Assembly (NCBI RefSeq): GCF_023650955.1
Contig: NZ_CP098039.1
Coordinates: 1,116,001 to 1,180,000 of the forward strand
Direction of reading: 5' to 3'
DNA from: Thermosynechococcus sp. HN-54
Lineage (GTDB): Bacteria > Cyanobacteriota > Cyanobacteriia > Thermosynechococcales > Thermosynechococcaceae
Length of the DNA stretch: 64,000 nucleotides
Position numbers and translations under genes: made by a program. Under the pieces are notes generated by a model. It searched no databases and was not told the origin of the DNA. It saw only the letters and a list, made by a program, of their open reading frames with translations. Position 1 is the first letter of the stretch. Each line of letters begins with the position of its first letter. Below, in pieces: positions 1-64,000 of this stretch.

Positions 1-2
1 GG

Positions 3-1646
3 GATTCCTGCTTTACGGAACGCTATGTCGAGGCCTACAAGCGCGGTCGCATCCATGTGGTCAACAATTTAGACACCGCCTCTCTCGTTCCCTGCTATCG
101 GGATTTGCTGGCGCATTATCAGGTCAAGGCCAATCTAGTGGTACCGATTGTTGTCGAAGGGCGACTCTGGGGGTTGCTCATTTGCCACCAATGTAGCCAT
201 CCCCGCGACTGGCAAGATAGTGAAATTGAACTGATCAAGCAAATTTCTACCCAGTTGGCGATCGCCATCCTCCAGGCAGAACTCTATCAAAAGGCGCAAG
301 CGGAAATTCAAGAGCGCAAAGAAATGGAAGCTCAACTCCTTTACCAAGCTCGCCATGACCGCCTCACCCATTTACCCAATCGCTGGCTGTTTGAGGAGAA
401 GTTGCGCCTCACCCTCAATTATGCAGCCGAGCATCCCAACTACCACTACGCCGTTCTCTGTTTGGATTTAGATCGCTTCAAGACCCTCAATGATAGTCTC
501 GGGCACTCCACGGGTGATTTGTTCCTGCAAGCCTTTGCCCAGCGGCTGAGTCGGTGTGTGAGTCCCCAGGATGTAGTGGCTCGCCTTGGTGGCGATGAAT
601 TTGCGGTCTTGCTCAGCGATATTCAGGGGATAGAACACGCCCAAGCCATTGCCCAAAGGCTGCGCGATCGCCTCAACCATCCCTTTGAAATTGATCACTA
701 CACCCTCTACAGCACGGTGAGTATCGGTCTTGTGATGGGTGTTCCCCATTACACCAGTAGCGAGGAACTGCTGCGGGATGCCGACATGGCCATGTACCAC
801 GCTAAAACCAAGGGGCACAATCGCATTGATGTTTTTCACCCCCTGATGCTGCAACAGGTGCGCGATCGCCTGCATTTAGAAGTGGAACTGCGACAAGCAA
901 TTGAACGGGGCGACTTTGCCCTCCACTATCAGCCCATCGTCAAGCTCCGTAGCCAATCTCTCAAAGGTTTTGAGGCACTCCTCCGCTGGCAAAAAGGGGA
1001 CACCCTCATTTCCCCTGGAGTCTTTATCCCGATTGCTGAGGAAACGGGTCTGATTTTTGAACTCTCCCGCTGGGTTTTGCACCATGCCTGCGAACAGTTA
1101 CAGCGGTGGCAACAGCGCTATGCCAAGCTCCAGTCGGCGGCGTTTACAATGAGCATCAATCTTTCAGCCAATCAATTTTCTTTGCCCACCCTTGTGGCTG
1201 AGATTCAACAAACCCTTGAGCATTACCATTTAGCAGGGCACTTTCTAAAGATAGAAATTACTGAAAGTACGTTGATGCAGCACTTGGATTCTGCCCGCGA
1301 AATTCTCGCCGAACTCAAACCCATGGGCGTGCGCATTGACATTGATGACTTCGGCACGGGCTACTCCTCCCTGAGCTATTTGCGCAATCTTCCCCTCGAT
1401 GGCATTAAAATTGACCGTTCCTTCATTTCCCAGATGGATCGCAGCCAAGAAGACCTAGAGGTAGTACATGCCATTTTGGTTCTGGCTCGCAACCTCCACC
1501 TCGACTGCATTGCCGAGGGCATTGAAAACACCACTCAACTGCAACTGTTGCGATCCCTCCGCTGTAACTATGGTCAAGGGTATCTTTTTGCCCCCCCATT
1601 GCCTCCTGAAAAAGCTGAGGTTTATCTACAGGAGCATATCCCCTAA
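3..1646 (+). CDS. Cyanobacteriochrome GAF - GGDEF - EAL signalling protein (5' truncated)
   Basis: Light-sensing enzyme that makes and/or breaks cyclic-di-GMP. The frame is already open at base 3, so the true start lies before the window; a GTG at 57 is only an internal codon. The visible part opens with a D-S-C-F tetrapeptide (bases 3-14), the DXCF motif of blue/green-type cyanobacteriochromes, followed by a GAF end with the bilin-type Cys at 93-95 (here Cys-Tyr, where Cys-His is usual) and QVKANLVVPI. Then come a helical linker, a GGDEF domain with intact GGDEF (588-602) and an EAL domain with EALLRW, EITE, DDFGTGYSSL and an intact AEGIE. The GGDEF inhibitory site RxxD reads SPQD, so product inhibition through it is unlikely. 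Both catalytic domains look intact. Gene order suggests the BP-1 protein Tlr1999 (SesB), which is inference from memory. Confidence 0.9.
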   Translation, partial: DSCFTERYVEAYKRGRIHVVNNLDTASLVPCYRDLLAHYQVKANLVVPIVVEGRLWGLLICHQCSHPRDWQDSEIELIKQISTQLAIAILQAELYQKAQAEIQERKEMEAQLLYQARHDRLTHLPNRWLFEEKLRLTLNYAAEHPNYHYAVLCLDLDRFKTLNDSLGHSTGDLFLQAFAQRLSRCVSPQDVVARLGGDEFAVLLSDIQGIEHAQAIAQRLRDRLNHPFEIDHYTLYSTVSIGLVMGVPHYTSSEELLRDADMAMYHAKTKGHNRIDVFHPLMLQQVRDRLHLEVELRQAIERGDFALHYQPIVKLRSQSLKGFEALLRWQKGDTLISPGVFIPIAEETGLIFELSRWVLHHACEQLQRWQQRYAKLQSAAFTMSINLSANQFSLPTLVAEIQQTLEHYHLAGHFLKIEITESTLMQHLDSAREILAELKPMGVRIDIDDFGTGYSSLSYLRNLPLDGIKIDRSFISQMDRSQEDLEVVHAILVLARNLHLDCIAEGIENTTQLQLLRSLRCNYGQGYLFAPPLPPEKAEVYLQEHIP

Positions 1647-2004
1647 AACCTTAGTTGCAAAAAATTAAGGAATCAACGCAGACGCTGACCATCAATCAAT
1701 TAATGAACGTACGGAGAAGTTACTGAATTAGGCTACTTTCCTTGGGCGTTCCCCCAATCAAGGACAATCTTTCTAGTCAGGTAAGGTTTGAATAAAATTA
1801 GCTGGACTTATTTATTGAATAAAAAAAATTATCTGCGTTTATAGTATAGAGCCATATCTTTTCTGGCTACTTGAGTGATAGAGTTCTCTTAATCCAAGTT
1901 TCGGTCTTTCATCACCGTGAATTGGAAACATTGCCCCCAGACTCGGTGTTGGGGGTACAGGTTCTTTTGTTAATGAATTAGTTCTTCTCGATATAGGTTC
2001 CGCT
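1647..2004 (+). promoter_or_regulatory. Upstream region of the cmp operon
   Basis: A 358-base gene-free stretch between the sensor gene and cmpA. It is much more AT-rich than its neighbours at about 1795-1860. An inverted repeat TTATT-N5-AATAA lies at 1808-1822 and possible -10 hexamers TATAGT or TATAGA lie at 1840-1850. In other cyanobacteria cmp is switched on at low CO2 by the LysR-type regulator CmpR, which binds TTA-N7/8-TAA; the repeat here gives TTA-N9-TAA, close but not exact. No regulator gene is adjacent. Promoter and operator positions are inferred only. Confidence 0.35.
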
Positions 2005-3339
2005 ATGTCTCAATTGTCGCGTCGTCGCTTTTTAATGACTGCCACTGCTACCGCCATGGGGGCGATCGCCCTCAAAGGATGTGCGCCTGCTCAAAATCCC
2101 CAAGGACAGCAACAGGGCGGGGGTACGACCGGTGAAGTAGAAACCGACACGATTAAATTAGGGTTTATTCCGATTGTTGAATCAGCCCCCCTGATTATTG
2201 CTAAAGAAAAAGGCTTCTTTGCCAAGCATGGCCTCACCAATGCTGAACTCTCGAAGCAAGCCAACTGGGCTAGTGCGCGGGACAACGTGGTGATTGGTTC
2301 TGCCGCCGGCGGCATTGATGGGGGTCAGTGGCAGATGCCCATGCCCTACCTGATCAGCGAAGGCATTATCACCCTCAACAACCAGAAAGTGCCGATGTAC
2401 GTTTTGGCACAGTTAAATACCCAAGGGAACGGCATTGCTATTTCTGGTGCCAACAAGGGCAAGGGGCTACACCTGAAAATCGCCGATCCCGACTACATTA
2501 AAGGGTTTGCTGCCAACAATGGCCGCAAGTTCAAAGCCGCCTACACCTTCCCCAATGCCAACCAAGACCTGTGGATTCGCTACTGGTTTGCCGCCAATGG
2601 CATTGACCCCGATCGCGACATCGAACTCCTAGCCGTTCCTCCCGCTGAAACGGTTGCCGGCATGCGCAATGGGACAATGGATGCCTTCAGTACCGGTGAT
2701 CCTTGGCCCTTCCGCATTGTCAGTGATGATATTGGCTTTATGGCCACCCTAACGGCACAGATGTGGCCCTATCACCCCGAAGAGTACCTAGCGGTGCGCG
2801 CTGACTGGGTAGATCAGCATCCCAAGGCAACCAAAGCCCTCCTCAAAGCAGTGATGGAAGCTCAGCAGTGGTGCGATGACAAAGCCAACCGCCCTGAACT
2901 CATTCAAATTTGTGGCCGCCGCGAGTATTTCAACATTCCAGGCAATATCCTCACTCCTCCCTACGAAGGCACCTACACCATGGGCGATGGCCAGCCGAAC
3001 TTCAACGACTTTAACGTTGGCCCGCTCTATTGGCGAGATCCCAATGGCAATAGCATCTCCTATCCCTACAAGAGTCATGATCTCTGGTTCTTGACTGAAA
3101 ACCTGCGCTGGGGCTTCAATGCCGACAAACTCAAGGATTTCGACAACATCAAACAAATGATTGGTCGCGTCAACCGCAGCGATCTCTGGCAAGAGGCTGC
3201 CAAAGAATTGGGGGTACCGGCGGCTGAAATTCCCACCACCGACTCACGGGGTGTAGAGACCTTCTTTGATGGCATCAAGTTTGATCCCGATAACCCCCAA
3301 GCCTATCTCGACAGCCTCAAAATCAAGGTCAAGCTCTAG
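2005..3339 (+). CDS. cmpA: CmpA, bicarbonate-binding lipoprotein of the BCT1 ABC transporter
   Basis: Captures HCO3- outside the plasma membrane and delivers it to the CmpB channel, feeding the carbon-concentrating mechanism. The N-terminus has a twin-arginine motif (SRRRFLM, residues 5-11) and a lipobox LKGC with Cys26, so it is probably exported folded and lipid-anchored. The 444-residue length fits the family. It could be confused with nitrate-binding NrtA, but the segments [29 protein letters not shown] and STGDPWP are the CmpA versions as I know them from Synechococcus 7942. It is the first gene of cmpABCD and lies 34 bases before cmpB. Regulation by inorganic carbon is expected from the family. 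Confidence 0.93.
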
Positions 3340-3373
3340 CCATTGTTATTGTGATCTAAATTAGGAGACTTCC

Positions 3374-4210
3374 ATGGCTGTTGCATCTGTGCGCCGTAAT
3401 GGCAATGTCAATCCGCTGATAAAGTTTCTGCGCCAGCGGGGTGCGGATTTTTACCTACCAATTATGGGCGTGATCGGATTTCTCGTGGTTTGGCAGATTC
3501 TGTCGTCAACAAAAATCCTGTCGCTCCCTGGCCCGATTCAGGTGTTTGCCGATGAGCGTAGTCGCTATCTGATCTTTCATCCCTTTTACTACAACAGCCC
3601 CCTTGATCAAGGGTTGGCACGGCAGACGCTGATTAGTTTGACTCGCGTTGCCCAAGGCTATGGGTTGGCTGCCGTTGTCGGAATTACCCTTGGCATTTTG
3701 GTGGGCACGAGTAAAGTGCTGAATAAGTCCCTCGACCCCATCTTTCAATTTCTGCGCATGGTAGCACCCTTGGCGTGGGTTCCCATCTCCCTTGCAGCTC
3801 TGCGCCAAAATGAACCCGCCGCCATCTTTGTGATCTTTATTACCTCCATCTGGCCAATTCTCATTAACACCGCTGTGGGGGTACGGGAAATTCCCCAAGA
3901 CTACAAAAATGTGTCGCGGGTACTGCGGCTCTCGAAGAAGACCTTCTTTTTGAAAATTCTTCTCCCCTCGGCACTGCCCTACATTTTCACGGGCTTGCGG
4001 ATTGCCATTGGCTTGGCATGGCTGGCGATTATTGCGGCGGAAATTGTGATGTCGGGGGTGGCGGGCATTGGCTTCTTTATCTGGGATGCCTACCAGCAAA
4101 ACTACGTCACCGAAATTATTGTGGCAGTGGTCTATATCGGCGCCATTGGCCTGATGTTGGATCGCTTGGTGGGCTTTCTACAAAGCAAAATTGCACCGGC
4201 AAATCGCTAG
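3374..4210 (+). CDS. cmpB: CmpB, membrane permease of the bicarbonate ABC transporter
   Basis: Forms the transmembrane path of BCT1. The 278-residue protein starts with a short positively charged tail, has about six hydrophobic segments from residue 27 onward and carries the binding-protein-dependent permease loop near residues 172-200 (VSRVLRLSKKTFFLKILLPSA), which docks on the ATPases. The start is backed by AGGAG about 8 bases upstream of the ATG. It is followed after 9 bases by cmpC, whose ribosome binding site overlaps the cmpB stop codon, so translation is probably coupled. Confidence 0.92.
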   Translation: MAVASVRRNGNVNPLIKFLRQRGADFYLPIMGVIGFLVVWQILSSTKILSLPGPIQVFADERSRYLIFHPFYYNSPLDQGLARQTLISLTRVAQGYGLAAVVGITLGILVGTSKVLNKSLDPIFQFLRMVAPLAWVPISLAALRQNEPAAIFVIFITSIWPILINTAVGVREIPQDYKNVSRVLRLSKKTFFLKILLPSALPYIFTGLRIAIGLAWLAIIAAEIVMSGVAGIGFFIWDAYQQNYVTEIIVAVVYIGAIGLMLDRLVGFLQSKIAPANR

Positions 4211-4219
4211 GAGGACATC

Positions 4220-6196
4220 ATGGGCGTTTTTGTGGCTGTGGATCAGGTGGAGAAGGTCTTTGACCTCGCCAATGGGGGGCAGTATCTTGCCCTCAAAGGG
4301 ATTGATCTGACGATTCAAAAGGGGGAGTTTATCTCGCTGATTGGTCACTCCGGCTGTGGCAAGTCCACGTTACTAAATATGATTGCCGGTTTAGACCTGC
4401 CCACCTCAGGGGTGGTGACGTTGGAGGGACAGCGGGTGCGCCAACCAGGCCCCGATCGCATGGTGGTGTTTCAAAACTATTCCCTACTGCCGTGGTTGTC
4501 GGTGCGGGACAATATTGCCCTTGCTGTAGATGAGGTTTTGGATCATCTCACCCCTGCTGAGCGGCGGCAAATTGTCGAGTCCCATATTGATTTGGTGGGG
4601 CTGCGTCCCCATGCTCACAAGCCACCGACAATGCTCTCTGGCGGCCAAAAGCAACGGGTGGCGATCGCCCGCGCCCTCGCGATCCAGCCGAAGCTACTGC
4701 TGTTGGATGAACCCTTTGGTGCCTTGGATGCCCTCACACGGGGCAATTTGCAAGAACAACTGATGAAGATCTGTGAAGCCCAGCAGGTGACGGCGGTGAT
4801 GGTCACCCACGATGTGGACGAGGCGGTGCTGCTCTCGGATCGGATTGTCATGCTCACCAATGGTCCCGGCTCCAAAATTGGCGGCATTCTCGAGGTGGAT
4901 ATTCCCCGGCCGCGGCAGCGAATGGCCGTTGTCGAACACCCCAGTTACTACAGTCTGCGCAGTGAAATCATCTATTTCCTCAACCAGCAAAAACGGGTGA
5001 AACAGTTGCAGGCGCGGCGCAAACCGGCCATTGCCCGCCATGGTCTCGAAAAAACGAACTTGGAAATTGGCTTTGTGCCCTTGACCGCCTGCGCTCCCAT
5101 TGCCATTGCCTACGAAAAGGGGTTCTTTGCCCACCATGGCCTTGAGGAAGTCTCGCTTGTGCGGGAGAGCAGTTGGCGGGGAATTGTGGATGGGATTGCC
5201 GCAGGCTACCTCGATGCCGCGCAAATGCCGGCGGGGATGCCGGTGTGGTTTACCTGTGGCGGTCATGAAGAGCAGCCGCTGCCTGTGGTCAGTGCCCTCA
5301 CCCTCAGCCGCAATGGCAATGGCATCACCCTGAAAAAGGAATTTGCTGAGCAGGGGATTCGGACGCTCAATGACTTTCACCGCTACTTGCTGCAAACGCG
5401 CGATCGCCCCCACCGTTTGGGGATGGTGCATCCCTCCTCCATGCATAATCTCCTATTGCGCTACTGGCTAGCGGCAGGGGGTATTCACCCCGATCATGAT
5501 GTCCACCTCCAGACGATTCCACCGGCACAAATGGTGGCGGATCTGCGCTCTGGCAGTATTGATGGCTATTGCGTCGGTGATCCTTGGAATCTGCGGGCGG
5601 CTAAAGAGGGGGTGGGCTTTACGATTGCCAGCGACATTGACATTTGGGCAGGACATCCGGGGAAAGTCCTAGGCGTGCGCGAAGATTGGGGGATGGCCTA
5701 TCCCAATACCCACATTGCCTTGGTCAAAGCCCTACTGGATGCCTGTCGTTACTGTGCCGACCCTGCCCACAGTGAGGAGATTAAGCAAATCCTCAGCCGC
5801 AAGGCCTATGTGGCCACCAACCCTGAGTATTTAGAACTGGGGGTGGATCAAAATGGTGGGCCTGTGCATCATCTGTTCTTTGGCGACGGTGTGAATCGTC
5901 CTAGCCGCACTGAGCACCTGTGGATGATGACCCAGATTGCCCGTTGGGGCACGATTCCCTTCCCACGCAACTGGGTGGAAATTCTCGAGCGGGTGTGTCG
6001 AGTGAGTGTCTTTAGTACAGCGGCGCGGGAGTTGGGACTCTTGGATATTAAGTATCGCACTGGGCCGATCCAACTCTTTGATGGCACCACATTTAATGCC
6101 GATGACCCCATTAGCTATCTCAATAGCCTAGAGATCAAGCACGAGGTGTATATGGCAGAAATTCCCTTGAATTTGCCCCTGCCACGCGCCGCCTAA
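4220..6196 (+). CDS. cmpC: CmpC, ATPase fused to a CmpA/NrtA-like sensor domain
   Basis: One of the two ATPases driving BCT1. Residues 1-260 are an ABC ATPase: Walker A GHSGCGKST (42-50), Q-loop VVFQNYSLLPW, signature LSGGQKQRVAIARAL, Walker B LLLLDEPFGALD and H-loop VTHDVDEA. From about residue 280 to the end (658) runs a second domain resembling the solute-binding protein CmpA (start LEIGFVPLTACAPIAIAYEKGFF, written here only as LEIGFVPL). In NrtC this tail is a regulatory domain that inhibits transport; the same role is likely here for a bound anion. The length is typical of CmpC/NrtC. An AGGAGG box lies 7 bases before the ATG. Confidence 0.93.
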   Translation: MGVFVAVDQVEKVFDLANGGQYLALKGIDLTIQKGEFISLIGHSGCGKSTLLNMIAGLDLPTSGVVTLEGQRVRQPGPDRMVVFQNYSLLPWLSVRDNIALAVDEVLDHLTPAERRQIVESHIDLVGLRPHAHKPPTMLSGGQKQRVAIARALAIQPKLLLLDEPFGALDALTRGNLQEQLMKICEAQQVTAVMVTHDVDEAVLLSDRIVMLTNGPGSKIGGILEVDIPRPRQRMAVVEHPSYYSLRSEIIYFLNQQKRVKQLQARRKPAIARHGLEKTNLEIGFVPLTACAPIAIAYEKGFFAHHGLEEVSLVRESSWRGIVDGIAAGYLDAAQMPAGMPVWFTCGGHEEQPLPVVSALTLSRNGNGITLKKEFAEQGIRTLNDFHRYLLQTRDRPHRLGMVHPSSMHNLLLRYWLAAGGIHPDHDVHLQTIPPAQMVADLRSGSIDGYCVGDPWNLRAAKEGVGFTIASDIDIWAGHPGKVLGVREDWGMAYPNTHIALVKALLDACRYCADPAHSEEIKQILSRKAYVATNPEYLELGVDQNGGPVHHLFFGDGVNRPSRTEHLWMMTQIARWGTIPFPRNWVEILERVCRVSVFSTAARELGLLDIKYRTGPIQLFDGTTFNADDPISYLNSLEIKHEVYMAEIPLNLPLPRAA

Positions 6197-6226
6197 GCCC
6201 AATATGTCAGACGATTGGAGTTACCC

Positions 6227-7072
6227 ATGATTAGCCAAGGAAACCGAGCCATGACTACCCCCGTTGCCGTAGTCTCCCCTGAATCCTTTTTGCGCCTAGA
6301 GCAGGTGAGCAAAGTCTATCCCACCCAGAAGGGGCCTTTTACCGTGCTGACGGATATTACTCTCGATATTCAAGCGGGGGAGTTTATCTGCGTCATTGGT
6401 CACTCTGGCTGTGGCAAAACCACCTTACTCAATATGGTCTCGGGCTTTGTGCGTCCCACCACCGGGGAAGTACGCCTCAAGGGACAACCTATCAAGGAGC
6501 CGGGGCCTGATCGCATGGTGGTATTTCAGAACTATGCCCTCTTGCCGTGGTTAACGGCCGCTGAAAATATCTATCTGGCAGTGGATGCTGTCTGGCCGCA
6601 GAAGTCTCGTCCGCAAAAGATGGCGATCGTCCGTGAGCACTTGGCAATGGTGGGCTTGGCGGAAGCGGCCAATAAATATCCGGCGCAGTTGTCAGGGGGG
6701 ATGAAACAGCGGGTGGCGATCGCCCGTGCCCTTGCGATTCGACCCGAGATCCTCATTCTGGATGAACCCTTTGGTGCCCTCGATGCCATCACCAAGGAGG
6801 AACTGCAAGAGGAATTGCTCAACATTTGGCAGGAACACCGCTGCACCGTGCTGATGATTACCCACGACATTGATGAGGCGCTGTTTTTGGCCGATCGCTT
6901 GGTGATGATGACCAATGGCCCTGCTGCCAAAATTGGTGAAATCATGACCATTCCCTTCCCACGTCCGCGCGATCGCGAGCGCATCCTCGAAGATCCCACC
7001 TACTACCAACTGCGCAACGATGCCCTTGACTTTCTCTATCGTCGTTATCATCTCGACGAAGAGGCAGAGTAG
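6227..7072 (+). CDS. cmpD: CmpD, second ATPase of the bicarbonate transporter
   Basis: Partner ATPase of CmpC, without the C-terminal sensor domain. It has Walker A GHSGCGKTT, Q-loop FQNYALLPW, signature LSGGMKQRVAIARAL, Walker B LILDEPFGALD and H-loop ITHDIDEA. I place the start at ATG 6227 because GGAG lies 6 bases upstream; a TTG at 6215 and an ATG at 6251 are in frame and possible. Length is about 281 residues, as in the family. It is the last gene of cmpABCD, 30 bases after cmpC. Confidence 0.9.
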   Translation: MISQGNRAMTTPVAVVSPESFLRLEQVSKVYPTQKGPFTVLTDITLDIQAGEFICVIGHSGCGKTTLLNMVSGFVRPTTGEVRLKGQPIKEPGPDRMVVFQNYALLPWLTAAENIYLAVDAVWPQKSRPQKMAIVREHLAMVGLAEAANKYPAQLSGGMKQRVAIARALAIRPEILILDEPFGALDAITKEELQEELLNIWQEHRCTVLMITHDIDEALFLADRLVMMTNGPAAKIGEIMTIPFPRPRDRERILEDPTYYQLRNDALDFLYRRYHLDEEAE

Positions 7073-7183
7073 ATCTTTTCTACCTGCCCTGCAGGAAGGA
7101 AAGAAAACAAAAGTCTGCGCCACCACTGGCCATGGGTGTGCGTATAGGATTTAGGATAGTGGCAGTGCTCTTGGATTTCTCAG

Positions 7184-7423
7184 ATGGCCAGCTTATTTGA
7201 CCAAAACTTTCGCTATACCGATCGCGCCCGCGCCATCTTCAAAGAACTGCAACGCAATCTCTATCCTATCTATATGGAGCTACTCGAAGAAGGGTTCTCT
7301 CCTCGGGAAATTACTGCCCTCGTCACCAGTGCTGCTGCCCAAACCGAAAATGCCGCCATTGCTGAATGGGAAGAGGCGAGGGGTGGCTCCCCCGAACCGG
7401 AGGAATCACAGACCACGGCCTAG
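7184..7423 (+). CDS. Small conserved protein upstream of a LivF-type ATPase
   Basis: A 79-residue soluble, acidic protein that I do not recognise. The first 60 residues look helical with alternating charged and aliphatic positions (for example FKELQRNLYPIYMELLEEGF); the last 15 are Pro/Glu-rich and probably disordered. No signal peptide or membrane segment. It lies 111 bases after cmpD and only 3 bases before the ATPase gene, so it is probably co-transcribed with that gene. Coding status rests on clean codon use, tight spacing and an ATG start; the function is unknown. Confidence 0.6.
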   Translation: MASLFDQNFRYTDRARAIFKELQRNLYPIYMELLEEGFSPREITALVTSAAAQTENAAIAEWEEARGGSPEPEESQTTA

Positions 7424-7426
7424 GGG

Positions 7427-8143
7427 ATGAGTTCTCAAGCGCGCATTTTGGAAATTGAGTCCCTGAGTGTCCACTACGGTGGCATTTGTGCTCTGCGCGA
7501 GGTGAGTCTGGCCATTGAAGCCGGGGAGTGCATTACCCTTGTGGGTGCCAATGGTGCTGGCAAAACTACCCTCCTGCGAGCCATCTCTAAACTGGTTCCC
7601 AGTAAAGGCATTATTCGCTTCGCCGGCCAATCCATTGCAGGGCGATCGCCCCATGAATTAGTGCAGTTGGGCATTGCCCACTGTCCAGAGGGGCGTCAGG
7701 TACTCGCTCGCCAAACTGTGCGGGATAATCTCCTCCTTGGTGCCTACTGCCGTCGAGATGAGGCCGAAATTTACAAAGACCTAGAAGAACAACTCACGCG
7801 CTTTCCCAGACTACGGGAGCGGCAACACCAACTCGCAGGCACCCTGAGTGGCGGTGAACAGCAAATGCTGGCGATCGCCCGTGCCCTGATGAGTCGTCCT
7901 CGCTTACTGCTCCTTGATGAACCCAGTTTAGGCTTAGCACCCAATTTAGTGCGGGAAATTTTTGCCATCTTGGCTGAACTGCGGGAACAGGGGATGACAA
8001 TGTTACTGGTCGAGCAAAACGCTCACCTAGCCTTGCAATTGGCCGATCGCGGTTATGTCCTTGAAGCGGGTCAAGTGACCCTCAGCGGTAGTGCAGCAGA
8101 TCTCCTGCATGATCCACGGGTTCAGCAAGCCTACCTCGGTTAA
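7427..8143 (+). CDS. LivF/NatE-type ABC transporter ATPase
   Basis: ATP-binding subunit of an amino-acid importer of the branched-chain (HAAT) family. The 238 residues hold Walker A GANGAGKTT, the diagnostic PEGRQVLARQTVRDNLLLGA segment of LivF proteins (shown as PEGRQVLARQTV), signature LSGGEQQMLAIARAL, Walker B LLLLDEPSLGLAP and H-loop LLVEQN. In other cyanobacteria NatE belongs to the N-I neutral amino-acid system, whose other subunits are encoded elsewhere; here it is also an orphan. It follows the 79-residue protein by 3 bases, and tRNA-Arg begins 18 bases after its stop. Confidence 0.85.
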   Translation: MSSQARILEIESLSVHYGGICALREVSLAIEAGECITLVGANGAGKTTLLRAISKLVPSKGIIRFAGQSIAGRSPHELVQLGIAHCPEGRQVLARQTVRDNLLLGAYCRRDEAEIYKDLEEQLTRFPRLRERQHQLAGTLSGGEQQMLAIARALMSRPRLLLLDEPSLGLAPNLVREIFAILAELREQGMTMLLVEQNAHLALQLADRGYVLEAGQVTLSGSAADLLHDPRVQQAYLG

Positions 8144-8152
8144 TGCTATGAT
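8144..8152 (+). promoter_or_regulatory. Possible extended -10 element for tRNA-Arg
   Basis: TGCTATGAT (TG-N plus a TATGAT hexamer) sits immediately after the stop of the LivF-type gene and about 10 bases before the mature tRNA 5' end, the spacing expected for a promoter. No good -35 box is seen, which an extended -10 can tolerate. Read-through from the gene upstream is the alternative. Confidence 0.4.
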
Positions 8153-8161
8153 TAGAGGGTT

Positions 8162-8234
8162 GGACGTGTGGCTCAGTGGATAGAGCATCAGATTCCGGTT
8201 CTGAGGGTCGGGGGTTCGAATCCCTCCACGTCCG
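8162..8234 (+). tRNA. tRNA-Arg (anticodon CCG)
   Basis: A 73-base cloverleaf. The acceptor stem pairs GGACGTG (8162-8168) with CACGTCC (8227-8233), with G8234 as discriminator. The D-arm holds GCTCAGTGGATAGAGC, the anticodon stem TCAGA/TCTGA encloses a loop TTCCGGT giving anticodon CCG, and the T-arm is GGGGGTTCGAATCCC. The CCA end is not encoded. It reads CGG arginine codons. Confidence 0.96.
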
Positions 8235-8253
8235 TTAATCAAGCATCAGCATC

Positions 8254-8730
8254 ATGACTGAACCCGTTACCCGTTCCGAATTGAGCCAAGTCTTGGATGC
8301 TATCCAAGGAATGCAAGGGAATTTGCAGTCAATGCAGGCTGCCATTCAAGCTATAGACAAAAAGCTGGATATTCACATCGCCACTAGTAACGAGAAATTC
8401 CAAAGGCTTGAGGACAAAATTGATACCGTCGAGGCCAAACTTGAACAGCGTATCAACGCCGTTGAAGCCAAACTTGAGCAGCGCATCAATGCTGTCGAAG
8501 CCAAGCTGGAACAACAGATGAATGCTGTGGAGGCCAAACTTGAGCAGCGTATCAATTCCATAGAGGTACAGTTAGGGCAGCGGATTGATACGGTAGAGTC
8601 CACATTGCAGGACATTTCTAAGCGACAAGCGGGCACGGATGCACGGCTATGGGGATTCCTAGTGACTCTGTTGGTGGCCACGGTTGGATTACTGACAAAA
8701 GTGCTGTTTTTTGATTTGCCTCGCCCCTAG
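8254..8730 (+). CDS. Eleven-residue-repeat coiled-coil protein with C-terminal membrane anchor
   Basis: A 158-residue protein I cannot assign to a named family. Residues 1-55 are helical. Residues 58-112 are five tandem 11-residue repeats of the type AVEAKLEQRIN, continued by a degenerate sixth, and residues 131-152 form one hydrophobic segment (GFLVTLLVATVGLLTKVLFF). An 11-residue period favours a right-handed or nearly straight coiled coil. The likely picture is a membrane-tethered rod, probably oligomeric, facing the cytoplasm. It starts 19 bases after tRNA-Arg. The repeat is also visible as DNA, so its length may vary between strains. Confidence 0.75.
   Translation: MTEPVTRSELSQVLDAIQGMQGNLQSMQAAIQAIDKKLDIHIATSNEKFQRLEDKIDTVEAKLEQRINAVEAKLEQRINAVEAKLEQQMNAVEAKLEQRINSIEVQLGQRIDTVESTLQDISKRQAGTDARLWGFLVTLLVATVGLLTKVLFFDLPRP
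8425..8589 (+). repeat. Five tandem 33-bp in-frame repeats
   Basis: Units begin at 8425, 8458, 8491, 8524 and 8557, each encoding 11 residues around VEAKLEQRIN. Units 1-4 are close to each other; unit 5 has diverged (SIEVQLGQRID). They lie entirely inside the coiled-coil gene. Confidence 0.9.
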
Positions 8731-8770
8731 ATTCGTTACCTTAAAGCTGGCCTTATCGTTCTTAGCCAGT

Positions 8771-9487
8771 ATGTTTCTCAACCTCAAAGACATCATTTTG
8801 CTGTTGCATCCCATCTTGGCTTGCACATTTGTCTTCCCCGTAATTGGTATCACGACGTTCTTTGCCCTGCAAACGCGGCAGCGTCGCCTCAAAGACACCA
8901 CCTCAATTCCTGCCACAGTCGGCAGTTTGCACGTGAAATTGGGCAATCTCTTAGCCGCTGCCGTCATTGGTATCACATTGGTTGCCTTGGCCTATTCAGT
9001 GGTGTTTGGATTTCAGGGCTTCTTGATGCAGGCGGAGAATCAGAGACTGCAACCACTCTCTGTTGTTCTCGTGGCGTTGATGTTTATTGTCACCATTGCT
9101 GCAACGGTGCTTCTGTATCGCGCTCAATCGAAGCTATGGCGTGCTGTTTTTGCCACGCTCTCAGGGATGGGGGTGATCATTCTGGCCTTTCAGCCGGGGG
9201 TCTTTCGCCGTGATGATGAGTGGTGGGTGTCCCACTTTTACTTTGGCTTGGCGGCTGTGATGCTGATGATTTTTTCTGTGGCCATTGTGCGAGAGATTTA
9301 CCAAGATCGATCGCTCACGTGGCGGCGAATTCACATTGGCTTGAATTCCCTTGCTTTGGTTCTCTTTTTATTGCAGGGGATTACGGGTACCCGTGACCTC
9401 TTGGAAATTCCCTTGAGTTGGCAAGCACCCGTGGTCTATCAGTGCAACTTTGATCCGCGATCGCCCCAGTTCAAGACCTGCCCTTAA
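8771..9487 (+). CDS. DUF4079 membrane protein
   Basis: About 238 residues with six likely membrane segments (for example IILLLHPILACTFVFPVIGI near the N-terminus) and conserved basic loops. It fits the cyanobacterial DUF4079 family, whose layout resembles cytochrome-b561/ferric-reductase-like proteins; the biochemical role is unknown. I prefer ATG 8771 over an upstream TTG at 8711, because the longer form would overlap the coiled-coil gene and lacks a ribosome site. Its stop codon (9485-9487) directly abuts that of ctaE on the other strand. Confidence 0.75.
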   Translation: MFLNLKDIILLLHPILACTFVFPVIGITTFFALQTRQRRLKDTTSIPATVGSLHVKLGNLLAAAVIGITLVALAYSVVFGFQGFLMQAENQRLQPLSVVLVALMFIVTIAATVLLYRAQSKLWRAVFATLSGMGVIILAFQPGVFRRDDEWWVSHFYFGLAAVMLMIFSVAIVREIYQDRSLTWRRIHIGLNSLALVLFLLQGITGTRDLLEIPLSWQAPVVYQCNFDPRSPQFKTCP

Positions 9488-10093
9488 CTAAAAGCGCGTG
9501 AGGATGTACAGCAGTGTGAAGAGGATAATCCAAATCACATCGACAAAGTGCCAGTAGATCTCAGCCATGGCCACCCCCGTATGCTTGTGGGCGTTGTAAT
9601 GTCCGGGGCGGCGCGATCGCCAGATCACCCCCAAAATCAGCAAAATCCCCACAAAGACATGGAGGCCATGGAAGCCCGTCATCACATAGAAACAGTTGGC
9701 AAAGACATTCGTGCGTAGGCCATAGCCAAGGGTGAGGTACTCATAGATTTGACCACCCAAGAACACCGCTCCCATCGCCGCCGTGATCCAGTACCACTTG
9801 CGCATGCCCCGCACGTCATTCTTTTTGATGGCGACATCACCGTAGTGGATGACAAAGCTACTGGAGATGAGGATGATCGTGTTAATGGTGGGCACAAGAA
9901 GTTCCACCTCAGTGCCTTCCGGTGGCCATTGCTCATGCATCCCCCGCAGGAGGAGATAGGCGGCAAAGAGACCCCCAAACATCAGGGATTCAGAAATCAA
10001 AAAGACCAGTAACCCCAAGACCCGAAAATCAGGGTGCTCATGGACATTCTCGACGGTGATAGCCGTCCCTTGAGAGTCAACGGTACCTTGCAT
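9488..10093 (-). CDS. ctaE: Cytochrome c oxidase subunit III
   Basis: Third core subunit of the aa3-type terminal oxidase, a membrane protein of 201 residues with about five membrane segments. Recognised by LISESLMFGGLFAAYLLLR, GFHGLHVFVGILLIL and the terminal WHFVDVIWIILF. The short five-helix form is usual for cyanobacterial CoxC. It lies 19 bases downstream of ctaD with an AGGAG box before its ATG, so it is the last gene of ctaCDE. Confidence 0.95.
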   Translation of the reverse strand: MQGTVDSQGTAITVENVHEHPDFRVLGLLVFLISESLMFGGLFAAYLLLRGMHEQWPPEGTEVELLVPTINTIILISSSFVIHYGDVAIKKNDVRGMRKWYWITAAMGAVFLGGQIYEYLTLGYGLRTNVFANCFYVMTGFHGLHVFVGILLILGVIWRSRRPGHYNAHKHTGVAMAEIYWHFVDVIWIILFTLLYILTRF

Positions 10094-10112
10094 GGCTTGC
10101 TCCTAAAGTGTC

Positions 10113-11774
10113 CTACTCTTCCTCATCCTCATCCTCATCGGTGCTTTCCTTGCGCTGCTCAATGCCGTAGTCGTAGGGACCTTTGGTGACTACGGGGAGC
10201 ACTTCCCAGTTTTCAATCAGCGGCGGTGAACTGGTCGTCCACTCTAAGCTCAGACCGCCCCAAGGGTTATCACCGGCAATTTTGCCCTTGTTCCAACTCC
10301 AGATGATGTTAATCAGGAAAGGAATGATTGAGAAGGCCAAGACAAAAGCACCAATCGTGCAGATCAGATTAATTGGCTCAAACTGGGGGTCATACATCGC
10401 TACCCGGCGGGGCATCCCTTTGAGGCCCAACTCATGCATCGGCAAAAAGGTCAGGTTCGTGCCAATGAACGTCAGTACAAAGTGGAGAATCCCCAGCCGC
10501 TCATCGAGGAGCCGTCCCGTCATTTTGGGGAACCAGTGGTAAATCCCCGCATAAAGACCAAACACCGAACCGCCAAAGAGCACATAGTGGAAGTGTGCCA
10601 CCACATAGTAGGTATCGTGGACGTGAATATCCACAGGAGCAGTCCCCAAGGTCACGCCACTGAGGCCACCGAGGACAAACATTGACAGTAGACCAATGGC
10701 AAAGAGCATGGCACTGTTGAGGCGAATTTTGCCGCCCCAGAGGGTGGCGACCCAGCTAAAGATTTTCACGCCCGTCGGCACGGCCACAATCAGCGTCGAG
10801 ATCGTGAAGAACATCCGCATCCAAGGGGGCGTACCGCTGGTGAACATGTGGTGTACCCAGACAAAGAGACCCACGCAGCAGATGGCCAAACTGGAGTAGG
10901 CGATCGCCTGATAGCCAAAGATGGGCTTACGGGCATGAACCGGAATCACCTCAGACATAATGCCAAAGATCGGCAAAATCATCAGGTACACCGCCGGGTG
11001 AGAGTAAAACCAGAACAGGTGCTGGTAAATAACAACGTTCCCACCGGCATCCGGTTTGTAAAACGAGGTGCCAAAGTTAATATCAAATAGCAGCAAAATC
11101 AGCCCCGCCGCCAGCACGGGAGTTGACACTAGCGCCAGCAGGGAGGTCGCTAGCATCGCCCAACAGAATAGGGGCAATTGATTCCAGCGCATACTGGGCA
11201 CTTTCATTTTCCAGATGGTGACAATGAAATTCACCGATCCCATAATCGAGGAGGTGCCCACAAGGACGATCGCCAGAATCCACATACTCTGAGCAGTGGT
11301 GGCCGTGATCGTACTCAAGGGGGGATAGGAAGTCCAACCCGCTTGGGCACCCCCAAACAGAAAACTGGCCAAGAGTAAGGCTCCCGCCGGCGGGTTCAGC
11401 CAAAAGGCTAGGGCATTCAAGCGGGGAAAGGCCATATCCCGCGCCCCGATCATCAAGGGCACCAAGTAGTTGCCAAAGCCACCAATGGCGGCGGGCACCA
11501 CCCACAGGAAAATCATGATCGTGCCGTGGTTGGTGAGGAAGGCGTTGTAAAGATTCGGGTCAAGAAAATCAGAGTTTGCCGTTGCTAGCTCCGTGCGCAT
11601 GGCCACTGCCATCAGGCCGCCAATCAAGTAAAAAATAAAGGCAGTGACCAAGTATTGAATGCCAATCACCTTGTGATCAACATTGAAGGTGAAATAGTCG
11701 TACCACTTCCACACCTTGGGATGCTCAGGGAGCGACAAGGGGGTATCTACTAGCGGCAGTTGTGCTTGCGCCAT
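10113..11774 (-). CDS. ctaD: Cytochrome c oxidase subunit I (A2-type heme-copper oxidase)
   Basis: Catalytic subunit that reduces O2 to water while pumping protons; it carries heme a, heme a3 and CuB. The 553 residues show the CuB/Tyr helix as FWFYSHPAVYLMILP, the His pair in VWVHHMF and the heme ligands in VVAHFHYVLFGG. The YSHP motif, with Ala where A1-type enzymes have the D-channel Glu, marks an A2-type oxidase with an alternative D-channel end (Tyr-Ser). The C-terminus is a string of acidic residues. It lies 33 bases after ctaC and 19 before ctaE. Confidence 0.96.
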   Translation of the reverse strand: MAQAQLPLVDTPLSLPEHPKVWKWYDYFTFNVDHKVIGIQYLVTAFIFYLIGGLMAVAMRTELATANSDFLDPNLYNAFLTNHGTIMIFLWVVPAAIGGFGNYLVPLMIGARDMAFPRLNALAFWLNPPAGALLLASFLFGGAQAGWTSYPPLSTITATTAQSMWILAIVLVGTSSIMGSVNFIVTIWKMKVPSMRWNQLPLFCWAMLATSLLALVSTPVLAAGLILLLFDINFGTSFYKPDAGGNVVIYQHLFWFYSHPAVYLMILPIFGIMSEVIPVHARKPIFGYQAIAYSSLAICCVGLFVWVHHMFTSGTPPWMRMFFTISTLIVAVPTGVKIFSWVATLWGGKIRLNSAMLFAIGLLSMFVLGGLSGVTLGTAPVDIHVHDTYYVVAHFHYVLFGGSVFGLYAGIYHWFPKMTGRLLDERLGILHFVLTFIGTNLTFLPMHELGLKGMPRRVAMYDPQFEPINLICTIGAFVLAFSIIPFLINIIWSWNKGKIAGDNPWGGLSLEWTTSSPPLIENWEVLPVVTKGPYDYGIEQRKESTDEDEDEEE

Positions 11775-11807
11775 AACTCTCTCAAGAATGCAACAGTAGG
11801 AAGAAAA

Positions 11808-12794
11808 CTAAAACTTTGCCGGAGACGGGTGGTGGGTCATTGCTTGCACCTGTGCCACCAATTGGGGGGTTACCCCCATCTCCTCAACGTGGCGATCGCT
11901 CAGGGAGGGGACCACTGGAGCCGTTGCGATCGCTTGGTTTTGACTGCGCCACGTTTCAAAATCATCTGGAGTATGCACGATCACCTGCGTGCGCATGGCA
12001 CCGTGGTAGCCACCACAGAGTTCAGCACAGACGACGGGGTATGTCCCCACTTTAGTGGCCTTAAAGCGCAGTTCAGTAGGCACACCCGGAATCGCATCCT
12101 GCTTCAAGCGAAACTGGGGCACCCAAAAGGAATGGATCACATCCCGCGCGGAGATATTTAATTGAACATCCTTGCCCACTGGGATATGCAATTCGCCGGA
12201 GACAATGCCACTGTCGGGGTAGGTGAAAATCCACGCATACTGCATGCCCGCCACGTCCACCACTACATCTGGGGCTTTGCCTTGAACATCAGGACTGGCA
12301 CCAATGCCAATTTCAGGGGTTTGCGCTGCTGCTAAGAGGGCAGTTGCATCGCTCGTGGTTTTCGAGGGAGCCTCGGCCACAACCGCCACCGCTGGTTTGG
12401 GCGTATGCATTGAGTGCATGGCATGATCCCCTGGATTCAGTCCCCCCATGCGCTGGAAAATATCCACGCTGTAGATACCAAGGAAGATCACAATCAGGGC
12501 AGGAATTGCTGTCCAGAAGGCCTCTAGGGGTAAGTTGCCCTCTACGGGTAGGCCATCCCCTTCCTCACCGGCACGGCGGCGATAGCGAATGACAAAGAGG
12601 ATGATCGCACCCTGTACCACCAGAAAGAGGGCAGTACCAATTGTGAGCATAATGTCAAAGAAGTTATCCACCAAGGGAGCCTGCTCAGAGGCCTGTTCCG
12701 GCAGCAGGCCATGGTGATGTCCAACCCAAAAGCTAATCAGGGTGACAACAACGCCAGCGGTGAGTGTCCAAATTGAAGCGGGTATTTGTTCCAT
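11808..12794 (-). CDS. ctaC: Cytochrome c oxidase subunit II with CuA site
   Basis: Receives electrons from cytochrome c6 or plastocyanin through its CuA centre on the lumen/periplasmic side. Two membrane helices (about residues 8-25 and 47-68) precede a cupredoxin domain ending in CAELCGGYHGAM, which supplies the complete CuA ligand set (Cys-x3-Cys-x3-His-x2-Met plus an upstream His in DVIHSFW). An unusual insert of about 65 residues between helix 2 and the cupredoxin domain contains HAMHSMHTPK followed by Ala/Pro-rich linker. I chose ATG 12794 (MEQIP) over a GTG at 12821. It is first in ctaCDE and divergent from the glycosidase gene. Confidence 0.94.
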   Translation of the reverse strand: MEQIPASIWTLTAGVVVTLISFWVGHHHGLLPEQASEQAPLVDNFFDIMLTIGTALFLVVQGAIILFVIRYRRRAGEEGDGLPVEGNLPLEAFWTAIPALIVIFLGIYSVDIFQRMGGLNPGDHAMHSMHTPKPAVAVVAEAPSKTTSDATALLAAAQTPEIGIGASPDVQGKAPDVVVDVAGMQYAWIFTYPDSGIVSGELHIPVGKDVQLNISARDVIHSFWVPQFRLKQDAIPGVPTELRFKATKVGTYPVVCAELCGGYHGAMRTQVIVHTPDDFETWRSQNQAIATAPVVPSLSDRHVEEMGVTPQLVAQVQAMTHHPSPAKF

Positions 12795-12985
12795 GGTGCC
12801 AAAGCGTCCAGAAAATCCCACCCTGATCCTAGGCAGATTCCCTGAGGATGTGGGTTAAAAGAATCTAAAGATTTATGTTGATTTATTCACTATCCTTAAA
12901 GCAGCTTGGGGATAGAATCAACTGTTTTTGCGTCCTAAGTTAGAGATAGCCCACTGAAACTGAAGGCTGTGCCGGAGGAAAATAG

Positions 12986-13984
12986 ATGCTGAGTGTGCTG
13001 CCTTGGGTTAGCGTCTCATTAGCCACTGTCCAGTACTCGACCCATAGAGTGGATCAAACGCAGGTATACATGGTGGCTGCGCCGATGGCGGACTATCGGG
13101 TCGTCATGACAGAACCGGCACCCAATGGCCAAGATACCTATTTAGAAACGACAGCAGCTTTTGCGCGGCGGACGGGAGCTGTGGCAGCGATGAATACCAA
13201 TTTTTTCCGCTGGTTGCATGCTCAATCCCTGCCCTCTTTTCAGGATTATCAAAAATGGATCATGGGGGAGTCCCATCCTGAGGGCATTAGTTACCGAGCA
13301 CTGCGGCAAACATGCTTGAGCGGTCGAGGCAGTATTCCAGCGGGGGTTCTCGGAGCCTACATCGTGAATGGTCAGGTGGTGCGTCCCTATGAGGGGGGCT
13401 ATTCAGGAGTGGTGCATTTTCCTGCCCAAGGAGGGATTGAGTTTTATCACGGTAGGTTGCCAGAGCAGCCCTTTAATGTGGTCAGTGGCTCGCAGCAACT
13501 TTTAGAAGGCGGCAGGAAGCTACCCGTCGATGGGAGCGATCGCACGTCGCCAAAGGCGATTCTCGGCAGACGGGGCAATGAATATATTTTCGTCGTCAGC
13601 GATGGGCGGGGCAATGGCGGTTCGCCGGGGGTCTCCTTTCCCCAGCTTCAGGCGTTTTTACTGGAGCAGGGTGTAACTGATGCAACGGCGGTGGATGGTG
13701 GCGAATCAGCAACATTGGTGGTGCAGGGACAAGTCAAAAATCATCCCCGCGATCGCTACTGTGAACTGGCTCGTTGGCTCCCCGCTCCCACGCTCACGTG
13801 GGTCAATCCGGAGGAAGAGGCTCGCGAAGCGGCGATGGCCATGGGGCGATCGCTCAGACCTGTTGGCGCCAATATCGGCTTAGTCCCACGAGAACAAACC
13901 CGAGGTGCCCTTTCCTTTGCGTTTTGGGAGCGGATTCAGCAGCGGCTACTGACGCGATTGCGGGCTTGGCGGCACTGGGTCTAA
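12986..13984 (+). CDS. NAGPA-type phosphodiester glycosidase family protein
   Basis: The 332-residue protein has the PF09992 core: AAMNTNFF, the loop FVVSDGRGNGGSPG and the signature DGGESATLVV. Members of this family cleave N-acetylglucosamine from phosphodiester-linked glycans or remodel cell-wall sugars; the bacterial substrate here is unknown. The N-terminus is short and hydrophobic (LPWVSVSLATV) and may be a signal peptide, so a periplasmic role is likely. The ATG is preceded by GGAGG at 8 bases. It is divergent from ctaC, with a 191-base shared promoter region. Confidence 0.8.
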   Translation: MLSVLPWVSVSLATVQYSTHRVDQTQVYMVAAPMADYRVVMTEPAPNGQDTYLETTAAFARRTGAVAAMNTNFFRWLHAQSLPSFQDYQKWIMGESHPEGISYRALRQTCLSGRGSIPAGVLGAYIVNGQVVRPYEGGYSGVVHFPAQGGIEFYHGRLPEQPFNVVSGSQQLLEGGRKLPVDGSDRTSPKAILGRRGNEYIFVVSDGRGNGGSPGVSFPQLQAFLLEQGVTDATAVDGGESATLVVQGQVKNHPRDRYCELARWLPAPTLTWVNPEEEAREAAMAMGRSLRPVGANIGLVPREQTRGALSFAFWERIQQRLLTRLRAWRHWV

Positions 13985-14077
13985 TTCCTGAGAAGGGAAG
14001 CCAGATTTTGTTAAAATCCTAGTGTTCACTTTGACCTGCAAGCAACAGCCATGATTCACTCTGCGTACCCTCTACTG

Positions 14078-14203
14078 TTGACGATTACCCCTTCCCTCAA
14101 AGGGTTCTTTATTGGGCTATTGTCTGGCGCAGTGGTTTTGGGTTTAACCTTTGCTGCCTTGATCACCATTAGTCAAATTGACAAAGTGCAGCGTTCTTCC
14201 TAG
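14078..14203 (+). CDS. psbX: Photosystem II protein PsbX
   Basis: A 41-residue single-helix subunit bound near cytochrome b559 and the QB side of photosystem II. The translation TITPSLKGFFIG...ISQIDKVQRSS matches the T. elongatus PsbX I remember except for a few substitutions, and the C-terminal QIDKVQRS is diagnostic. The conserved length points to a TTG start at 14078; an in-frame ATG at 14051 would add nine residues not found in mature PsbX. Neither has a strong ribosome site. It is followed by ycf66, a pairing conserved in cyanobacteria. Confidence 0.93.
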   Translation: MTITPSLKGFFIGLLSGAVVLGLTFAALITISQIDKVQRSS

Positions 14204-14306
14204 GCGTTAGACCAACGGGTGCAGTTGCGCATTGTCGCTAGAATAGGGTCATGGCCATAGAGCTGTGACTCTGGCTTTTATTTTGCCCCTTCAGTCAATG
14301 GGTTAA

Positions 14307-15164
14307 ATGACTTATCTTTTTTTCTCCCCTCTCCTTGGTCAAATTGTTAATGTCGGGCTTGGGCCTGCGGGCATCTTGGGAATTGGCCTAGCGGTTGCTG
14401 GAGCGCTCCTCTATTTTCTGCGCTCGATTCAGCCAGAATTAGCCCGAGATCACGATATCTTCTTTGCGGCAGTGGCGCTGCTCTGCGGTGGGATTCTCTT
14501 TTTCCAAGGGTGGCGCCTTGATCCAATCCTCCTGTTTGGCCAGTTTTTGCTGACGGGCACCGCTGCCTTTTTTGCCTACGAGAGTATTCGGCTGCGACGG
14601 GTGGCCACCGAGCAGGCACGGCGAAATACCCCGATTGTGGATGAAGAGCGACCCGTAAGCCGTAGCTACACCTACCGTGCAGAAATAGAGGAACTCGAAC
14701 CCTACGAGGAGGAAGAGGAAGAGGAGGAGGATTACCCCCCGCTGCGGCGAATTCGCGGTAGCCGTGATGTGTCGCGATCGCGCTATGAAGACGAGGATGT
14801 AGAGGATACCCCCCCGGTAGGACGTTTACCCTCGCGGCGCAGTAGCCCACCCCGTCCTGAACCCCCTAGCCGTCCCAGTGTACGTCGTCCCCCTTCAAGG
14901 CGTCCGCGACCGACCCCACCACCGGCAGATGAGATTGTGGATGAACCCTATCGTCCGCCAACACCAACCACTCGCCGGCCCACCCGCCGACCCCCGCCGC
15001 CCATGACGGAAACCGCAGAGGTGAGCGATCGCCCGGTTCGACGGCGACCTCCTCGCCCCCGTCCGGAAGGAACAGCGGATAGCAGTGAATATGTCCCCTA
15101 TCAACCCTTGGATCGTCCCCCCACTGACGAGCAGGATAACTCCGCCAATTTTGATGATGAATAG
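14307..15164 (+). CDS. ycf66: Ycf66 family protein
   Basis: Conserved in cyanobacteria and some plastids and usually next to psbX; function unresolved. Residues 1-100 hold three hydrophobic segments (VNVGLGPAGILGIGLAVAGALLYFL region, then AAVALLCGGILFF and LLFGQFLLTGTAAFFAYES). The remaining two thirds is low-complexity: an acidic run (EEEEEEEED near 140) followed by a long Pro/Arg-rich tail, probably disordered. The tail is longer than the plastid versions. It starts 103 bases after psbX. Confidence 0.88.
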   Translation: MTYLFFSPLLGQIVNVGLGPAGILGIGLAVAGALLYFLRSIQPELARDHDIFFAAVALLCGGILFFQGWRLDPILLFGQFLLTGTAAFFAYESIRLRRVATEQARRNTPIVDEERPVSRSYTYRAEIEELEPYEEEEEEEEDYPPLRRIRGSRDVSRSRYEDEDVEDTPPVGRLPSRRSSPPRPEPPSRPSVRRPPSRRPRPTPPPADEIVDEPYRPPTPTTRRPTRRPPPPMTETAEVSDRPVRRRPPRPRPEGTADSSEYVPYQPLDRPPTDEQDNSANFDDE

Positions 15165-15189
15165 ACCCTAGGAGCAAAGGCGGTTCACA

Positions 15190-15975
15190 ATGCGTCGCTA
15201 TTTTCTGGTTTCAGTCCTTGGCTTGGCAGCCATTTGTGGAGATGTGCCGGGACAGACTTGGGCGGCTCCCCTAGCGCAAGGTACTCCGGCTGTCTTGCCG
15301 CAATCGGTGCAAGCAGTGGTCAATGGCTTGGATACAGCCGCTAGTCAAAAGAATTTAGACGCCGTCTTAGCGTTCTATGCCCCTGAGTTCAAAACAGGGG
15401 ATGGCCTCACCCTTGAGATATTACGCAAACAACTGCCGACATTTTGGCAACCCTATCGCGATATCCGCTACCGTACAACCGTCAACCGTTGGCAACAGCA
15501 GGGCGATGAGTGGCTTTTAGACATTAGCACCACTATTGAAGGCACGGGCGGCACCAGCGATCGCCCGCAAAACATTCGTGGCAACCTGCAAGCCACCCAA
15601 GTCATCCGCAACGGCAAAATCGTCCGCCAAGATATTACCAACGAGAAAACCACGATCACCATTGGTGCAACACCACCCACAGTTCAATTTTCGCTCCCCC
15701 AAACGGTGCGTACGGGTGAAGAGTTTAGCCTTGATGCCATTGTTCAAGAACCCATCGGCAATGCCATTCTCCTCGGTGCCGCCAGCGATCAGCCCATCAA
15801 TGCCCAAACCTACGCCAATCCCAGCCCCGTGAAATTGGAACTTCTCTCTGCGGGTGGCATTTTTAAGGTGGGACGTGCCCCCAAAGAACCTGGTAACCGT
15901 TGGGTCTCTGTGGCCTTAATTCGGGATACAGGCATGGTCTTGATTACACAGCGACTACGGGTGGAAAAACCATGA
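15190..15975 (+). CDS. Exported SnoaL/NTF2-like protein upstream of minC
   Basis: 261 residues with an N-terminal signal peptide (cleavage probably after TWAAPLA near residue 28). Residues 35-150 look like an NTF2/SnoaL fold (VVNGLDTAASQKNLDAVLAFYAPEF, cited as LDAVLAFYAPEF), and residues 160-261 form a second beta-rich domain of unknown type. No catalytic motif is evident. Its stop codon overlaps the minC start (ATGA at 15972-15975), so the two are probably translated together, although no link to septum placement is known. Confidence 0.7.
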   Translation: MRRYFLVSVLGLAAICGDVPGQTWAAPLAQGTPAVLPQSVQAVVNGLDTAASQKNLDAVLAFYAPEFKTGDGLTLEILRKQLPTFWQPYRDIRYRTTVNRWQQQGDEWLLDISTTIEGTGGTSDRPQNIRGNLQATQVIRNGKIVRQDITNEKTTITIGATPPTVQFSLPQTVRTGEEFSLDAIVQEPIGNAILLGAASDQPINAQTYANPSPVKLELLSAGGIFKVGRAPKEPGNRWVSVALIRDTGMVLITQRLRVEKP

Positions 15976-16772
15976 GTGAGGCGGAGTCAGCCCCTGTAGA
16001 GGAACCTGCCTCGGAAGGTACTGAAAGCTCTGAGGTGACTCTTGAGGTTGAGCAAAGCACACTAATTGTCAGCGGCCTTGCTTTAGAACACTGTGAAGGG
16101 CGTTACCGACTCACGTTGCCCCCTGATTTGGACTGGATTGATCTGTGGCCACAGTTGCAACTCTACCTTGTCGGTCAAGAACACCTCTGGTCAGAGACCT
16201 TATCCGTAGATTGTGCCTGTGGACAGCGGCTCTTAGATCAATCCCAACTGCAACAGTTGGCAGAAGCACTCAGTGAACATCAGTTGCGGCTCGATAAAAT
16301 TATTACCGAACGACGCCAGACGGCGATCGCCGCCGCTACCCTTGGCTACAGCGTCCAGCAGGGAGAAGTGCCGCCTTTAATTGCCAAGGACACGGATAAC
16401 AACCCAGAATCGACGGCCAACCCCCTCTACTTGAAAACAACTCTGCGATCGGGCATGGAAATTCACCACGAGGCCAGTGTGGTGATTGTTGGCGATGTCA
16501 ATGCGGGAGCCAGTATCATTGCTGCCGGGGATATTATCGTCTGGGGGCGCTTACGCGGTGTCGCTCACGCTGGTGCTACGGGCAATCGGGGGGCACGGAT
16601 TATGACCCTTGAAATGGCAGCCACCCAGTTGCGGATTGCTGATCTGTTGGCACGTACCCCCGATCCCCCAAATCCCCCCTATCCAGAGGTTGCCTACGCC
16701 ACGAGCCAAGGCATTCAGATTGCCCCCGCCTATACTTGGGGACGATCTTTCGCTGTATCCGAGGCGCCTTGA
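15972..16772 (+). CDS. minC: Septum site-determining protein MinC
   Basis: Inhibitor of FtsZ assembly away from mid-cell, recruited by MinD. The C-terminal half (about residues 150-235) is the MinC beta-helix domain: RSGMEIHHEASVVIVGDVNAGA (cited as VVIVGDVNAGA), AAGDIIVWGRLRGVAHAG. The N-terminal part is divergent and begins with an acidic, probably flexible stretch of about 25 residues. The ATG at 15972 is chosen because it overlaps the preceding stop as ATGA. minD follows after 38 bases. Confidence 0.92.
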   Translation: MSEAESAPVEEPASEGTESSEVTLEVEQSTLIVSGLALEHCEGRYRLTLPPDLDWIDLWPQLQLYLVGQEHLWSETLSVDCACGQRLLDQSQLQQLAEALSEHQLRLDKIITERRQTAIAAATLGYSVQQGEVPPLIAKDTDNNPESTANPLYLKTTLRSGMEIHHEASVVIVGDVNAGASIIAAGDIIVWGRLRGVAHAGATGNRGARIMTLEMAATQLRIADLLARTPDPPNPPYPEVAYATSQGIQIAPAYTWGRSFAVSEAP

Positions 16773-16810
16773 GATAATCTATTCTAGTAAGCCAATTCCT
16801 AGGGAGTTCA

Positions 16811-17614
16811 ATGGGGCGCACGATTGTCATTACCTCGGGGAAAGGGGGCGTGGGTAAAACTACGGCCAGTGCCAATATTGGTGTTGCTTTGGCTAAATTG
16901 GGGCGATCGGTGGTGCTCATTGATGCAGACTTTGGCTTACGCAACCTCGACCTACTACTCGGCTTGGAAAATCGGGTCGTTTACACCGCCATTGATGTGC
17001 TGACCGGGCAATGTCGCTTGGATCAAGCCCTTGTGCGCGATAAGCGCCTCAATAAATTGGTATTGCTGCCCGCCGCCCAAAGCCGTAATAAGGATGCCAT
17101 TACCCCAGAGCAAATGCGACAGTTGGCCTCAGCCCTGAGCAAGCACTATGATTACGTGCTCATTGATTGTCCAGCGGGGATCGAGGCGGGATTTCGCAAT
17201 GCCATTGCCCCCGCTCAGGAAGCCTTGGTGGTGACCACCCCAGAAATTGCCGCAGTGCGGGATGCCGATCGCGTGATTGGCCTGCTGGAGGCCTACCGCA
17301 TTCGTAATAGCCATCTCATTTTGAATCGGTTACGCCCCGCAATGGTGGCAGCCAACGACATGATGTCCGTCGAAGATGTCCAAGAAATTCTTTCCATTCC
17401 CCTGATTGGCATTGTGCCGGAGGATGAAAAGGTAATTGTTTCCACCAACAAAGGGGAGCCTTTGGTCTTGGCAGAATCGCCGTCACTGGCTGGGCAGGCA
17501 TTTATGAACATTGCCCGTCGTTTGGAGGGGGAAACGGTTGAGTTTCTCGATTTAGAGGCAGCAAGCGGGGGATTATTTGGTCGCATTCGACGCTTGTTTG
17601 GGGCAAAGGGATGA
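16811..17614 (+). CDS. minD: Septum site-determining ATPase MinD
   Basis: Membrane-cycling ParA-type ATPase that carries MinC and is displaced by MinE. It has the deviant Walker [10 protein letters not shown] (residues 10-18), switch regions [12 protein letters not shown] and LIDCPAGI, and a C-terminal amphipathic targeting helix [14 protein letters not shown]. The 267-residue length is standard. A GGGAG box precedes the ATG. Its stop overlaps the minE start as ATGA (17611-17614). Confidence 0.96.
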
Positions 17615-17931
17615 TCAGTGAACTGCTAGAGCGGTTGTTTACGCGCACTCCCCCCAGTCGCACCACCGCTAAAGAACGCCTGAAGTTGGTGTTGGCCCAC
17701 GATCGCACCGCCCTGACACCCCAAATTTTGGACAATCTGCGGCGCGATATTTTAGAAGTGGTTTCCCGCTATGTCGAGCTAGAAACGGAGGGGCTAGCGG
17801 TTTCCCTAGAGTCGGATCAGCGGACAACGGCGTTGATTGCCAATTTACCGATTAAACGGCTGAAACTGTCTCCAGAGGAGCTTCCCCCCCCCGAGAATTC
17901 CCCATCAGAGGACGAGGCAGAAGAACGTTGA
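17611..17931 (+). CDS. minE: Cell division topological specificity factor MinE
   Basis: Stimulates MinD ATPase and sets the Min pattern. 106 residues: an N-terminal membrane-binding segment ([10 protein letters not shown]), the MinD-binding region [13 protein letters not shown], and the topological domain with [11 protein letters not shown]. The last 20 residues are Pro/Glu-rich. Both ends overlap neighbours (minD and the glycosyltransferase), which implies translational coupling. Confidence 0.95.
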
Positions 17932-19133
17932 GTACCCTTGCAGTTGGGCTAGCAGCGATCGCCAGCGGCGTGATCGTGATACAGGCACCTTGGGTTGCCA
18001 TTTTAATCGCACGCTTAGGGTCGGGTTGGAAACGACCATCTCTCCTAATCCCCCAGCCTTCACGCCCAGAAAACTTGGCCAAGGTGTCAATTGTCGTGCC
18101 CACCCTCAATGAAGCCCAGCGGTTACAACCCTGTTTAGAGGGGCTAATGCGCCAAGGCTACGAGGTGCGGGAAATTCTGATTGTGGATAGCCATTCCCAA
18201 GATGGCACGGCTGAGATCGTGCGGGCAGCGCAACACCGCGATCCGCGCCTCCGCCTTGAATTTGATCCACCGCTGCCGCCGGGTTGGGTCGGTCGGCCTT
18301 GGGCATTACATACGGGCTTTTGTCGTGCCCATCCTGAGAGTGAATGGATTTTAGGGATTGATGCCGATACACAACCGCAGCCCGGCCTTGTGGCTAGCCT
18401 TTTGGAAACAGCGGAGCGGGAGCAATTGGATCTGATTTCCCTCTCACCTCGCTTTGTTCTCAAGACGGGGGGTGAATGGTGGCTGCAACCAGCGTTGCTC
18501 TTGACGCTAATCTACCGCTTTGGCGCAGCGCGTGCCGTGGAAAGTCAGCCCGAACGGATTCTGGCCAATGGTCAGTGCCTGCTGATTCGGCGATCGCGCC
18601 TCGAGGCGATTGGCGGCTACCAAGTTGCCGCTTCTTCCTTTTGTGATGATGTGACATTGGTGCGAGCCATAGCGGCTGCGGGGGCACGGGTGACCTTTCG
18701 GGATGGCTCAAAGGTGCTGAAGGTGCGCATGTATGAGGGCATGGCGGAAACATGGCGAGAATGGGGGCGATCGCTCGACCTCAAGGATGCAACTCCAGTA
18801 GCCCAGGTGTGGGGCGATGCCTATTTCCTCTGGGCAGTACAGGGATTACCGTTGCCCCTGTTGGTTTTGGGCTTGATGGCACTGGCAGTGACTACTCCCA
18901 CCCTACCCCTAGAGATGGCGACATTGCTCAATGGTGTGCTGGTGCTGATCCGCTGGGGCATGACACTGGCGATCGCCCCCGTGTACGATTGGCAAGTGGG
19001 TCAAGGGCGCTGGCTCTTTTGGCTGTCTCCCCTTGCGGATCCCCTAGCCGCACTGCGGATTACCCTTTCCTCTTGGCGACGCCCCAAGCAGTGGCGGGGA
19101 CGAACTTACGGTGCACCCGCTCAGGGTTCCTAG
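17928..19133 (+). CDS. Membrane family-2 glycosyltransferase, possibly CruG
   Basis: A 401-residue GT-A enzyme: one N-terminal membrane helix, then [21 protein letters not shown] (cited as VVPTLNEA), the metal site GIDADTQPQ, an acidic FCDDVTL loop, and a cluster of membrane segments at the C-terminus. The size and layout fit CruG, the 2'-O-glycosyltransferase that makes myxoxanthophyll glycosides; other carotenoid or lipid glycosyltransferases cannot be excluded. The start is a TTG overlapping the minE stop, unusual but supported by lack of any nearer start before the helix. Confidence 0.7.
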
Positions 19134-19190
19134 TTTAGGATTGGGTTGGTATTCTCTATTAGCAGCGCTGGCTCGATTACTGGTCTCAAC

Positions 19191-20414
19191 GTGAAAACAT
19201 CACTCTTGACTACTGCCCAAGAAGCACTTGCCTCAACGTTTGCCGAAATTGATGGCCGTGTCAAGGCCAACTTGCAGCGGATTTTGGGTGCCTTTCGTCA
19301 ACAGCGGTTGGGAGTGCATCACTTCAGTAGCATGACGGGCTATGGCCACGGCGATCTAGGGCGCGAGGTACTGGATCGGGTGTTTGCGCAGGTGATGGGG
19401 GCTGAGGCGGCTTTAGTGCGGGTGCAATTTGTCTCTGGTACCCACGCGATCGCCACTGCACTATTTGGTGTGCTCCGCCCCGGTGATGAACTAATTTCCC
19501 TTGCGGGTGCTCCCTACGACACCCTAGAAGAGGTGATTGGCCTGCGGGGTCAAGGACAAGGCTCCCTCAAGGACTTCGGCATTCACTATCGCGAGATTCC
19601 CCTGCTCCCCATGGGTGAACCCGATTGGGGGGCGATCGCCACCTGTGTCCAACCCCAAACCCGCATGGTGCTGATTCAACGCTCCTGTGGCTATACGTGG
19701 CGCCCTAGCCTCAGCCTTGCGGACATTGGCAAGATGATCCACCTGCTCAAGGCACAGAATCCCGCTGTGGTGTGTTTTGTGGATAACTGCTACGGCGAAT
19801 TTGTCGAGACCCAAGAACCGCCCCATGTCGGCGCTGATTTGATTGCGGGTTCCCTGATTAAAAATCCCGGCGGCACGATCGCCACAGCGGGAGGCTACTT
19901 AGCGGGACGTGCTGATCTCATTGAGCAGGCCAGTTATCGCCTGACGGCACCGGGGATTGGCCACGAAGGGGGTGCCACATTTGATCAACATCGCCTCCTC
20001 TTTCAGGGGCTGTTTCTAGCACCGCAAATGGTCGGCGAAGCCCTCAAGTGTGCCCATCTACTGGCCTATGTTTTTGATCAATTGGGCTATCCCGTCAACC
20101 CCGCCCCCCTTGCCCCCCGTCGTGATGTCATTCAAGCGATTCAATTGGGCAGCCCTGAGAAGCTGATTGCCTTTTGCCGCACGTTGCAACGTTATTCCCC
20201 CGTGGGTTCCTACTTGGATCCGGTGCCAGCACCAATGCCTGGCTATGCCGATGATCTGGTGATGGCTGGGGGCACGTTTATTGATGGCAGCACGTCGGAA
20301 CTGTCTGCCGATGGCCCTTTGCGTCCACCCTATATTGTCTTTTGTCAGGGGGGAACCCACTGGACTCATATGGCCTTGATTTTAGAGGCTCTCCTAGAGG
20401 ATCAGGCTTTTTGA
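19191..20414 (+). CDS. Methionine gamma-lyase-like / 'aluminium resistance' PLP enzyme
   Basis: Fold-type I PLP-dependent protein of the PF06838 family, often annotated as aluminium resistance protein. Recognised by the N-terminal AFRQQRLGVHHFSSMTGYGHGDLGR (cited as VHHFSSMTGYGH), the cofactor segment FVSGTHAIATAL, and the PLP lysine in SLIKNPGGTIA. The reaction is not proven in the family. GTG 19191 is preferred because homologues start close to this point; a TTG at 19146 would add 15 residues. The last 13 bases overlap the end of the opposite-strand glycosyltransferase gene. Confidence 0.82.
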   Translation: MKTSLLTTAQEALASTFAEIDGRVKANLQRILGAFRQQRLGVHHFSSMTGYGHGDLGREVLDRVFAQVMGAEAALVRVQFVSGTHAIATALFGVLRPGDELISLAGAPYDTLEEVIGLRGQGQGSLKDFGIHYREIPLLPMGEPDWGAIATCVQPQTRMVLIQRSCGYTWRPSLSLADIGKMIHLLKAQNPAVVCFVDNCYGEFVETQEPPHVGADLIAGSLIKNPGGTIATAGGYLAGRADLIEQASYRLTAPGIGHEGGATFDQHRLLFQGLFLAPQMVGEALKCAHLLAYVFDQLGYPVNPAPLAPRRDVIQAIQLGSPEKLIAFCRTLQRYSPVGSYLDPVPAPMPGYADDLVMAGGTFIDGSTSELSADGPLRPPYIVFCQGGTHWTHMALILEALLEDQAF

Positions 20415-21685
20415 GGCCAGCCGTAGGCTTGGGCAACCGCTTCCCATTGGCATAAAATGCTCTGCTCAAAGGCGTCCTGCCACGTGGGGCACGTCCCTTG
20501 GGTGATCCGGTGTGCCTGTGTCCCCATCCGCTGGCGATAGTGGGCATCGTCTAACAGTGGGGTGATGGCGGCTGCCCAATCTTGGGGGTTGCGACTGTAA
20601 ACCACTACCCCATCCGCCCCTGAGGTTTGGACATATTTGCGTCCGCCATCAAAACCAGAAATAACGACGGGTAATCCCGCTGCCCGTGCTTCCACCACCA
20701 CATTGGGGCCTGTTTCCGACTCTGAGGGAAAGACAAATAGATCACTGCTGGCATAAATCGCCCCTAATTTTTCTTGGGGTACCTTGCCTGTGAGGGTGAC
20801 GCGATCGCCCAAAAGATCTTTGACAAGGCTAGCCTGTGCCCCTTCCCCTACTATCAAGACATGGAACGCCTTTCCTTGATTGGCTAACACTTGAGCCGCC
20901 TGTGCCAACAGGAGCACATTTTTACTGGCATCCACCCGACCGACAAAAAGCACGATCGGCACCTCTGGTAGGTGATACTCCTCCCGTAGCCATTGGGGAT
21001 TGCGAAAGCGTGGATGAAAGCGATCGCGATCAATGCCCCGCTGAAACCACGCCACCCGCTCAGGGGGCAAAAACGTGAGCAGCCAATCGGCATCCTGCTG
21101 CCGCGAGACCAAGACGCGATCGCTAGCACGCATAAAGCTCGCTAATTTACGTTCGGCTCGGTCACCAAACCACTGATCCACTTGCAATTTCTCCAGCCAT
21201 AGCCAGCGCCAAAACTCCCGCCCCCAACTGCGGCCACTCATGCGCCAAATAATTTCCCGCGAATAGGTGCGGGTCAATAACGGCAAATCCGTGTGAATCG
21301 AACTGAGGAGCGGACGATGGTACTGGCGACAAAAGCGGCGCACCGTTTGAGCAAAGCTAAAGGTATCCGTAATGTGAAACACCTGATGTTGAGGTAAATA
21401 ACGGCGCAATGCCCAGTGAAAGGGAGCCACATCGGTCATGCCTGCCCCTTGGCGCATAATTTCCAGTGAGTGCGTGCTGAATTGAGGCGGGAGCAGCTGG
21501 TAGCGAACATTGCCTGCTACCTCTAGGGTTTGCTGGTTTGCACCAAGGAAGTAAAGGGTCAGGTCAACGCGGTCTGGGTAGTGGCTGGCAGCTTCAGCAA
21601 AGCGTTCCCAACATTTGACATGTCCGCCCGCAGTAGGTTGCCATTCAAGGCAAATAAAGACAGCAACGGATAGGGGCTGTGGCAA
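20402..21685 (-). CDS. Family-4 glycosyltransferase
   Basis: A 427-residue GT-B protein with FVGRVDASKNVLLLAQAA at the start of the nucleotide-sugar domain and the GT4 motif ESETGPNVVVE (E-x7-E). The N-terminal domain contains GGHVKCWERFA near residues 20-30. Such enzymes in cyanobacteria make glycolipids or surface polysaccharide; the acceptor is unknown. The start is TTG with a clear GAGGAG box 6 bases upstream and no other start nearby. It overlaps the PLP-enzyme gene tail-to-tail by 13 bases. Confidence 0.85.
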   Translation of the reverse strand: MPQPLSVAVFICLEWQPTAGGHVKCWERFAEAASHYPDRVDLTLYFLGANQQTLEVAGNVRYQLLPPQFSTHSLEIMRQGAGMTDVAPFHWALRRYLPQHQVFHITDTFSFAQTVRRFCRQYHRPLLSSIHTDLPLLTRTYSREIIWRMSGRSWGREFWRWLWLEKLQVDQWFGDRAERKLASFMRASDRVLVSRQQDADWLLTFLPPERVAWFQRGIDRDRFHPRFRNPQWLREEYHLPEVPIVLFVGRVDASKNVLLLAQAAQVLANQGKAFHVLIVGEGAQASLVKDLLGDRVTLTGKVPQEKLGAIYASSDLFVFPSESETGPNVVVEARAAGLPVVISGFDGGRKYVQTSGADGVVVYSRNPQDWAAAITPLLDDAHYRQRMGTQAHRITQGTCPTWQDAFEQSILCQWEAVAQAYGWPQKA

Positions 21686-21997
21686 ACCGAACTCCTCAAG
21701 GTTGCATTTGCTAAAGAGTACCCCAAAAGCTGGGTCTAAAGTCTTGCCCTTCGGGGCTACCTTAATATTTAAGGGCAGATGGACGCAGGCAATATATTCA
21801 ACCTAGATAAAAACCTAGCTCTCTAACCGACAGACCCACGTTGCACTCGGGATATAGCGAATTCTGGGTGAGAAGGCTCGACAGGTAAACTATCCGAGGC
21901 TGAACTAGAGATGCAAAACAGTAATATATTGGAGAATCTTCGTCGCTTGCAGCGAAGTGTAGGTCATATAGCATTGTACGGTCATTCGTGGTTTTAG
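21686..21997. other. Gene-free stretch with small hairpins
   Basis: 312 bases between two divergent genes. A compact hairpin GCCC-TTCG-GGGC lies at about 21749-21760 and a second inverted repeat CTTCG...CGAAG near 21938-21957. No convincing open frame, tRNA or known riboswitch is visible. It may hold promoters for both flanking genes or a small RNA. Confidence 0.4.
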
Positions 21998-22297
21998 ATG
22001 GTGGGTTATCGTAATCGCGCGATCGCCATTCTCTTGGCATTGGCAGGCATCTGTGTCCCTGGACTTCATAAGTTTTATTTGCGCCAGCCTTGGTGGGGCG
22101 GCGTTTACCTGCTGCTAGGGCTACTCTTTTCAAACGTCCCCCACGGTTCCCTTGGCAGCATTGCCCGCGTTGCCTGTGTGATTGAAGCCGTGTGGTATTT
22201 GTTTCAGGGGGCCGATGCCTTTGATGCCACCTTTAATCCGCAAATTAGTGCAGTGGTGCCGAAGCTTTCCTCCCCTACACCTGAAAAATCAACTTAA
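21998..22297 (+). CDS. TM2-domain membrane protein
   Basis: 99 residues with a TM2-like domain: two helices joined by a tight turn, with the family core read as VPGLHKFYLRQPWWGGVYLL. A third weakly hydrophobic segment follows (ARVACVIEAVWYLFQG). TM2 proteins occur in many bacteria without a fixed function. The last four bases overlap the next gene on the opposite strand. Confidence 0.75.
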   Translation: MVGYRNRAIAILLALAGICVPGLHKFYLRQPWWGGVYLLLGLLFSNVPHGSLGSIARVACVIEAVWYLFQGADAFDATFNPQISAVVPKLSSPTPEKST

Positions 22298-22731
22298 TAC
22301 CGCCAGTAGCGCCGGCCTTGCCAAAAAATCCCAATGGCTGACCCAATGAGGAACACGTCTGTGAGGGGGAAAAAGACTGCCCGCAGTCCTAGGGCTGCGC
22401 TAAAAAAACTCAAGACCCCACTGGCCACTAGGACACACAAAAACAATGCCCAAAGGGTGCCGCTGTAGATCGGTGCCGGATTAAACCATGCCTCAAGGGA
22501 GAGGACTGCCACCATGCCAAGGCCCATACTGAGGCCAAGGCGGATCAATAGCGCTAAAGGCGGCTGAAGCAAAATGATCAGCACCTCCCGCACCGCGGCA
22601 ACCGTACTGGCAATATAGTAAATCCCCGTGTCAAATAGCGCTGCCATCAGGGCGACAAGAACACCCGTCGGCACTAGCGATCGCCAAGGCAGTGCCTTAA
22701 ACTGTTGCCAAGGATCGGACACAAGCAACAC
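22294..22731 (-). CDS. Unknown four-helix membrane protein
   Basis: 145 residues with about four hydrophobic segments and a basic C-terminal end (WQGRRYWRY). I do not recognise the family. The start may be the GTG at 22731 or another GTG at 22722 (giving MSDPWQQF). It lies 24 bases downstream of the DUF760 gene on the same strand, so the two may share a transcript. Confidence 0.6.
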   Translation of the reverse strand: MLLVSDPWQQFKALPWRSLVPTGVLVALMAALFDTGIYYIASTVAAVREVLIILLQPPLALLIRLGLSMGLGMVAVLSLEAWFNPAPIYSGTLWALFLCVLVASGVLSFFSAALGLRAVFFPLTDVFLIGSAIGIFWQGRRYWRY

Positions 22732-22755
22732 TCATATCAAGTATGTTGGCAGAAC

Positions 22756-23094
22756 CTAGAGCGTGGGCAGATCGCCGAGGCTCATTTCCAGTTCCATGCG
22801 CTGCTCCATCTGGCGCAGAAAATACCCCGTCATCATGGCTGAGGCCAATAACCCCGCAAGGTTGTCGCGATCGGTGGCAATTTGGACATTAAACTCCTCG
22901 GAGGGAAGGCCACCCACCAGACCTTGGACATTTTGGCTGATAATTTGGCGAATTTCTGGACTCACGGAACGGGCAATACGGGTCAACACCTCTGGCGATT
23001 GGCTTTGCAGGTACTTCAGCAGCAGATTGGGCTGCCCATCCTCCGTAGAAGACTGGTAGAAATTAGCGTTTCCAGGATCAAAAACCATAGGCAT
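22756..23094 (-). CDS. DUF760 family protein
   Basis: A 112-residue soluble protein conserved in cyanobacteria and plastids. The core LLLKYLQSQSPEVLTRIARS and IRQIISQNVQGLVGGLPSE segments are typical of DUF760. The function is unknown. A second in-frame ATG two codons downstream is possible as start. It is divergent from the next gene, with a 144-base region between. Confidence 0.8.
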   Translation of the reverse strand: MPMVFDPGNANFYQSSTEDGQPNLLLKYLQSQSPEVLTRIARSVSPEIRQIISQNVQGLVGGLPSEEFNVQIATDRDNLAGLLASAMMTGYFLRQMEQRMELEMSLGDLPTL

Positions 23095-23238
23095 TGCTCG
23101 TTGGTTATGTTAACTATTATGTTACCAAAACGAAATGCACTCCTAGGAGGAGATGCAGCTAAGGTGACTGTGCTACGTGCTCTAACTGTAGAATAGACTT
23201 CAGCATTCGGTGAGACTGAATACACTAAGGATTCTTGC

Positions 23239-23613
23239 ATGACCGCCCTCGATCAGCTTCAGCCTGCTAACCCTCGGGAAGTCAATATCTTTGCCCCCTA
23301 TATGCGTGCTGAGAAGCGTCCGCTCCTGCCCTTGGGCATCGCACTCTACCGTCTGGGGAAGTTGGAGGGACAACGGGGGATTGAAGGCGGTAACAATGTT
23401 GATTTTGTTGCCACATGGACGATCGCCAACCTGCCCGCAGATCTATCCCGCTGCACAGTGACGTTTGACAACTCTCCTGATCTCCAGTACGAAATTTCCA
23501 TCACCACGTTTGAACTGGTGGATCATCTCATTGACGTCATCATTAATTATAAAAAACATCATATTGCTGATTTCTCCAAAGCGTTTTATCGTAAGCTGTT
23601 ACGGCTTGAATAA
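23239..23613 (+). CDS. Conserved hypothetical protein
   Basis: 124-residue soluble protein, not recognised. The N-terminal part contains EKRPLLPLGIALYRLGKLEGQ and the C-terminal part a helical region ELVDHLIDVIINYKKHH. No signal or membrane segment. The ATG follows an AT-rich upstream region and the coding style matches its neighbours, so I take it as real. It precedes the phosphotransacetylase-like gene by 57 bases. Confidence 0.65.
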   Translation: MTALDQLQPANPREVNIFAPYMRAEKRPLLPLGIALYRLGKLEGQRGIEGGNNVDFVATWTIANLPADLSRCTVTFDNSPDLQYEISITTFELVDHLIDVIINYKKHHIADFSKAFYRKLLRLE

Positions 23614-23670
23614 CGCTCGAATAAAGTATAGGGTGTTTCGGGTTGGGGTTGCGGGAGGAGTAACTGAACG

Positions 23671-24738
23671 GTGGCAAAGCATTTATTGATTGGTTCAATT
23701 GTGCCCTATAGTGGCAAGTCAGCAACGGTTTTAGGCTTGGCCAAGCTCTGCCGCGATCGCCATCTGCGCATTGCCTACGGTAAACCCTTGGGCACGTACC
23801 AACCTGCAACCGACAGCGAAGAAATTGAAGCGGATGTTAGTTTTTTACAGAAAACCCTCAACCTAGAGAATGTGCGACCCACATTGCTCACGCTGACACC
23901 CGATGCCATCAAAGCACGGCTCACAGGCACAGATCAGCAAGATTATCGCCAAGCCCTAGCCGCCTACCACACCATGGACAGCGAGGATTTGGTGCTCCTC
24001 GAAGGCCCCGCTACCTTAGCGGAGGGGCAGTTGTTTGACTTGGGGTTAGCCCAAATGGCGGCAGTGCTGGATGCACCGATTTTACTGGTGGTGCGCTATG
24101 AGTCGCCCTTGGTGGTGGAATCGCTTCTCCTAGCTAAGTCGGAATTGGGCGATCGCCTGCTGGGGGTGATTCTCAATGATATTCCTCAACCAGAAACGCA
24201 ACCGTTAGCGGCAATTCGCCACTATCTGGAAGCACACCAGATTCCTGTTTTTGGGATGTTGCCCCGCAGTCAGTTGCTGCGCAGTGTCAGTGTCAAGGAA
24301 TTGGTCCGCCAGTTAAATGCTGAAGTCCTGTGCCGTCCGGATCGCTTGGATTTACTAGTGGAGGAACTCACGATTGGGGCGATGAATGTCAGTGCCGCCC
24401 TGAAGTATTTCCGTAAAGCGAACAACATGGCCGTGATTACCGGCGGCGATCGCACCGATATTCAATGGGCGGCCTTGGAGACCTCCACCCACTGTTTGAT
24501 CCTCACGGGACATTTGCCGCCTTCCCCGGCCATTCTTGCCCGTGCCGAAGAGTTGGAAATTCCCATCCTCTCGGTGGATCTGGATACGCTGACGGCAGTG
24601 GAAATTGTGGATCGTGCCTTTGGTCAAGTGCGCCTCCATGAAGTCGCCAAGGTGAAGTGCGTCGAGCAGATGATGCAGGAGTATGTAGAGGGCGATCGCC
24701 TGCTGGCTCAGTTGGGACTCTTGACGGTTGAGGCCTAA
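23671..24738 (+). CDS. Phosphotransacetylase-family protein (AAA_26 + DRTGG)
   Basis: 355 residues in two parts: a dethiobiotin-synthetase-like P-loop domain (GSIVPYSGKSATVLGLAKL at residues 8-26; the loop is YSGKSA) and a DRTGG domain from about residue 215, with GAMNVSAALKYFRKANNMAVITGGDRTD (cited as AVITGGDRTD). This is the N-terminal architecture of long phosphate acetyltransferases without the catalytic PTA domain, so a regulatory or nucleotide-sensing role is more likely than acetyl transfer. The start is GTG. It overlaps the next opposite-strand gene by 4 bases. Confidence 0.82.
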   Translation: MAKHLLIGSIVPYSGKSATVLGLAKLCRDRHLRIAYGKPLGTYQPATDSEEIEADVSFLQKTLNLENVRPTLLTLTPDAIKARLTGTDQQDYRQALAAYHTMDSEDLVLLEGPATLAEGQLFDLGLAQMAAVLDAPILLVVRYESPLVVESLLLAKSELGDRLLGVILNDIPQPETQPLAAIRHYLEAHQIPVFGMLPRSQLLRSVSVKELVRQLNAEVLCRPDRLDLLVEELTIGAMNVSAALKYFRKANNMAVITGGDRTDIQWAALETSTHCLILTGHLPPSPAILARAEELEIPILSVDLDTLTAVEIVDRAFGQVRLHEVAKVKCVEQMMQEYVEGDRLLAQLGLLTVEA

Positions 24739-25802
24739 GGTTTAGCGGTCAAGGCAAAAATCAGTACTTGGGTCGGCGTTTTGCCATCAAAGTTGTTATC
24801 GCCAATGATGTAGAGCGATCGCGCCCCATCGGCCAAGGGTGGGCCAAAGCTCATCCCCTCCAAATTGGTGAGGGGAATCCCCAGCGTCTTGAAATCCAAA
24901 ATTAAACGTTTTTGCACAGGGCGGATTGGGCGCAGATCAGCTGGTAACGTGGCCATGCCAAGGGTATCTGTCGCCCCTGCTAGGGAGACCTCAAAAAGCT
25001 TGATGCCATGCCCCATATCCGGACTATAGGTGCGCTCCAAGCTGAGGAAATGGCCGCCGTTGTCAAGGGCGAGTAGCTCCACGAGGCCATTAAACACAGC
25101 CTCTGAGGGATCCAGTGGATACAGGTGCTCCGCCAACAACACCGGCGCTACATCCCCCCGCAGGTAGTGGAGGAGGCGGCAGTAAAGGGGGACATTGGGG
25201 CGGACATCTTGGGCAAGGGCAGATTCAACCCCAACAAACAGGCGATCGCCCGTCGGAGAAAGTGTCAGTGCCTCAAAACCGAGATTATTGCGAATGCCCT
25301 GCTGAGCATTGGGGAGATAGTACTTGGGAATAGGTAGAGCTGCAATGGTTTGTCCATTCTCGCGCTCAAACTCTTTGATCCAAGGGGGGCTAGCCGTCGC
25401 CGTTACCCCCTCACTGCTAATTACAAGCTGCCCCTCAGCCGTCAGCGCAATTCCCTCAGTGTCGGCAGTGTTGAGCGGATACACCTCACCATTAGGCTGC
25501 TGGAGAAAGGTCACCCCCTTGGGGGCAATGGTGTCAGGCGTAATCTCTAGGGTATAAAACCGAGGTTGCTGGCGATCGTCGCTAATGGCATAGAACTGTT
25601 GTTGACGCGGATCGTACGTCAAACCCGACAGCCCTCCCACCTCGGTATTTTGCCACTGGCTGCCGGCGGGTAATTGGACTTCGCCACGAAATTCCACCCC
25701 GACATTCAGAAACAAGCGCTCCTCTGCTCGCACTTGAGGAAGAGCACATCCCCATAGAAAGCCGAGGAGCAGAATTCCTGTCAAGAGGCGTCGCCAAGGC
25801 AT
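24735..25802 (-). CDS. Phytase-like esterase-domain lipoprotein
   Basis: 355 residues with a lipoprotein signal (LLLGFLWGC, Cys19) and the PF13449 'esterase-like activity of phytase' beta-propeller: EVGGLSGLTYDP, YAISDDRQQPRFY, DTEGIAL and LTNLEGMSFGP. Members are exported and are often found in phosphate-scavenging contexts, but activity is unproven. It lies 9 bases downstream of the Tic22-like gene stop region on the same strand, so both may be transcribed together. Confidence 0.82.
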   Translation of the reverse strand: MPWRRLLTGILLLGFLWGCALPQVRAEERLFLNVGVEFRGEVQLPAGSQWQNTEVGGLSGLTYDPRQQQFYAISDDRQQPRFYTLEITPDTIAPKGVTFLQQPNGEVYPLNTADTEGIALTAEGQLVISSEGVTATASPPWIKEFERENGQTIAALPIPKYYLPNAQQGIRNNLGFEALTLSPTGDRLFVGVESALAQDVRPNVPLYCRLLHYLRGDVAPVLLAEHLYPLDPSEAVFNGLVELLALDNGGHFLSLERTYSPDMGHGIKLFEVSLAGATDTLGMATLPADLRPIRPVQKRLILDFKTLGIPLTNLEGMSFGPPLADGARSLYIIGDNNFDGKTPTQVLIFALTAKP

Positions 25803-25811
25803 GGGTGTGTC

Positions 25812-26708
25812 TTAGCGGTTGCGGTTTGTGCCTTGACCACCCCCCTGTTGATTGGAGCGTTGGGGAGCAACGGGTTGATTGGCTGGATTCGGACGTTGGG
25901 CACTACCACTCTGTTGCACGGCAAATTGAATGGCTTCGGGGGTTTGCACCAGTTGAATTTGACCAGCCACGGGATCGTTGGTGCTCAACATGGTTGCTAC
26001 CAAATTATCCAGCATGACGACGCGAATCCCCGTATCCTTGGCCAGTTCAGGACGCTGCTGGCGGGCTTGATCCACTTCTCGTTGCAGTTGCGTTTTATCA
26101 AAGTAAAAGGGAATAAACCGCTGGGTGCGGGTCTGACCGTTTTCGCGCATTTGGGCTTCTACGGCGATGGGGTTGCCTGTTTTGCTATCTGCTAGGAAAA
26201 AGAGGGGGGTACCGCCCATAAACGGCCTACCATCCTTGGTGAGAATTTTGCCATCGCGCTCGACTAGATCGCCACTTTGTTTGAGCAGATTCACCGCTGC
26301 TTCCAGTTGCGGTCTGGAGGGGATAATGTCCACACCAATGGCAGGATTTTTTTGGCTTTCGAGGGCAATTTTCACCGCCCCACTGAGGGCGGCTGCGGAG
26401 ACCCGAGCCACGCGACCCACATCCGGCTGTTGCGTTTTAATGGTGTTAAGCGCCGTTTGGGCATCCTGCTGATTGATAAAAAAGGTAAAGACTTGAATCT
26501 TCTTGTTTTGGTCTTGAGGATTGGGAATTTCAAACGTTAATGGCTCCCCCTTGTCGTTGGTGATCATAAAAACGGGCACATTGTTGAGAATGCGCAGCAC
26601 TTGTTCTTCCGGCAAGGCGGTGGCAGTGTCATAGCGGCTGATGGCGGGTGCTAGCCACAGGCTACTCACTAACCCAGCCAAAACACCCAAGTGTGCCAAT
26701 TTTTTCAT
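25812..26708 (-). CDS. Tic22-like periplasmic protein
   Basis: 298 residues with a signal peptide (about residues 1-24) and the Tic22 fold: LNNVPVFMITNDKGEPL and the repeated FFINQQDAQTAL / PLFFLADSKTG pattern. Cyanobacterial Tic22 is an essential periplasmic or thylakoid-associated factor for outer membrane biogenesis. The C-terminal 35 residues are Gln/Asn/Pro-rich and probably disordered. ATG 26708 is preferred because AGGAG lies 7 bases upstream; an upstream in-frame codon at 26768 lacks one and would spoil the signal peptide. Confidence 0.88.
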   Translation of the reverse strand: MKKLAHLGVLAGLVSSLWLAPAISRYDTATALPEEQVLRILNNVPVFMITNDKGEPLTFEIPNPQDQNKKIQVFTFFINQQDAQTALNTIKTQQPDVGRVARVSAAALSGAVKIALESQKNPAIGVDIIPSRPQLEAAVNLLKQSGDLVERDGKILTKDGRPFMGGTPLFFLADSKTGNPIAVEAQMRENGQTRTQRFIPFYFDKTQLQREVDQARQQRPELAKDTGIRVVMLDNLVATMLSTNDPVAGQIQLVQTPEAIQFAVQQSGSAQRPNPANQPVAPQRSNQQGGGQGTNRNR

Positions 26709-26930
26709 ACCGTCTCCTAATTCATGCTTTATTGCAGTTAAGTCAACTCTCCGAATCCCATCCTTCACTTGTGGAGAGGGGGGGCGATCGCAATGTAGTA
26801 CCTAACTCACACCGAAACTTATGCACTTAGCAAGTGAGTATTTTTACATATGAAGTACTCCCTTTGCTTTCCCACCGTAAGCCAATTTGACGCAATGGAC
26901 AAGGGGCAAGTTTCTATACCCTTTTGGGAA

Positions 26931-28121
26931 CTAGCGTTCAGTCTCTAGGGAGTCTAAGCTGGTGGTGCTTTTGAACCAGCCCTTGCGCCAGAAGAAGAAA
27001 AATAAACTACCCGCTACTGTTAGCATGACCGCCCAGCAGGCCGGATAGCCCCAATACCACTCGAGTTCCGGCATATTCCAAGGGGAGGCGTCCGGATCAA
27101 AGTTCATGCCATAGATACCGACAATAAAAGTTAGTGGTATGAAAATCGTCGAAATGATCGTCAGAATTTTCATAATTTCGTTCATTTTATTGCCGACAGA
27201 AGAAAGATACACATCCATCAAACTGGCTGCCAGTTCACGGTAGGTTTCCACCATATCTAGTACCTGAATGGCATGGTCATAGCAATCGCGTAGGTAGATG
27301 CGCACTTCCTCGGAGAGAAGGGGACTAGGATCTCGAATCATGGCATTGATGGCATCCCGTTGCGGCCAAATGGCACGGCGCAGCGCCAGTAATTCGCGGC
27401 GCACTTGGTGGACTTCTTCGAGAATGGCGCGACTGGGACGGGTGACCACAGCATCCTCTAGCTCTTGAATGCGTTCGCCATAGTTCTCCAAGACAGGATA
27501 GAAGCCATCAATAATCGCATCAAGGAGGGCATAGGCTAGATAATCGGGGCCGTAGCGGCGAATAATGCCACGACTCGTCCGAATCCGCTGCCGCACCATG
27601 TCAAAACAGTCCCGTTCGGGTTCTTCTTGGACAGTGAGTAAAAAATGTTGCCCCAAGACGAAGCTCACCTGCTCGGTATAAAAGCCGTGTTCATTTTCTT
27701 TGGGAGTGACCATGCGGGTAATCAGCACCATGTAATCGTCATGGTCTTCAACTTTGGGACGCTGCGGAACGTTGACAATGTCTTCAAGGACAATGGGGTG
27801 CAGGTGAAAAACTTGGCCAAGTCGCCGCATCACGTCTTCATCGCCAATCCCTTGAACATCTATCCAACTGATGGAGGGACTGCTGAGGTAGGGTCCACAT
27901 TCTTCCGGCGTTTCTAAAATGCGACGGCTGGCCTGATCCGGCTGATAGTCAATGAGAATGATGGTCGGTGGTGGCGCATCAGCCTCGATGCTGAGGGTAC
28001 CGGGCATGGCGCCGGGTTGATCAAAAAAGTAATCTTCGAGATAGTTATCTTCTTCCTCGGCAGGGGGTGTGGGGTTTGGCGGGGCGGCACTCCGGAAAAA
28101 GTGAAAGGGTTTTCTGGCCAT
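26931..28121 (-). CDS. corA: CorA-type magnesium/cobalt transporter
   Basis: Pentameric divalent-cation channel of the plasma membrane. The 396 residues comprise an acidic N-terminal extension of about 60, a large cytosolic domain (HPIVLEDIVNVPQRPKVEDHDDY, cited as LEDIVNVPQRPKVED) and two C-terminal helices with the invariant GMN filter in IYGMNFD (about residue 337). The basic C-terminus is usual. It is divergent from the prenyltransferase gene, with 129 bases between the starts. Confidence 0.93.
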   Translation of the reverse strand: MARKPFHFFRSAAPPNPTPPAEEEDNYLEDYFFDQPGAMPGTLSIEADAPPPTIILIDYQPDQASRRILETPEECGPYLSSPSISWIDVQGIGDEDVMRRLGQVFHLHPIVLEDIVNVPQRPKVEDHDDYMVLITRMVTPKENEHGFYTEQVSFVLGQHFLLTVQEEPERDCFDMVRQRIRTSRGIIRRYGPDYLAYALLDAIIDGFYPVLENYGERIQELEDAVVTRPSRAILEEVHQVRRELLALRRAIWPQRDAINAMIRDPSPLLSEEVRIYLRDCYDHAIQVLDMVETYRELAASLMDVYLSSVGNKMNEIMKILTIISTIFIPLTFIVGIYGMNFDPDASPWNMPELEWYWGYPACWAVMLTVAGSLFFFFWRKGWFKSTTSLDSLETER

Positions 28122-28250
28122 AAAGGGGAGATATACACAGCGTGCAAACGGGCTACTAGAAACCTAGGGTAAATGGGGCGGCAACGTCCCAAAATCGCCT
28201 CAAAAGTTAAGATTTTTAAGTGTAGTGGCATTCACGGTGGGAGCGGTGTG

Positions 28251-29156
28251 GTGAATTCTCAAGTCTCGAGAACCTCAGTGCCAACTTGGATGGCGATCGC
28301 CCAACTGTTGCGGTGGCATAAGCCTGCGGGTCGCTTGATTCTCCTCATTCCTGCACTGTGGTCGGTAACCTTGGCCAGTGAGGGCTTGCCGTCGTTGAAG
28401 TTGCTCCTAATTATTACGGTGGGGGCGATCGCCACCAGTGCCGCGGGCTGCATTGTCAATGACTGTTGGGATCGCAACATTGACCGCCATGTGCAGCGGA
28501 CTCAAAACCGCCCCCTAGCCAGTCGCCGCCTTTCCCTCGGTGTCGCCTTGGGCTTGATGGTGATTGCCTTGCTCTGTGCTTGGGGATTGACGTTTTACCT
28601 CACCCCCTTGGGGTATTGGCTAGCGGTGGCCGCAGTGCCGGTCATTCTCCTCTATCCCTTGGCAAAGCGAGTGTTTCCGATTCCGCAACTGGTCTTGGCA
28701 GTAGCTTGGGGGTTTGCGGTACTCATTCCTTGGGCAGCGGTACAGGGACGCTTAACTTTGACCACCGCGTGGTTGTGGGCGGCAGTAGTGATGTGGACAT
28801 TGGCCTTTGATACGGTGTATGCCATGCCCGATCGCCCTGACGATCGCCGACTGGGGGTAAATTCCAGTGCCTTGTTTTTCGGTGCCGATGCGCCCTTGGC
28901 GATCGCCCTGTTTTATGCGCTGACGGTGGTGTTCCTGATCATTGTTGGCTGGAGTGCGGGACTCACTTGGCGATTTTGGCTGGCTTTGACCGTGACCACC
29001 TACTTTTGGCTGCGCCAATCCCTACAAATCTATACCCATGAACGCCGTGATACCCAAACAACAACACTCCCCATTCAGGCCTATGGTCGTTACTTCAATG
29101 AAAATGTCTGGTTGGGCTTTTTGCTCTGGGTGGGGATGTGGTGCCCTAGGCCTTAG
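28251..29156 (+). CDS. ubiA: 4-hydroxybenzoate polyprenyltransferase (UbiA type)
   Basis: Membrane enzyme that attaches a polyprenyl (solanesyl) chain to 4-hydroxybenzoate in plastoquinone synthesis. It shows the two Asp-rich motifs, NDCWDRNID (residues 70-78) and the later [11 protein letters not shown], within about eight membrane helices. The start is taken as GTG 28251, which has GGGAG 8 bases upstream and gives the usual N-terminus; an in-frame ATG at 28173 would add 26 residues of unlike composition. Its end overlaps comB tail-to-tail by 11 bases. Confidence 0.9.
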
Positions 29157-29880
29157 TCAAGAGCTTGGGGGAAACCTGCCACGGCACAATGGCCAGAATA
29201 TCCACTTGGGCACAATATTTGAGATCAGCTTCATTGCCAAGGTTGAGCAGGCGCTGCCCGTGGCTGGAATGGTGAAAGAGGGTCAATAGATCGTCTTGAT
29301 AGTAGCGGTACAGAGCAGTGGCAGCAATCGTTTCGTCATTACCCGCAAGGGTTTCGAGGGGGGCATCCTGCTGACCCCAGAGGTGATGAATCAGTGCTCC
29401 AGCACAGACGGTATCTTCGAGGGAATAGCTGCCTTCCCAGCCTGAACCAACAATCCAGATGGTTTCCGGTTGATGTTTTTGGACAAACTCGGCAACAGCA
29501 GCACGATTGACAAGGGCGGCGGCGAGAACGAGGGGACTCGCTTGAATCCGCTCAAGGGAACGGGTGCCATTGGTGGTGCTCATAAATAAGCGGCATCCTT
29601 TGACCCGCTCCGGTAAGCACTCAGCAGGGGAATTGCCCATGTCGAAGCCTGCAACTTTCTTGCCCCCCCGTTCACCGACGCGAATCCGCTTGGCTGCCGG
29701 CCACTGCTGACTCACTTGTTCGAGTTCTGCTAGATCACTAAAGACTTGAACGGCTTCTGCGCCAGCAGCAAGGGCAGTGGCGATCGTGGTGGTTGCCCGC
29801 AAGACATCAACCGCAATGGCGCAGTCAGGTTGCCAGTCGGCTGGTACACGCTCTGGTGTGTGGTAGGTATAGATTTTCAT
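29146..29880 (-). CDS. comB: 2-phosphosulfolactate phosphatase-like protein ComB
   Basis: 244 residues of the ComB family, Mg-dependent phosphatases acting on 2-phosphosulfolactate. Recognised by [38 protein letters not shown] and STTNGTR. Cyanobacteria lack methanogen coenzyme M, so the physiological substrate is probably a different phosphate ester; that is inference. It lies 19 bases downstream of psb32 on the same strand. Confidence 0.88.
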
Positions 29881-29899
29881 AAATGAAAGGGGAGCTTGG

Positions 29900-30586
29900 C
29901 TACGATGATCCTTGATACATAAAGTATGTCACCATTGGGATCACTGTAGCGGCGATCAGCAGGGCAACCACGATAATCGTGGCGGAGCGATCGTCTGTCT
30001 CCTCTTTGCTCTTGTAGGTTTTTTCGACAACGGCTTCCCGAATCACCGGTGGTCCCGGATCAGGCTCACCTTTGAGGACTTTAGCGAGGCGATCGGTAGT
30101 ATCGAAAATGGACTGATTGTAGTTCCCTTCCCGCAGAGGCACCCGCATTGTTTCTTGGACAATACTTTCGGCAGTTTCAGGATTCAAGCGTTCGGCCACG
30201 GCCTCCCCATAACGAATCGCTGTACCGTTGGTAACAGTATCGAGGGCAATGATCACCTGATTTGCTTGCGACTGCGGATCGGGAAACCACTGGTTAAAGA
30301 GATCATCAACAAAGCTCTGGGGCGTTTCGCCATAGTCAAGGCGGTGCAGGGTTACAAAATGAACATTGATGCCCGTTGCCTCAGCCACCTCTTGGAGCGA
30401 TCGCCGGACACTGCCTTGGGTCACGGCGCTGAGAACATTGCCCTCATCAATGACACCAACCTCACTGCCTGGAAATGGGATGTCGATCGCACTGGTTGCC
30501 CAGACGGGGGTGATCCAGAATGTACTAGCGAGCAGTACCAGCAAAAGATAGCGAATGCCATTTTTCCAAGCCACTTGCCAATGCAT
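29900..30586 (-). CDS. psb32: Psb32-like TPM-domain protein
   Basis: 228 residues: signal peptide to about residue 30, a TPM domain ([42 protein letters not shown]; each cited in part), a linker and a C-terminal membrane helix ([21 protein letters not shown], cited as [13 protein letters not shown]). This matches cyanobacterial Psb32, a thylakoid protein that speeds photosystem II repair and protects against photodamage. The ATG has GGAAC close upstream. Probably transcribed with comB. Confidence 0.82.
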
Positions 30587-30762
30587 GTGTTCCTAGTCCT
30601 GTGTGTTTTAATGCAATTTTCTCAGATGTTGCCTGCAAAAATGAATTTCCTTCTAAAAAATCTTAATAATGATTCCCATGAGACTGCTTTACCAAGGAGC
30701 GCCTCGAAGGGTAAACCCTGCTCACAAGTAAGGCTCTTAGAATTAGGGATTTCTGAGTGTGA

Positions 30763-30894
30763 AGTCTAATTGACCGTGCTGCAACGCAGAAACTTAGCTA
30801 TAACAGCGGTGTAAATGCTCATAACAATGCTGTAAAAGCAGTTCTAGAGGACTACACCAACGTCACCAACCTGTGGAGCGCTTTTGGCGCCTGA
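30763..30894 (+). pseudogene. Orphan open segment, possible 3' relic of a gene
   Basis: Inside the 361-base gap 30587-30947 a 43-codon stretch reads without stops and ends at TGA 30892-30894, with plausible protein composition (for example VKAVLEDYTNVTNLWSAFGA). It has no start codon and is closed upstream by a stop. It may be the tail of a decayed or transferred gene. Nothing else in the gap looks like a gene. Confidence 0.3.
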
Positions 30895-30947
30895 GTACAA
30901 ATCCGTCGCAACATCAGCAGACTTTAGCTCTGCGCGGTCATTGTTAA

Positions 30948-32018
30948 TCAAGCTCCATATTCGCCAATTCGCCATTGAAGCGTTTTTTTAAGAGGAGACG
31001 TAGTAACTTCCAATGCCATTTGAATAATTTTGTTCATTGATTGATGATTACAGTTCGTACCTAACCACCAGCCGGGGATAATTTGCTCACAATTTCCCTT
31101 TATTAAATCTGGACGCCCTGGGTAGAGGTCTGTTTTGTTCCGGGCAACGTACCGACGCTTACGGCCATGCTCTTGAGCAGCGAATCGTTCCAAGAATTCA
31201 GGGTCATGCGTCGCCAGTAGTTGGAAGACTCTGAGCATAACTTCTCGTCCATGTTTTGCAGGATAAACTTGACCTTGAGACTTAACCCAGAATTCTCCAT
31301 TGTGTATTTGGCGATGAGTAGATGGGGGCGTAATTACAGGTTGTGGTCGCTCAGATGAATTGCACATTTTTCTGATGAATTTCTGGCAAGTACCTAGATC
31401 TGGACGATGGCCACAAAGACTCTTTGTTTTGTCTGCAAGTAGCTCAACCAGTAGTTCATCGGGTTCAGCTAGCAGTGCCTCCCAAGCTTGGGGTAATGTT
31501 CCAAGAATCTGGCGATCGCGGGCAACATGTTGATAATCACTACGAGCTGCCTTTAAGGCCTCTCCAGAGGACACACGCTCATATTGGAGATAGCGAATAA
31601 AATGCTCAACCACTGTCTTAAGATCGGACTCTAATAAATTGAACTTGCAAAAGCAGCATTCTTCATAACGGCTCTGCTCATTGAGCACGTAGAGGCTGCA
31701 CTGACTTCCATCAGTGAAAATCACCATCGGCACGCCATGATACAAAGTATTTTCAAGCAGCTGATAATCAATTGTCCCAAAGCTATTTAGTTTGACTTCA
31801 ATAAAAATACTGGGACGTTTAGCCGGATGGCAAAGGGCAAAACTAACAAGATGACCGGCAACGGAATACTCAGGGATCACAACTTGAGTATCAAACACTG
31901 GCCAGCCCAACGCCTGAAGTGCCGGTAAGAGAATCCCTTGAGACACCATTGCCTCTGAGGTAAATTCTCCTTGCCGCAAGCGATCGCGAACCTGCTGCAA
32001 GTGTTCCAAGATTTTCAT
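30948..32018 (-). CDS. HsdR-N-like (type I restriction R-subunit N-domain) protein
   Basis: 356 residues resembling stand-alone proteins with the N-terminal nuclease-like domain of type I restriction R subunits: SQGILLPALQALGWPVFDTQVVIPE then FIEVKLNSFG (only parts cited). The ExK pair of the PD-(D/E)xK fold is present in IEVK, but the Asp normally found in the preceding VD(Y/F)AL strand is replaced (LVSFAL), so nuclease activity is doubtful. A second domain from about residue 235 contains GREVMLRVFQLL and LYPGRPDL. The helicase part of HsdR is absent, and no methylase or specificity genes are nearby. It starts 7 bases after the ribBA stop, so it is probably on the same transcript. Confidence 0.72.
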   Translation of the reverse strand: MKILEHLQQVRDRLRQGEFTSEAMVSQGILLPALQALGWPVFDTQVVIPEYSVAGHLVSFALCHPAKRPSIFIEVKLNSFGTIDYQLLENTLYHGVPMVIFTDGSQCSLYVLNEQSRYEECCFCKFNLLESDLKTVVEHFIRYLQYERVSSGEALKAARSDYQHVARDRQILGTLPQAWEALLAEPDELLVELLADKTKSLCGHRPDLGTCQKFIRKMCNSSERPQPVITPPSTHRQIHNGEFWVKSQGQVYPAKHGREVMLRVFQLLATHDPEFLERFAAQEHGRKRRYVARNKTDLYPGRPDLIKGNCEQIIPGWWLGTNCNHQSMNKIIQMALEVTTSPLKKTLQWRIGEYGA

Positions 32019-32025
32019 TAATCCT

Positions 32026-33687
32026 CTAACCTGCTACTGCTGACCATGAATAAATGAGATGGGGTTGCCATTCACTGGGAGACTCTTGGTTATAGGCTTG
32101 GCGATCGAGGTGCATGGGTAGGTTCAGCATTGGATCGGTACCCGTGGCAACCAGAAACTCAAATCCCCTGAGATTCGGCCATTGGCAAAATTGGCGTAGC
32201 AGGGTTTGCACCGCAAGGACGTAGGGATGTTCCGGCTGCTGATACCACTGGCGATCGGCCAAATCCGGTTGATCAAAGCCAAAGTGAACAATGAGATCCG
32301 GATGACTAAAGACCGCTTGAGCCACAGGGCGGGCTTCCTCGCGCACCAGCAAATGGACACCTGCGGCCAGATGACGCAGTTTTTCTAGCCGTTCATAGCG
32401 ATCGCTGGGGTTCAACTCCGACTCCCGCCAGCGAAAGGCCACGGTCATCAGATAAGTCTGTAGCAGCAAATGCCCCAGTTTCTCAGCCTTGGTCGTTAGA
32501 TAGGGGGTGTTGTAGGGGGTTGCTTCAATCAACAGCGGTACCCGATCCACGACTTCGAGGCCATAGCCCTTGAGGCCAGCAATTTTGCGGGGGTTGTTGG
32601 TAATCAGGCGAATCTGCTTTACCCCCAAGTCATTGAGAATTTGGGCGCCAACGCCATAGTTACGCAAATCTGCCGGGAAGCCAAGGTGCTCATTCGCCTC
32701 TACCGTATCCATCCCTAAATCTTGCAGGGAATAGGCGCGTAGCTTGTTGACTAAGCCAATGCCTCGACCCTCTTGGCGCAGGTAAACCACGACCCCCCGC
32801 CCGGCGGCGTTAATCATTTTCAGCGCCGCTTGCAGTTGCATGCGACAATCGCAGCGCAGTGAACCAAGGGCATCACCCGTCAAACATTCAGAGTGCACGC
32901 GCACCAGCACGGGTTGCTCGCTAAAGGTGGCAGGAGCCCCTTTGACAATGGCAACGTGCTCCGATTGATCGAGGGAATTGCGATAGCCATAGATTTGAAA
33001 TTCACCGAACTCCGTCGGTAGCTTGGCCACGGCCTCACGGCGCACAAACCGCTCATGCTGGAGACGATAGCTAATGAGGTCAGCAATGCTAATGATTTTG
33101 AGCTGGTGGGTGCGGGCATACTCCATGAGTTGGGGCAGCCGCGACATAGTGCCATCGGGATTTTGAATTTCGCAAATCACCCCCGCTGGATACAACCCTG
33201 CCAATCGGGTGAGATCCACTGCGGCCTCGGTGTGGCCGGCGCGCTTAAGAACCCCCCCAGGGCGCGATCGCAGGGGAAACACATGGCCGGGACGACGCAA
33301 ATCTTGAGGTTGAGTGGTTGGATCAATCAAGGCTTGAATGGTGCGGGCGCGGTCTTCGGCAGAAATCCCTGTGGTTACCCCCCAACGCGGGCCGGCATCC
33401 ACACTGACCGTAAAAGCGGTTTGGTTGCTATCGGTGTTTGTTGTTACCATCAAGGGTAGATCCAGTTCATCCAAGCGATCCCCCTCCATGGCAAGGCAAA
33501 TCAGGCCTCGGGCATGAACCGCCATAAAATTAATCATGGCTGGGGTTACTCGTTCGGCGGCACCAATGAGATCCCCCTCATTCTCACGATTCTCATCATC
33601 TACGACGACAATGACTTCACCCCGCCGCAGGGCATCTAACGCAGATTCAATCGAGTCAAACACAGGCACATCCGCCAAGTCAGTCAT
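32026..33687 (-). CDS. ribBA: Bifunctional riboflavin enzyme RibBA
   Basis: Makes both riboflavin precursors. Residues 1-205 are 3,4-dihydroxy-2-butanone-4-phosphate synthase ([20 protein letters not shown]); residues 206-400 are GTP cyclohydrolase II with the zinc site [16 protein letters not shown] and [12 protein letters not shown]. About 140 further residues follow the usual end of the cyclohydrolase; such extensions occur in cyanobacterial RibBA, but I know no function. No FMN riboswitch is visible upstream. The HsdR-like gene follows after 7 bases. Confidence 0.95.
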
Positions 33688-33900
33688 TTGTAGAACTATT
33701 AAGGCTTCTGATTACTAAGTTACCGCCTTTTTCACAAGGATTGGGTACTGGCGGCATTGGCCAACATATCACACCAGTTTTTAGTGGCAATATCGAGCCA
33801 CTGCTCTCTTGTGAGGAAACGCCTCGGCAATTCTTTACCCTTGTGAAAACGCTGAAAATCTCGTCATCATAGTGAAAAGTTTCGCCCGCAAATCCTTGGC

Positions 33901-34881
33901 ATGTTGAATCTGTTTCTCATACTGGTTGTGGCTTTGGTGGCGATCGCCCTCTTGGGGGTGGTGCTTTACCTGCTGTTTCCGCGCAAGTACGAGTCTGCCC
34001 GCTCCGTTGCTGATTCCTACGACACTTGGACCAATGATGGCATTCTTGAGTTTTACTGGGGTGAGCATATTCACCTTGGTCACTACGGCTCGCCCCCTCG
34101 GCGCAAAGACTTTCGCCAAGCCAAAGCAGATTTTGTCCATGAAATGGTGCGTTGGGCCGGTCTCGATCGCTTGCCGCCGCGAACCACCGTTTTGGATGTG
34201 GGCTGTGGCATTGGTGGCAGTGCTCGCATGCTTGCCCGTGACTATGGCTTTCAGGTCACGGGAATTACGATTAGCCCTGAACAGGTGCGCCGTGCCCGTG
34301 AACTCACCCCCCCTGACCTTAATGTGCAGTTTCAAGTGGATGACGCCCTTGCCCTCTCCCTTCCCGACGCTAGCTTCGACGTAGTCTGGTCGATCGAAGC
34401 CGGCCCCCACATGCCCGATAAGCAGCAGTTTGCCAAGGAGTTGCTGCGGGTTCTTAAACCAGGGGGCATTCTTGTCGTGGCCGATTGGAACCAGCGGGAC
34501 GATCGCCAGCACCCCTTGAACTTCTGGGAGCGACTGATCATGCGGCAACTGTTGGATCAATGGGCACACCCCGCCTTTGCCAGCATTGAAGGCTTTGCCG
34601 AAGCGCTTGCGGCCACCGGTTTAGTGGCAGGAGAAGTCATCACCGCCGACTGGACTCAAGAAACACTGCCCTCATGGTTGGATTCGATTTGGCAGGGAAT
34701 CGTGCGGCCAGAGGGGTTAATTCGCTTTGGTTTACCAGGGCTAGTGAAATCGTTGCGGGAAGTGCCGACCTTGCTGCTGATGCGGATTGCCTTTGGCATG
34801 GGACTGTGCCGCTTTGGTATGTTTCGAGCCGTGCGGGCGGAAATTCCTGCGGTGTCTCTCAAGCCGACTGCTGATAGATGA
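33901..34881 (+). CDS. 2-methyl-6-phytyl(solanyl)benzoquinone methyltransferase (Sll0418 type)
   Basis: SAM-dependent methyltransferase for tocopherol and plastoquinone synthesis. 326 residues: one N-terminal membrane anchor (LNLFLILVVALVAIALLGVV, partly cited), then GILEFYWGEHIHLGHYG, the SAM motif VLDVGCGIGGS, EAGPHMPDK and LRVLKPGGILVVADWNQRDD (partly cited). The sequence follows Synechocystis Sll0418 closely as I recall it. With the UbiA-type gene at 28 kb it puts two quinone-pathway steps in this window. It overlaps the downstream hydrolase tail-to-tail by 23 bases. Confidence 0.93.
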   Translation: MLNLFLILVVALVAIALLGVVLYLLFPRKYESARSVADSYDTWTNDGILEFYWGEHIHLGHYGSPPRRKDFRQAKADFVHEMVRWAGLDRLPPRTTVLDVGCGIGGSARMLARDYGFQVTGITISPEQVRRARELTPPDLNVQFQVDDALALSLPDASFDVVWSIEAGPHMPDKQQFAKELLRVLKPGGILVVADWNQRDDRQHPLNFWERLIMRQLLDQWAHPAFASIEGFAEALAATGLVAGEVITADWTQETLPSWLDSIWQGIVRPEGLIRFGLPGLVKSLREVPTLLLMRIAFGMGLCRFGMFRAVRAEIPAVSLKPTADR

Positions 34882-35494
34882 TCGGGTACATCATGCCCCA
34901 AATCGCCGGCTGTACCTCCTTGAGGGCGTGATCACTGTCTAATTCCACCCGACTCACCCAAAGGCGACCTTCACAGTAGCGACGAGTAGCGTCAATGGGA
35001 ATCACTTCATCTTGAATGCCATGGAAAATCAGGGTGGGTACAGGGCGCTGGAGCTGGCGATCGTCATACTCCAGTAAATCCTTGGCAAAACCATAGCTGA
35101 GGGGGAGCAGGCGCTCTTCAGTGTAGTGATAAACCTCCAACACCCCTGTTTCTTGCCAGCGGCGATATTGATCGCCCAAACGCGGCAGCCAATGGATCGC
35201 GAACTCAAAGGCAGGCGCGAGGAGAAACAGTTGCACCACTTGAGGATGCTTTTCGGCTACCCAAGCAGCGGTCAAGCCACCAAAACTCGAACCAATCAAA
35301 GTCACGGGTTCATCCGCAGGGAGCAGTGCCTCTACCTGTTCAATTTGGCGACTTAGGGTCAAATGAAAAAAATCCCCTTGATTGAGATCAGGAATGAGTA
35401 GCGGTTGACCGAGTTCTTCAAAGCGATCGCGAAAATACTGAGCCTTAGCAGAGCGGGGGGATGAGGCAAATCCATGGAGGTAGAGATATTGCAT
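34859..35494 (-). CDS. YqiA-like alpha/beta hydrolase
   Basis: 211-residue esterase-like protein. N-terminal YLYLHGFASSPRSAKAQ, nucleophile elbow GSSFGG, acid in HGIQDEVIP and His in DSDHALKE give a complete catalytic triad. The YqiA/YcfP family hydrolyses small acyl esters in vitro. The ATG is at 35494. Its 3' end overlaps the methyltransferase gene by 23 bases, one of the longer tail overlaps in the window. Confidence 0.85.
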   Translation of the reverse strand: MQYLYLHGFASSPRSAKAQYFRDRFEELGQPLLIPDLNQGDFFHLTLSRQIEQVEALLPADEPVTLIGSSFGGLTAAWVAEKHPQVVQLFLLAPAFEFAIHWLPRLGDQYRRWQETGVLEVYHYTEERLLPLSYGFAKDLLEYDDRQLQRPVPTLIFHGIQDEVIPIDATRRYCEGRLWVSRVELDSDHALKEVQPAIWGMMYPIIYQQSA

Positions 35495-35657
35495 TGCTCA
35501 ACACTTCCTTGTGAGGAGTGGACATATTTTTGTTGCACTTTGTCAACAATCTTAACAAATCTGCCCTGCAGGCAGGGGTCTAAGACCACCCACAATTGAG
35601 GAGAGCTGAGGATTTCTATGGAAAAACCTTATGACGAGCGCTCATCTTGACAGAACT

Positions 35658-35707
35658 GTTACAGTTTCTCACAACTCGCATCAACCCAGCGATTTCAGTG
35701 CTACGAT
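35658..35707 (+). promoter_or_regulatory. Candidate psaD promoter with HLR1-like element
   Basis: In the 380-base gap before psaD, GTTACAGT-TT-CTCACAAC (35658-35675) resembles the paired HLR1 half-sites bound by the response regulator RpaB on photosystem I genes, with an imperfect second half. A possible -10 TACGAT lies at 35702-35707, which would centre HLR1 near -47, where RpaB activates. The -35 region is poor, as expected for an activator-dependent promoter. The rest of the gap (35495-35874) shows a small palindrome around CCTGCAGG near 35563 and no gene. Confidence 0.4.
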
Positions 35708-35874
35708 GCCGTTGAATCTGGCTACAGCCCTTTTCGCAAGGATGGCAAACGCTCAAAACTGCGAAGGCCCCTATAGGAGAGGATTGCATCCCCTTGATGT
35801 ATCCCATATCCAAGAAAAGGGTTGTATCTAGCCAATCTTAAGGATGAAAACGTGAGAGATTGAGGATCGAACGC

Positions 35875-36294
35875 ATGACAACACTCACTGGGCAACCTCC
35901 GCTCTATGGTGGCAGCACCGGCGGCCTCCTCAGCGCAGCGGATACCGAAGAGAAATACGCCATCACTTGGACAAGCCCCAAAGAGCAAGTTTTTGAAATG
36001 CCGACGGCTGGGGCTGCTGTTATGCGTGAAGGTGAAAATCTCGTTTACCTTGCCCGTAAGGAGCAGTGCCTTGCCCTCGCTGCCCAACAACTGCGTCCCC
36101 GCAAAATCAATGACTACAAAATCTACCGCATTTTCCCCGATGGTGAAACGGTGTTGATCCATCCCAAGGATGGCGTTTTCCCTGAGAAAGTGAACCAAGG
36201 ACGCGAAGCGGTTAACTCTGTGCCCCGCTCCATTGGCCAAAATCCCAATCCCTCCCAACTGAAGTTCACCGGCAAGAAGCCCTACGATCCATAG
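35875..36294 (+). CDS. psaD: Photosystem I subunit PsaD
   Basis: Stromal subunit that docks ferredoxin and stabilises PsaC and PsaE. The 139 residues start [17 protein letters not shown] and end [10 protein letters not shown], matching T. elongatus PsaD as I remember it, with small differences (YLARKE, VNQGRE). ATG 35875 is chosen to fit the known N-terminus; an upstream in-frame codon at 35860 is ignored. It is a single-gene unit followed by a terminator hairpin. Confidence 0.98.
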
Positions 36295-36319
36295 GTCGGT
36301 GCTGAACTATCTCTTGGTG

Positions 36320-36355
36320 ACCCCCTGTGGATCAACCATGGGGGGTATTGTTTTT
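36320..36355 (+). terminator. Rho-independent-type terminator after psaD
   Basis: Stem ACCCCC-TGTGG (36320-36330) pairs with CCATG-GGGGGT (36336-36346) around loop ATCAA, followed by TATTG and a run of six T. It begins 26 bases after the psaD stop. Confidence 0.8.
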
Positions 36356-37039
36356 AGAGCAATTTGTGATTGAGCAAGGCAGCTGTGGAGTGCTTCAATT
36401 CGTGGCGATTGAGCCGTGCTGCCGTAGAGGCCTTTAACTCTTCATCGGTTTGGCGAAGGGTTCTCAGGTTCTGCGCAAGGGTGAAAATCGGCTCAATCGC
36501 TGCCTTGGCATCGGCATATCCCTAAGCTTGCAGGGCGGCAATGCGATCGCCCCGAAAATCGAGCAAGCTCTCTAGACTTCCGAACAAAAGAGTATTTGAG
36601 GTATTGAGCAGTGCTTGCGGTCGAATTTCAATGATCGTTAAGTTAGGAAACTCATAGCGATTCCAAGGCACCCCATCCTCAAGGTGAATGTTGATATCTA
36701 GAATAATTTCTGTTGCGATAGCGGTCATGGCAGTATTGCGGGCTGGTAGAAGCGGCTGACCGACAATTGCATTGATAATCGTGGATTTGCCTGCTTTGAT
36801 CGGGGCGACCACGGCCATGCAAAGGGCCATTTCCTCAACATAACTAGGGCTTGCTCAATTAAGCGTGCAGCCGAAAATTCTGTCTTTTCAGAAGGTTGGC
36901 CACTGTCAGTGTGCTGATTGAGAGCGTTGTGGTGCCTAACAATCTCAACGGCCTGCTTCAGAGTATGAATGACATCCCGACACAAATCTTCCATCAGAGT
37001 CTGACTAGGCTTAACGTCTTCGGGAGTAACCGTGGCCAT
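36354..37039 (-). pseudogene. Broken dynamin-like GTPase gene
   Basis: Reads from ATG 37039 (MATVTPEDVKPS...) for about 70 codons of helical sequence. The frame then shifts near 36835-36845, and the second frame carries a dynamin-type P-loop, APIKAGKSTIINAIVGQPLL, with LPARNTAMTAIATE after it. This is stopped by TAG at 36522-36524. The same frame continues for 56 codons after the stop (to TAA 36354) with protein-like sequence (FTLAQNLRTLRQTDEELK). The G3 DxxG and G4 motifs are absent, so the central part is also deleted. I infer a decayed large GTPase; a sequencing error could explain one lesion but not all. Confidence 0.75.
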
Positions 37040-37377
37040 GGAATGAGCAGTTAGCAGTTACAATAGCATAAAAAATAAAAAGTGTTGGCACTCTACAGTA
37101 CAGCCTTTTCCTAAAAAAAGGGTAAATGCTCCCTGTAAACATTGATCTTGGCTGCTTTGAGCGCATTCAGGACTTGGCGGAAAAGCCTGTTGGGATTTTG
37201 CGTCTTAACAAAATTTAATGACCAACTCTCTCTGGACTAGCCCTCAAGGGGAGGAGACTGACGCCTTGTCCACGGGTCTTTACCAGCTTTCCATAAACAG
37301 GGTCATCCTTGGCCTGTTCTAGCGATCGCCCCCCTTGGCTGATACAAATAGAGTGAGTGAAAAATCGGTAACCTTCG
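37040..37377. other. Gene-free stretch upstream of the DUF3181 gene
   Basis: 338 bases containing A/T-rich sequence near 37060-37125 and no supported gene or RNA. It probably holds the promoter of the DUF3181 gene and remains of the upstream region of the broken GTPase gene. Confidence 0.4.
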
Positions 37378-37680
37378 ATGAGTCGTACCCCTATAGTTGA
37401 ACGCCTTGCCGCTGAAATCGGTCGTGATATCTATATTGATGTGGCCAAATGGCATCTTTATCTTGCTGATGCCAAGCTGGCAACCCCCCTTGCCGAAGCC
37501 TTTTTGCCCCTCTTGGAGCAGGGGGAGGTGAATTCGGCTCAAGTCACGAGTGTCTTGCAAGAGGTTTCAGTTCCCCTTGGCGGGGGTCAGCAGTCTCTTT
37601 CCCTCGATCGCCTGATTCCCAAAGCCAACCAAGCGTTGCTGGTAGAACTGCTCAACCGTTTTCGCCAAGAGGAGTTTTAG
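37378..37680 (+). CDS. DUF3181 family protein
   Basis: A 100-residue soluble cyanobacterial protein of unknown function. Typical segments are ERLAAEIGRDIYIDVAKWHLYLADA (cited as IYIDVAKWHLYLADA) and the acidic C-terminus LNRFRQEEF. The ATG at 37378 fits the family length. It converges on the cyclase gene; the two stop codons are two bases apart. Confidence 0.8.
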   Translation: MSRTPIVERLAAEIGRDIYIDVAKWHLYLADAKLATPLAEAFLPLLEQGEVNSAQVTSVLQEVSVPLGGGQQSLSLDRLIPKANQALLVELLNRFRQEEF

Positions 37681-37682
37681 CT

Positions 37683-38747
37683 TTAGTGGACGGTGCCCCA
37701 TGCCTGTTGAGCATTGACCGGCGGCAAGAGATAGAGGCGCAGCAGATGGCCGGCGATCGCCAACTGATGGGGAATTTTCCGTAGTGCTTTTAGCCACTTG
37801 GGTTGATTGCTGGCTTCAAGGGCTTGGAGTTTTTTATGGATTTCGACACAACGTTGTAGCCGCGGATAAAAGTCGGGGTGATCGACATTGAGCACCACAG
37901 AGAAGGTGCGAGCCGCCGTTTCATTGGTTTTGGCAATGACCTCGCGATCGAAGGCCGTCGGATCAAGACCTAAGGCTTCATAGAATTTGCCCCGCTCATG
38001 CACCGTCAACGTATGGGTCGCAAACACCGTCAGCAGGAAGAAGCGCATCCATAGTTTGGCGCCCCAGCCTTGAATCAATTGGGGTTGGGAGTGGATCAAG
38101 GCCTTGAAAATGTCGCCGTGGCGGTTTTCGTCCTGACACCAGCTTTCAAAGTAGTTAAAGAGGGGATAGAAGGAATGTTCGGGGTGTTTTTCCAAATGGC
38201 GATAGATGATGATATAGCGCCAATAGCCAATTTTCTCCGATAGATAGACGGTGTAAAGCACCCATGGCAGAGGGAAAAAGGTGTACGTGCGCGCCTTGGA
38301 AAGGTAGCCCAAGTCCATGGGATGGCCAAAGTCCATCATGGCTTTGTTGAGAAACCCTGCGTGCCGCGCTTCATCCCGCGCCATCAGGTGAAAGATTTCT
38401 GCCAAGAGAGGGTTGCGATTCTTCAGCTTACGCGAGAGTTCCTTGAAGAGCAAAAACCCAGAAAACTCAGAGACACAGGAGCGTTCGAGGTAGTCAATAA
38501 AGGCCTTGCGGGTGTCTGCATCCAATGTGTCCCATGTACCTTGGAACGACTCATCGCGGACAAAGTGATGGCGGTTGTAGTCTGCCCGCATTTCCGCCAG
38601 CATTGCCTCTAACTGTTGCTGCTGCCGGCTAAGGTCAAGTTTTGCTGCCTGTTCAAAATCTGTTGTGTAAAAGCGGGGGGTTAAAAGGTTTTCACGAATG
38701 GTTTTAACGCTCTGGCTGGAATCGGGATTGGGGGCGATCGCCACCAT
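37683..38747 (-). CDS. acsF: Aerobic-type Mg-protoporphyrin IX monomethyl ester cyclase (ChlA/AcsF)
   Basis: Diiron oxygenase that forms the fifth ring of chlorophyll. 354 residues with both iron-binding helices: ARDEARHAGFL and WCQDENRHGDIF, plus SEFSGFLLFKELSR. Being divergent from heme oxygenase and hemN, it resembles the Synechocystis chlAII-ho2-hemN cluster, whose ChlAII isoform works at low O2; assignment to the AII type is inferred from context, not sequence. An AGGAGT box precedes the ATG, and a TTGACC-N16-TATAGT promoter lies 49-76 bases upstream. Confidence 0.93.
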   Translation of the reverse strand: MVAIAPNPDSSQSVKTIRENLLTPRFYTTDFEQAAKLDLSRQQQQLEAMLAEMRADYNRHHFVRDESFQGTWDTLDADTRKAFIDYLERSCVSEFSGFLLFKELSRKLKNRNPLLAEIFHLMARDEARHAGFLNKAMMDFGHPMDLGYLSKARTYTFFPLPWVLYTVYLSEKIGYWRYIIIYRHLEKHPEHSFYPLFNYFESWCQDENRHGDIFKALIHSQPQLIQGWGAKLWMRFFLLTVFATHTLTVHERGKFYEALGLDPTAFDREVIAKTNETAARTFSVVLNVDHPDFYPRLQRCVEIHKKLQALEASNQPKWLKALRKIPHQLAIAGHLLRLYLLPPVNAQQAWGTVH

Positions 38748-38795
38748 AAGCTGTTCACTCCTATAGAACTAAACCTATGCAGGTCATACCGTTTT

Positions 38796-38823
38796 ACTAT
38801 ACTATATTCCTCAGGATGGTCAA
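38796..38823 (-). promoter_or_regulatory. Promoter of the cyclase gene
   Basis: On the minus strand TTGACC (38823-38818), a 16-base spacer and TATAGT (38801-38796), giving a transcript start about 40 bases before the ATG at 38747. It lies 60 bases from the opposing heme-oxygenase promoter, leaving room for a shared regulator such as ChlR. Confidence 0.6.
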
Positions 38824-38882
38824 TAATCACCTTGACGATGTTGCAAAAGTAGGCAGTTTTGTAATGTTTTTTGAAGTTTCGC

Positions 38883-38911
38883 TTGACACCCATATGGTTA
38901 AAAAGTAATAC
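38883..38911 (+). promoter_or_regulatory. Promoter of the heme oxygenase-hemN operon
   Basis: TTGACA (38883-38888), exactly 17 bases, then TAATAC (38906-38911): a near-consensus sigma-70 promoter, the best in the window. The predicted start near 38918 leaves an untranslated leader of about 100 bases before ATG 39022. Confidence 0.7.
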
Positions 38912-39021
38912 TCACCCTTAGTTTGTCGTTCTGCCACCATTCAGCCCACGGACATGCCCCGTTGGTAGAGTGACTTTATTTCAAAAAGGATTGTTAAAAA
39001 TTGATGTCAGGAGTCAGAGGT

Positions 39022-39753
39022 ATGACAGTGCTCTCCCTTGCGCTGCGTGAAGGAACTGCCGAGGCTCACACCTTGGCCGAACACACCGCCTTCATGAAAT
39101 GTTTTGTACGTGGATTCATTACCCCTAGCCTCTTCCGCCAGTTTTTGGCCAATCTGTACTTTGTGTACACCGCTCTCGAAGCCGCCTTAGCCAGTGCCGC
39201 GAGCGATCGCCTGCGGGCGATTTACTTCCCCGAACTCAACCGCAGTGGCCAGCTGGCAGAAGACTTGGCCTTCTACTATGGCGAGGATTGGCGGAATCAG
39301 ATTACTCCCCGCACGGCCACCCGCGTTTACCTCAGTCGCATTCATGACGTGGCCAACAGTGATCCTCTGTTGCTCATTGCCCATTCCTATACTCGCTATA
39401 TGGGCGATCTCTCTGGGGGGCAAGCCCTCAGCAAAATTGTGCGTTCGCAGTTGAGCCTCCCCGACGGCAAAGGCACTGCCTTTTACGAGTTTCCAGCCCT
39501 GCCAACCCCAGAAGACAAAAAAGCATTCAAGCAGCGCTATCGGGAAACCTTGGATAGTCTTGGCCTCGATGAGGTCGCGATCGCCCGCATTGTTCAGGAA
39601 GCCAACTTTGCCTTTGCCCTCAACTGCAACCTCATGCACGCCCTTGAACCCGAGTTAAAAGCCACCGTTGGCGATCAGGTGTGGCAGTCCGTGGTGATTG
39701 AGAACCAACCGAGTCGGCGGGAGCAACCCCGTCCCGAAGCCGTTGCCGTCTAA
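39022..39753 (+). CDS. Heme oxygenase
   Basis: Opens heme to biliverdin with reduced ferredoxin, supplying phycobilins and cyanobacteriochrome bilins. 243 residues; axial His in GTAEAHTLAEH (His16), distal helix YMGDLSGGQALS. ATG 39022 is chosen because AGGAG lies 8 bases upstream; a TTG at 39001 would overlap that site. The last 20 residues are a variable tail. It is followed by hemN after 37 bases on the same strand. Placement beside cyclase and hemN suggests the low-oxygen isoform (ho2-like). Confidence 0.93.
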   Translation: MTVLSLALREGTAEAHTLAEHTAFMKCFVRGFITPSLFRQFLANLYFVYTALEAALASAASDRLRAIYFPELNRSGQLAEDLAFYYGEDWRNQITPRTATRVYLSRIHDVANSDPLLLIAHSYTRYMGDLSGGQALSKIVRSQLSLPDGKGTAFYEFPALPTPEDKKAFKQRYRETLDSLGLDEVAIARIVQEANFAFALNCNLMHALEPELKATVGDQVWQSVVIENQPSRREQPRPEAVAV

Positions 39754-39790
39754 AGCCTACTCTTGACCTGTTAGGAGCTTGCAAAAACCC

Positions 39791-41173
39791 ATGAGTGTGG
39801 TTCAGCCAATTCAATTTGATGGGGCATTGCTGCAAAAATACGATCGCCCCTTGCCCCGTTATACCAGCTATCCCACGGCTGCCGAATTTACTGCCGATTT
39901 TGATAGCCATTGTTTCCAGCGGGAGCTACTGCGGAGTAATGAAGGGCACCTGCCCCTCTCCCTATACGTACATATTCCCTTTTGCCAGACCGCCTGTTAT
40001 TTTTGCGGCTGCAACGTCATCGTCACCCAAAGCCAAACTATTGCCAAAACCTACTTGGATGCCTTGGCAGAGGAAATTGCCCAAGTGGCTGCTCGGCTGG
40101 ATCGCACTCGTCCGGTGATTCAAATGCATTGGGGCGGCGGTACCCCCAACTATCTCACCATTGACCAAGTGGAATCCCTGTGGCGGACGCTCACCCACCA
40201 CTTTGAATTTGCCAACGATGCCGAAATTTCCATTGAGGTCAATCCCCGCTATATCAACCGCGAGTACCTCTTTCGTTTGCGAGATCTAGGCTTCAATCGC
40301 ATTAGCTTTGGCCTGCAAGACTTTGACCCTCAAGTGCAGCTTGCCGTCAATCGAGTGCAACCGGAGGCATGGCTGTTTCAAGTGATGGAGTGGATTCGCG
40401 CTGCTGAGTTTGAGAGTGTCAATATTGACCTCATCTACGGCCTGCCTTTTCAAACGGTGCAATCCTTTGAAACCACGATTGCGAAAACGCTGCGCCTTGA
40501 CCCCGATCGCATTGCTGTCTTTAACTTTGCCTATCTGCCCAATCTCAAACCCATCCAAAAGCGAATTGATCCCGCTACCCTACCCGATGGCACCACCAAA
40601 TTAACCATTCTGCAGCGGGTGATTGAAACGCTGACTAGCCAAGGTTATCAGTACATTGGCATGGATCACTTTGCCAAGCCCACCGATGAGCTGGCGATCG
40701 CCCAAGCGGCAGGAACCCTTAAGCGCAACTTTCAGGGCTATACAACGCTACCAGCGGCAGATCTGATTGGCTTTGGTCTCACCTCAATTAGTATGTTGCA
40801 GGAGGCCTATGCCCAAAATCAGAAACACCTAGCCACCTACTTTAGTGACGTTGCGGCCGGTCAACTGGCCACCGAACGCGGCATTCAACTGCACCCTGAG
40901 GATCTGCTGCGCCGCACAATTATCATGGAGCTGATGTGCCAATTTACCTTAGACAAAGGGGCGATCGCTCGCCAGTTCAATCTCGATTTTGATACCCACT
41001 TTGCCTCCGAGTTAGCTGCGCTGCGGGACTTGGCTGCCGATGGCCTGATTCATTTGGGGCGCGATCGCTGGGAAGTCACACCTACAGGTCGGCTCCTGAT
41101 TCGCAATATCGCTGCCGTCTTTGATGCCTACTTGCAACAAAAATCTGGTAGGACATTTTCTAAGGCTATTTAG
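39791..41173 (+). CDS. hemN: Oxygen-independent coproporphyrinogen III oxidase HemN
   Basis: Radical-SAM enzyme that makes protoporphyrinogen without O2. The cluster motif is C65-QTA-C69-YF-C72-G-C74 (CxxxCxxCxC), preceded by YVHIPF; GGGTPNYL and EVNPRY complete the SAM site. 460 residues, as in the family. The start is ATG 39791; a TTG four codons upstream sits too close to the AGGAG box. Second gene of the heme-oxygenase operon. Confidence 0.95.
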   Translation: MSVVQPIQFDGALLQKYDRPLPRYTSYPTAAEFTADFDSHCFQRELLRSNEGHLPLSLYVHIPFCQTACYFCGCNVIVTQSQTIAKTYLDALAEEIAQVAARLDRTRPVIQMHWGGGTPNYLTIDQVESLWRTLTHHFEFANDAEISIEVNPRYINREYLFRLRDLGFNRISFGLQDFDPQVQLAVNRVQPEAWLFQVMEWIRAAEFESVNIDLIYGLPFQTVQSFETTIAKTLRLDPDRIAVFNFAYLPNLKPIQKRIDPATLPDGTTKLTILQRVIETLTSQGYQYIGMDHFAKPTDELAIAQAAGTLKRNFQGYTTLPAADLIGFGLTSISMLQEAYAQNQKHLATYFSDVAAGQLATERGIQLHPEDLLRRTIIMELMCQFTLDKGAIARQFNLDFDTHFASELAALRDLAADGLIHLGRDRWEVTPTGRLLIRNIAAVFDAYLQQKSGRTFSKAI

Positions 41174-41262
41174 TCGAGGATTACCTTTAGGATTCTTTTG
41201 GGGGTTCAGATCGCCAGATCTCAACTCGCGTCTAGACCTGTAAACGGTGTTGAGGAGTGCCT

Positions 41263-42111
41263 ATGTCATCATCCTTGGAATTGCAACCGCAGACTGCCCG
41301 CCTCAACTGGGGCTTTGTCCTCTTTCTCGCGGCGATGCATCTGTTCGCAGGGTTTGCCCTCTTCTTTTTCTCTTGGTCGGCGTTAGCCGTCACGATCCTT
41401 CTGCACTGGCTCTTTGGCAGTATCGGCATTTGCTTGGGATACCATCGCCTTTTGAGTCACCGCAGTTTCCAAGTCCCCCAGTGGTTGGAGTACGTCATTG
41501 CCGTTTTGGGCGCCTTGGCCATGCAGGGAGGCCCGATTTTTTGGGTGGCAGGGCACCGCTTGCACCATGCCCACACCGAAGATGAAGTCAAAGATCCCTA
41601 CTCAGCCCGGCGGGGCTTTTGGTGGAGCCATATGCTGTGGCTCGTCTATCCGCAGCGCCAATTTTTTGAGGCGGAGGAGTATGCCCGCTTTGCCCCCGAC
41701 TTGATGCGGCATCCCTTTTACCGCTGGCTGGATCGCTACTTTTTACTCCTGCAACTTCCCCTTGCCCTGCTCCTCTATGGCCTTGGGGGTTGGTCGTGGC
41801 TGCTGTGGGGGATGTTTATGCGGGCGGTCTTTCTTTGGCATAGCACTTGGTTGATTAACTCTGCCACCCACAAGTGGGGCTATCGTCGCTTTGAGACCGA
41901 TGATAACTCTCGGAATCTTTGGTGGGCAGCCCTCCTCACTTATGGTGAAGGTTGGCACAATAACCACCATGCCTATCCCCACGTGGCCAAGGCCGGCTGG
42001 TACTGGTGGGAAGTGGATCCCACTTGGTGGGTGATTCGCATACTCCAAGGACTGGGGCTTGCCTCCAAGGTACAGTTACCGCCACCCACAGCTCTGTCTG
42101 AGTTACCGTAA
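41263..42111 (+). CDS. desC: Acyl-lipid delta-9 desaturase DesC
   Basis: Introduces the first double bond into lipid-bound stearoyl chains. Three histidine boxes: HRLLSH (residues 61-66), HRLHHAH (98-104) and EGWHNNHH near 235, with four hydrophobic segments. 282 residues. GAGGAG lies 6 bases before ATG 41263. In thermophiles with mainly saturated and monounsaturated lipids this is often the only desaturase. The 3' end overlaps the DUF928 gene by 9 bases. Confidence 0.93.
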   Translation: MSSSLELQPQTARLNWGFVLFLAAMHLFAGFALFFFSWSALAVTILLHWLFGSIGICLGYHRLLSHRSFQVPQWLEYVIAVLGALAMQGGPIFWVAGHRLHHAHTEDEVKDPYSARRGFWWSHMLWLVYPQRQFFEAEEYARFAPDLMRHPFYRWLDRYFLLLQLPLALLLYGLGGWSWLLWGMFMRAVFLWHSTWLINSATHKWGYRRFETDDNSRNLWWAALLTYGEGWHNNHHAYPHVAKAGWYWWEVDPTWWVIRILQGLGLASKVQLPPPTALSELP

Positions 42112-42852
42112 ATTGCGTTGGCTGCGTTGGGCGATCGCCAAATTGCTCAGGCGATTGAGGCCGACCTCCTCGGCGGTCATGAGCTCTGTCCACAGGGCAT
42201 TGACTTTGGGGTCAGTTGGCTGCTCCTGCCGCAGCTTGACCAGCGTATCGAGGGCGTCGTACCACAGACCATTGCTTGCCAGCAGGCCATAGCGTTGCAG
42301 CGGACTCGCTTGGCGAAGTTGCTTGTTCAGGGACTCTGGGAGGGTTACCCGCTGTACCCAGCCTTCCACAAAGCGAATCTGCGAGGGATCGGAGTCATTG
42401 GGGTTGCAAATGAGACTCACCGTCCAGCGGTAATCCACACCCTCCTGTAGCGGCGGCACGTCACCCGCCAACGTAATACTGTCTAGGCGCCGGCGATTGA
42501 CCATTGGAAACTGCTGCTTGTAAATTTGCACTTGCGTCCCATCGGCAAGGGTTTGAAACAGGGCAAACTCTAGCGCTTGGTAATTGTTAGCAGGCAAATA
42601 CCAATAAAATGTGGGGCGATTTGCCACCGTTAAACCAATATTACTGGCTGGCACCAGCGTGGTTAAATCAGGTTCGTTCGTCCCTGTTTGCACTCTACAG
42701 ATGCCGCGTGTGGCCGCCCCCTCCCGATTCCCCGGCCGGGATAGGTTTTTGGGGGGAGTAAATCCCGCCCAACTCAGACCCGCATTGAGGATGAGTACGG
42801 CCAAGCTCCAAGGAACGAAATATCGCAGTGACGTGAAAATAGGGCGTTTCAT
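42103..42852 (-). CDS. DUF928 exported protein
   Basis: 249 residues with a signal peptide (to about residue 29, LSWAGF) and the DUF928 pattern: RPTFYWYLPAN, EGVDYRWTVSLICNPND and QRYGLLASNGLWYDALDTL (cited in part). These cyanobacterial proteins are predicted periplasmic; function unknown. ATG 42852 is preferred because it starts the signal peptide; the frame is open further upstream to 42987. Confidence 0.85.
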   Translation of the reverse strand: MKRPIFTSLRYFVPWSLAVLILNAGLSWAGFTPPKNLSRPGNREGAATRGICRVQTGTNEPDLTTLVPASNIGLTVANRPTFYWYLPANNYQALEFALFQTLADGTQVQIYKQQFPMVNRRRLDSITLAGDVPPLQEGVDYRWTVSLICNPNDSDPSQIRFVEGWVQRVTLPESLNKQLRQASPLQRYGLLASNGLWYDALDTLVKLRQEQPTDPKVNALWTELMTAEEVGLNRLSNLAIAQRSQRNLR

Positions 42853-43209
42853 AGGTCTGCATCCTTCATGAAAAGCGGTAGTGGGGAGTGTCAGGGTGTC
42901 TGATGGTGAATTGTCGGTCATTTCCCTACCTGCCACACTACTACCATAGGCGTTTGGGCTTGGCGGCGGCGTGATAGCCTCAACCACATTGTCATGATGT
43001 TCGTCACGGATCGGTATTGCGCTGGCTCACACCCTAAGTAGTCTTCAGGACGAGAACACTCAGCGAGCGGTTCCAAGGCAGCACTCCCATTCCCATGATT
43101 TCAGCAGCGGCTCTCTATACTGAGAGGTATCTGTGGCGTTTTTGGCCGAGCAACGTTCCCGCTCCTTTTCTCAGTTTTTTGATTTAGTGGTATCGCGTGA
43201 CTCCTCGCT
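42853..43209. other. Divergent promoter region
   Basis: 357 bases between the DUF928 and DUF1400 genes. A hairpin CTCTC-TATACT-GAGAG lies near 43114-43129. No gene or RNA is supported. It presumably holds the two divergent promoters. Confidence 0.35.
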
Positions 43210-44895
43210 GTGAACCATCTCTCGCTTAAGTGGCGTCTGTGGCTCCCTCTCAGTGTCGTGGCAGGGCTAGCTATCTTTTTCGTGGGTTCTAGGGGGCTAT
43301 CAGCAACCGCCGCAGAACGCATTATTTTTCGCTATGGCCTCTTCGAGCGATCGCTTCCCATTCGAGATTTAGAAATATTTGCCACCACTGGCCAAGCCTC
43401 AGCAGCACTCGCTAGCTATTTACGATTCTTACCCCCTACCCGACAGCAACAATTGCGATTGGCCTTGCAAGAACGTCTGCGCCTCTCGCCGGTGGCCGTT
43501 GCTCAACTCCTGTACTCCCCCCTTGGTCAAGAATTGATGGTGCAAGCGGGGCGAATTCTCGAAACCCAAAGCCGCCAAGAAAATGCCCGTGCCCTGCGAT
43601 CGGCTTTGATTCTCGCTGCCACTGATCCCGCTGGCCTCACGGCCTTGAGTGTGATGCGCCACTATCCCTCTCGCAGTATCCGCTTTGATCTTAAAGAAGG
43701 ATTGGCGATTCTCAAGAACTTCCAGCACACGATCCGTGAAACGGAAACCATCCTCAGCGTTGTCCGTCAACAGGCGCTAGAAAATCAGACCGGATCGATA
43801 CCCACAGGGGTTCAATCCCTGCTGCAACCAGGACCATGGCGATGGCTAGAAATGCCTTGGGCAGCGGTGGATGAATCGCCTCGCCGCTTGCAGTTGACCG
43901 GTCATGCCCGCCCCATTGAAGCGGATCTCTACCTACCCATTGTGCCTGCGGGGCAGCGGGTTCCAGTGGTCATTATTTCCCATGGACTGGGGGCAAATCG
44001 CTACAGCTATCGCTATCTCTGTCAACATTTGGCCTCCCATGGGTTTGCGGTGATTGCCCTTGAGCACGTGGGTAGTTCGACCCGCCAGTTGCTGTCGTTT
44101 CCCATGGCCTATGTCAGTCCAATGATGGCGGCTCAAGAATTTCTGGATCGCCCCCTCGATGTTACCTTTGTCCTGAATCGTTTAGGAACCTTTCCGGAGC
44201 AGCTCTATCCTTGGGCAGGGCAGCTGAACTTGGAGCGGGTGGCAGTCATTGGTCAGTCCTTTGGGGGATATACGGCGCTCGTCCTCGCAGGAGTCCCCTT
44301 GGATTTTGAACAATTGCGGCGTTACTGCCTTAAAAGTGTTCTACACTCGTTTAATGTGTCGCTGCTGCTCCAGTGCCAAGCGCAAGCATTACCACCAAAG
44401 GTCTATTCCCTACAGGATCCCCGTGTACAAGCGGTAATTGCTGTTAACCCGATTACCAGTGCTGTCTTTAGTCCTGAATCCTTGAGTCAGTTGAAAATTC
44501 CCGTTATGTTTGTGGCTGCCAGTGACGATACGATCACCCCAGCGGTCGAGGAGCAAATTTATCCTTTTACATGGCTGACGACGCCCGATCGCTACCTTGT
44601 GTTGATCGACGACGCAACCCATTTCTCAACCATTGGTGAGGCGGGTCAAAATGAACCAGTACTGCCTGTGCCCCAGTCACTTGTTGGTGCCACCCCACCG
44701 CGATCGCGCGCCTATCTGCGAGGATTAAGCTTGGCCTTTTTGCGCTTGCACCTCCTAGGGGACGAACAGGCGCGGCAGTGGCTAACCCCCTCAGGAGCGA
44801 TGGCGTTAAGTGCCCCCACCTATGGCCTCAGTTTACTCCAATCCTTGAGCCAGACTGCTTTGGAGGAGCAGACAGTCACCCGTCGCGATCGCTAG
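43210..44895 (+). CDS. DUF1400 / dienelactone-hydrolase-like exported protein
   Basis: 561 residues. Signal peptide or anchor at 13-33, then a DUF1400 domain (about 35-165: RIIFRYGLFERSLPI, LRFLPP), then an alpha/beta hydrolase with VVIISHGLGANRYSY, nucleophile IGQSFGGYTAL and a late His in DDATHFSTIGE. The architecture is common in cyanobacteria and probably acts on an ester in the periplasm. The start is GTG 43210 without a clear ribosome site. It ends at the ribosome site of cobQ, so the two may be coupled. Confidence 0.85.
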   Translation: MNHLSLKWRLWLPLSVVAGLAIFFVGSRGLSATAAERIIFRYGLFERSLPIRDLEIFATTGQASAALASYLRFLPPTRQQQLRLALQERLRLSPVAVAQLLYSPLGQELMVQAGRILETQSRQENARALRSALILAATDPAGLTALSVMRHYPSRSIRFDLKEGLAILKNFQHTIRETETILSVVRQQALENQTGSIPTGVQSLLQPGPWRWLEMPWAAVDESPRRLQLTGHARPIEADLYLPIVPAGQRVPVVIISHGLGANRYSYRYLCQHLASHGFAVIALEHVGSSTRQLLSFPMAYVSPMMAAQEFLDRPLDVTFVLNRLGTFPEQLYPWAGQLNLERVAVIGQSFGGYTALVLAGVPLDFEQLRRYCLKSVLHSFNVSLLLQCQAQALPPKVYSLQDPRVQAVIAVNPITSAVFSPESLSQLKIPVMFVAASDDTITPAVEEQIYPFTWLTTPDRYLVLIDDATHFSTIGEAGQNEPVLPVPQSLVGATPPRSRAYLRGLSLAFLRLHLLGDEQARQWLTPSGAMALSAPTYGLSLLQSLSQTALEEQTVTRRDR

Positions 44896-44910
44896 GAGGG
44901 ATTGATCTCG

Positions 44911-46392
44911 ATGACTGCTAAAGCCTTAATGGTGGTGGGCACCACCTCCCATGCCGGTAAATCTCTGCTCACAGCAGTCATCTGTCGCTGGCTAGCTCAA
45001 CAGGGTTATCGCGTCACGCCCTTTAAGGGACAAAACATGGCTCTCAATGCCTACGTCACCCGTGATGGTGGGGAAATTGGCTATGCCCAAGCAATGCAGG
45101 CCTGGGCGGCAGGTATTGAACCTGAGGTGGCCATGAATCCCATTCTTCTCAAGCCCCAAGGCAACATGACCTCCCAAGTGATTCTCAAGGGGCAGGTGGC
45201 GGGGGTCACCCAAGCGGCAGACTACTATCGGGATTATTTTGAACGCGGCTGGCAGGCAATTACAGAGGCCTTGGCGGATCTGCGGCAACGGTTTGACTGG
45301 ATTGTCTGTGAAGGGGCAGGGTCACCGGCGGAAATCAATCTCAAGCACCGCGACCTGACGAATATGCGGGTGGCGACGTCTCTTGGGGCACCGACGATCC
45401 TTGTGGCGGATATTGATCGGGGGGGGGTGTTTGCCCATATTGTCGGGACATTGATGCTTCTTGACCCCGCTGAGCAGGCCTTGATTCAGGGGATTGTGAT
45501 TAACAAGTTTCGCGGCCAGCGATCGCTCCTTGAGAGTGGTTTGCAATGGCTAGAGGAGACCACGGGAGTACCAGTTTTAGGGGTGATTCCATGGCTAGAG
45601 GATCACTACGCTGCTGAAGATTCCCTTGATCTATGGGATCCGCGTCCGCAACGCCAAGGCGCCGACTTAAAAATCACTGTCATTCGACTGCCGCGCATTG
45701 CCAATTTCACGGATGTGGATCCCCTCCTAGCAGAACCCAGTGTCTCCCTTGAGTTTCTGCTGCCCCATCGCCCCTTGGGTCAACCCGATGCTGTGATCTT
45801 GCCCGGCACGAAAACCACGATTGCCGATCTCCATGTCCTACGAGAAACGGGGATGGCAGATCAACTCCAAGCTTACGCTGCCCAAGGGGGGACGATTCTC
45901 GGCATTTGCGGTGGGTGGCAGATTTTGGGGACGACCATCAGCGATTCCTTGGGCTTAGAGGGATACCGAGGCACCCACACAGGACTGGGACTCATGCCCT
46001 TGCATACTGAATTGGCAACAACAAAGTGCACCCAGCAGCGACAAACCCAATCCGTGTACTTTTCCTGTCCGGAGCCTATCCTAGGCTATGAAATTCACCA
46101 AGGCCAAAGTAACTATGACCCTGACCTCAAGGGTTGGCAGCCCCTGTTTGCCGATGCAGCCCTAGGAATTGTGAACGAGGCGGCGACCCTCTGGGGCACC
46201 TATCTGCACGGATTGCTGGAAAACGGGAGTTGGCGTCGCCATTGGCTCAATGTGTTGCGATCGCGCCGGCAGTTGCCGCCCCTACCCACAGCCATTCCTC
46301 ACTATGCCCAGCAACGAGCTGTCGCACTGGATCAACTCACAGCAAGCGTCATGGCTCATCTGAACCTAGAGGGCATTTGTAAATTATGTTGA
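44911..46392 (+). CDS. cobQ: Cobyric acid synthase
   Basis: Amidates adenosyl-cobyrinic a,c-diamide during (pseudo)cobalamin synthesis. Residues 1-240 hold the dethiobiotin-synthetase-like domain with loop GTTSHAGKS (10-18) and KGQNMALNA; residues 250-493 are the glutaminase domain with nucleophile Cys in ILGICGGWQILG and the GYEIHQG segment. ATG 44911 is preferred; a TTG at 44902 is too close to the GGAGG box. No cobalamin riboswitch is recognisable upstream. Confidence 0.94.
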   Translation: MTAKALMVVGTTSHAGKSLLTAVICRWLAQQGYRVTPFKGQNMALNAYVTRDGGEIGYAQAMQAWAAGIEPEVAMNPILLKPQGNMTSQVILKGQVAGVTQAADYYRDYFERGWQAITEALADLRQRFDWIVCEGAGSPAEINLKHRDLTNMRVATSLGAPTILVADIDRGGVFAHIVGTLMLLDPAEQALIQGIVINKFRGQRSLLESGLQWLEETTGVPVLGVIPWLEDHYAAEDSLDLWDPRPQRQGADLKITVIRLPRIANFTDVDPLLAEPSVSLEFLLPHRPLGQPDAVILPGTKTTIADLHVLRETGMADQLQAYAAQGGTILGICGGWQILGTTISDSLGLEGYRGTHTGLGLMPLHTELATTKCTQQRQTQSVYFSCPEPILGYEIHQGQSNYDPDLKGWQPLFADAALGIVNEAATLWGTYLHGLLENGSWRRHWLNVLRSRRQLPPLPTAIPHYAQQRAVALDQLTASVMAHLNLEGICKLC

Positions 46393-46488
46393 TGTAAAAA
46401 TTTCAAATTGTTAGCAATTGTCATGGCTGGCAAATGACTCCCCTAGACTGAGGAACGATGTGCTGATGATAGGGAGTGCAAAAGGACA

Positions 46489-46842
46489 ATGACAGTGGCT
46501 GCTTCTTGGTCAGTGGGAATACTAATTGTCTCGGCGATCGCCGCCCTGAGTGGCTTAAGCTGGCTCTTGTACACGGATTATCAAGAGGAAAAACAATTTC
46601 CCCTGCGGGAGCATTCCCCCCAAGAGGCCTATGGTGAAACCCTCTGGCGCATGATCTTCGTCTATTGGCTTGTCTATTGTGGTGCGCGGGGTCTGCAAAT
46701 CGCTGTACCATTAGAAGGCACAGATTTAGGTCAAATGTGCAAAATCACCGCACTCTTGGCCTTTTTACTCACCACTTCTTCGCTGCTTTGCTTACCGATG
46801 CACTATTGGCAGGCACGTCAGCGGCAGCAACAACTCAATTAA
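46489..46842 (+). CDS. Unknown three-helix membrane protein
   Basis: 117 residues, not recognised. Hydrophobic segments at about 7-27, 55-72 and 83-103, with a charged loop TDYQEEKQFPLREHSPQEAYGETLWR (cited as DYQEEKQFPLREHSPQEA). AAGGA precedes the ATG. It lies 27 bases before trpD on the same strand and may be transcribed with it. Confidence 0.65.
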   Translation: MTVAASWSVGILIVSAIAALSGLSWLLYTDYQEEKQFPLREHSPQEAYGETLWRMIFVYWLVYCGARGLQIAVPLEGTDLGQMCKITALLAFLLTTSSLLCLPMHYWQARQRQQQLN

Positions 46843-46869
46843 GTCTCGAGTCTCTGCCTCCAAGGTTCA

Positions 46870-47889
46870 ATGTGGTCTGACCTGCTCCAACAACTCCTCG
46901 ATCGCCAAGCCCTGACCCAAGAGCAGGCCACCCAGTTAATGCAGGGATGGCTGGCAGGAGACATTCCCGATGCCCTCTCCGGTGCCATTCTGACGGCACT
47001 TCAGTTCAAAGGGCTGACGGTTGAGGAACTCACGGGGATGGCCAATGTATTGTTGGCTCAGTCCGCAGGTGCGCCGCTGGATTTGGCCGAACCCCTCATT
47101 GATACCTGTGGTACGGGGGGCGATCGCGCAGGTACATTTAATATCTCCACGGCAGTGGCCTTTGTTGTGGCAGCAGCGGGGGTCAAGGTGGCCAAGCATG
47201 GCAATCGTTCAGTCTCTAGCCGTGTCGGTTCAGCGGATGTCCTTGAGCGCCTTGGGGTCAACCTTAGCCACAGTGATCCTGCATTTCTACTCAAGGAAGT
47301 GGGGATTACATTTCTCTTTGCCCCCGGTTGGCATCCCGCCATGAAAGCCGTCGCTCCCCTGCGCCGTACCCTGAAAATTCGCACGGTCTTTAATCTCCTT
47401 GGTCCTTTGGTGAATCCGCTTCATTCCACGGGGCAGGTGATTGGTGTTTTTAGCGATCGCTATCTTGAAGCCATGGCCGGTGCCCTCCAACGCCTTGGAC
47501 GCCAACGGGGAATTGTCCTCTATGGTCGTGAAGGGGTGGATGAAGCCACCCTTGGTAATATGACTGATCTAGTGATGTTTAGCAGTCCGGCGGAGTCGCT
47601 GCGCCAAGAAGTTCTCGATCCCCAAGCCTTGGGACTAGCCAGTGCCCCCCTCAGTGCCCTCGCTGGTGGTGATGTCCAAACCAATGCTGAAATTCTCACC
47701 CAAGTGCTTCAGGGAAAGGGCACGACTGCCCAGCAGGAGGTGGTGGCCCTCAATGCAGCATTGGCTCTTTATGTGGCAGCAGCAGTGCAGGATTGGTGGG
47801 AAGGGGTGGATCGCGCAAAGGCAATTCTGGCCAGTGGCGCCGCATGGGACAAGTTACAGGCATTGGTGACGCTTTCCAATGAGTCCTAG
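46870..47889 (+). CDS. trpD: Anthranilate phosphoribosyltransferase
   Basis: Second step of tryptophan synthesis from chorismate. 339 residues with the PRPP loop CGTGGD (80-85), [18 protein letters not shown] and [19 protein letters not shown]. It overlaps nadC by 11 bases, so tryptophan and NAD genes are translationally linked here. Confidence 0.95.
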
Positions 47890-48745
47890 GGTGTCTGCCT
47901 ATTTGCCGCCGTGGTGTGTCTTGGATCCGTTGCTGGATCAATGGTTACAGGAGGACATTGGTCGGGGCGATCGCACCACCCAAGCCCTGCATCTCCAAGA
48001 TCGCCAAGGAAAAGCCCACATCCGTCTCAAAAGTCAGGGAGTGATTGCCGGTCTGCCCATTGTGGAGCGGGTGTTCCAACGCCTGACAGCAGCAGTAGTG
48101 TTTACCTACGAACAGGCCGAGGGCACCCTTTGTGAGGCGCCGACAATTGTTGCTCAAATTGAGGCTCCCCTAGAAACCTTACTCTTGGGTGAACGGCTGG
48201 CTCTCAATTGCTTGATGCGCCTCAGTGGCATTGCTACCCTCACCCATGCCTATGCCCAGCAAATTGCTGACTTGCCAACGCAACTCGTCGATACCCGCAA
48301 AACAACGCCCGGACTGCGCCTGTTAGAAAAATATGCAGTGGCGGTGGGGGGCGGTGTCAACCATCGCTTTGGTCTTGACGATGCGATCCTGATTAAGGAC
48401 AACCACATTGTGGCAGCGGGGGGAATCACAGCTGCGGTTGAGAAAGTGCGCCAAGCCAGTCCCTTTCCCTTGGCCATTGAAGTGGAAACCGAGACCCTTG
48501 AACAAGTCCGTGAAGCGGTTTCCCTAGGGGTGGATGTGATTATGCTCGACAACATGCCGATTGCGGAGATGACCAAAGCCGTGGCCTTGATCCGGGCTGA
48601 AGCTCCCCAGATTAAAATTGAGGCCTCTGGCAACATCACCCTAGAAACCTTACGAGCGGTGGCCTTGACGGGGGTGGACTACATTTCCACCAGTGCAATG
48701 ATCACGCGATCGCCGTGGCTAGATTTTAGTTTGACGATTCTTTGA
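47879..48745 (+). CDS. nadC: Nicotinate-nucleotide pyrophosphorylase (quinolinate PRTase)
   Basis: Converts quinolinate and PRPP to nicotinate mononucleotide in NAD synthesis. 288 residues with [34 protein letters not shown] and IKDNHI. The ATG lies inside the trpD end, an 11-base overlap with frame change. Full family length. Confidence 0.95.
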
Positions 48746-48788
48746 GTCGGCTGTCAGAAGTTGAGTGCCTATTTTCGGAGGTTGCCCC

Positions 48789-50432
48789 GTGTCAAAATCC
48801 ATCAGTATTCCGCGGCGAGTTCGGCTCAAACCTTGGGAGTTGCTGGTGGGGCTGATTGCCCTCGTGATTGCCGTGCCCATTCTTGTCATTCTCAGTCAAG
48901 TCTTTGTGAATACGGGGGACACTTGGCAGCATCTCGCCACAACGGTTTTGCCCGACTACTTGCTGAACTCCCTCTGGTTAATGTTGGGCGTAGGGATAGG
49001 CGTTGTGGTCATTGGTGTGAGTACGGCATGGCTGGTGACCAACTGTCAATTTTGGGGCGTGCGCTGGTGGCAATGGCTACTCTTAACCCCCTTGGCAGCC
49101 CCTGCCTATGTGTTGGCCTATACCTATACGGAATTTTTGGCTTTTGAAGGACCGATTCAGGGATGGCTGCGGGAACTAACGGGTTGGGGTTACGGTGACT
49201 ACTGGTTTCCTAATATCCGCTCCTTGGGGGGGGCGATCGCTATGCTCACCCTCGTTCTCTATCCCTATGTCTTTCTCTTGGTGCGAGTGGCATTTTTGGA
49301 GCAGGCCACCTGTAGCTTAGAGGCCAGTCGTTCCCTTGGCTGTGGACCTTGGCGCAGTTTTTGGACGGTGGCGTTGCCCCTTGCTCGGCCAGCGATCGCT
49401 GCGGGTACCAGTCTTGCGCTCATGGAAACCCTCAATGATTTTGGTACTGTGCAGTACTTTGGTGTCGATACCTTCACCGTCGGGATTTACCGCACTTGGT
49501 TTGGCATGGGCGATCGCGTGGCAGCGGCACAGCTGGCCGCAGTGCTGGTGGTCATTGTCTTTGCCCTACTGCTGTTGGAAAAGTGGTCTCGCGGCAAGGC
49601 GCGCTACTACAATCGCGGGGGCGATCGCCCCATTCCCTATGTACTCAAGGGCTGGCGAGCGGCTTTGGCTTGGCTGGTCTGTGCCCTACCGGTGTTCTTT
49701 GGTCTCCTGCTCCCTGGAGGACTGCTGCTTTACTTGGCCATTAGCTATCAACAGCTTCAGCTCAGTCAGGAGTTTCTAGAGCACGCCAGCCACAGCCTGA
49801 TTTTGGCTACCCTATCTGCAATCCTTGCTGTTGGCATTGCTCTACTGCTGGCTTACGGGCGTCGTCTGCTGCCGACGGCTTGGATGCGCTGGGGAACACA
49901 GGTGGCGGCGATGGGCTACGCCATTCCCGGTACAGTCATTGCGGTGGGGATTCTCATGCCCTTGGGGTGGCTAGACAACGTCATTAATGATGTCAGTGAG
50001 CGGCTGTGGGAGGTGGAAGTGGGCTTGATTCTCAGTGGCACGATCACCGCCCTGATCTATGCCTATTTGGTACGTTTTTTGGCGGTTTCCTTGGGCAGTG
50101 TTGAAGCCAGTCTGGTCAAAATTCGTCCTTCCCTCGATGAGGCGGCGCGTACCTTGGGGCGATCGCCCTGGAATATTCTGCGCACCGTTCACCTGCCTTT
50201 GATGGTACCCGGCCTTTTTACTGCTGCCCTGATGATCTTTGTGGATGTGATGAAGGAACTGCCCGCCACATTGGTCATTCGCCCCTTTAACTTTGATACC
50301 CTAGCAATACAGGTTTACCGCTTTGCCTCTGATGAGCGACTTCCCGAAGCCGCCTTAAGTGCTTTGGCCTTGGTGGTGGTGGGTCTCATTCCTGTCATTT
50401 GGCTGGGACGGCAAACCCGCTGGGCTGACTAG
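48789..50432 (+). CDS. futB: FutB-type iron(III) ABC transporter permease
   Basis: Fused double permease (about 547 residues, 12 membrane helices) of the Fe3+ uptake system. Each half has an ATPase-docking loop: EASRSLGCGPWRSFWTVALP and EAARTLGRSPWNILRTVHLP. The binding protein (FutA) and ATPase (FutC) are encoded elsewhere, as usual in cyanobacteria. GTG 48789 is preferred because GGAGG sits 8 bases upstream; a GTG at 48765 is also in frame. Confidence 0.9.
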   Translation: MSKSISIPRRVRLKPWELLVGLIALVIAVPILVILSQVFVNTGDTWQHLATTVLPDYLLNSLWLMLGVGIGVVVIGVSTAWLVTNCQFWGVRWWQWLLLTPLAAPAYVLAYTYTEFLAFEGPIQGWLRELTGWGYGDYWFPNIRSLGGAIAMLTLVLYPYVFLLVRVAFLEQATCSLEASRSLGCGPWRSFWTVALPLARPAIAAGTSLALMETLNDFGTVQYFGVDTFTVGIYRTWFGMGDRVAAAQLAAVLVVIVFALLLLEKWSRGKARYYNRGGDRPIPYVLKGWRAALAWLVCALPVFFGLLLPGGLLLYLAISYQQLQLSQEFLEHASHSLILATLSAILAVGIALLLAYGRRLLPTAWMRWGTQVAAMGYAIPGTVIAVGILMPLGWLDNVINDVSERLWEVEVGLILSGTITALIYAYLVRFLAVSLGSVEASLVKIRPSLDEAARTLGRSPWNILRTVHLPLMVPGLFTAALMIFVDVMKELPATLVIRPFNFDTLAIQVYRFASDERLPEAALSALALVVVGLIPVIWLGRQTRWAD

Positions 50433-50503
50433 GGGGTTCGGTTTACCGTTTACCCTTTTCTTAATAATTCGTTACATTAGAAACAATGTTCGCTAGGTGT
50501 GCC

Positions 50504-51085
50504 ATGTACTTAGAGTTTAAGGCTAGCCAATCTGTCCGCCTTAGCATTGAAACGCCCACAGCTCTCTTGCAGCACTACCTGCGCCAGCCCCAGCGGCTTG
50601 TCTATGCCCTAACCGATCCAACACGGGTGGCATTTTTGGGGAGCGATCGCTTTCGCCTGAAGATGCGTCCTCTGAATTTTCTGATGGTGAGCCTACAACC
50701 CACCGTTGACCTTGCCGTCCATGCCAATAGTGAGGGCTGTGTGCAGTTGCGCTCCCTTGGCTGTGAAATTCGCGGGGTGGACTACATCAATCGCCGCTTT
50801 CACCTCGCCCTCGAAGGTTACTTGTCTCCTCAAGCAACGGCGAACGGTACGGATTTGATGGGGCTAGCTGACTTGCAAGTGGGGGTAGATATTCCGCCCC
50901 CCTTGGATCTGACACCGCGCCCGATTCTCGAAGCCACCGGCAATGGCTTGCTCAAGAGCGTCCTCTTAACAATTAAACAGCGTCTCAGTCAGCATCTTGT
51001 CGCCGATTATCAACGCTGGCTCACCGAAGTGGAAACCAAGGGCAGCGGTGATTGGCTCGTCCCTCTTTCCGCGAGTTCGACCTAA
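50504..51085 (+). CDS. DUF1997 family protein
   Basis: 193 residues; conserved in cyanobacteria and plant plastids, function unknown. Typical N-terminus MYLEFKASQSVRLSIETP and the strand pattern QHYLRQPQRLVYAL. ATG 50504 fits the family start better than ATG 50486. No signal or membrane segment. It converges on the ProA-like gene with 20 bases between stops. Confidence 0.82.
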   Translation: MYLEFKASQSVRLSIETPTALLQHYLRQPQRLVYALTDPTRVAFLGSDRFRLKMRPLNFLMVSLQPTVDLAVHANSEGCVQLRSLGCEIRGVDYINRRFHLALEGYLSPQATANGTDLMGLADLQVGVDIPPPLDLTPRPILEATGNGLLKSVLLTIKQRLSQHLVADYQRWLTEVETKGSGDWLVPLSASST

Positions 51086-51105
51086 GCGTTTGCGAAGTTG
51101 ATCCC

Positions 51106-52281
51106 TTAGAGGTAAACTTGCTTGGTGCTCAGTAACTGAGCAAGGCCAAAGAGTCCTCGCTGGAAACCCCTAGCAGCAACACCAATGGCCAAGGCATCCC
51201 AGCGTTCTAGCTGCGGGGGGCGATTGACAAAGACAAGGGGGGTTTGCGCCTGCTGATAAAAAATCCGGCAGTCTTCGTAGCTGCTGGCAACAATCCCACT
51301 GGCGGCGCTGCCGTACTGGTGAATCCAATTCAAAGCTGCAGCTAAATCCTCTTCGTAGTGCCACGCCAAACGTCGATCTAGATAAGGAAGTGGCCACTCA
51401 CTGGCATCCACAAGGGGAAGTTGCCCATAGTTGCGGTGTAAGTGCTCATCCACCCCCTGTTTGTAGCCGGCTTGAGTCAACTCATTGATCACAAACGTGA
51501 GATGGGAGGGATTGACATTACTGAGGACAATGACCTTTTCAATGGCAAGGGCGCGATCCGGATTGGCTTGGTGGCTGTGCTGAATACAGTGGAGGACGCT
51601 CTCTGGGGAGACAGAACCATCCCAAACCAAGTAGGTATTACCAAGGGAGAGAGACACCAAGGGGCAGCGAGCAGCAGCGCGTTGCTCGGCCACAAAACGA
51701 GAGCGGCCATAGACAAGGGCTAAATCAACAGCGGTGGCATCCGCAAGCCAACTGGCGGGCGTTAAGGAGAGGGTTTGAATGGCGGTTTTCGGCAAGCTGG
51801 TTTTACTCAAAGCAGCCTCGATCAGGCTGGCGATCGCCCTAGCGGTATAGCGACTACTTTCACTGCTCCAGAGCACGAGTGCGTTTCCTGTTTTCAGAGC
51901 CATGCCCGCCAACATCAGACTCAACGTCGGTAGCCCTTCATAGACCAAGGCCACGACTCCCAAGGGAACGGCATACTGGAACCTCTCTGGCCGCGTTGGC
52001 AACGGCTGCTGCCACGGATCTGCCGCCTGATAAAGGTGCTCTAGCCACTGCCGAATGCGGTGGAGGCGCTCATGGGTTAGCCGCAGCCAGCCCAAAACAA
52101 TCTGAGAAACAGCCAAATCGCGACTGGATTCAAGGTCAAGAGTATTTTGCTCCAACAGGAGAGGTTCTGCTGCCTCTAACTCGGCAATCAATCGCCCTAG
52201 AGCTTCCTGACGCAGGGCATAGCTGGCTTGGCTAAGGTGTGTACTGGCGACCCGCGCCCCCCTCAACGGATCGGGCAACAT
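51106..52281 (-). CDS. ProA-like (gamma-glutamyl phosphate reductase family) protein lacking the catalytic Cys
   Basis: 391 residues with the aldehyde-dehydrogenase fold of ProA (VPLGVVALVYEGLPTLSLMLAGMALKTGNALVL, cited as VPLGVVALVYEG and LKTGNALVLW; C-terminal QYGSAASGIVAS). In ProA the catalytic Cys lies in a segment like VCNSVETLLV; here the aligned piece reads ALAIEKVIVL, with Ala in place of Cys. So it is unlikely to be the real proline enzyme and may bind a nucleotide or act as a regulator. I recall a second, divergent ProA in Synechocystis too. ATG 52281 is chosen; a TTG at 52314 would overlap the gene upstream. Confidence 0.75.
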   Translation of the reverse strand: MLPDPLRGARVASTHLSQASYALRQEALGRLIAELEAAEPLLLEQNTLDLESSRDLAVSQIVLGWLRLTHERLHRIRQWLEHLYQAADPWQQPLPTRPERFQYAVPLGVVALVYEGLPTLSLMLAGMALKTGNALVLWSSESSRYTARAIASLIEAALSKTSLPKTAIQTLSLTPASWLADATAVDLALVYGRSRFVAEQRAAARCPLVSLSLGNTYLVWDGSVSPESVLHCIQHSHQANPDRALAIEKVIVLSNVNPSHLTFVINELTQAGYKQGVDEHLHRNYGQLPLVDASEWPLPYLDRRLAWHYEEDLAAALNWIHQYGSAASGIVASSYEDCRIFYQQAQTPLVFVNRPPQLERWDALAIGVAARGFQRGLFGLAQLLSTKQVYL

Positions 52282-52294
52282 AGCGGAGCGTGGC

Positions 52295-52714
52295 TCAACG
52301 GCGGGAGAGGGCAATCCACACTAAAAATGCGGGCGTCAGTGCAATCAGCAGGGAGGCAATAATCCATAGCAACCCTTCAGGTTTTAAGGACAATTGTAGA
52401 AGCAAGGGCAGCCACAGGAGAATTGGCATCAACAAAAAGAAGCTGAGGCCAATGGCAAAATACCAATAGCCGTCTGAGAAGCCCCGCTGCAACTGACTCC
52501 ACTGCAATCCCGTCCAATACCACGCTCGTTTGTAGGGATAGGTGGTGGCCAATTGCTCAATCGAATAGCCATCCGGACGGACGACAAAAATTTGTTGACA
52601 GCGCCGACACCCAAAAGCTTCCGTAAGGGCGATCGGCATCAACTCCCCTTGGCGACGACAGGGGCAGGGGTAACTTGCATCGAGATCCAGTTTGTGAGGT
52701 TTAATCGGAGCCAC
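52295..52714 (-). CDS. Zinc-ribbon-like membrane protein
   Basis: 139 residues: CPC (17-19) and CRRC (36-39) could form a four-Cys metal knuckle, followed by GYSIEQLATTYPYKRAWYWTG and two membrane helices (about 84-108 and 115-135). Not assigned to a named family. It ends 13 bases before the ProA-like gene on the same strand, so the pair is probably one operon. Confidence 0.7.
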   Translation of the reverse strand: MAPIKPHKLDLDASYPCPCRRQGELMPIALTEAFGCRRCQQIFVVRPDGYSIEQLATTYPYKRAWYWTGLQWSQLQRGFSDGYWYFAIGLSFFLLMPILLWLPLLLQLSLKPEGLLWIIASLLIALTPAFLVWIALSRR

Positions 52715-52916
52715 GGTGGCTGTCCAAAAGGCAAACGACAGGAAATGATTCGATTGAGGGCGATCGCCCGCCTACTGATACAGCATACAAACAGAATTCT
52801 GTTTTGCCCGCGACTTATACAATTTGTTAAAGAGAGACGGGAAAGCTGCATATTTCGATTTTTATCCACTGGAAGAATGTAGGCTAGGATACAGTTCTGC
52901 CGCAAACTCGCTAAGC

Positions 52917-53819
52917 ATGATTCCTCAAGATTTTCTCGACCAAATTAACCCCGATCGCTACATTGTCCCTGTGGGGGAGAAATTTCACTGGAAGCACTAC
53001 GATCCCGATGATACCGCTGGTCTCAAAAGCAAGGTCGAAGCTCAAGAACTCCTTGCCGCTGGCATTAAGAAGCTAGCCGCCTATCAAGATGTTCTCTATG
53101 CCCAGAATATCTATGCGCTGCTGATTATTTTCCAAGCCATGGATGCAGCGGGCAAAGACAGTACCATCAAACACGTCATGAGTGGCATTAACCCCCAAGG
53201 CTGTCAGGTGTATAGCTTTAAGGCACCCAGTGCGGAGGAGTTGGATCATGACTTTTTGTGGCGAGCCAACCGGGCATTGCCAGAGCGGGGCTGCATTGGT
53301 ATTTTTAATCGCTCCTATTACGAGGAAGTCCTAGTGGTGCGGGTACACCCAGAGTTGCTCAATCGCCAGCAACTGCCCCCCGAAACTAAGACCAAGCACA
53401 TCTGGCGCGAGCGCTTTGAGGATATTAACAATTACGAACGTTACCTAACCCGCAATGGCATTCTCATCCTCAAGTTTTTCTTGAATATTTCCAAAGCTGA
53501 ACAAAAGAAACGTTTTCTAGAGCGCATTAGTCGCCCAGAAAAAAACTGGAAATTTTCGATTGATGACGTACGCGATCGCGCCCACTGGGACGACTATCGA
53601 GAAGCCTATGCCGATGTCTTTCGCCACACCAGTACCGAATGGGCACCGTGGCACATTATTCCCGCCAATCACAAGTGGTTTGCCCGCCTCATGGTGGCTC
53701 ACTTCATTTATCAAAAATTGGCGAGTTTGAACCTGCACTATCCGATTGTCAGTGAAGCCCACAAGCAGCAACTCCTAGAGGCAAAAGCGCTGCTGGAAAA
53801 TGAACCGGATGAGGATTAG
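52917..53819 (+). CDS. ppk2: Polyphosphate kinase 2 family protein
   Basis: Transfers phosphate between polyphosphate and nucleotides. 300 residues with Walker A-like AMDAAGKDS (74-82), [15 protein letters not shown] and the lid region; single-domain, about the size of class III PPK2, which can act on AMP or ADP. ATG 52917 gives the usual N-terminus; an upstream in-frame codon at 52824 adds unlike sequence. Ends overlapping radC by 4 bases. Confidence 0.9.
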
Positions 53820-54565
53820 GCACTGACATCTCCTTGGGGCACGTCTTGCCAGAGGGGGGTGATCTCCCGCAGACTTTGGTAATCCCCATTGCCGAGAATC
53901 AAATGGTCAAGTACCGGAATCCCCATGAGCTGTCCTGCTTGCAGAATTTGTTTTGTCAAGTCCAGATCCGCTTGACTGGGAGAGAGATTGCCTGAAGGGT
54001 GGTTGTGGGCAATGATCAGGCGGCTAGCATTGCGGCGCACCGCTTCACGGAAAATTTCGCGGGGATGGGCAAGGGTTTCTGTAGCGGTTCCCACCGTGAT
54101 CACATGAGACCCCAGCAGGCGATGGCGCACATCCAGCAATAGAACCGCAAAGCGTTCCGTCGGTTGCCACATGAGATCGGCACTGAGGACAGCGGCGGCA
54201 AGGGCAGGATTGTCAATGATCGTTTGCTCCCCCGGCCGCGACTGAAACACCCGCTTCCCCAGTTCCACCGCAGCTAGAATCGTGGTGGCTTTGGCAGGGC
54301 CAACACCGGGGATGGCCATCAATTCCTCTGGGGTAATGTCGCGTAAAACGCTCACGGCATCGGTACTGTCACCACTGCGCTCCCCCAACTGTTTGAGGAT
54401 GAATTGTCCTAAGCCCACGGCTGAGAGTTTACCGGCCCCTTGACCTGTTCCCAGTAAAATCGCCAACAGTTCTGCCGAACTCAGGTAGCGGGCGCCTTGG
54501 CTGAGCAACTTTTCACGGGGGCGATCGCCCACGGGCAGATCAGCAACACGGAGCGAGTAGGACAT
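53816..54565 (-). CDS. radC: RadC family JAMM protein
   Basis: 249 residues: helix-hairpin-helix with [19 protein letters not shown] (cited as [10 protein letters not shown]), then a JAMM metalloprotease-like core with [14 protein letters not shown]. Despite the name, a DNA-repair role is unproven in bacteria. ATG 54565 ([11 protein letters not shown]) fits the family; the frame is open to 54604. Confidence 0.9.
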
Positions 54566-54873
54566 GACAGCAGCGATCAACGGAGTTGCTAAAAAGCATA
54601 CCAAGGTTTCCTCACAACAGCATTGAGGCTGACTCAGAGAATTCGCAAGAATCAGTTGACTTTTATTTGCAATTAGTTCAAGCTAAAGAAAGCAAAGAAA
54701 CCGTTTTCCTCTGTTCAGCCTCAATGAACTTATTGCGAATCTACTCCTGACTTTTTCTAGAGAGCAGGTGATGATTGCCTGTTCAGAATCGGTGGGGGCG
54801 ATCGCCCGATTGCCCTTGAAGACTCTATAAATCGAGGCTTGCAGGTACTTTGATCATTATTGAGGAGTGAATA
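54566..54873 (+). promoter_or_regulatory. Upstream region of the porin gene
   Basis: 308 bases with AT-rich stretches near 54655-54710, a TTGACT at about 54657, a TATAAA at about 54825 and GAGGAG at 54862-54867 in good position for the porin ATG. The long leader suggests post-transcriptional control, but no known element is recognised. Confidence 0.4.
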
Positions 54874-56625
54874 ATGGCGAGATCGATCGCGGTCTGGCTG
54901 GGGCTAGCTTTGGCTCCTGCTTGGGGAATGTCAGCGGCACTAGCTGCGAATCAATCGCAAGATACATCCCATGCAAGTGATTTAGATGCCTCTAGATTTC
55001 TTGATTCTGAGTTGCAACAAATGACTCATTCAGTAAAATTACCCTTTCAAGTGGCACAAATGCCAGCAGTGGCGGACTTAGAGGCAGCAGTTCCCCGACT
55101 CCCTGCCCCCGAGCAGTCTTTGGGAATGCAGCGGACACTGCCCCAAGTGACCTCGGTGAATCAACTCTCGGATGTGCGCCCCACCGATTGGGCCTATCAA
55201 GCCTTGGCGTCACTGGTGGAGAAATATGGCTGTATTGCCGGCTATCCCGATGGCACCTTTCGCGGCAACCGTGCTGCCACACGCTTTGAGATGGCTGCGG
55301 CGTTGAACGCTTGCTTGGATGTGATCAGCGATCGCTTTGCCAGCAAGGAAGATCTGGCCACGCTTCAGCGGCTAGCGGAGGAGTTTAGTAGCGAATTAGC
55401 CGTGATCAAGGGACGGGTGACGAATCTAGAAGGCCGCGTTGCCAACCTCGAAGCCACCCAATTTGCCACCACCACTAAACTACGGGCTTCAGCAATTTTT
55501 AGTGTGTCCGATGTCCTCACGGGCACCGAAGCTGCTCCTGCTCCCGGTCGCGGGTCAACTATTGAGGACAATCCAGTTGCCACCTACCGCGCTCGGCTGA
55601 ACTTTGACACCAGCTTCTATGGCAGAGATGTCCTGCGGGTGCGCATTCAGGCCGCCAATATGCCCAACTACGGGAACGTTACAGGCACCAATATGGCACG
55701 CCTCAGCTACGACACCAATACCGGTGGCCAATTTGCCATTGATGACCTCTACTATCGCACCCCCTTGACCAACCGCCTGTTCCTTGCCTTTGACGCCGCA
55801 GCAGGGAACTTTGATAAGAATGTCTTCACCTTTAACCCCCTCTTGCAGTCCGATGAAACGGGAGCCATTAGCCGGTTTGGTCGCTTTAACCCCCTCTATC
55901 GCTTCGGTGGCGGTAACAGTGCCGGTCTGACCCTCCGTTACACACTCCTCGAAAATAGAGAGCAGGGCACGAGCCTCGTCCTCAATCTTGGCTATCAAGC
56001 GCCCAATGCCAACAATCCCAACCGCAATACCCCGAATACCAATGGTTTGATTGGGGGAGCCTATGCAGCCCTTGCTCAATTGGATTGGCGTCCTGTGAAA
56101 AACTTAGCCCTAGGATTGACCTATGTACGCTCCTTTGGGACTGGTGTTGCTGGCGGCACAGGCAGCAGTGGTTTTATTGGCTCTGCCGCTACTCCCATTG
56201 GTAATAATGCCAATGCAGCAGCCGATAACGTGGGGTTTCAGTTTACCTATCGCCCCATTCAGAAGTTCAATATTGCTGGCTGGGTGGGCTACTCCAATGT
56301 CTATCAAGTACAAGGGTTCACTGGACCTCGGGCAGAAGCAGAGGTCTTGAACTGGGCAGCCACCTTTGCGGTACCGGATATTTGGCGCAAGGGCGATGTT
56401 CTTGGCTTGATTGTCGGCCAACCCCCACAAACCATTCGTGTTCGTAATGTGGCCGGTGCCCCGGCTGCAACGTTTAACTCCTACCACATCGAGGGGTTAT
56501 ACCGCATTCCCATTTCGCCAAATATCTCGATCACACCAGGGGTCATTGCTTTGGTCAACCCCAACAGCAATAGTAACAATGCCCCTATCGTCTTAGGGGT
56601 GGTGCGGACAACTTTTAGCTTTTAG
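54874..56625 (+). CDS. SLH-domain OprB-type outer-membrane porin
   Basis: Major cyanobacterial porin, 583 residues. Signal peptide (to about residue 25), an SLH domain (about 94-150: LSDVRPTDWAYQALASLVEK, cited as LSDVRPTDWAYQAL) that binds the peptidoglycan-linked polymer, a short coiled coil (FSSELAVIKGRVTNLEGRV, in part), then a 16-strand-type barrel ending in aromatic Phe (TTFSF). These proteins are called SomA/SomB or iron-uptake porins. A terminator hairpin follows. Confidence 0.93.
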   Translation: MARSIAVWLGLALAPAWGMSAALAANQSQDTSHASDLDASRFLDSELQQMTHSVKLPFQVAQMPAVADLEAAVPRLPAPEQSLGMQRTLPQVTSVNQLSDVRPTDWAYQALASLVEKYGCIAGYPDGTFRGNRAATRFEMAAALNACLDVISDRFASKEDLATLQRLAEEFSSELAVIKGRVTNLEGRVANLEATQFATTTKLRASAIFSVSDVLTGTEAAPAPGRGSTIEDNPVATYRARLNFDTSFYGRDVLRVRIQAANMPNYGNVTGTNMARLSYDTNTGGQFAIDDLYYRTPLTNRLFLAFDAAAGNFDKNVFTFNPLLQSDETGAISRFGRFNPLYRFGGGNSAGLTLRYTLLENREQGTSLVLNLGYQAPNANNPNRNTPNTNGLIGGAYAALAQLDWRPVKNLALGLTYVRSFGTGVAGGTGSSGFIGSAATPIGNNANAAADNVGFQFTYRPIQKFNIAGWVGYSNVYQVQGFTGPRAEAEVLNWAATFAVPDIWRKGDVLGLIVGQPPQTIRVRNVAGAPAATFNSYHIEGLYRIPISPNISITPGVIALVNPNSNSNNAPIVLGVVRTTFSF

Positions 56626-56652
56626 TTGCCGCTGGGCAATTCTAGCTAACCT

Positions 56653-56685
56653 ACCCCCTGCCCAAAGGGGTGGGGGTTCTTGTTA
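56653..56685 (+). terminator. Terminator after the porin gene
   Basis: ACCCCC (56653-56658) and CCC (56661-56663) pair with GGGG (56667-56670) and GGGGGT (56672-56677) around AAA, followed by TCTTGTT. It begins 28 bases after the stop. Confidence 0.7.
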
Positions 56686-56803
56686 CTTTCGGGGGTGCTG
56701 AACATCAAAAACGGCATCTGCTAAGGTAGGGGTAGCTCTCTGAGTTGCGAGAGTCACGACCGCTTGTTGAAGTCCTTAACCATTGAATTGGGAACATGCG
56801 TCT

Positions 56804-57139
56804 ATGTCTGAAGAACAAACCCCCACAACCATGTCCGAAGAACCAGTTCCGACACCAGAGTCCCCGACTTCTGAACCTGAAACGGAAACCGTCAGTCCTG
56901 AAGAAGTGACCGAAGCAGCAAAAGCTCTTCTTGCTGCTCTGCAACGGTTTGCCGCCGCTCAAATCAAAGCGCTGCCAGCGGATGTGCAAAAGGCTCTTGA
57001 AACAGCGATCGCAGAGCTAAAGTCGAATGCCGATACGGTCTCTAGCCATGTCAAGGATTTTGAGGAGCGACTCAAGGCGGCGTGGGAGGTGCTAACGGCG
57101 AAGAAAGAACTGCCCAGCGGTGGTGATGGCGAATCCTAG
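56804..57139 (+). CDS. Acidic helical protein upstream of rsmG
   Basis: 111 residues, not recognised. The first 40 are Pro/Glu/Thr-rich and probably disordered; residues 40-100 form an Ala-rich helix with coiled-coil character (AAKALLAALQRFAAAQ, SSHVKDFEERLKAAWEVL). ATG 56804 starts MSEEQTP; the frame is open from 56783. It overlaps rsmG by 14 bases. Confidence 0.65.
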   Translation: MSEEQTPTTMSEEPVPTPESPTSEPETETVSPEEVTEAAKALLAALQRFAAAQIKALPADVQKALETAIAELKSNADTVSSHVKDFEERLKAAWEVLTAKKELPSGGDGES

Positions 57140-57806
57140 CCCGTTGACATTGGAACCCTTCCCTTGGCACCCCACCCTCAATTGGCAGCCTACCCCCCAG
57201 CAACACCGACAGTTGCAACGCTTCTATGAAGCTATTCTGGAAGCCAACCGCCGCGTTAATCTGACCCGTATTACTGAGGTTGATGACTTTTGGGAGAAGC
57301 ACCTTTGGGATTCCCTGAGGGGAATTCTGCCATGGCTTCAACCTACTGAAGGAACACCTTGGGGGACAAAGATTCAGCAGGTGATTGATATTGGCAGTGG
57401 GGGTGGCTTTCCGGGGGTACCGGTGGCGATCGCCCGCGCGGATTGGTCAGTAACGCTTCTTGAGGCGACCCAAAAGAAAGTCAAGTTTTTGCAATCCCTC
57501 CCTCAAGTACTTGATTTAAGGAACATTCACCCTGAATGGGGACGGGCGGAAGCCCATGGACGCCGCTATGATTTGGCTCTCATTCGAGCTGTGGGAGATA
57601 TTCGTCGTTGCTGTGCCTATGGTTTACCGCTATTACGGTCGGGGGGCATTTTAGTCCTGTATCGAGGCCAGTGGAACGAAGAGGATGCGCAGACTTTAGA
57701 AATGCTCCTCCCGCGATACCACAGTCAACTACTGGAGATTCAAGCATTCACGACCCCCTTGAGCCATGCCCAGCGGCACTGTCTTTATGTGCAGCGTCGG
57801 GCCTGA
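57126..57806 (+). CDS. rsmG: 16S rRNA (guanine-N7) methyltransferase
   Basis: Methylates G527 of 16S rRNA (E. coli numbering). About 226 residues with RVNLTRIT, the SAM loop VIDIGSGGGFPGVPVAIA and the EATQKKVKFL strand. ATG 57126 is preferred over the two GTG codons just before it. The 5' end overlaps the acidic protein gene. Confidence 0.93.
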   Translation: MANPSPLTLEPFPWHPTLNWQPTPQQHRQLQRFYEAILEANRRVNLTRITEVDDFWEKHLWDSLRGILPWLQPTEGTPWGTKIQQVIDIGSGGGFPGVPVAIARADWSVTLLEATQKKVKFLQSLPQVLDLRNIHPEWGRAEAHGRRYDLALIRAVGDIRRCCAYGLPLLRSGGILVLYRGQWNEEDAQTLEMLLPRYHSQLLEIQAFTTPLSHAQRHCLYVQRRA

Positions 57807-58014
57807 ACCACTGATCTAGAGAGATCTAGAGATCATCAGCGGCGTCTGACTTGTCCTCATGGGGAGTCTTGATGTAAATAAATATGACAATTGATGGTTT
57901 GGAATTTTCGCCATACACATTTAGGGGGGGATCAGTTATACACAAATAGAGAGCAAACCAAGAGATGCATGGATTGGTTGGGGCAAGTTGGCAAGTCTCG
58001 GAGGAATATGGTCA

Positions 58015-58305
58015 ATGTTTAGCGATAACAATACAAGTTTTACAAGCTGGCTGGCGGATCTCGTCAATGGCATGGGTCTCGCGTGGTGGGTGAAGATCGA
58101 GACGAAAACGCCCGCCTGCACCTACTATTTTGGTCCTTTTCTGACGCAAGCTGAAGCGGAGAAGGAGAAGCAGGGCTACATTGACGACCTTAAGGCTGAA
58201 GGGGCAGAGGACTTGGAAGTGACGGTCATGCGCTGCCGTCCTGAACAGGTCACCATTGAGGCTGAAAAAAAGACGCGGGTGCCCCTTAGTGTAGGCACGA
58301 CATAG
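58015..58305 (+). CDS. DUF1816 family protein
   Basis: 96 residues. The core WWVKIETKTPACTYYFGPF and GYIDDLKAEGAEDL is typical of DUF1816, small cyanobacterial proteins related to the CpcD-like linker fold. GGAGG lies 10 bases before the ATG. The 208-base gap upstream shows no gene. Confidence 0.82.
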   Translation: MFSDNNTSFTSWLADLVNGMGLAWWVKIETKTPACTYYFGPFLTQAEAEKEKQGYIDDLKAEGAEDLEVTVMRCRPEQVTIEAEKKTRVPLSVGTT

Positions 58306-58401
58306 TCACCCGAAAATTGGCTCTAAAACTCTCTCTTTGAGGGCGACGCGGCCTTCAGTTTTTTCCTAAGCGGCTCCCCAAGGCGACCACCCCCCAAGGC
58401 T

Positions 58402-60690
58402 ATGTTCAGCACCATTACCAAGGCGGAGGTAATTCTCTGGGCGATCGCCTTTATTACGGGGTGTATTTTCAGTCTCTTTCAGTGGGGCTGGCTGGGGGTC
58501 TTGGCTCTCGGAGGGATGCTCTACGGGGGGCGGCGCTGGGGCGGTAAGGTTTGGCTGCGACTGCCTGCGAGTCAAAGTTTCGCGATCGCCACCGTGGTTG
58601 CCCTCTTGGCAATCGCCTATGTGTGGCTGCGCACGCCTCAGCCGGAGGTGAATGACATCAGCAGTTTAGTGCCGCGGCTTCAGGCTTTGAACCTACCGTC
58701 CACCGTCCTTGTCGAAGGCCGAGTTGAAACCACCCCCCTGCCCAACCGCACAGGACGACTCCGCTTTTTCCTAGGGGTGGAGCGCTATCAAAATCTCAGT
58801 CAGGTACCTGCCCAAAGTGGGGTTCTGCAGGGGAGAGCAAGTGGCCGCCTCTATGTGACACTGCCGGCAGAGGAAGGGGCAAAGCTGCATCCTAGTCAAC
58901 GGGTTCGGATTGCGGGACGGCTCTATCTTCCCCGCGCTGGAGGCAGTGAATTTTTTCGTGCCTTTAACTTTCGGCGGCAGTTGCAGTTGCAGCACACCTT
59001 TGCAGGTTTGGCAGCCAATAAGATCACGGTTTTGGATCAAGGGTCGCCTTGGGGGTTGTGGGCACTGCGGCAGCGGATTGTCCAAGTTCATGCCCAAGGT
59101 TTGGGCGATCGCTATGGTGCTGTCGTCTCGGCAATGGTGTTGGGCAACCGTGCGGTGGCCATTCCCTTTGAGGTGCGCGATAGCTTTCGGCGGGTCGGGC
59201 TATCCCATGCCTTGGCGGCCTCAGGGTTCCACACAGCCATTCTTTTGGCCGTTGTTCTGACGCTGACACGTCCCTTGCCGCAGCAGTGGCGCTATGGTTT
59301 GGGGGCTGGCGTCTTGGTGCTCTTTGCCTGTTTAAGTGGGTTTGCGCCCTCAGCGATTCGCGCTGTGCTGATGGGCTTGGCGGGGTTAGTGGCTTTAGTG
59401 CATGGCCAAAAGGGTCAACCTCTTGGGATCCTGCTGGCGATCGCCACTGCCATGCTGATTTACAACCCCCTGTGGATTGAGGACATTGGCTTTCAGTTAA
59501 GCTTCTTAGCCACATTGGGTCTAATTGTCAGTGCCCAACCGATAAGCGATCGCCTCGATTGGCTGCCGACGCCCCTGCGCAACCCCGTCGCTGTACCCTT
59601 GGCGGCCACCCTCTGGGTTCTTCCCCTCTCCTTGGCGATCTTTGGCATTTTTCCCGTGTATGGTCTATTCGCCAATGTTGTTGCCAATCTGCCCCTTGTT
59701 CTGTTGACGGTTGGCGGCTTCATCAGTGCAATGGTCGGTCTCCTCATTCCCCCTGTGGGATCCGCTCTTGCTTGGCTCCTCTACTATTCCACGGCCTTCC
59801 TCCTGTGGCTGATTCAAACCATCGGTCAGTGGCCGGGAGCCACGATCTCCCTTGGGAGTTTGGGCTGGCTTCAAGTCGTCGTTCTCTATAGCCTGATTGT
59901 CCTTGTGTGGCTAAGTCCTCGCTGGCGGCGGCGCTGGTTTTTGCTCTTTACCTTTGGTGTCACTCTTGTCCTTGTGCCCTTTATTCTGCGCCAAAACACG
60001 CTGTTTCAAGCCACCGTTCTCGCCAATACCCAGGTTCCCACACTGGTGATTCAGCAACCCGCAGGTACGGTGGTGATCAATGGGGGGGATTCCCAAGGGC
60101 TAACGGCTTTCTTGGCTCAAGAGGGCATTAACCGCATTGATTGGGCGGTGGCCAGCGATCGCCAGTACCCTCAACAACAGGGCTGGCCTGAGATTCACGG
60201 GATGACACCCATTCGCCAATTGACAGATGTGCCGACGGCCAAGAGTGACCCTGCCTACCGTGAAATGCTGACCACCCTCAAGGTGCCCCATCAATCGCTA
60301 CCTCTGCAACAGCCTGTTCAACTGGGTCAAGTGAAAATTAGGGTGTTGCGCGCGGATCCAGCAATTTTGGAATTGCAGATGGGCAGCGGTCGCTGGCTCT
60401 TTGTCAGTGATCCAAGTCGCGATGCTGCTCAAACGGATTGGTTGGCCGTGACGCCCGTGGAGCCGCCGCAGGTGCTCTGGTGGTGGGGAAGAAAGTTAAC
60501 CCCCCGCCTGTTTGAGATTGTCAAGCCGCGCAGCGTCATTCTGAGTCGCCACACCCTTGATCCAGCGATCGCTCGCTATCTGAAGCAACAGCAAATTCCC
60601 TATTTTGTGGTCGGGGAAGTGGGTGAAGTGCGCTGGCAGGCCGATGGCTCCCTGAAGGCCAATGCCCCTCAAAACGATAGCTTGATTTAG
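58402..60690 (+). CDS. comEC: ComEC/Rec2 DNA-uptake channel protein
   Basis: Moves single-stranded DNA across the plasma membrane in natural transformation; Thermosynechococcus is known to be transformable. 762 residues: two helices, an N-terminal OB-like domain (about 80-200), the competence membrane core with SHALAASGFHTAILLA and LSGFAPSAIRAVLMG, then a C-terminal metallo-beta-lactamase-like region from about 535. The zinc motif HxHxDH of that domain is missing (the position reads ASDRQYPQQ), so it is probably not a nuclease. Ends overlapping the GTPase gene by 4 bases. Confidence 0.88.
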   Translation: MFSTITKAEVILWAIAFITGCIFSLFQWGWLGVLALGGMLYGGRRWGGKVWLRLPASQSFAIATVVALLAIAYVWLRTPQPEVNDISSLVPRLQALNLPSTVLVEGRVETTPLPNRTGRLRFFLGVERYQNLSQVPAQSGVLQGRASGRLYVTLPAEEGAKLHPSQRVRIAGRLYLPRAGGSEFFRAFNFRRQLQLQHTFAGLAANKITVLDQGSPWGLWALRQRIVQVHAQGLGDRYGAVVSAMVLGNRAVAIPFEVRDSFRRVGLSHALAASGFHTAILLAVVLTLTRPLPQQWRYGLGAGVLVLFACLSGFAPSAIRAVLMGLAGLVALVHGQKGQPLGILLAIATAMLIYNPLWIEDIGFQLSFLATLGLIVSAQPISDRLDWLPTPLRNPVAVPLAATLWVLPLSLAIFGIFPVYGLFANVVANLPLVLLTVGGFISAMVGLLIPPVGSALAWLLYYSTAFLLWLIQTIGQWPGATISLGSLGWLQVVVLYSLIVLVWLSPRWRRRWFLLFTFGVTLVLVPFILRQNTLFQATVLANTQVPTLVIQQPAGTVVINGGDSQGLTAFLAQEGINRIDWAVASDRQYPQQQGWPEIHGMTPIRQLTDVPTAKSDPAYREMLTTLKVPHQSLPLQQPVQLGQVKIRVLRADPAILELQMGSGRWLFVSDPSRDAAQTDWLAVTPVEPPQVLWWWGRKLTPRLFEIVKPRSVILSRHTLDPAIARYLKQQQIPYFVVGEVGEVRWQADGSLKANAPQNDSLI

Positions 60691-61925
60691 GACTCACTTT
60701 GTCGCAATCGCAAGTGCGCTGTTACCAATGTTTCCTGTAGCACCTGCTGGATGCGCTGCGGATCGGGGGTTTTGCCCCCCATCAAGTCGCCAAAATAGAC
60801 ACAGGCGGCTTCCCCCAAGGCCCAAGTATAGGCTGCCGCCCAAGAAGCAGAAAGCACCGACCCTAAACCCGGAATAAATTTAATCAACTGTTGCCCCACC
60901 AGGCGCGCCACAAATCCACCGCCAATTGTGGTCAAGATGCCCCCGGCTTGGGAAGGCGACAGGGTTTGACCATACAACTGTCCCAACAGTACCACCATCA
61001 CCACCTGCACAGCGACTAGGAGCGGCATTGTGGCAAAGGGCAACGGTACTGCTGCCAAGGTTCCCGCCATCACTGCAAAGGGGGCAATGTAGCGTCGTCC
61101 CACTTGGCGATAGAGAGGAGCCAGTTGATCACTGAGGTTCGATTGTGCGATTAGCTCGCGGAGCAGTTGGGCTTCAGCTTTGGGCAGCACCGCCTCTAGG
61201 GTTTCCGCAAGGGCATCAAATCCATAGAAAACAGGGGTGTAGCCGTCTTCCTCCAATGTAAAGTCAAGGGGAATGACGCGATCGCTAATGTCAGCAAAGC
61301 GCTCCTTATGGCTCGCGATCGCCAAGTTGACCTCTGGAATGTCTGGCGGGTAGGGAGGATGATTCTCTTGGTTGGGGGGATACAGCTCGTGCAGACAGGT
61401 AATGGCCAAAATAAAGGGAATCGCTGGATGAGCTTTCTTCAGTGCCTTTGCCACTTGATGCAGGCGATCGCCCGCAAAATCCGTTACCTTGACCGTCAAA
61501 ATAATCACCCGTGCCCGTTGACTTTGCTGCAACAGGTGATCCAATTCCGCCACCACCTCAGCTGTTTGCGCTGGCGTTTCCCCTAGGCCGACTGTATCTG
61601 TAAACATGAGCATCGGTAGTTCGGCAGTGGGATAGTCATAGCGCTGGGTTTGCCGCGTATGGGGACGAAACCCCGCCCCGACAATACTGGCATCGGCACC
61701 CGTCATTGCCCGCACAACCGAACTTTTCCCCGATTGGGGTTTGCCAATCAGCAAGACCTCCGTTGCCGGTAACTCCTGCCGTGCCCTAGCCAAGACCTCC
61801 GCCAACGCCGTTGTATCCACCTGAAACCAGCGGCTGAGGAACTGCCCATAGGAGCCGAAAAACCTAGGCTTGGGTATCTCCACGGTAGTCGTCGCCGTAG
61901 CTGGGGGATTCGCGGTAGATTGCAT
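60687..61925 (-). CDS. Era-like GTPase with DUF697 membrane domain
   Basis: About 412 residues: a GTPase domain with P-loop GKPQSGKSS, G3 FTDTVGLGE and a late AITCLHE (a variant of the NKxD loop), then a DUF697-type region with hydrophobic segments (YIAPFAVMAGTLAAVPLPFA, LLVAVQVVMVVLLGQLYG; each in part). Possible starts are GTG 61952, ATG 61925 and GTG 61883; all overlap the upstream DUF2973 gene, by 89, 62 or 20 bases. I show 61925. Confidence 0.8.
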   Translation of the reverse strand: MQSTANPPATATTTVEIPKPRFFGSYGQFLSRWFQVDTTALAEVLARARQELPATEVLLIGKPQSGKSSVVRAMTGADASIVGAGFRPHTRQTQRYDYPTAELPMLMFTDTVGLGETPAQTAEVVAELDHLLQQSQRARVIILTVKVTDFAGDRLHQVAKALKKAHPAIPFILAITCLHELYPPNQENHPPYPPDIPEVNLAIASHKERFADISDRVIPLDFTLEEDGYTPVFYGFDALAETLEAVLPKAEAQLLRELIAQSNLSDQLAPLYRQVGRRYIAPFAVMAGTLAAVPLPFATMPLLVAVQVVMVVLLGQLYGQTLSPSQAGGILTTIGGGFVARLVGQQLIKFIPGLGSVLSASWAAAYTWALGEAACVYFGDLMGGKTPDPQRIQQVLQETLVTAHLRLRQSES

Positions 61926-62145
61926 CCAGTTGGGCACGGGCATCCTCCACACTGAGGGAACGCATCACCAACAGGGGTTCATCAATGACGTGACCCTCGC
62001 TGTCTAGCAGTTCCGGATGGGTCACCCGTTGCGGCGAAAATTGCCGTTGCGATTCGATACCAAGGGTCAACAAACTGCGAATGAGATTGGCCATCGCCAA
62101 TAGTGCCAAGACCGTAAAAGCAACAATATAGATCAACTGCAACAT
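61864..62145 (-). CDS. DUF2973 family membrane protein
   Basis: 93 residues: one N-terminal helix (LIYIVAFTVLALLAMANLI) and a soluble tail with SPQRVTHPELLDSEGHVIDEPLL (cited as RVTHPELLDSEG). A cyanobacterial family of unknown function, usually paired with DUF2605 as here. GGAGG lies about 10 bases before the ATG. Confidence 0.8.
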   Translation of the reverse strand: MLQLIYIVAFTVLALLAMANLIRSLLTLGIESQRQFSPQRVTHPELLDSEGHVIDEPLLVMRSLSVEDARAQLDAIYRESPSYGDDYRGDTQA

Positions 62146-62181
62146 GAAGAGAGCACCTCCGAGCCAAGCGCCGAGAATGGT

Positions 62182-62505
62182 TTAAGCGTCACAAGATTTA
62201 GATAGGCGATAGTGGTGGGCAACCTGCCAGCACTCCATCAACAGCGTATGCCACTGCATCAACACCTGTGTATCAACGCCCACTTGGCCATCCGTTGCCC
62301 GAAACAGGCTTTGGGTGGCAACGACATCGTTGAGGGCAGTCTCCACCCGTTCAAGGAGGGCTCGCTGTTCCACCACGCTCAAGAAGGGAATCACTTCTGT
62401 CTGCAAGAGCGATCGCGATCGCGTGAACCAGTACTGAAAATCTTCGAGTAGCGGTTCCAGCAAGACCTTAAGCAGTTGAGGTTCAGGTAAATTTGAGTGC
62501 AGCAT
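62182..62505 (-). CDS. DUF2605 family protein
   Basis: 107 residues, mostly helical, with VLLEPLLEDFQYWFTRSRSLL and an acidic EVIPFLSVVEQ segment (in part). A cyanobacterial family with no known role, 36 bases upstream of DUF2973 on the same strand. Confidence 0.8.
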   Translation of the reverse strand: MLHSNLPEPQLLKVLLEPLLEDFQYWFTRSRSLLQTEVIPFLSVVEQRALLERVETALNDVVATQSLFRATDGQVGVDTQVLMQWHTLLMECWQVAHHYRLSKSCDA

Positions 62506-62667
62506 AGGGGTTAATGAGGGCGACCTACTTCTATCTTAAATCTTAAACTCGTTTACATATCGTTACATTTTTAATCTTTGACTGCATCTTTCCTCGGCCA
62601 AGGCAAACGCATACTGGAAAAGTAAGCCAATCGTTGGTGGGAATGCCACCATGCCTCTGCCCGCCTG

Positions 62668-63045
62668 CTCGACCATCAACTCCTTGACATCATTGCTCTA
62701 ACCATCTGTACCATCCTCTGTGGTGCAGAGACTTTGGGGGCAAGCCGTGGCTCAACTGCGAGAAGGAGAAGTCATTGCCATCGATAGCAAGACCCTGCGG
62801 CACTCTTACGAGCAAGGCGGAAAACGAGGAGCAATTCACAGGGTCAGTGCTTCGGCCAGTCAGCACGTCGGTGTTCTGGACACGCACCAACTATCGAGCG
62901 ACGCTACTCTCTGCTGAGTCTTGACGGTGGGGTAGAGCGGTTTGCGCAGGTGGTGCGTTGGGGGATTGAAAACCAAGGGCATTGGGTGCTGAATGTGGCT
63001 TTTGGGGAGGATGACTGCCTTGCTCGCCTCCTTGCTACTGCCTGA
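62668..63045 (+). pseudogene. Degraded ISAs1-family transposase
   Basis: Fragments in different frames: LDHQLLDIIALTICTILCGAE (start of the family's N-terminal domain), then LREGEVIAIDSKTLRHSYEQ (the DGKTLRGS-type catalytic strand), and finally RWGIENQGHWVLNVAFGEDD (the family's WGIEN-LHW-LD-FGED motif) ending at TGA 63043-63045. The middle is deleted and frames shift. No terminal inverted repeats or target duplication are evident. It fills the 635-base gap 62506-63140, the rest of which shows no gene. Confidence 0.8.
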
Positions 63046-63140
63046 GTATGCGTTTGCCCTGCTTGAATCATATTAAAACTAGACACCCGTTCAAAAAAAA
63101 GATGTTTACTAGGAATGAACATTTGCTCAGGCAGACAACC

Positions 63141-63590
63141 ATGGATGAATTTATGGCAGCGGCGATCGCCGAAGCAGAGCAAGGACTCAGAGAAGGTGGC
63201 ATTCCCATTGGCTCAGTCTTGGTGCGCAATGGTCAAATCATTGGTCGTGGTCACAACCAGCGGGTGCAGCGGGGCAGTCCGATTCTGCATGCGGAGATTG
63301 ACTGTCTGGCTAATGCGGGTCGCATCGGTTGCTATGATGATACGGTGCTGTACTCAACCCTGATGCCCTGTTATCTCTGTGCCGGTGCGGTGGTACAGTT
63401 TGGCATCAAAAAAGTGATTGCTGGTGAATCCCAGACCTTTGCCGGCGCGCGGGAGTTTATGGAAGCCCACGGGGTTGAAGTCATTGACTTGAATTTGCAG
63501 CGATGCCAGCAGTTGATGCAGGACTTTATTGCGCAGCATCCCCAGCTCTGGTTTGAGGACATCGGTGAACTTGCCCCTGAAGGAGAGTAG
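63141..63590 (+). CDS. Cytosine-deaminase-like nucleoside/base deaminase
   Basis: 149 residues with the CDA zinc site: H50-A51-E52 and PCYLC (76-80). The surrounding HNQRVQRGSPILHAEIDCLANAGR (cited as HNQRVQRGSPILHAEID) resembles yeast-type cytosine deaminase (Fcy1) rather than tRNA adenosine deaminase. ATG 63141 is chosen; the frame is open upstream into the transposase relic but the earlier part is unlike the family. Next to an IS relic, so horizontal acquisition is possible. Confidence 0.82.
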   Translation: MDEFMAAAIAEAEQGLREGGIPIGSVLVRNGQIIGRGHNQRVQRGSPILHAEIDCLANAGRIGCYDDTVLYSTLMPCYLCAGAVVQFGIKKVIAGESQTFAGAREFMEAHGVEVIDLNLQRCQQLMQDFIAQHPQLWFEDIGELAPEGE

Positions 63591-63596
63591 CAAAAT

Positions 63597-64000
63597 TTAG
63601 GACACGGGAATACGCGGCAAGCGGTTCTTGAAGCCGCAGAGAATTTCCCAAGTAATTGTGCCTAGGGCGTCCGCCCAAGTCTCCACGGTTAGGCAGTCCT
63701 CGCCATCTTCGCCTAGGAGCGTGACGACATCCCCCTCTTGCAAGCCATCAATGTCACTCACATCAATCATCAGTTGATCCATCGTAATTGCCCCCACTTG
63801 GCGCACCCGTTTTCCCTGGACTAGGACTTCGAGCTTGTTGGAAAGAAGGCGCGGCACCCCATCGGCGTAACCAATGCCAACAACGGCAATTTTCATCGGT
63901 TTCGGGGCAATGAATTGGTGGCCATAGCTAATGCCCGTATGGGCGGGAATCTCCTTCAAAAGGGTAATGCGCGATCGCACCTGCATGACTGGTCGCAGCG
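63597..64000 (-). CDS. alr: Alanine racemase (5' part outside the window)
   Basis: C-terminal about 134 residues of the PLP enzyme that makes D-alanine for peptidoglycan. The frame runs off the window edge; just inside is LRPVMQVRSRI, then GISYGHQFIAPKPMKIAVVGIGYADGVPR (in part), VGAITMDQLMIDVSD and EILCGFKNRLPRIPV, all typical of Alr. The internal ATG at 63986 is not the start. It converges on the deaminase gene with 6 bases between stops. Confidence 0.93.
   Translation of the reverse strand, partial: LRPVMQVRSRITLLKEIPAHTGISYGHQFIAPKPMKIAVVGIGYADGVPRLLSNKLEVLVQGKRVRQVGAITMDQLMIDVSDIDGLQEGDVVTLLGEDGEDCLTVETWADALGTITWEILCGFKNRLPRIPVS

Follow-up and report, generated by a model that had tools for sequence, protein, structure and literature searches.

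A ProA-like protein without the catalytic cysteine is encoded beside a zinc-ribbon-like membrane protein in cyanobacteria and may be a ligand-binding pseudoenzyme

We found that Thermosynechococcus sp. HN-54 encodes a ProA-like protein in which the catalytic Cys of gamma-glutamyl phosphate reductase (ProA) is replaced by Ala, and that its gene directly follows a gene for a small zinc-ribbon-like membrane protein, here called ZR. Both genes lie in the window (the whole stretch of 64,000 nucleotides that was analysed), and the pairing recurs in other cyanobacteria. We give about even chances to the interpretation that the Cys-less protein is a non-reducing, ligand-binding pseudoenzyme of the ProA family, probably held at the membrane by ZR and acting as a regulator or sensor, not as a proline enzyme. 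The features of the pair are as follows.

51106..52281, minus strand: Cys-less ProA-like protein, 391 aa from the ATG at 52281 (open reading frame, profile, fold, dN/dS)
51550..51552, minus strand: Ala codon (GCC) in the place of the catalytic Cys, position 253 of E. coli ProA (alignment)
51928..51942, minus strand: YEGLP motif (canonical [YF]EARP), Arg122 replaced by Leu (sequence and alignment)
52295..52714, minus strand: ZR, zinc-ribbon-like membrane protein, 139 aa, GTG start (alignments, AlphaFold, hydropathy, synteny)
52598..52666, minus strand: CPC...CRRC knuckle pair of ZR, residues C17, C19, C36 and C39 (ZR alignments)

The ProA-like gene is the second of two minus-strand genes, and ZR is the first. 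The open frame (51106-52314, minus strand) would encode 402 aa if read from a TTG at 52314. The ATG at 52281 is the likelier start; it lies 13 bases downstream of the ZR stop, the spacing that an earlier note on this DNA had given for a small membrane protein with CPC and CRRC motifs. The same note had reported the Cys-to-Ala change and the YEGLP motif, and both are confirmed. The Cys site reads NPDR-A-LAIEK in the window copy versus YPAA-C-NAIET in the second ProA of the same genome. At Arg122 (E. coli ProA numbering) the window copy has Leu, and all 66 Cys-bearing ProA proteins that we aligned have Arg (66/66). We looked for an alternative Cys in the site, the result that would have undone the note's reading, and the window copy has none.

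The fold of ProA is well kept, as the note had also held. The AlphaFold model of the window protein has a mean pLDDT of 90.4. In a Foldseek search its best solved match was a true ProA (1o20, E 6.6e-34), entries ranked 1-18 were all ProA or P5CS, and the match to E. coli ProA (8zok) had a TM score of 0.81 by query length. The Cys-less protein thus has the full-length fold in common with ProA (TIGR00407, PRK00197; 1o20, 8zok). The window protein scored 24.5 bits against Pfam Aldedh (cut-off 23), which places it in the ALDH superfamily fold. In contrast, its scores against the ProA profiles were below their cut-offs: 147 bits versus 289 for NCBIfam PRK00197, with a match spanning most of its length, and 125 bits versus 317 for TIGR00407. 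The window copy lacks the catalytic Cys, the charged residues and the family score that mark ProA (EC 1.2.1.41). Searches of a phage library matched the ProA-like protein to one unnamed family (phrog_13417, E 6e-19), and neither it nor ZR matched anything in a defence library.

We compared residues in an alignment of 112 Cys-less proteins with 66 Cys-bearing ProA proteins (34 canonical cyanobacterial, 9 Gloeobacter-type, 13 from other Cyanobacteriota and 10 outgroups). Groups in the alignment and trees were assigned by hand from locus numbers. The 112 leave out two loci with a stop in the matched frame (L007, L010) and four duplicates (L028, L132, L134, L156); three divergent rows from families f5 and f28, likewise Cys-less, were kept separate. 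No relative had Cys at the catalytic position (0/112), including those found by whole-genome search alone (0/32). A substitute Cys within E. coli positions 249-257 was seen among the 112 only in L013, four residues before the site.

The change is wider than a single Cys. Among the 66 Cys-bearing proteins, 42 positions show 98% invariance or more. In the Cys-less set, 22 of them are retained by at least 90% of the sequences and 15 by at most 10%. The 15 lost residues are R65, R122, R181, R200, H226, K246, C253, E312, T370, D374, G375, G381, E383, T388 and P396. Six of the seven near-invariant basic residues are lost, and H340 is retained. Unlike ProA, the Cys-less proteins are without Cys253 and have other residues in place of R65, R122, R181, R200, H226, K246, D374 and E383, each of these eight being retained in 0/32 of the whole-genome-found rows and in a fraction of 0.00 of the 112. 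These eight residues are likely to serve the substrate in ProA; Glu383 is the residue concerned in ProA*, an E. coli variant whose specificity is altered. Kept in the Cys-less set are N46, D49, D88, P89, G113, E120, N138, G201, N367 and G395. Retention of the fold and of 22 of the 42 near-invariant positions is what one would expect of a ProA isozyme that is still active, using another residue or a residue of its partner, and three of four members tested from crown cyanobacteria do pass the PRK00197 cut-off. We consider this very improbable: the Cys, six basic residues, E312, D374 and E383 are gone, and the window genome and 55 others of 60 examined also own a canonical ProA.

Several of the lost residues have been replaced by others that belong to a new, conserved set. 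At 15 positions a residue found in at most 5% of Cys-bearing ProA is fixed in at least 94% of the Cys-less set; W65, Y200, R202, Y226, W229, H246, D251 and R374 are among them. The window copy carries all 15 (15/15), and its identity to Cys-less rows outside its genus (alignment A3) is 31-44%, with a few lower. The 32 rows that came from whole-genome search, with no peptide pattern involved, show the new residues in 27 to 32 of 32 cases per position. One peptide pattern covers the places of Y226 and W229, so both are biased in the 80-locus set; in the 32 unbiased rows they are present in 32/32 and 30/32. We infer that the new residues sit in the pocket, because they align with lost ProA residues.

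The gene is under purifying selection. Within the window genus, dN/dS of the Cys-less gene was 0.07-0.11 for four close pairs and 0.13-0.14 for a more distant pair, as compared with 0.05-0.07 for canonical ProA. Judged from its sequences, the Cys-less family is not in decay, because dN/dS is 0.07-0.14 and 15 residues are newly fixed, each of them found in the window copy too. A decaying relic could account for the long branch of the window genus and for one of its eleven members (G043), in which the gene is cut short at about residue 370. However, the low dN/dS, the signature residues fixed throughout, and the ProA-like match at a profile E of 1e-100 or below in 33 of 38 family codes (Gloeobacter-type f14, f29 and f32 included) make a relic the least credible of the explanations considered. 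The shortening in G043 (locus L010, about 370 aa) is due to a TAG that is either a true change or a sequencing error. Stops reported for two other genomes (G173 and G132) fall before the likely ATG.

A fixed new pocket would be expected of a new enzyme just as of a sensor. The fold might have been rebuilt for a different, Cys-independent reaction, since several of the lost residues were replaced by fixed and possibly catalytic ones (H246, Y200, Y226, D251, R374) and not by drift. On the other hand, some of the fixed residues are bulky Trp and Pro that could just as well fill the pocket, and we know of no ALDH-fold enzyme that works without its Cys. We regard a new enzyme as an outside chance, to be taken seriously. 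The ligand of the window protein may also differ from that of its relatives. Most Cys-less proteins have a K/R-G-G-x-E motif, its successive positions being kept in 102, 103, 86 and 101 of 112. We take this motif to be part of the nucleotide site, as in other ALDH proteins. The window copy reads W-S-S-x-S there. This alteration makes NADPH or another nucleotide a less likely ligand in the window genus than in the Cys-less relatives.

ZR has the sequence pattern of a zinc ribbon on a predicted membrane anchor. Its Cys residues are arranged as C17-P-C19 and C36-RR-C39 (CPC-x16-CRRC). C17, P18, C36 and C39 are invariant across 39 aligned ZR proteins (alignment A4), and C19 is invariant across 24 (alignment A2); in Gloeobacter-type members the knuckle reads CPRC. 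The AlphaFold model (pLDDT 86.2) has an N-terminal beta domain bearing the Cys pairs and a helical hairpin. The two knuckle-spaced Cys pairs thus lie on a beta domain, as in a zinc ribbon, according to the sequence and the predicted strands. The model places transmembrane helices at residues 80-107 and 112-138, and 19-residue hydropathy exceeds 1.6 over 82-112 and 108-138. ZR, which the earlier note had already called a membrane protein, is therefore predicted to be an integral one with two transmembrane helices, and its N- and C-termini would both be inside. Within the window genus its dN/dS is 0.05-0.12.

ZR resembles known zinc-ribbon membrane proteins in this Cys pattern. Ten of the 39 ZR members weakly match Pfam DUF2396 (best E 0.00019), a group of zinc-ribbon membrane proteins of unknown function; the window ZR matched no Pfam family at E 1. 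A Foldseek search of its model against solved folds gave 40 matches, none with E at or below 0.001, and no confident solved zinc ribbon.

We found that ZR and the Cys-less gene are associated in most cyanobacteria in which both were found. A scan of named genomes with two peptide patterns gave 535 related stretches, of which the best 80 were retained; their record titles are cyanobacterial except for one MAG labelled Tatlockia. None of these best 80, which form part of the 112, has the Cys. In 79 of them a ZR gene in the same orientation lies no more than 1 kb upstream of the open frame, and the gap to the ProA-like frame is at most 50 bases in all but four of the 79. The sole miss (L042) is cut by a contig end. 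A cruder clustering of the same loci gave ZR in 75/80.

A whole-genome survey gave a similar picture. ZR-type matches are present in 169 of 195 genomes of the class (109 genera), with the weak matches in G020, G071 and G115 possibly being to a second ZR-like gene (ZR2; see below). Of the 26 genomes without a match, the 20 listed belong to f2 (16), f12 (two), f19 (one) and f36 (one). Both genes occur in 130 genomes among the matches listed (150 for each of the ZR and ProA-like searches), and in 129 of them ZR lies upstream in the same orientation, no more than 1 kb away; the exception is G014. The median distance between the matched stretches is 56 bases, and it exceeds 250 in three. The 130 include 5 Gloeobacter-type genomes, and Cys status was read in the fetched rows only. 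In a sample of the phylum, 33 of the 37 Cyanobacteriia had a ZR-type match, and none of the 51 other Cyanobacteriota did. The association of ZR with the Cys-less gene is not due to chance, because ZR is upstream on the same strand in 79/80 named loci and 129/130 genomes. The pair in other cyanobacteria, which the earlier note had proposed looking for, is thus widespread.

The genes beyond the pair vary (gene names by eye) while the pair persists. ZR aside, no neighbour is kept in more than 51 of the 80 named loci, which speaks against a new enzyme. In two families a class II F/SBPase-like gene (glpX; by eye) flanks the pair on the same strand (L202 7939-11241 in G184; L206 2813-5609 in G142), and in one of these two a glyoxalase-like gene (by eye) flanks it also.

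The two proteins are not obligatory partners. Four genomes (G011, G030, G081, G156) have the Cys-less protein and no ZR match, so the Cys-less protein can probably act without ZR. Conversely, ZR occurs with only a canonical-scoring ProA, by profile, in G154, G161 and seven f17 genomes.

The window genome has one other ProA (L002, G000:C1:62297-63589) in its 2.7 Mb single contig. Its Cys is intact, so the second, intact proA that the earlier note had suggested seeking does exist. It belongs to the same family by sequence as the window copy, and unlike that copy it has the Cys and falls in a separate clade of the tree. Canonical ProA is present in 56 of 60 genomes examined, the window genome included, and among the canonical loci fetched ZR adjoins it only in G047. 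The window copy is 25% identical to the canonical ProA of its own genome. This identity and the tree rule out a recent duplicate of that genome's proA. The earlier description of a ProA paralogue without Cys thus stands as to the Cys; the protein also occurs outside this genome and did not arise by recent duplication of its proA.

A third type of ProA combines the Cys with the ZR partner. We provisionally call the genomes that have it Gloeobacter-type (G013, G045 and others). In 8 of 9 Gloeobacter-type genomes (f14, f29, f32), ZR directly precedes a Cys-bearing ProA; in the ninth (f29, G058) they fall on separate contigs. At E 1e-60 the ProA profile matches once in every one of the nine genomes, and it is the Gloeobacter-type members of the 60 genomes examined that have no canonical ProA. 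Gloeobacter-type ProA has the same ZR family upstream as the Cys-less proteins and is the nearest Cys-bearing lineage in the best trees. Unlike them, it keeps the Cys and the ProA residue set and is the one ProA-profile match of its genome. The ZR-ProA pair seems older than the loss of catalysis, because ZR precedes the only ProA found, a Cys-bearing one, in eight of nine such genomes. The earlier emphasis on a missing Cys was therefore right about the Cys and too narrow otherwise: a residue set was rebuilt, and the likely nearest ZR-linked relatives bear the Cys.

Quick trees, with SH-aLRT support only, point to the same relationship. In a 112-row tree the Cys-less proteins form one clade (support 100), crown canonical ProA forms another (98), and a split separates the Cys-less, f5/f28 and Gloeobacter-type proteins from the rest (98). 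In a 64-row tree without long branches, the Cys-less and Gloeobacter-type proteins group with support 95. A single clade of all cyanobacterial ProA was rejected (lnL 134 lower, p 7.5e-5). Holding the Cys-less proteins with canonical ProA lowered lnL by 29.6 and was not rejected by the AU test (p 0.13). At 90% conservation, 6 sites are shared by Cys-less and Gloeobacter-type proteins without canonical ProA, and 1 by Cys-less and canonical proteins without the Gloeobacter type; at 80% the counts are 14 and 6. Our results favour, and do not prove, a Gloeobacter-type origin of the Cys-less proteins, with descent from canonical ProA being less likely. A route from a canonical copy within a ZR locus is also conceivable given the arrangement in G047 (f17; L179 1563-3347), where ZR precedes a canonical Cys-bearing ProA with 4 bases between the open frames. 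By either route, there are lineages outside the Cys-less one in which ZR adjoins a ProA of the catalytic type. In G047 (L179) and in G016 (L122), both f17, ZR is near a hydantoinase/oxoprolinase-like gene (by eye), and in G016, unlike G047, the canonical ProA is elsewhere.

Families f5 (L123, L124) and f28 (L177) have very divergent ZR-linked ProA-like copies in which the Cys is replaced by Gly and Ser. The f5 copies keep His226, Glu312 and Pro396 and look like an intermediate or an independent loss.

That Gloeobacter-type genomes and G047 link ZR to a Cys-bearing ProA would also be expected if the Cys-less protein were a regulatory subunit of the proline enzymes, assembling with canonical ProA (or ProB) into mixed oligomers so as to adjust flux, with ZR only placing it. 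The title of structure 8zok describes E. coli ProA as a tetramer, and both Synechocystis proA transcripts rise under nitrogen deprivation (PMC12386471). Identity to the canonical ProA query is only about 24-34%, and we rate such a subunit as unlikely, without dismissing it. The position of ZR before canonical ProA in G047 would likewise agree with ZR having a part in making proline.

We considered two further features near these genes. The window genome has a second ZR-like gene (ZR2; G000:C1:2617886-2618353; L133; L204 5387-5860) that lies 4 nt after a leuA-like gene (by eye). At E 1e-3, a search with ZR2 hit 87 of 97 genomes, a count that takes in matches to ZR. Among 30 ZR2 loci the neighbour was leuA-like in 5, all of the window genus, and one other gene family in 18. 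We dropped a general rule tying ZR proteins to amino-acid enzymes, since leuA-like neighbours occur in only 5/30 ZR2 loci. An NtcA-like GTAN8TAC site lies at 52879-52892, between ZR and ppk2, and 9 of the 11 loci from the genus have it. Over 121 loci such sites were not clearly enriched (16 observed versus 9.8 expected). Given these numbers and the position of the site between ZR and ppk2, we make no claim of nitrogen control via NtcA. A promoter and terminator scan gave nothing above shuffled sequences.

We propose the following path to the pseudoenzyme. ZR would have been the partner of ProA while this was still a working enzyme, as suggested by the Gloeobacter-type genomes, in which a Cys-bearing ProA comes straight after ZR. 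In crown cyanobacteria, with another ProA for proline, the ZR-linked copy would have been free to drop catalysis and keep another role. The rebuilt pocket might then bind a metabolite, of the glutamate family or a nucleotide, and pass its state to or through ZR. The lost nucleophile and charges, the kept fold, the new residue set and the membrane partner would all fit a ligand-binding regulator. The more specific version, in which crown cyanobacteria have a membrane-anchored metabolite sensor made from a former ProA that signals via ZR, with the Gloeobacter type as the ancestral catalytic pair, we put forward tentatively, as less likely than not.

Synechocystis has two genes annotated proA, sll0461 and sll0373; the nitrogen-deprivation study reports both transcripts raised and treats both as ProA (PMC12386471). 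Elsewhere, sll0461 is listed with a value of 0.35 among the genes that high copper lowers (PMC4182526), is reported up with butanol (PMC3726282), and is cited as raising PHB when disrupted (PMC3859321, citing an original study). A study of P5CS evolution describes ProA duplications as scattered, with no pattern (PMC11061531), and the catalytic role of the Cys is taken from P5CS work (C598 in Drosophila; PMC8963878). In the accessible portions of the literature on sll0461/sll0373 and related topics, with subscription journals mostly outside, the missing Cys is nowhere mentioned.

Routine annotation probably misnames many crown Cys-less proteins as a proline enzyme, because PRK00197 (cut-off 289 bits) accepts three of the four tested (L026, 329; L096, 329; L127, 311) and fails one (L128, 264). 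All four fail TIGR00407 (cut-off 317 bits). If our interpretation is true, the gene annotated as a second proA in many cyanobacteria would not encode a proline enzyme, and experiments on sll0461 and sll0373, either of which could be the Cys-less copy, would need to be reread. The Gloeobacter type, the divergent f5/f28 copies and the crown type would then form a traceable series from enzyme to pseudoenzyme, with the partner gene in place.
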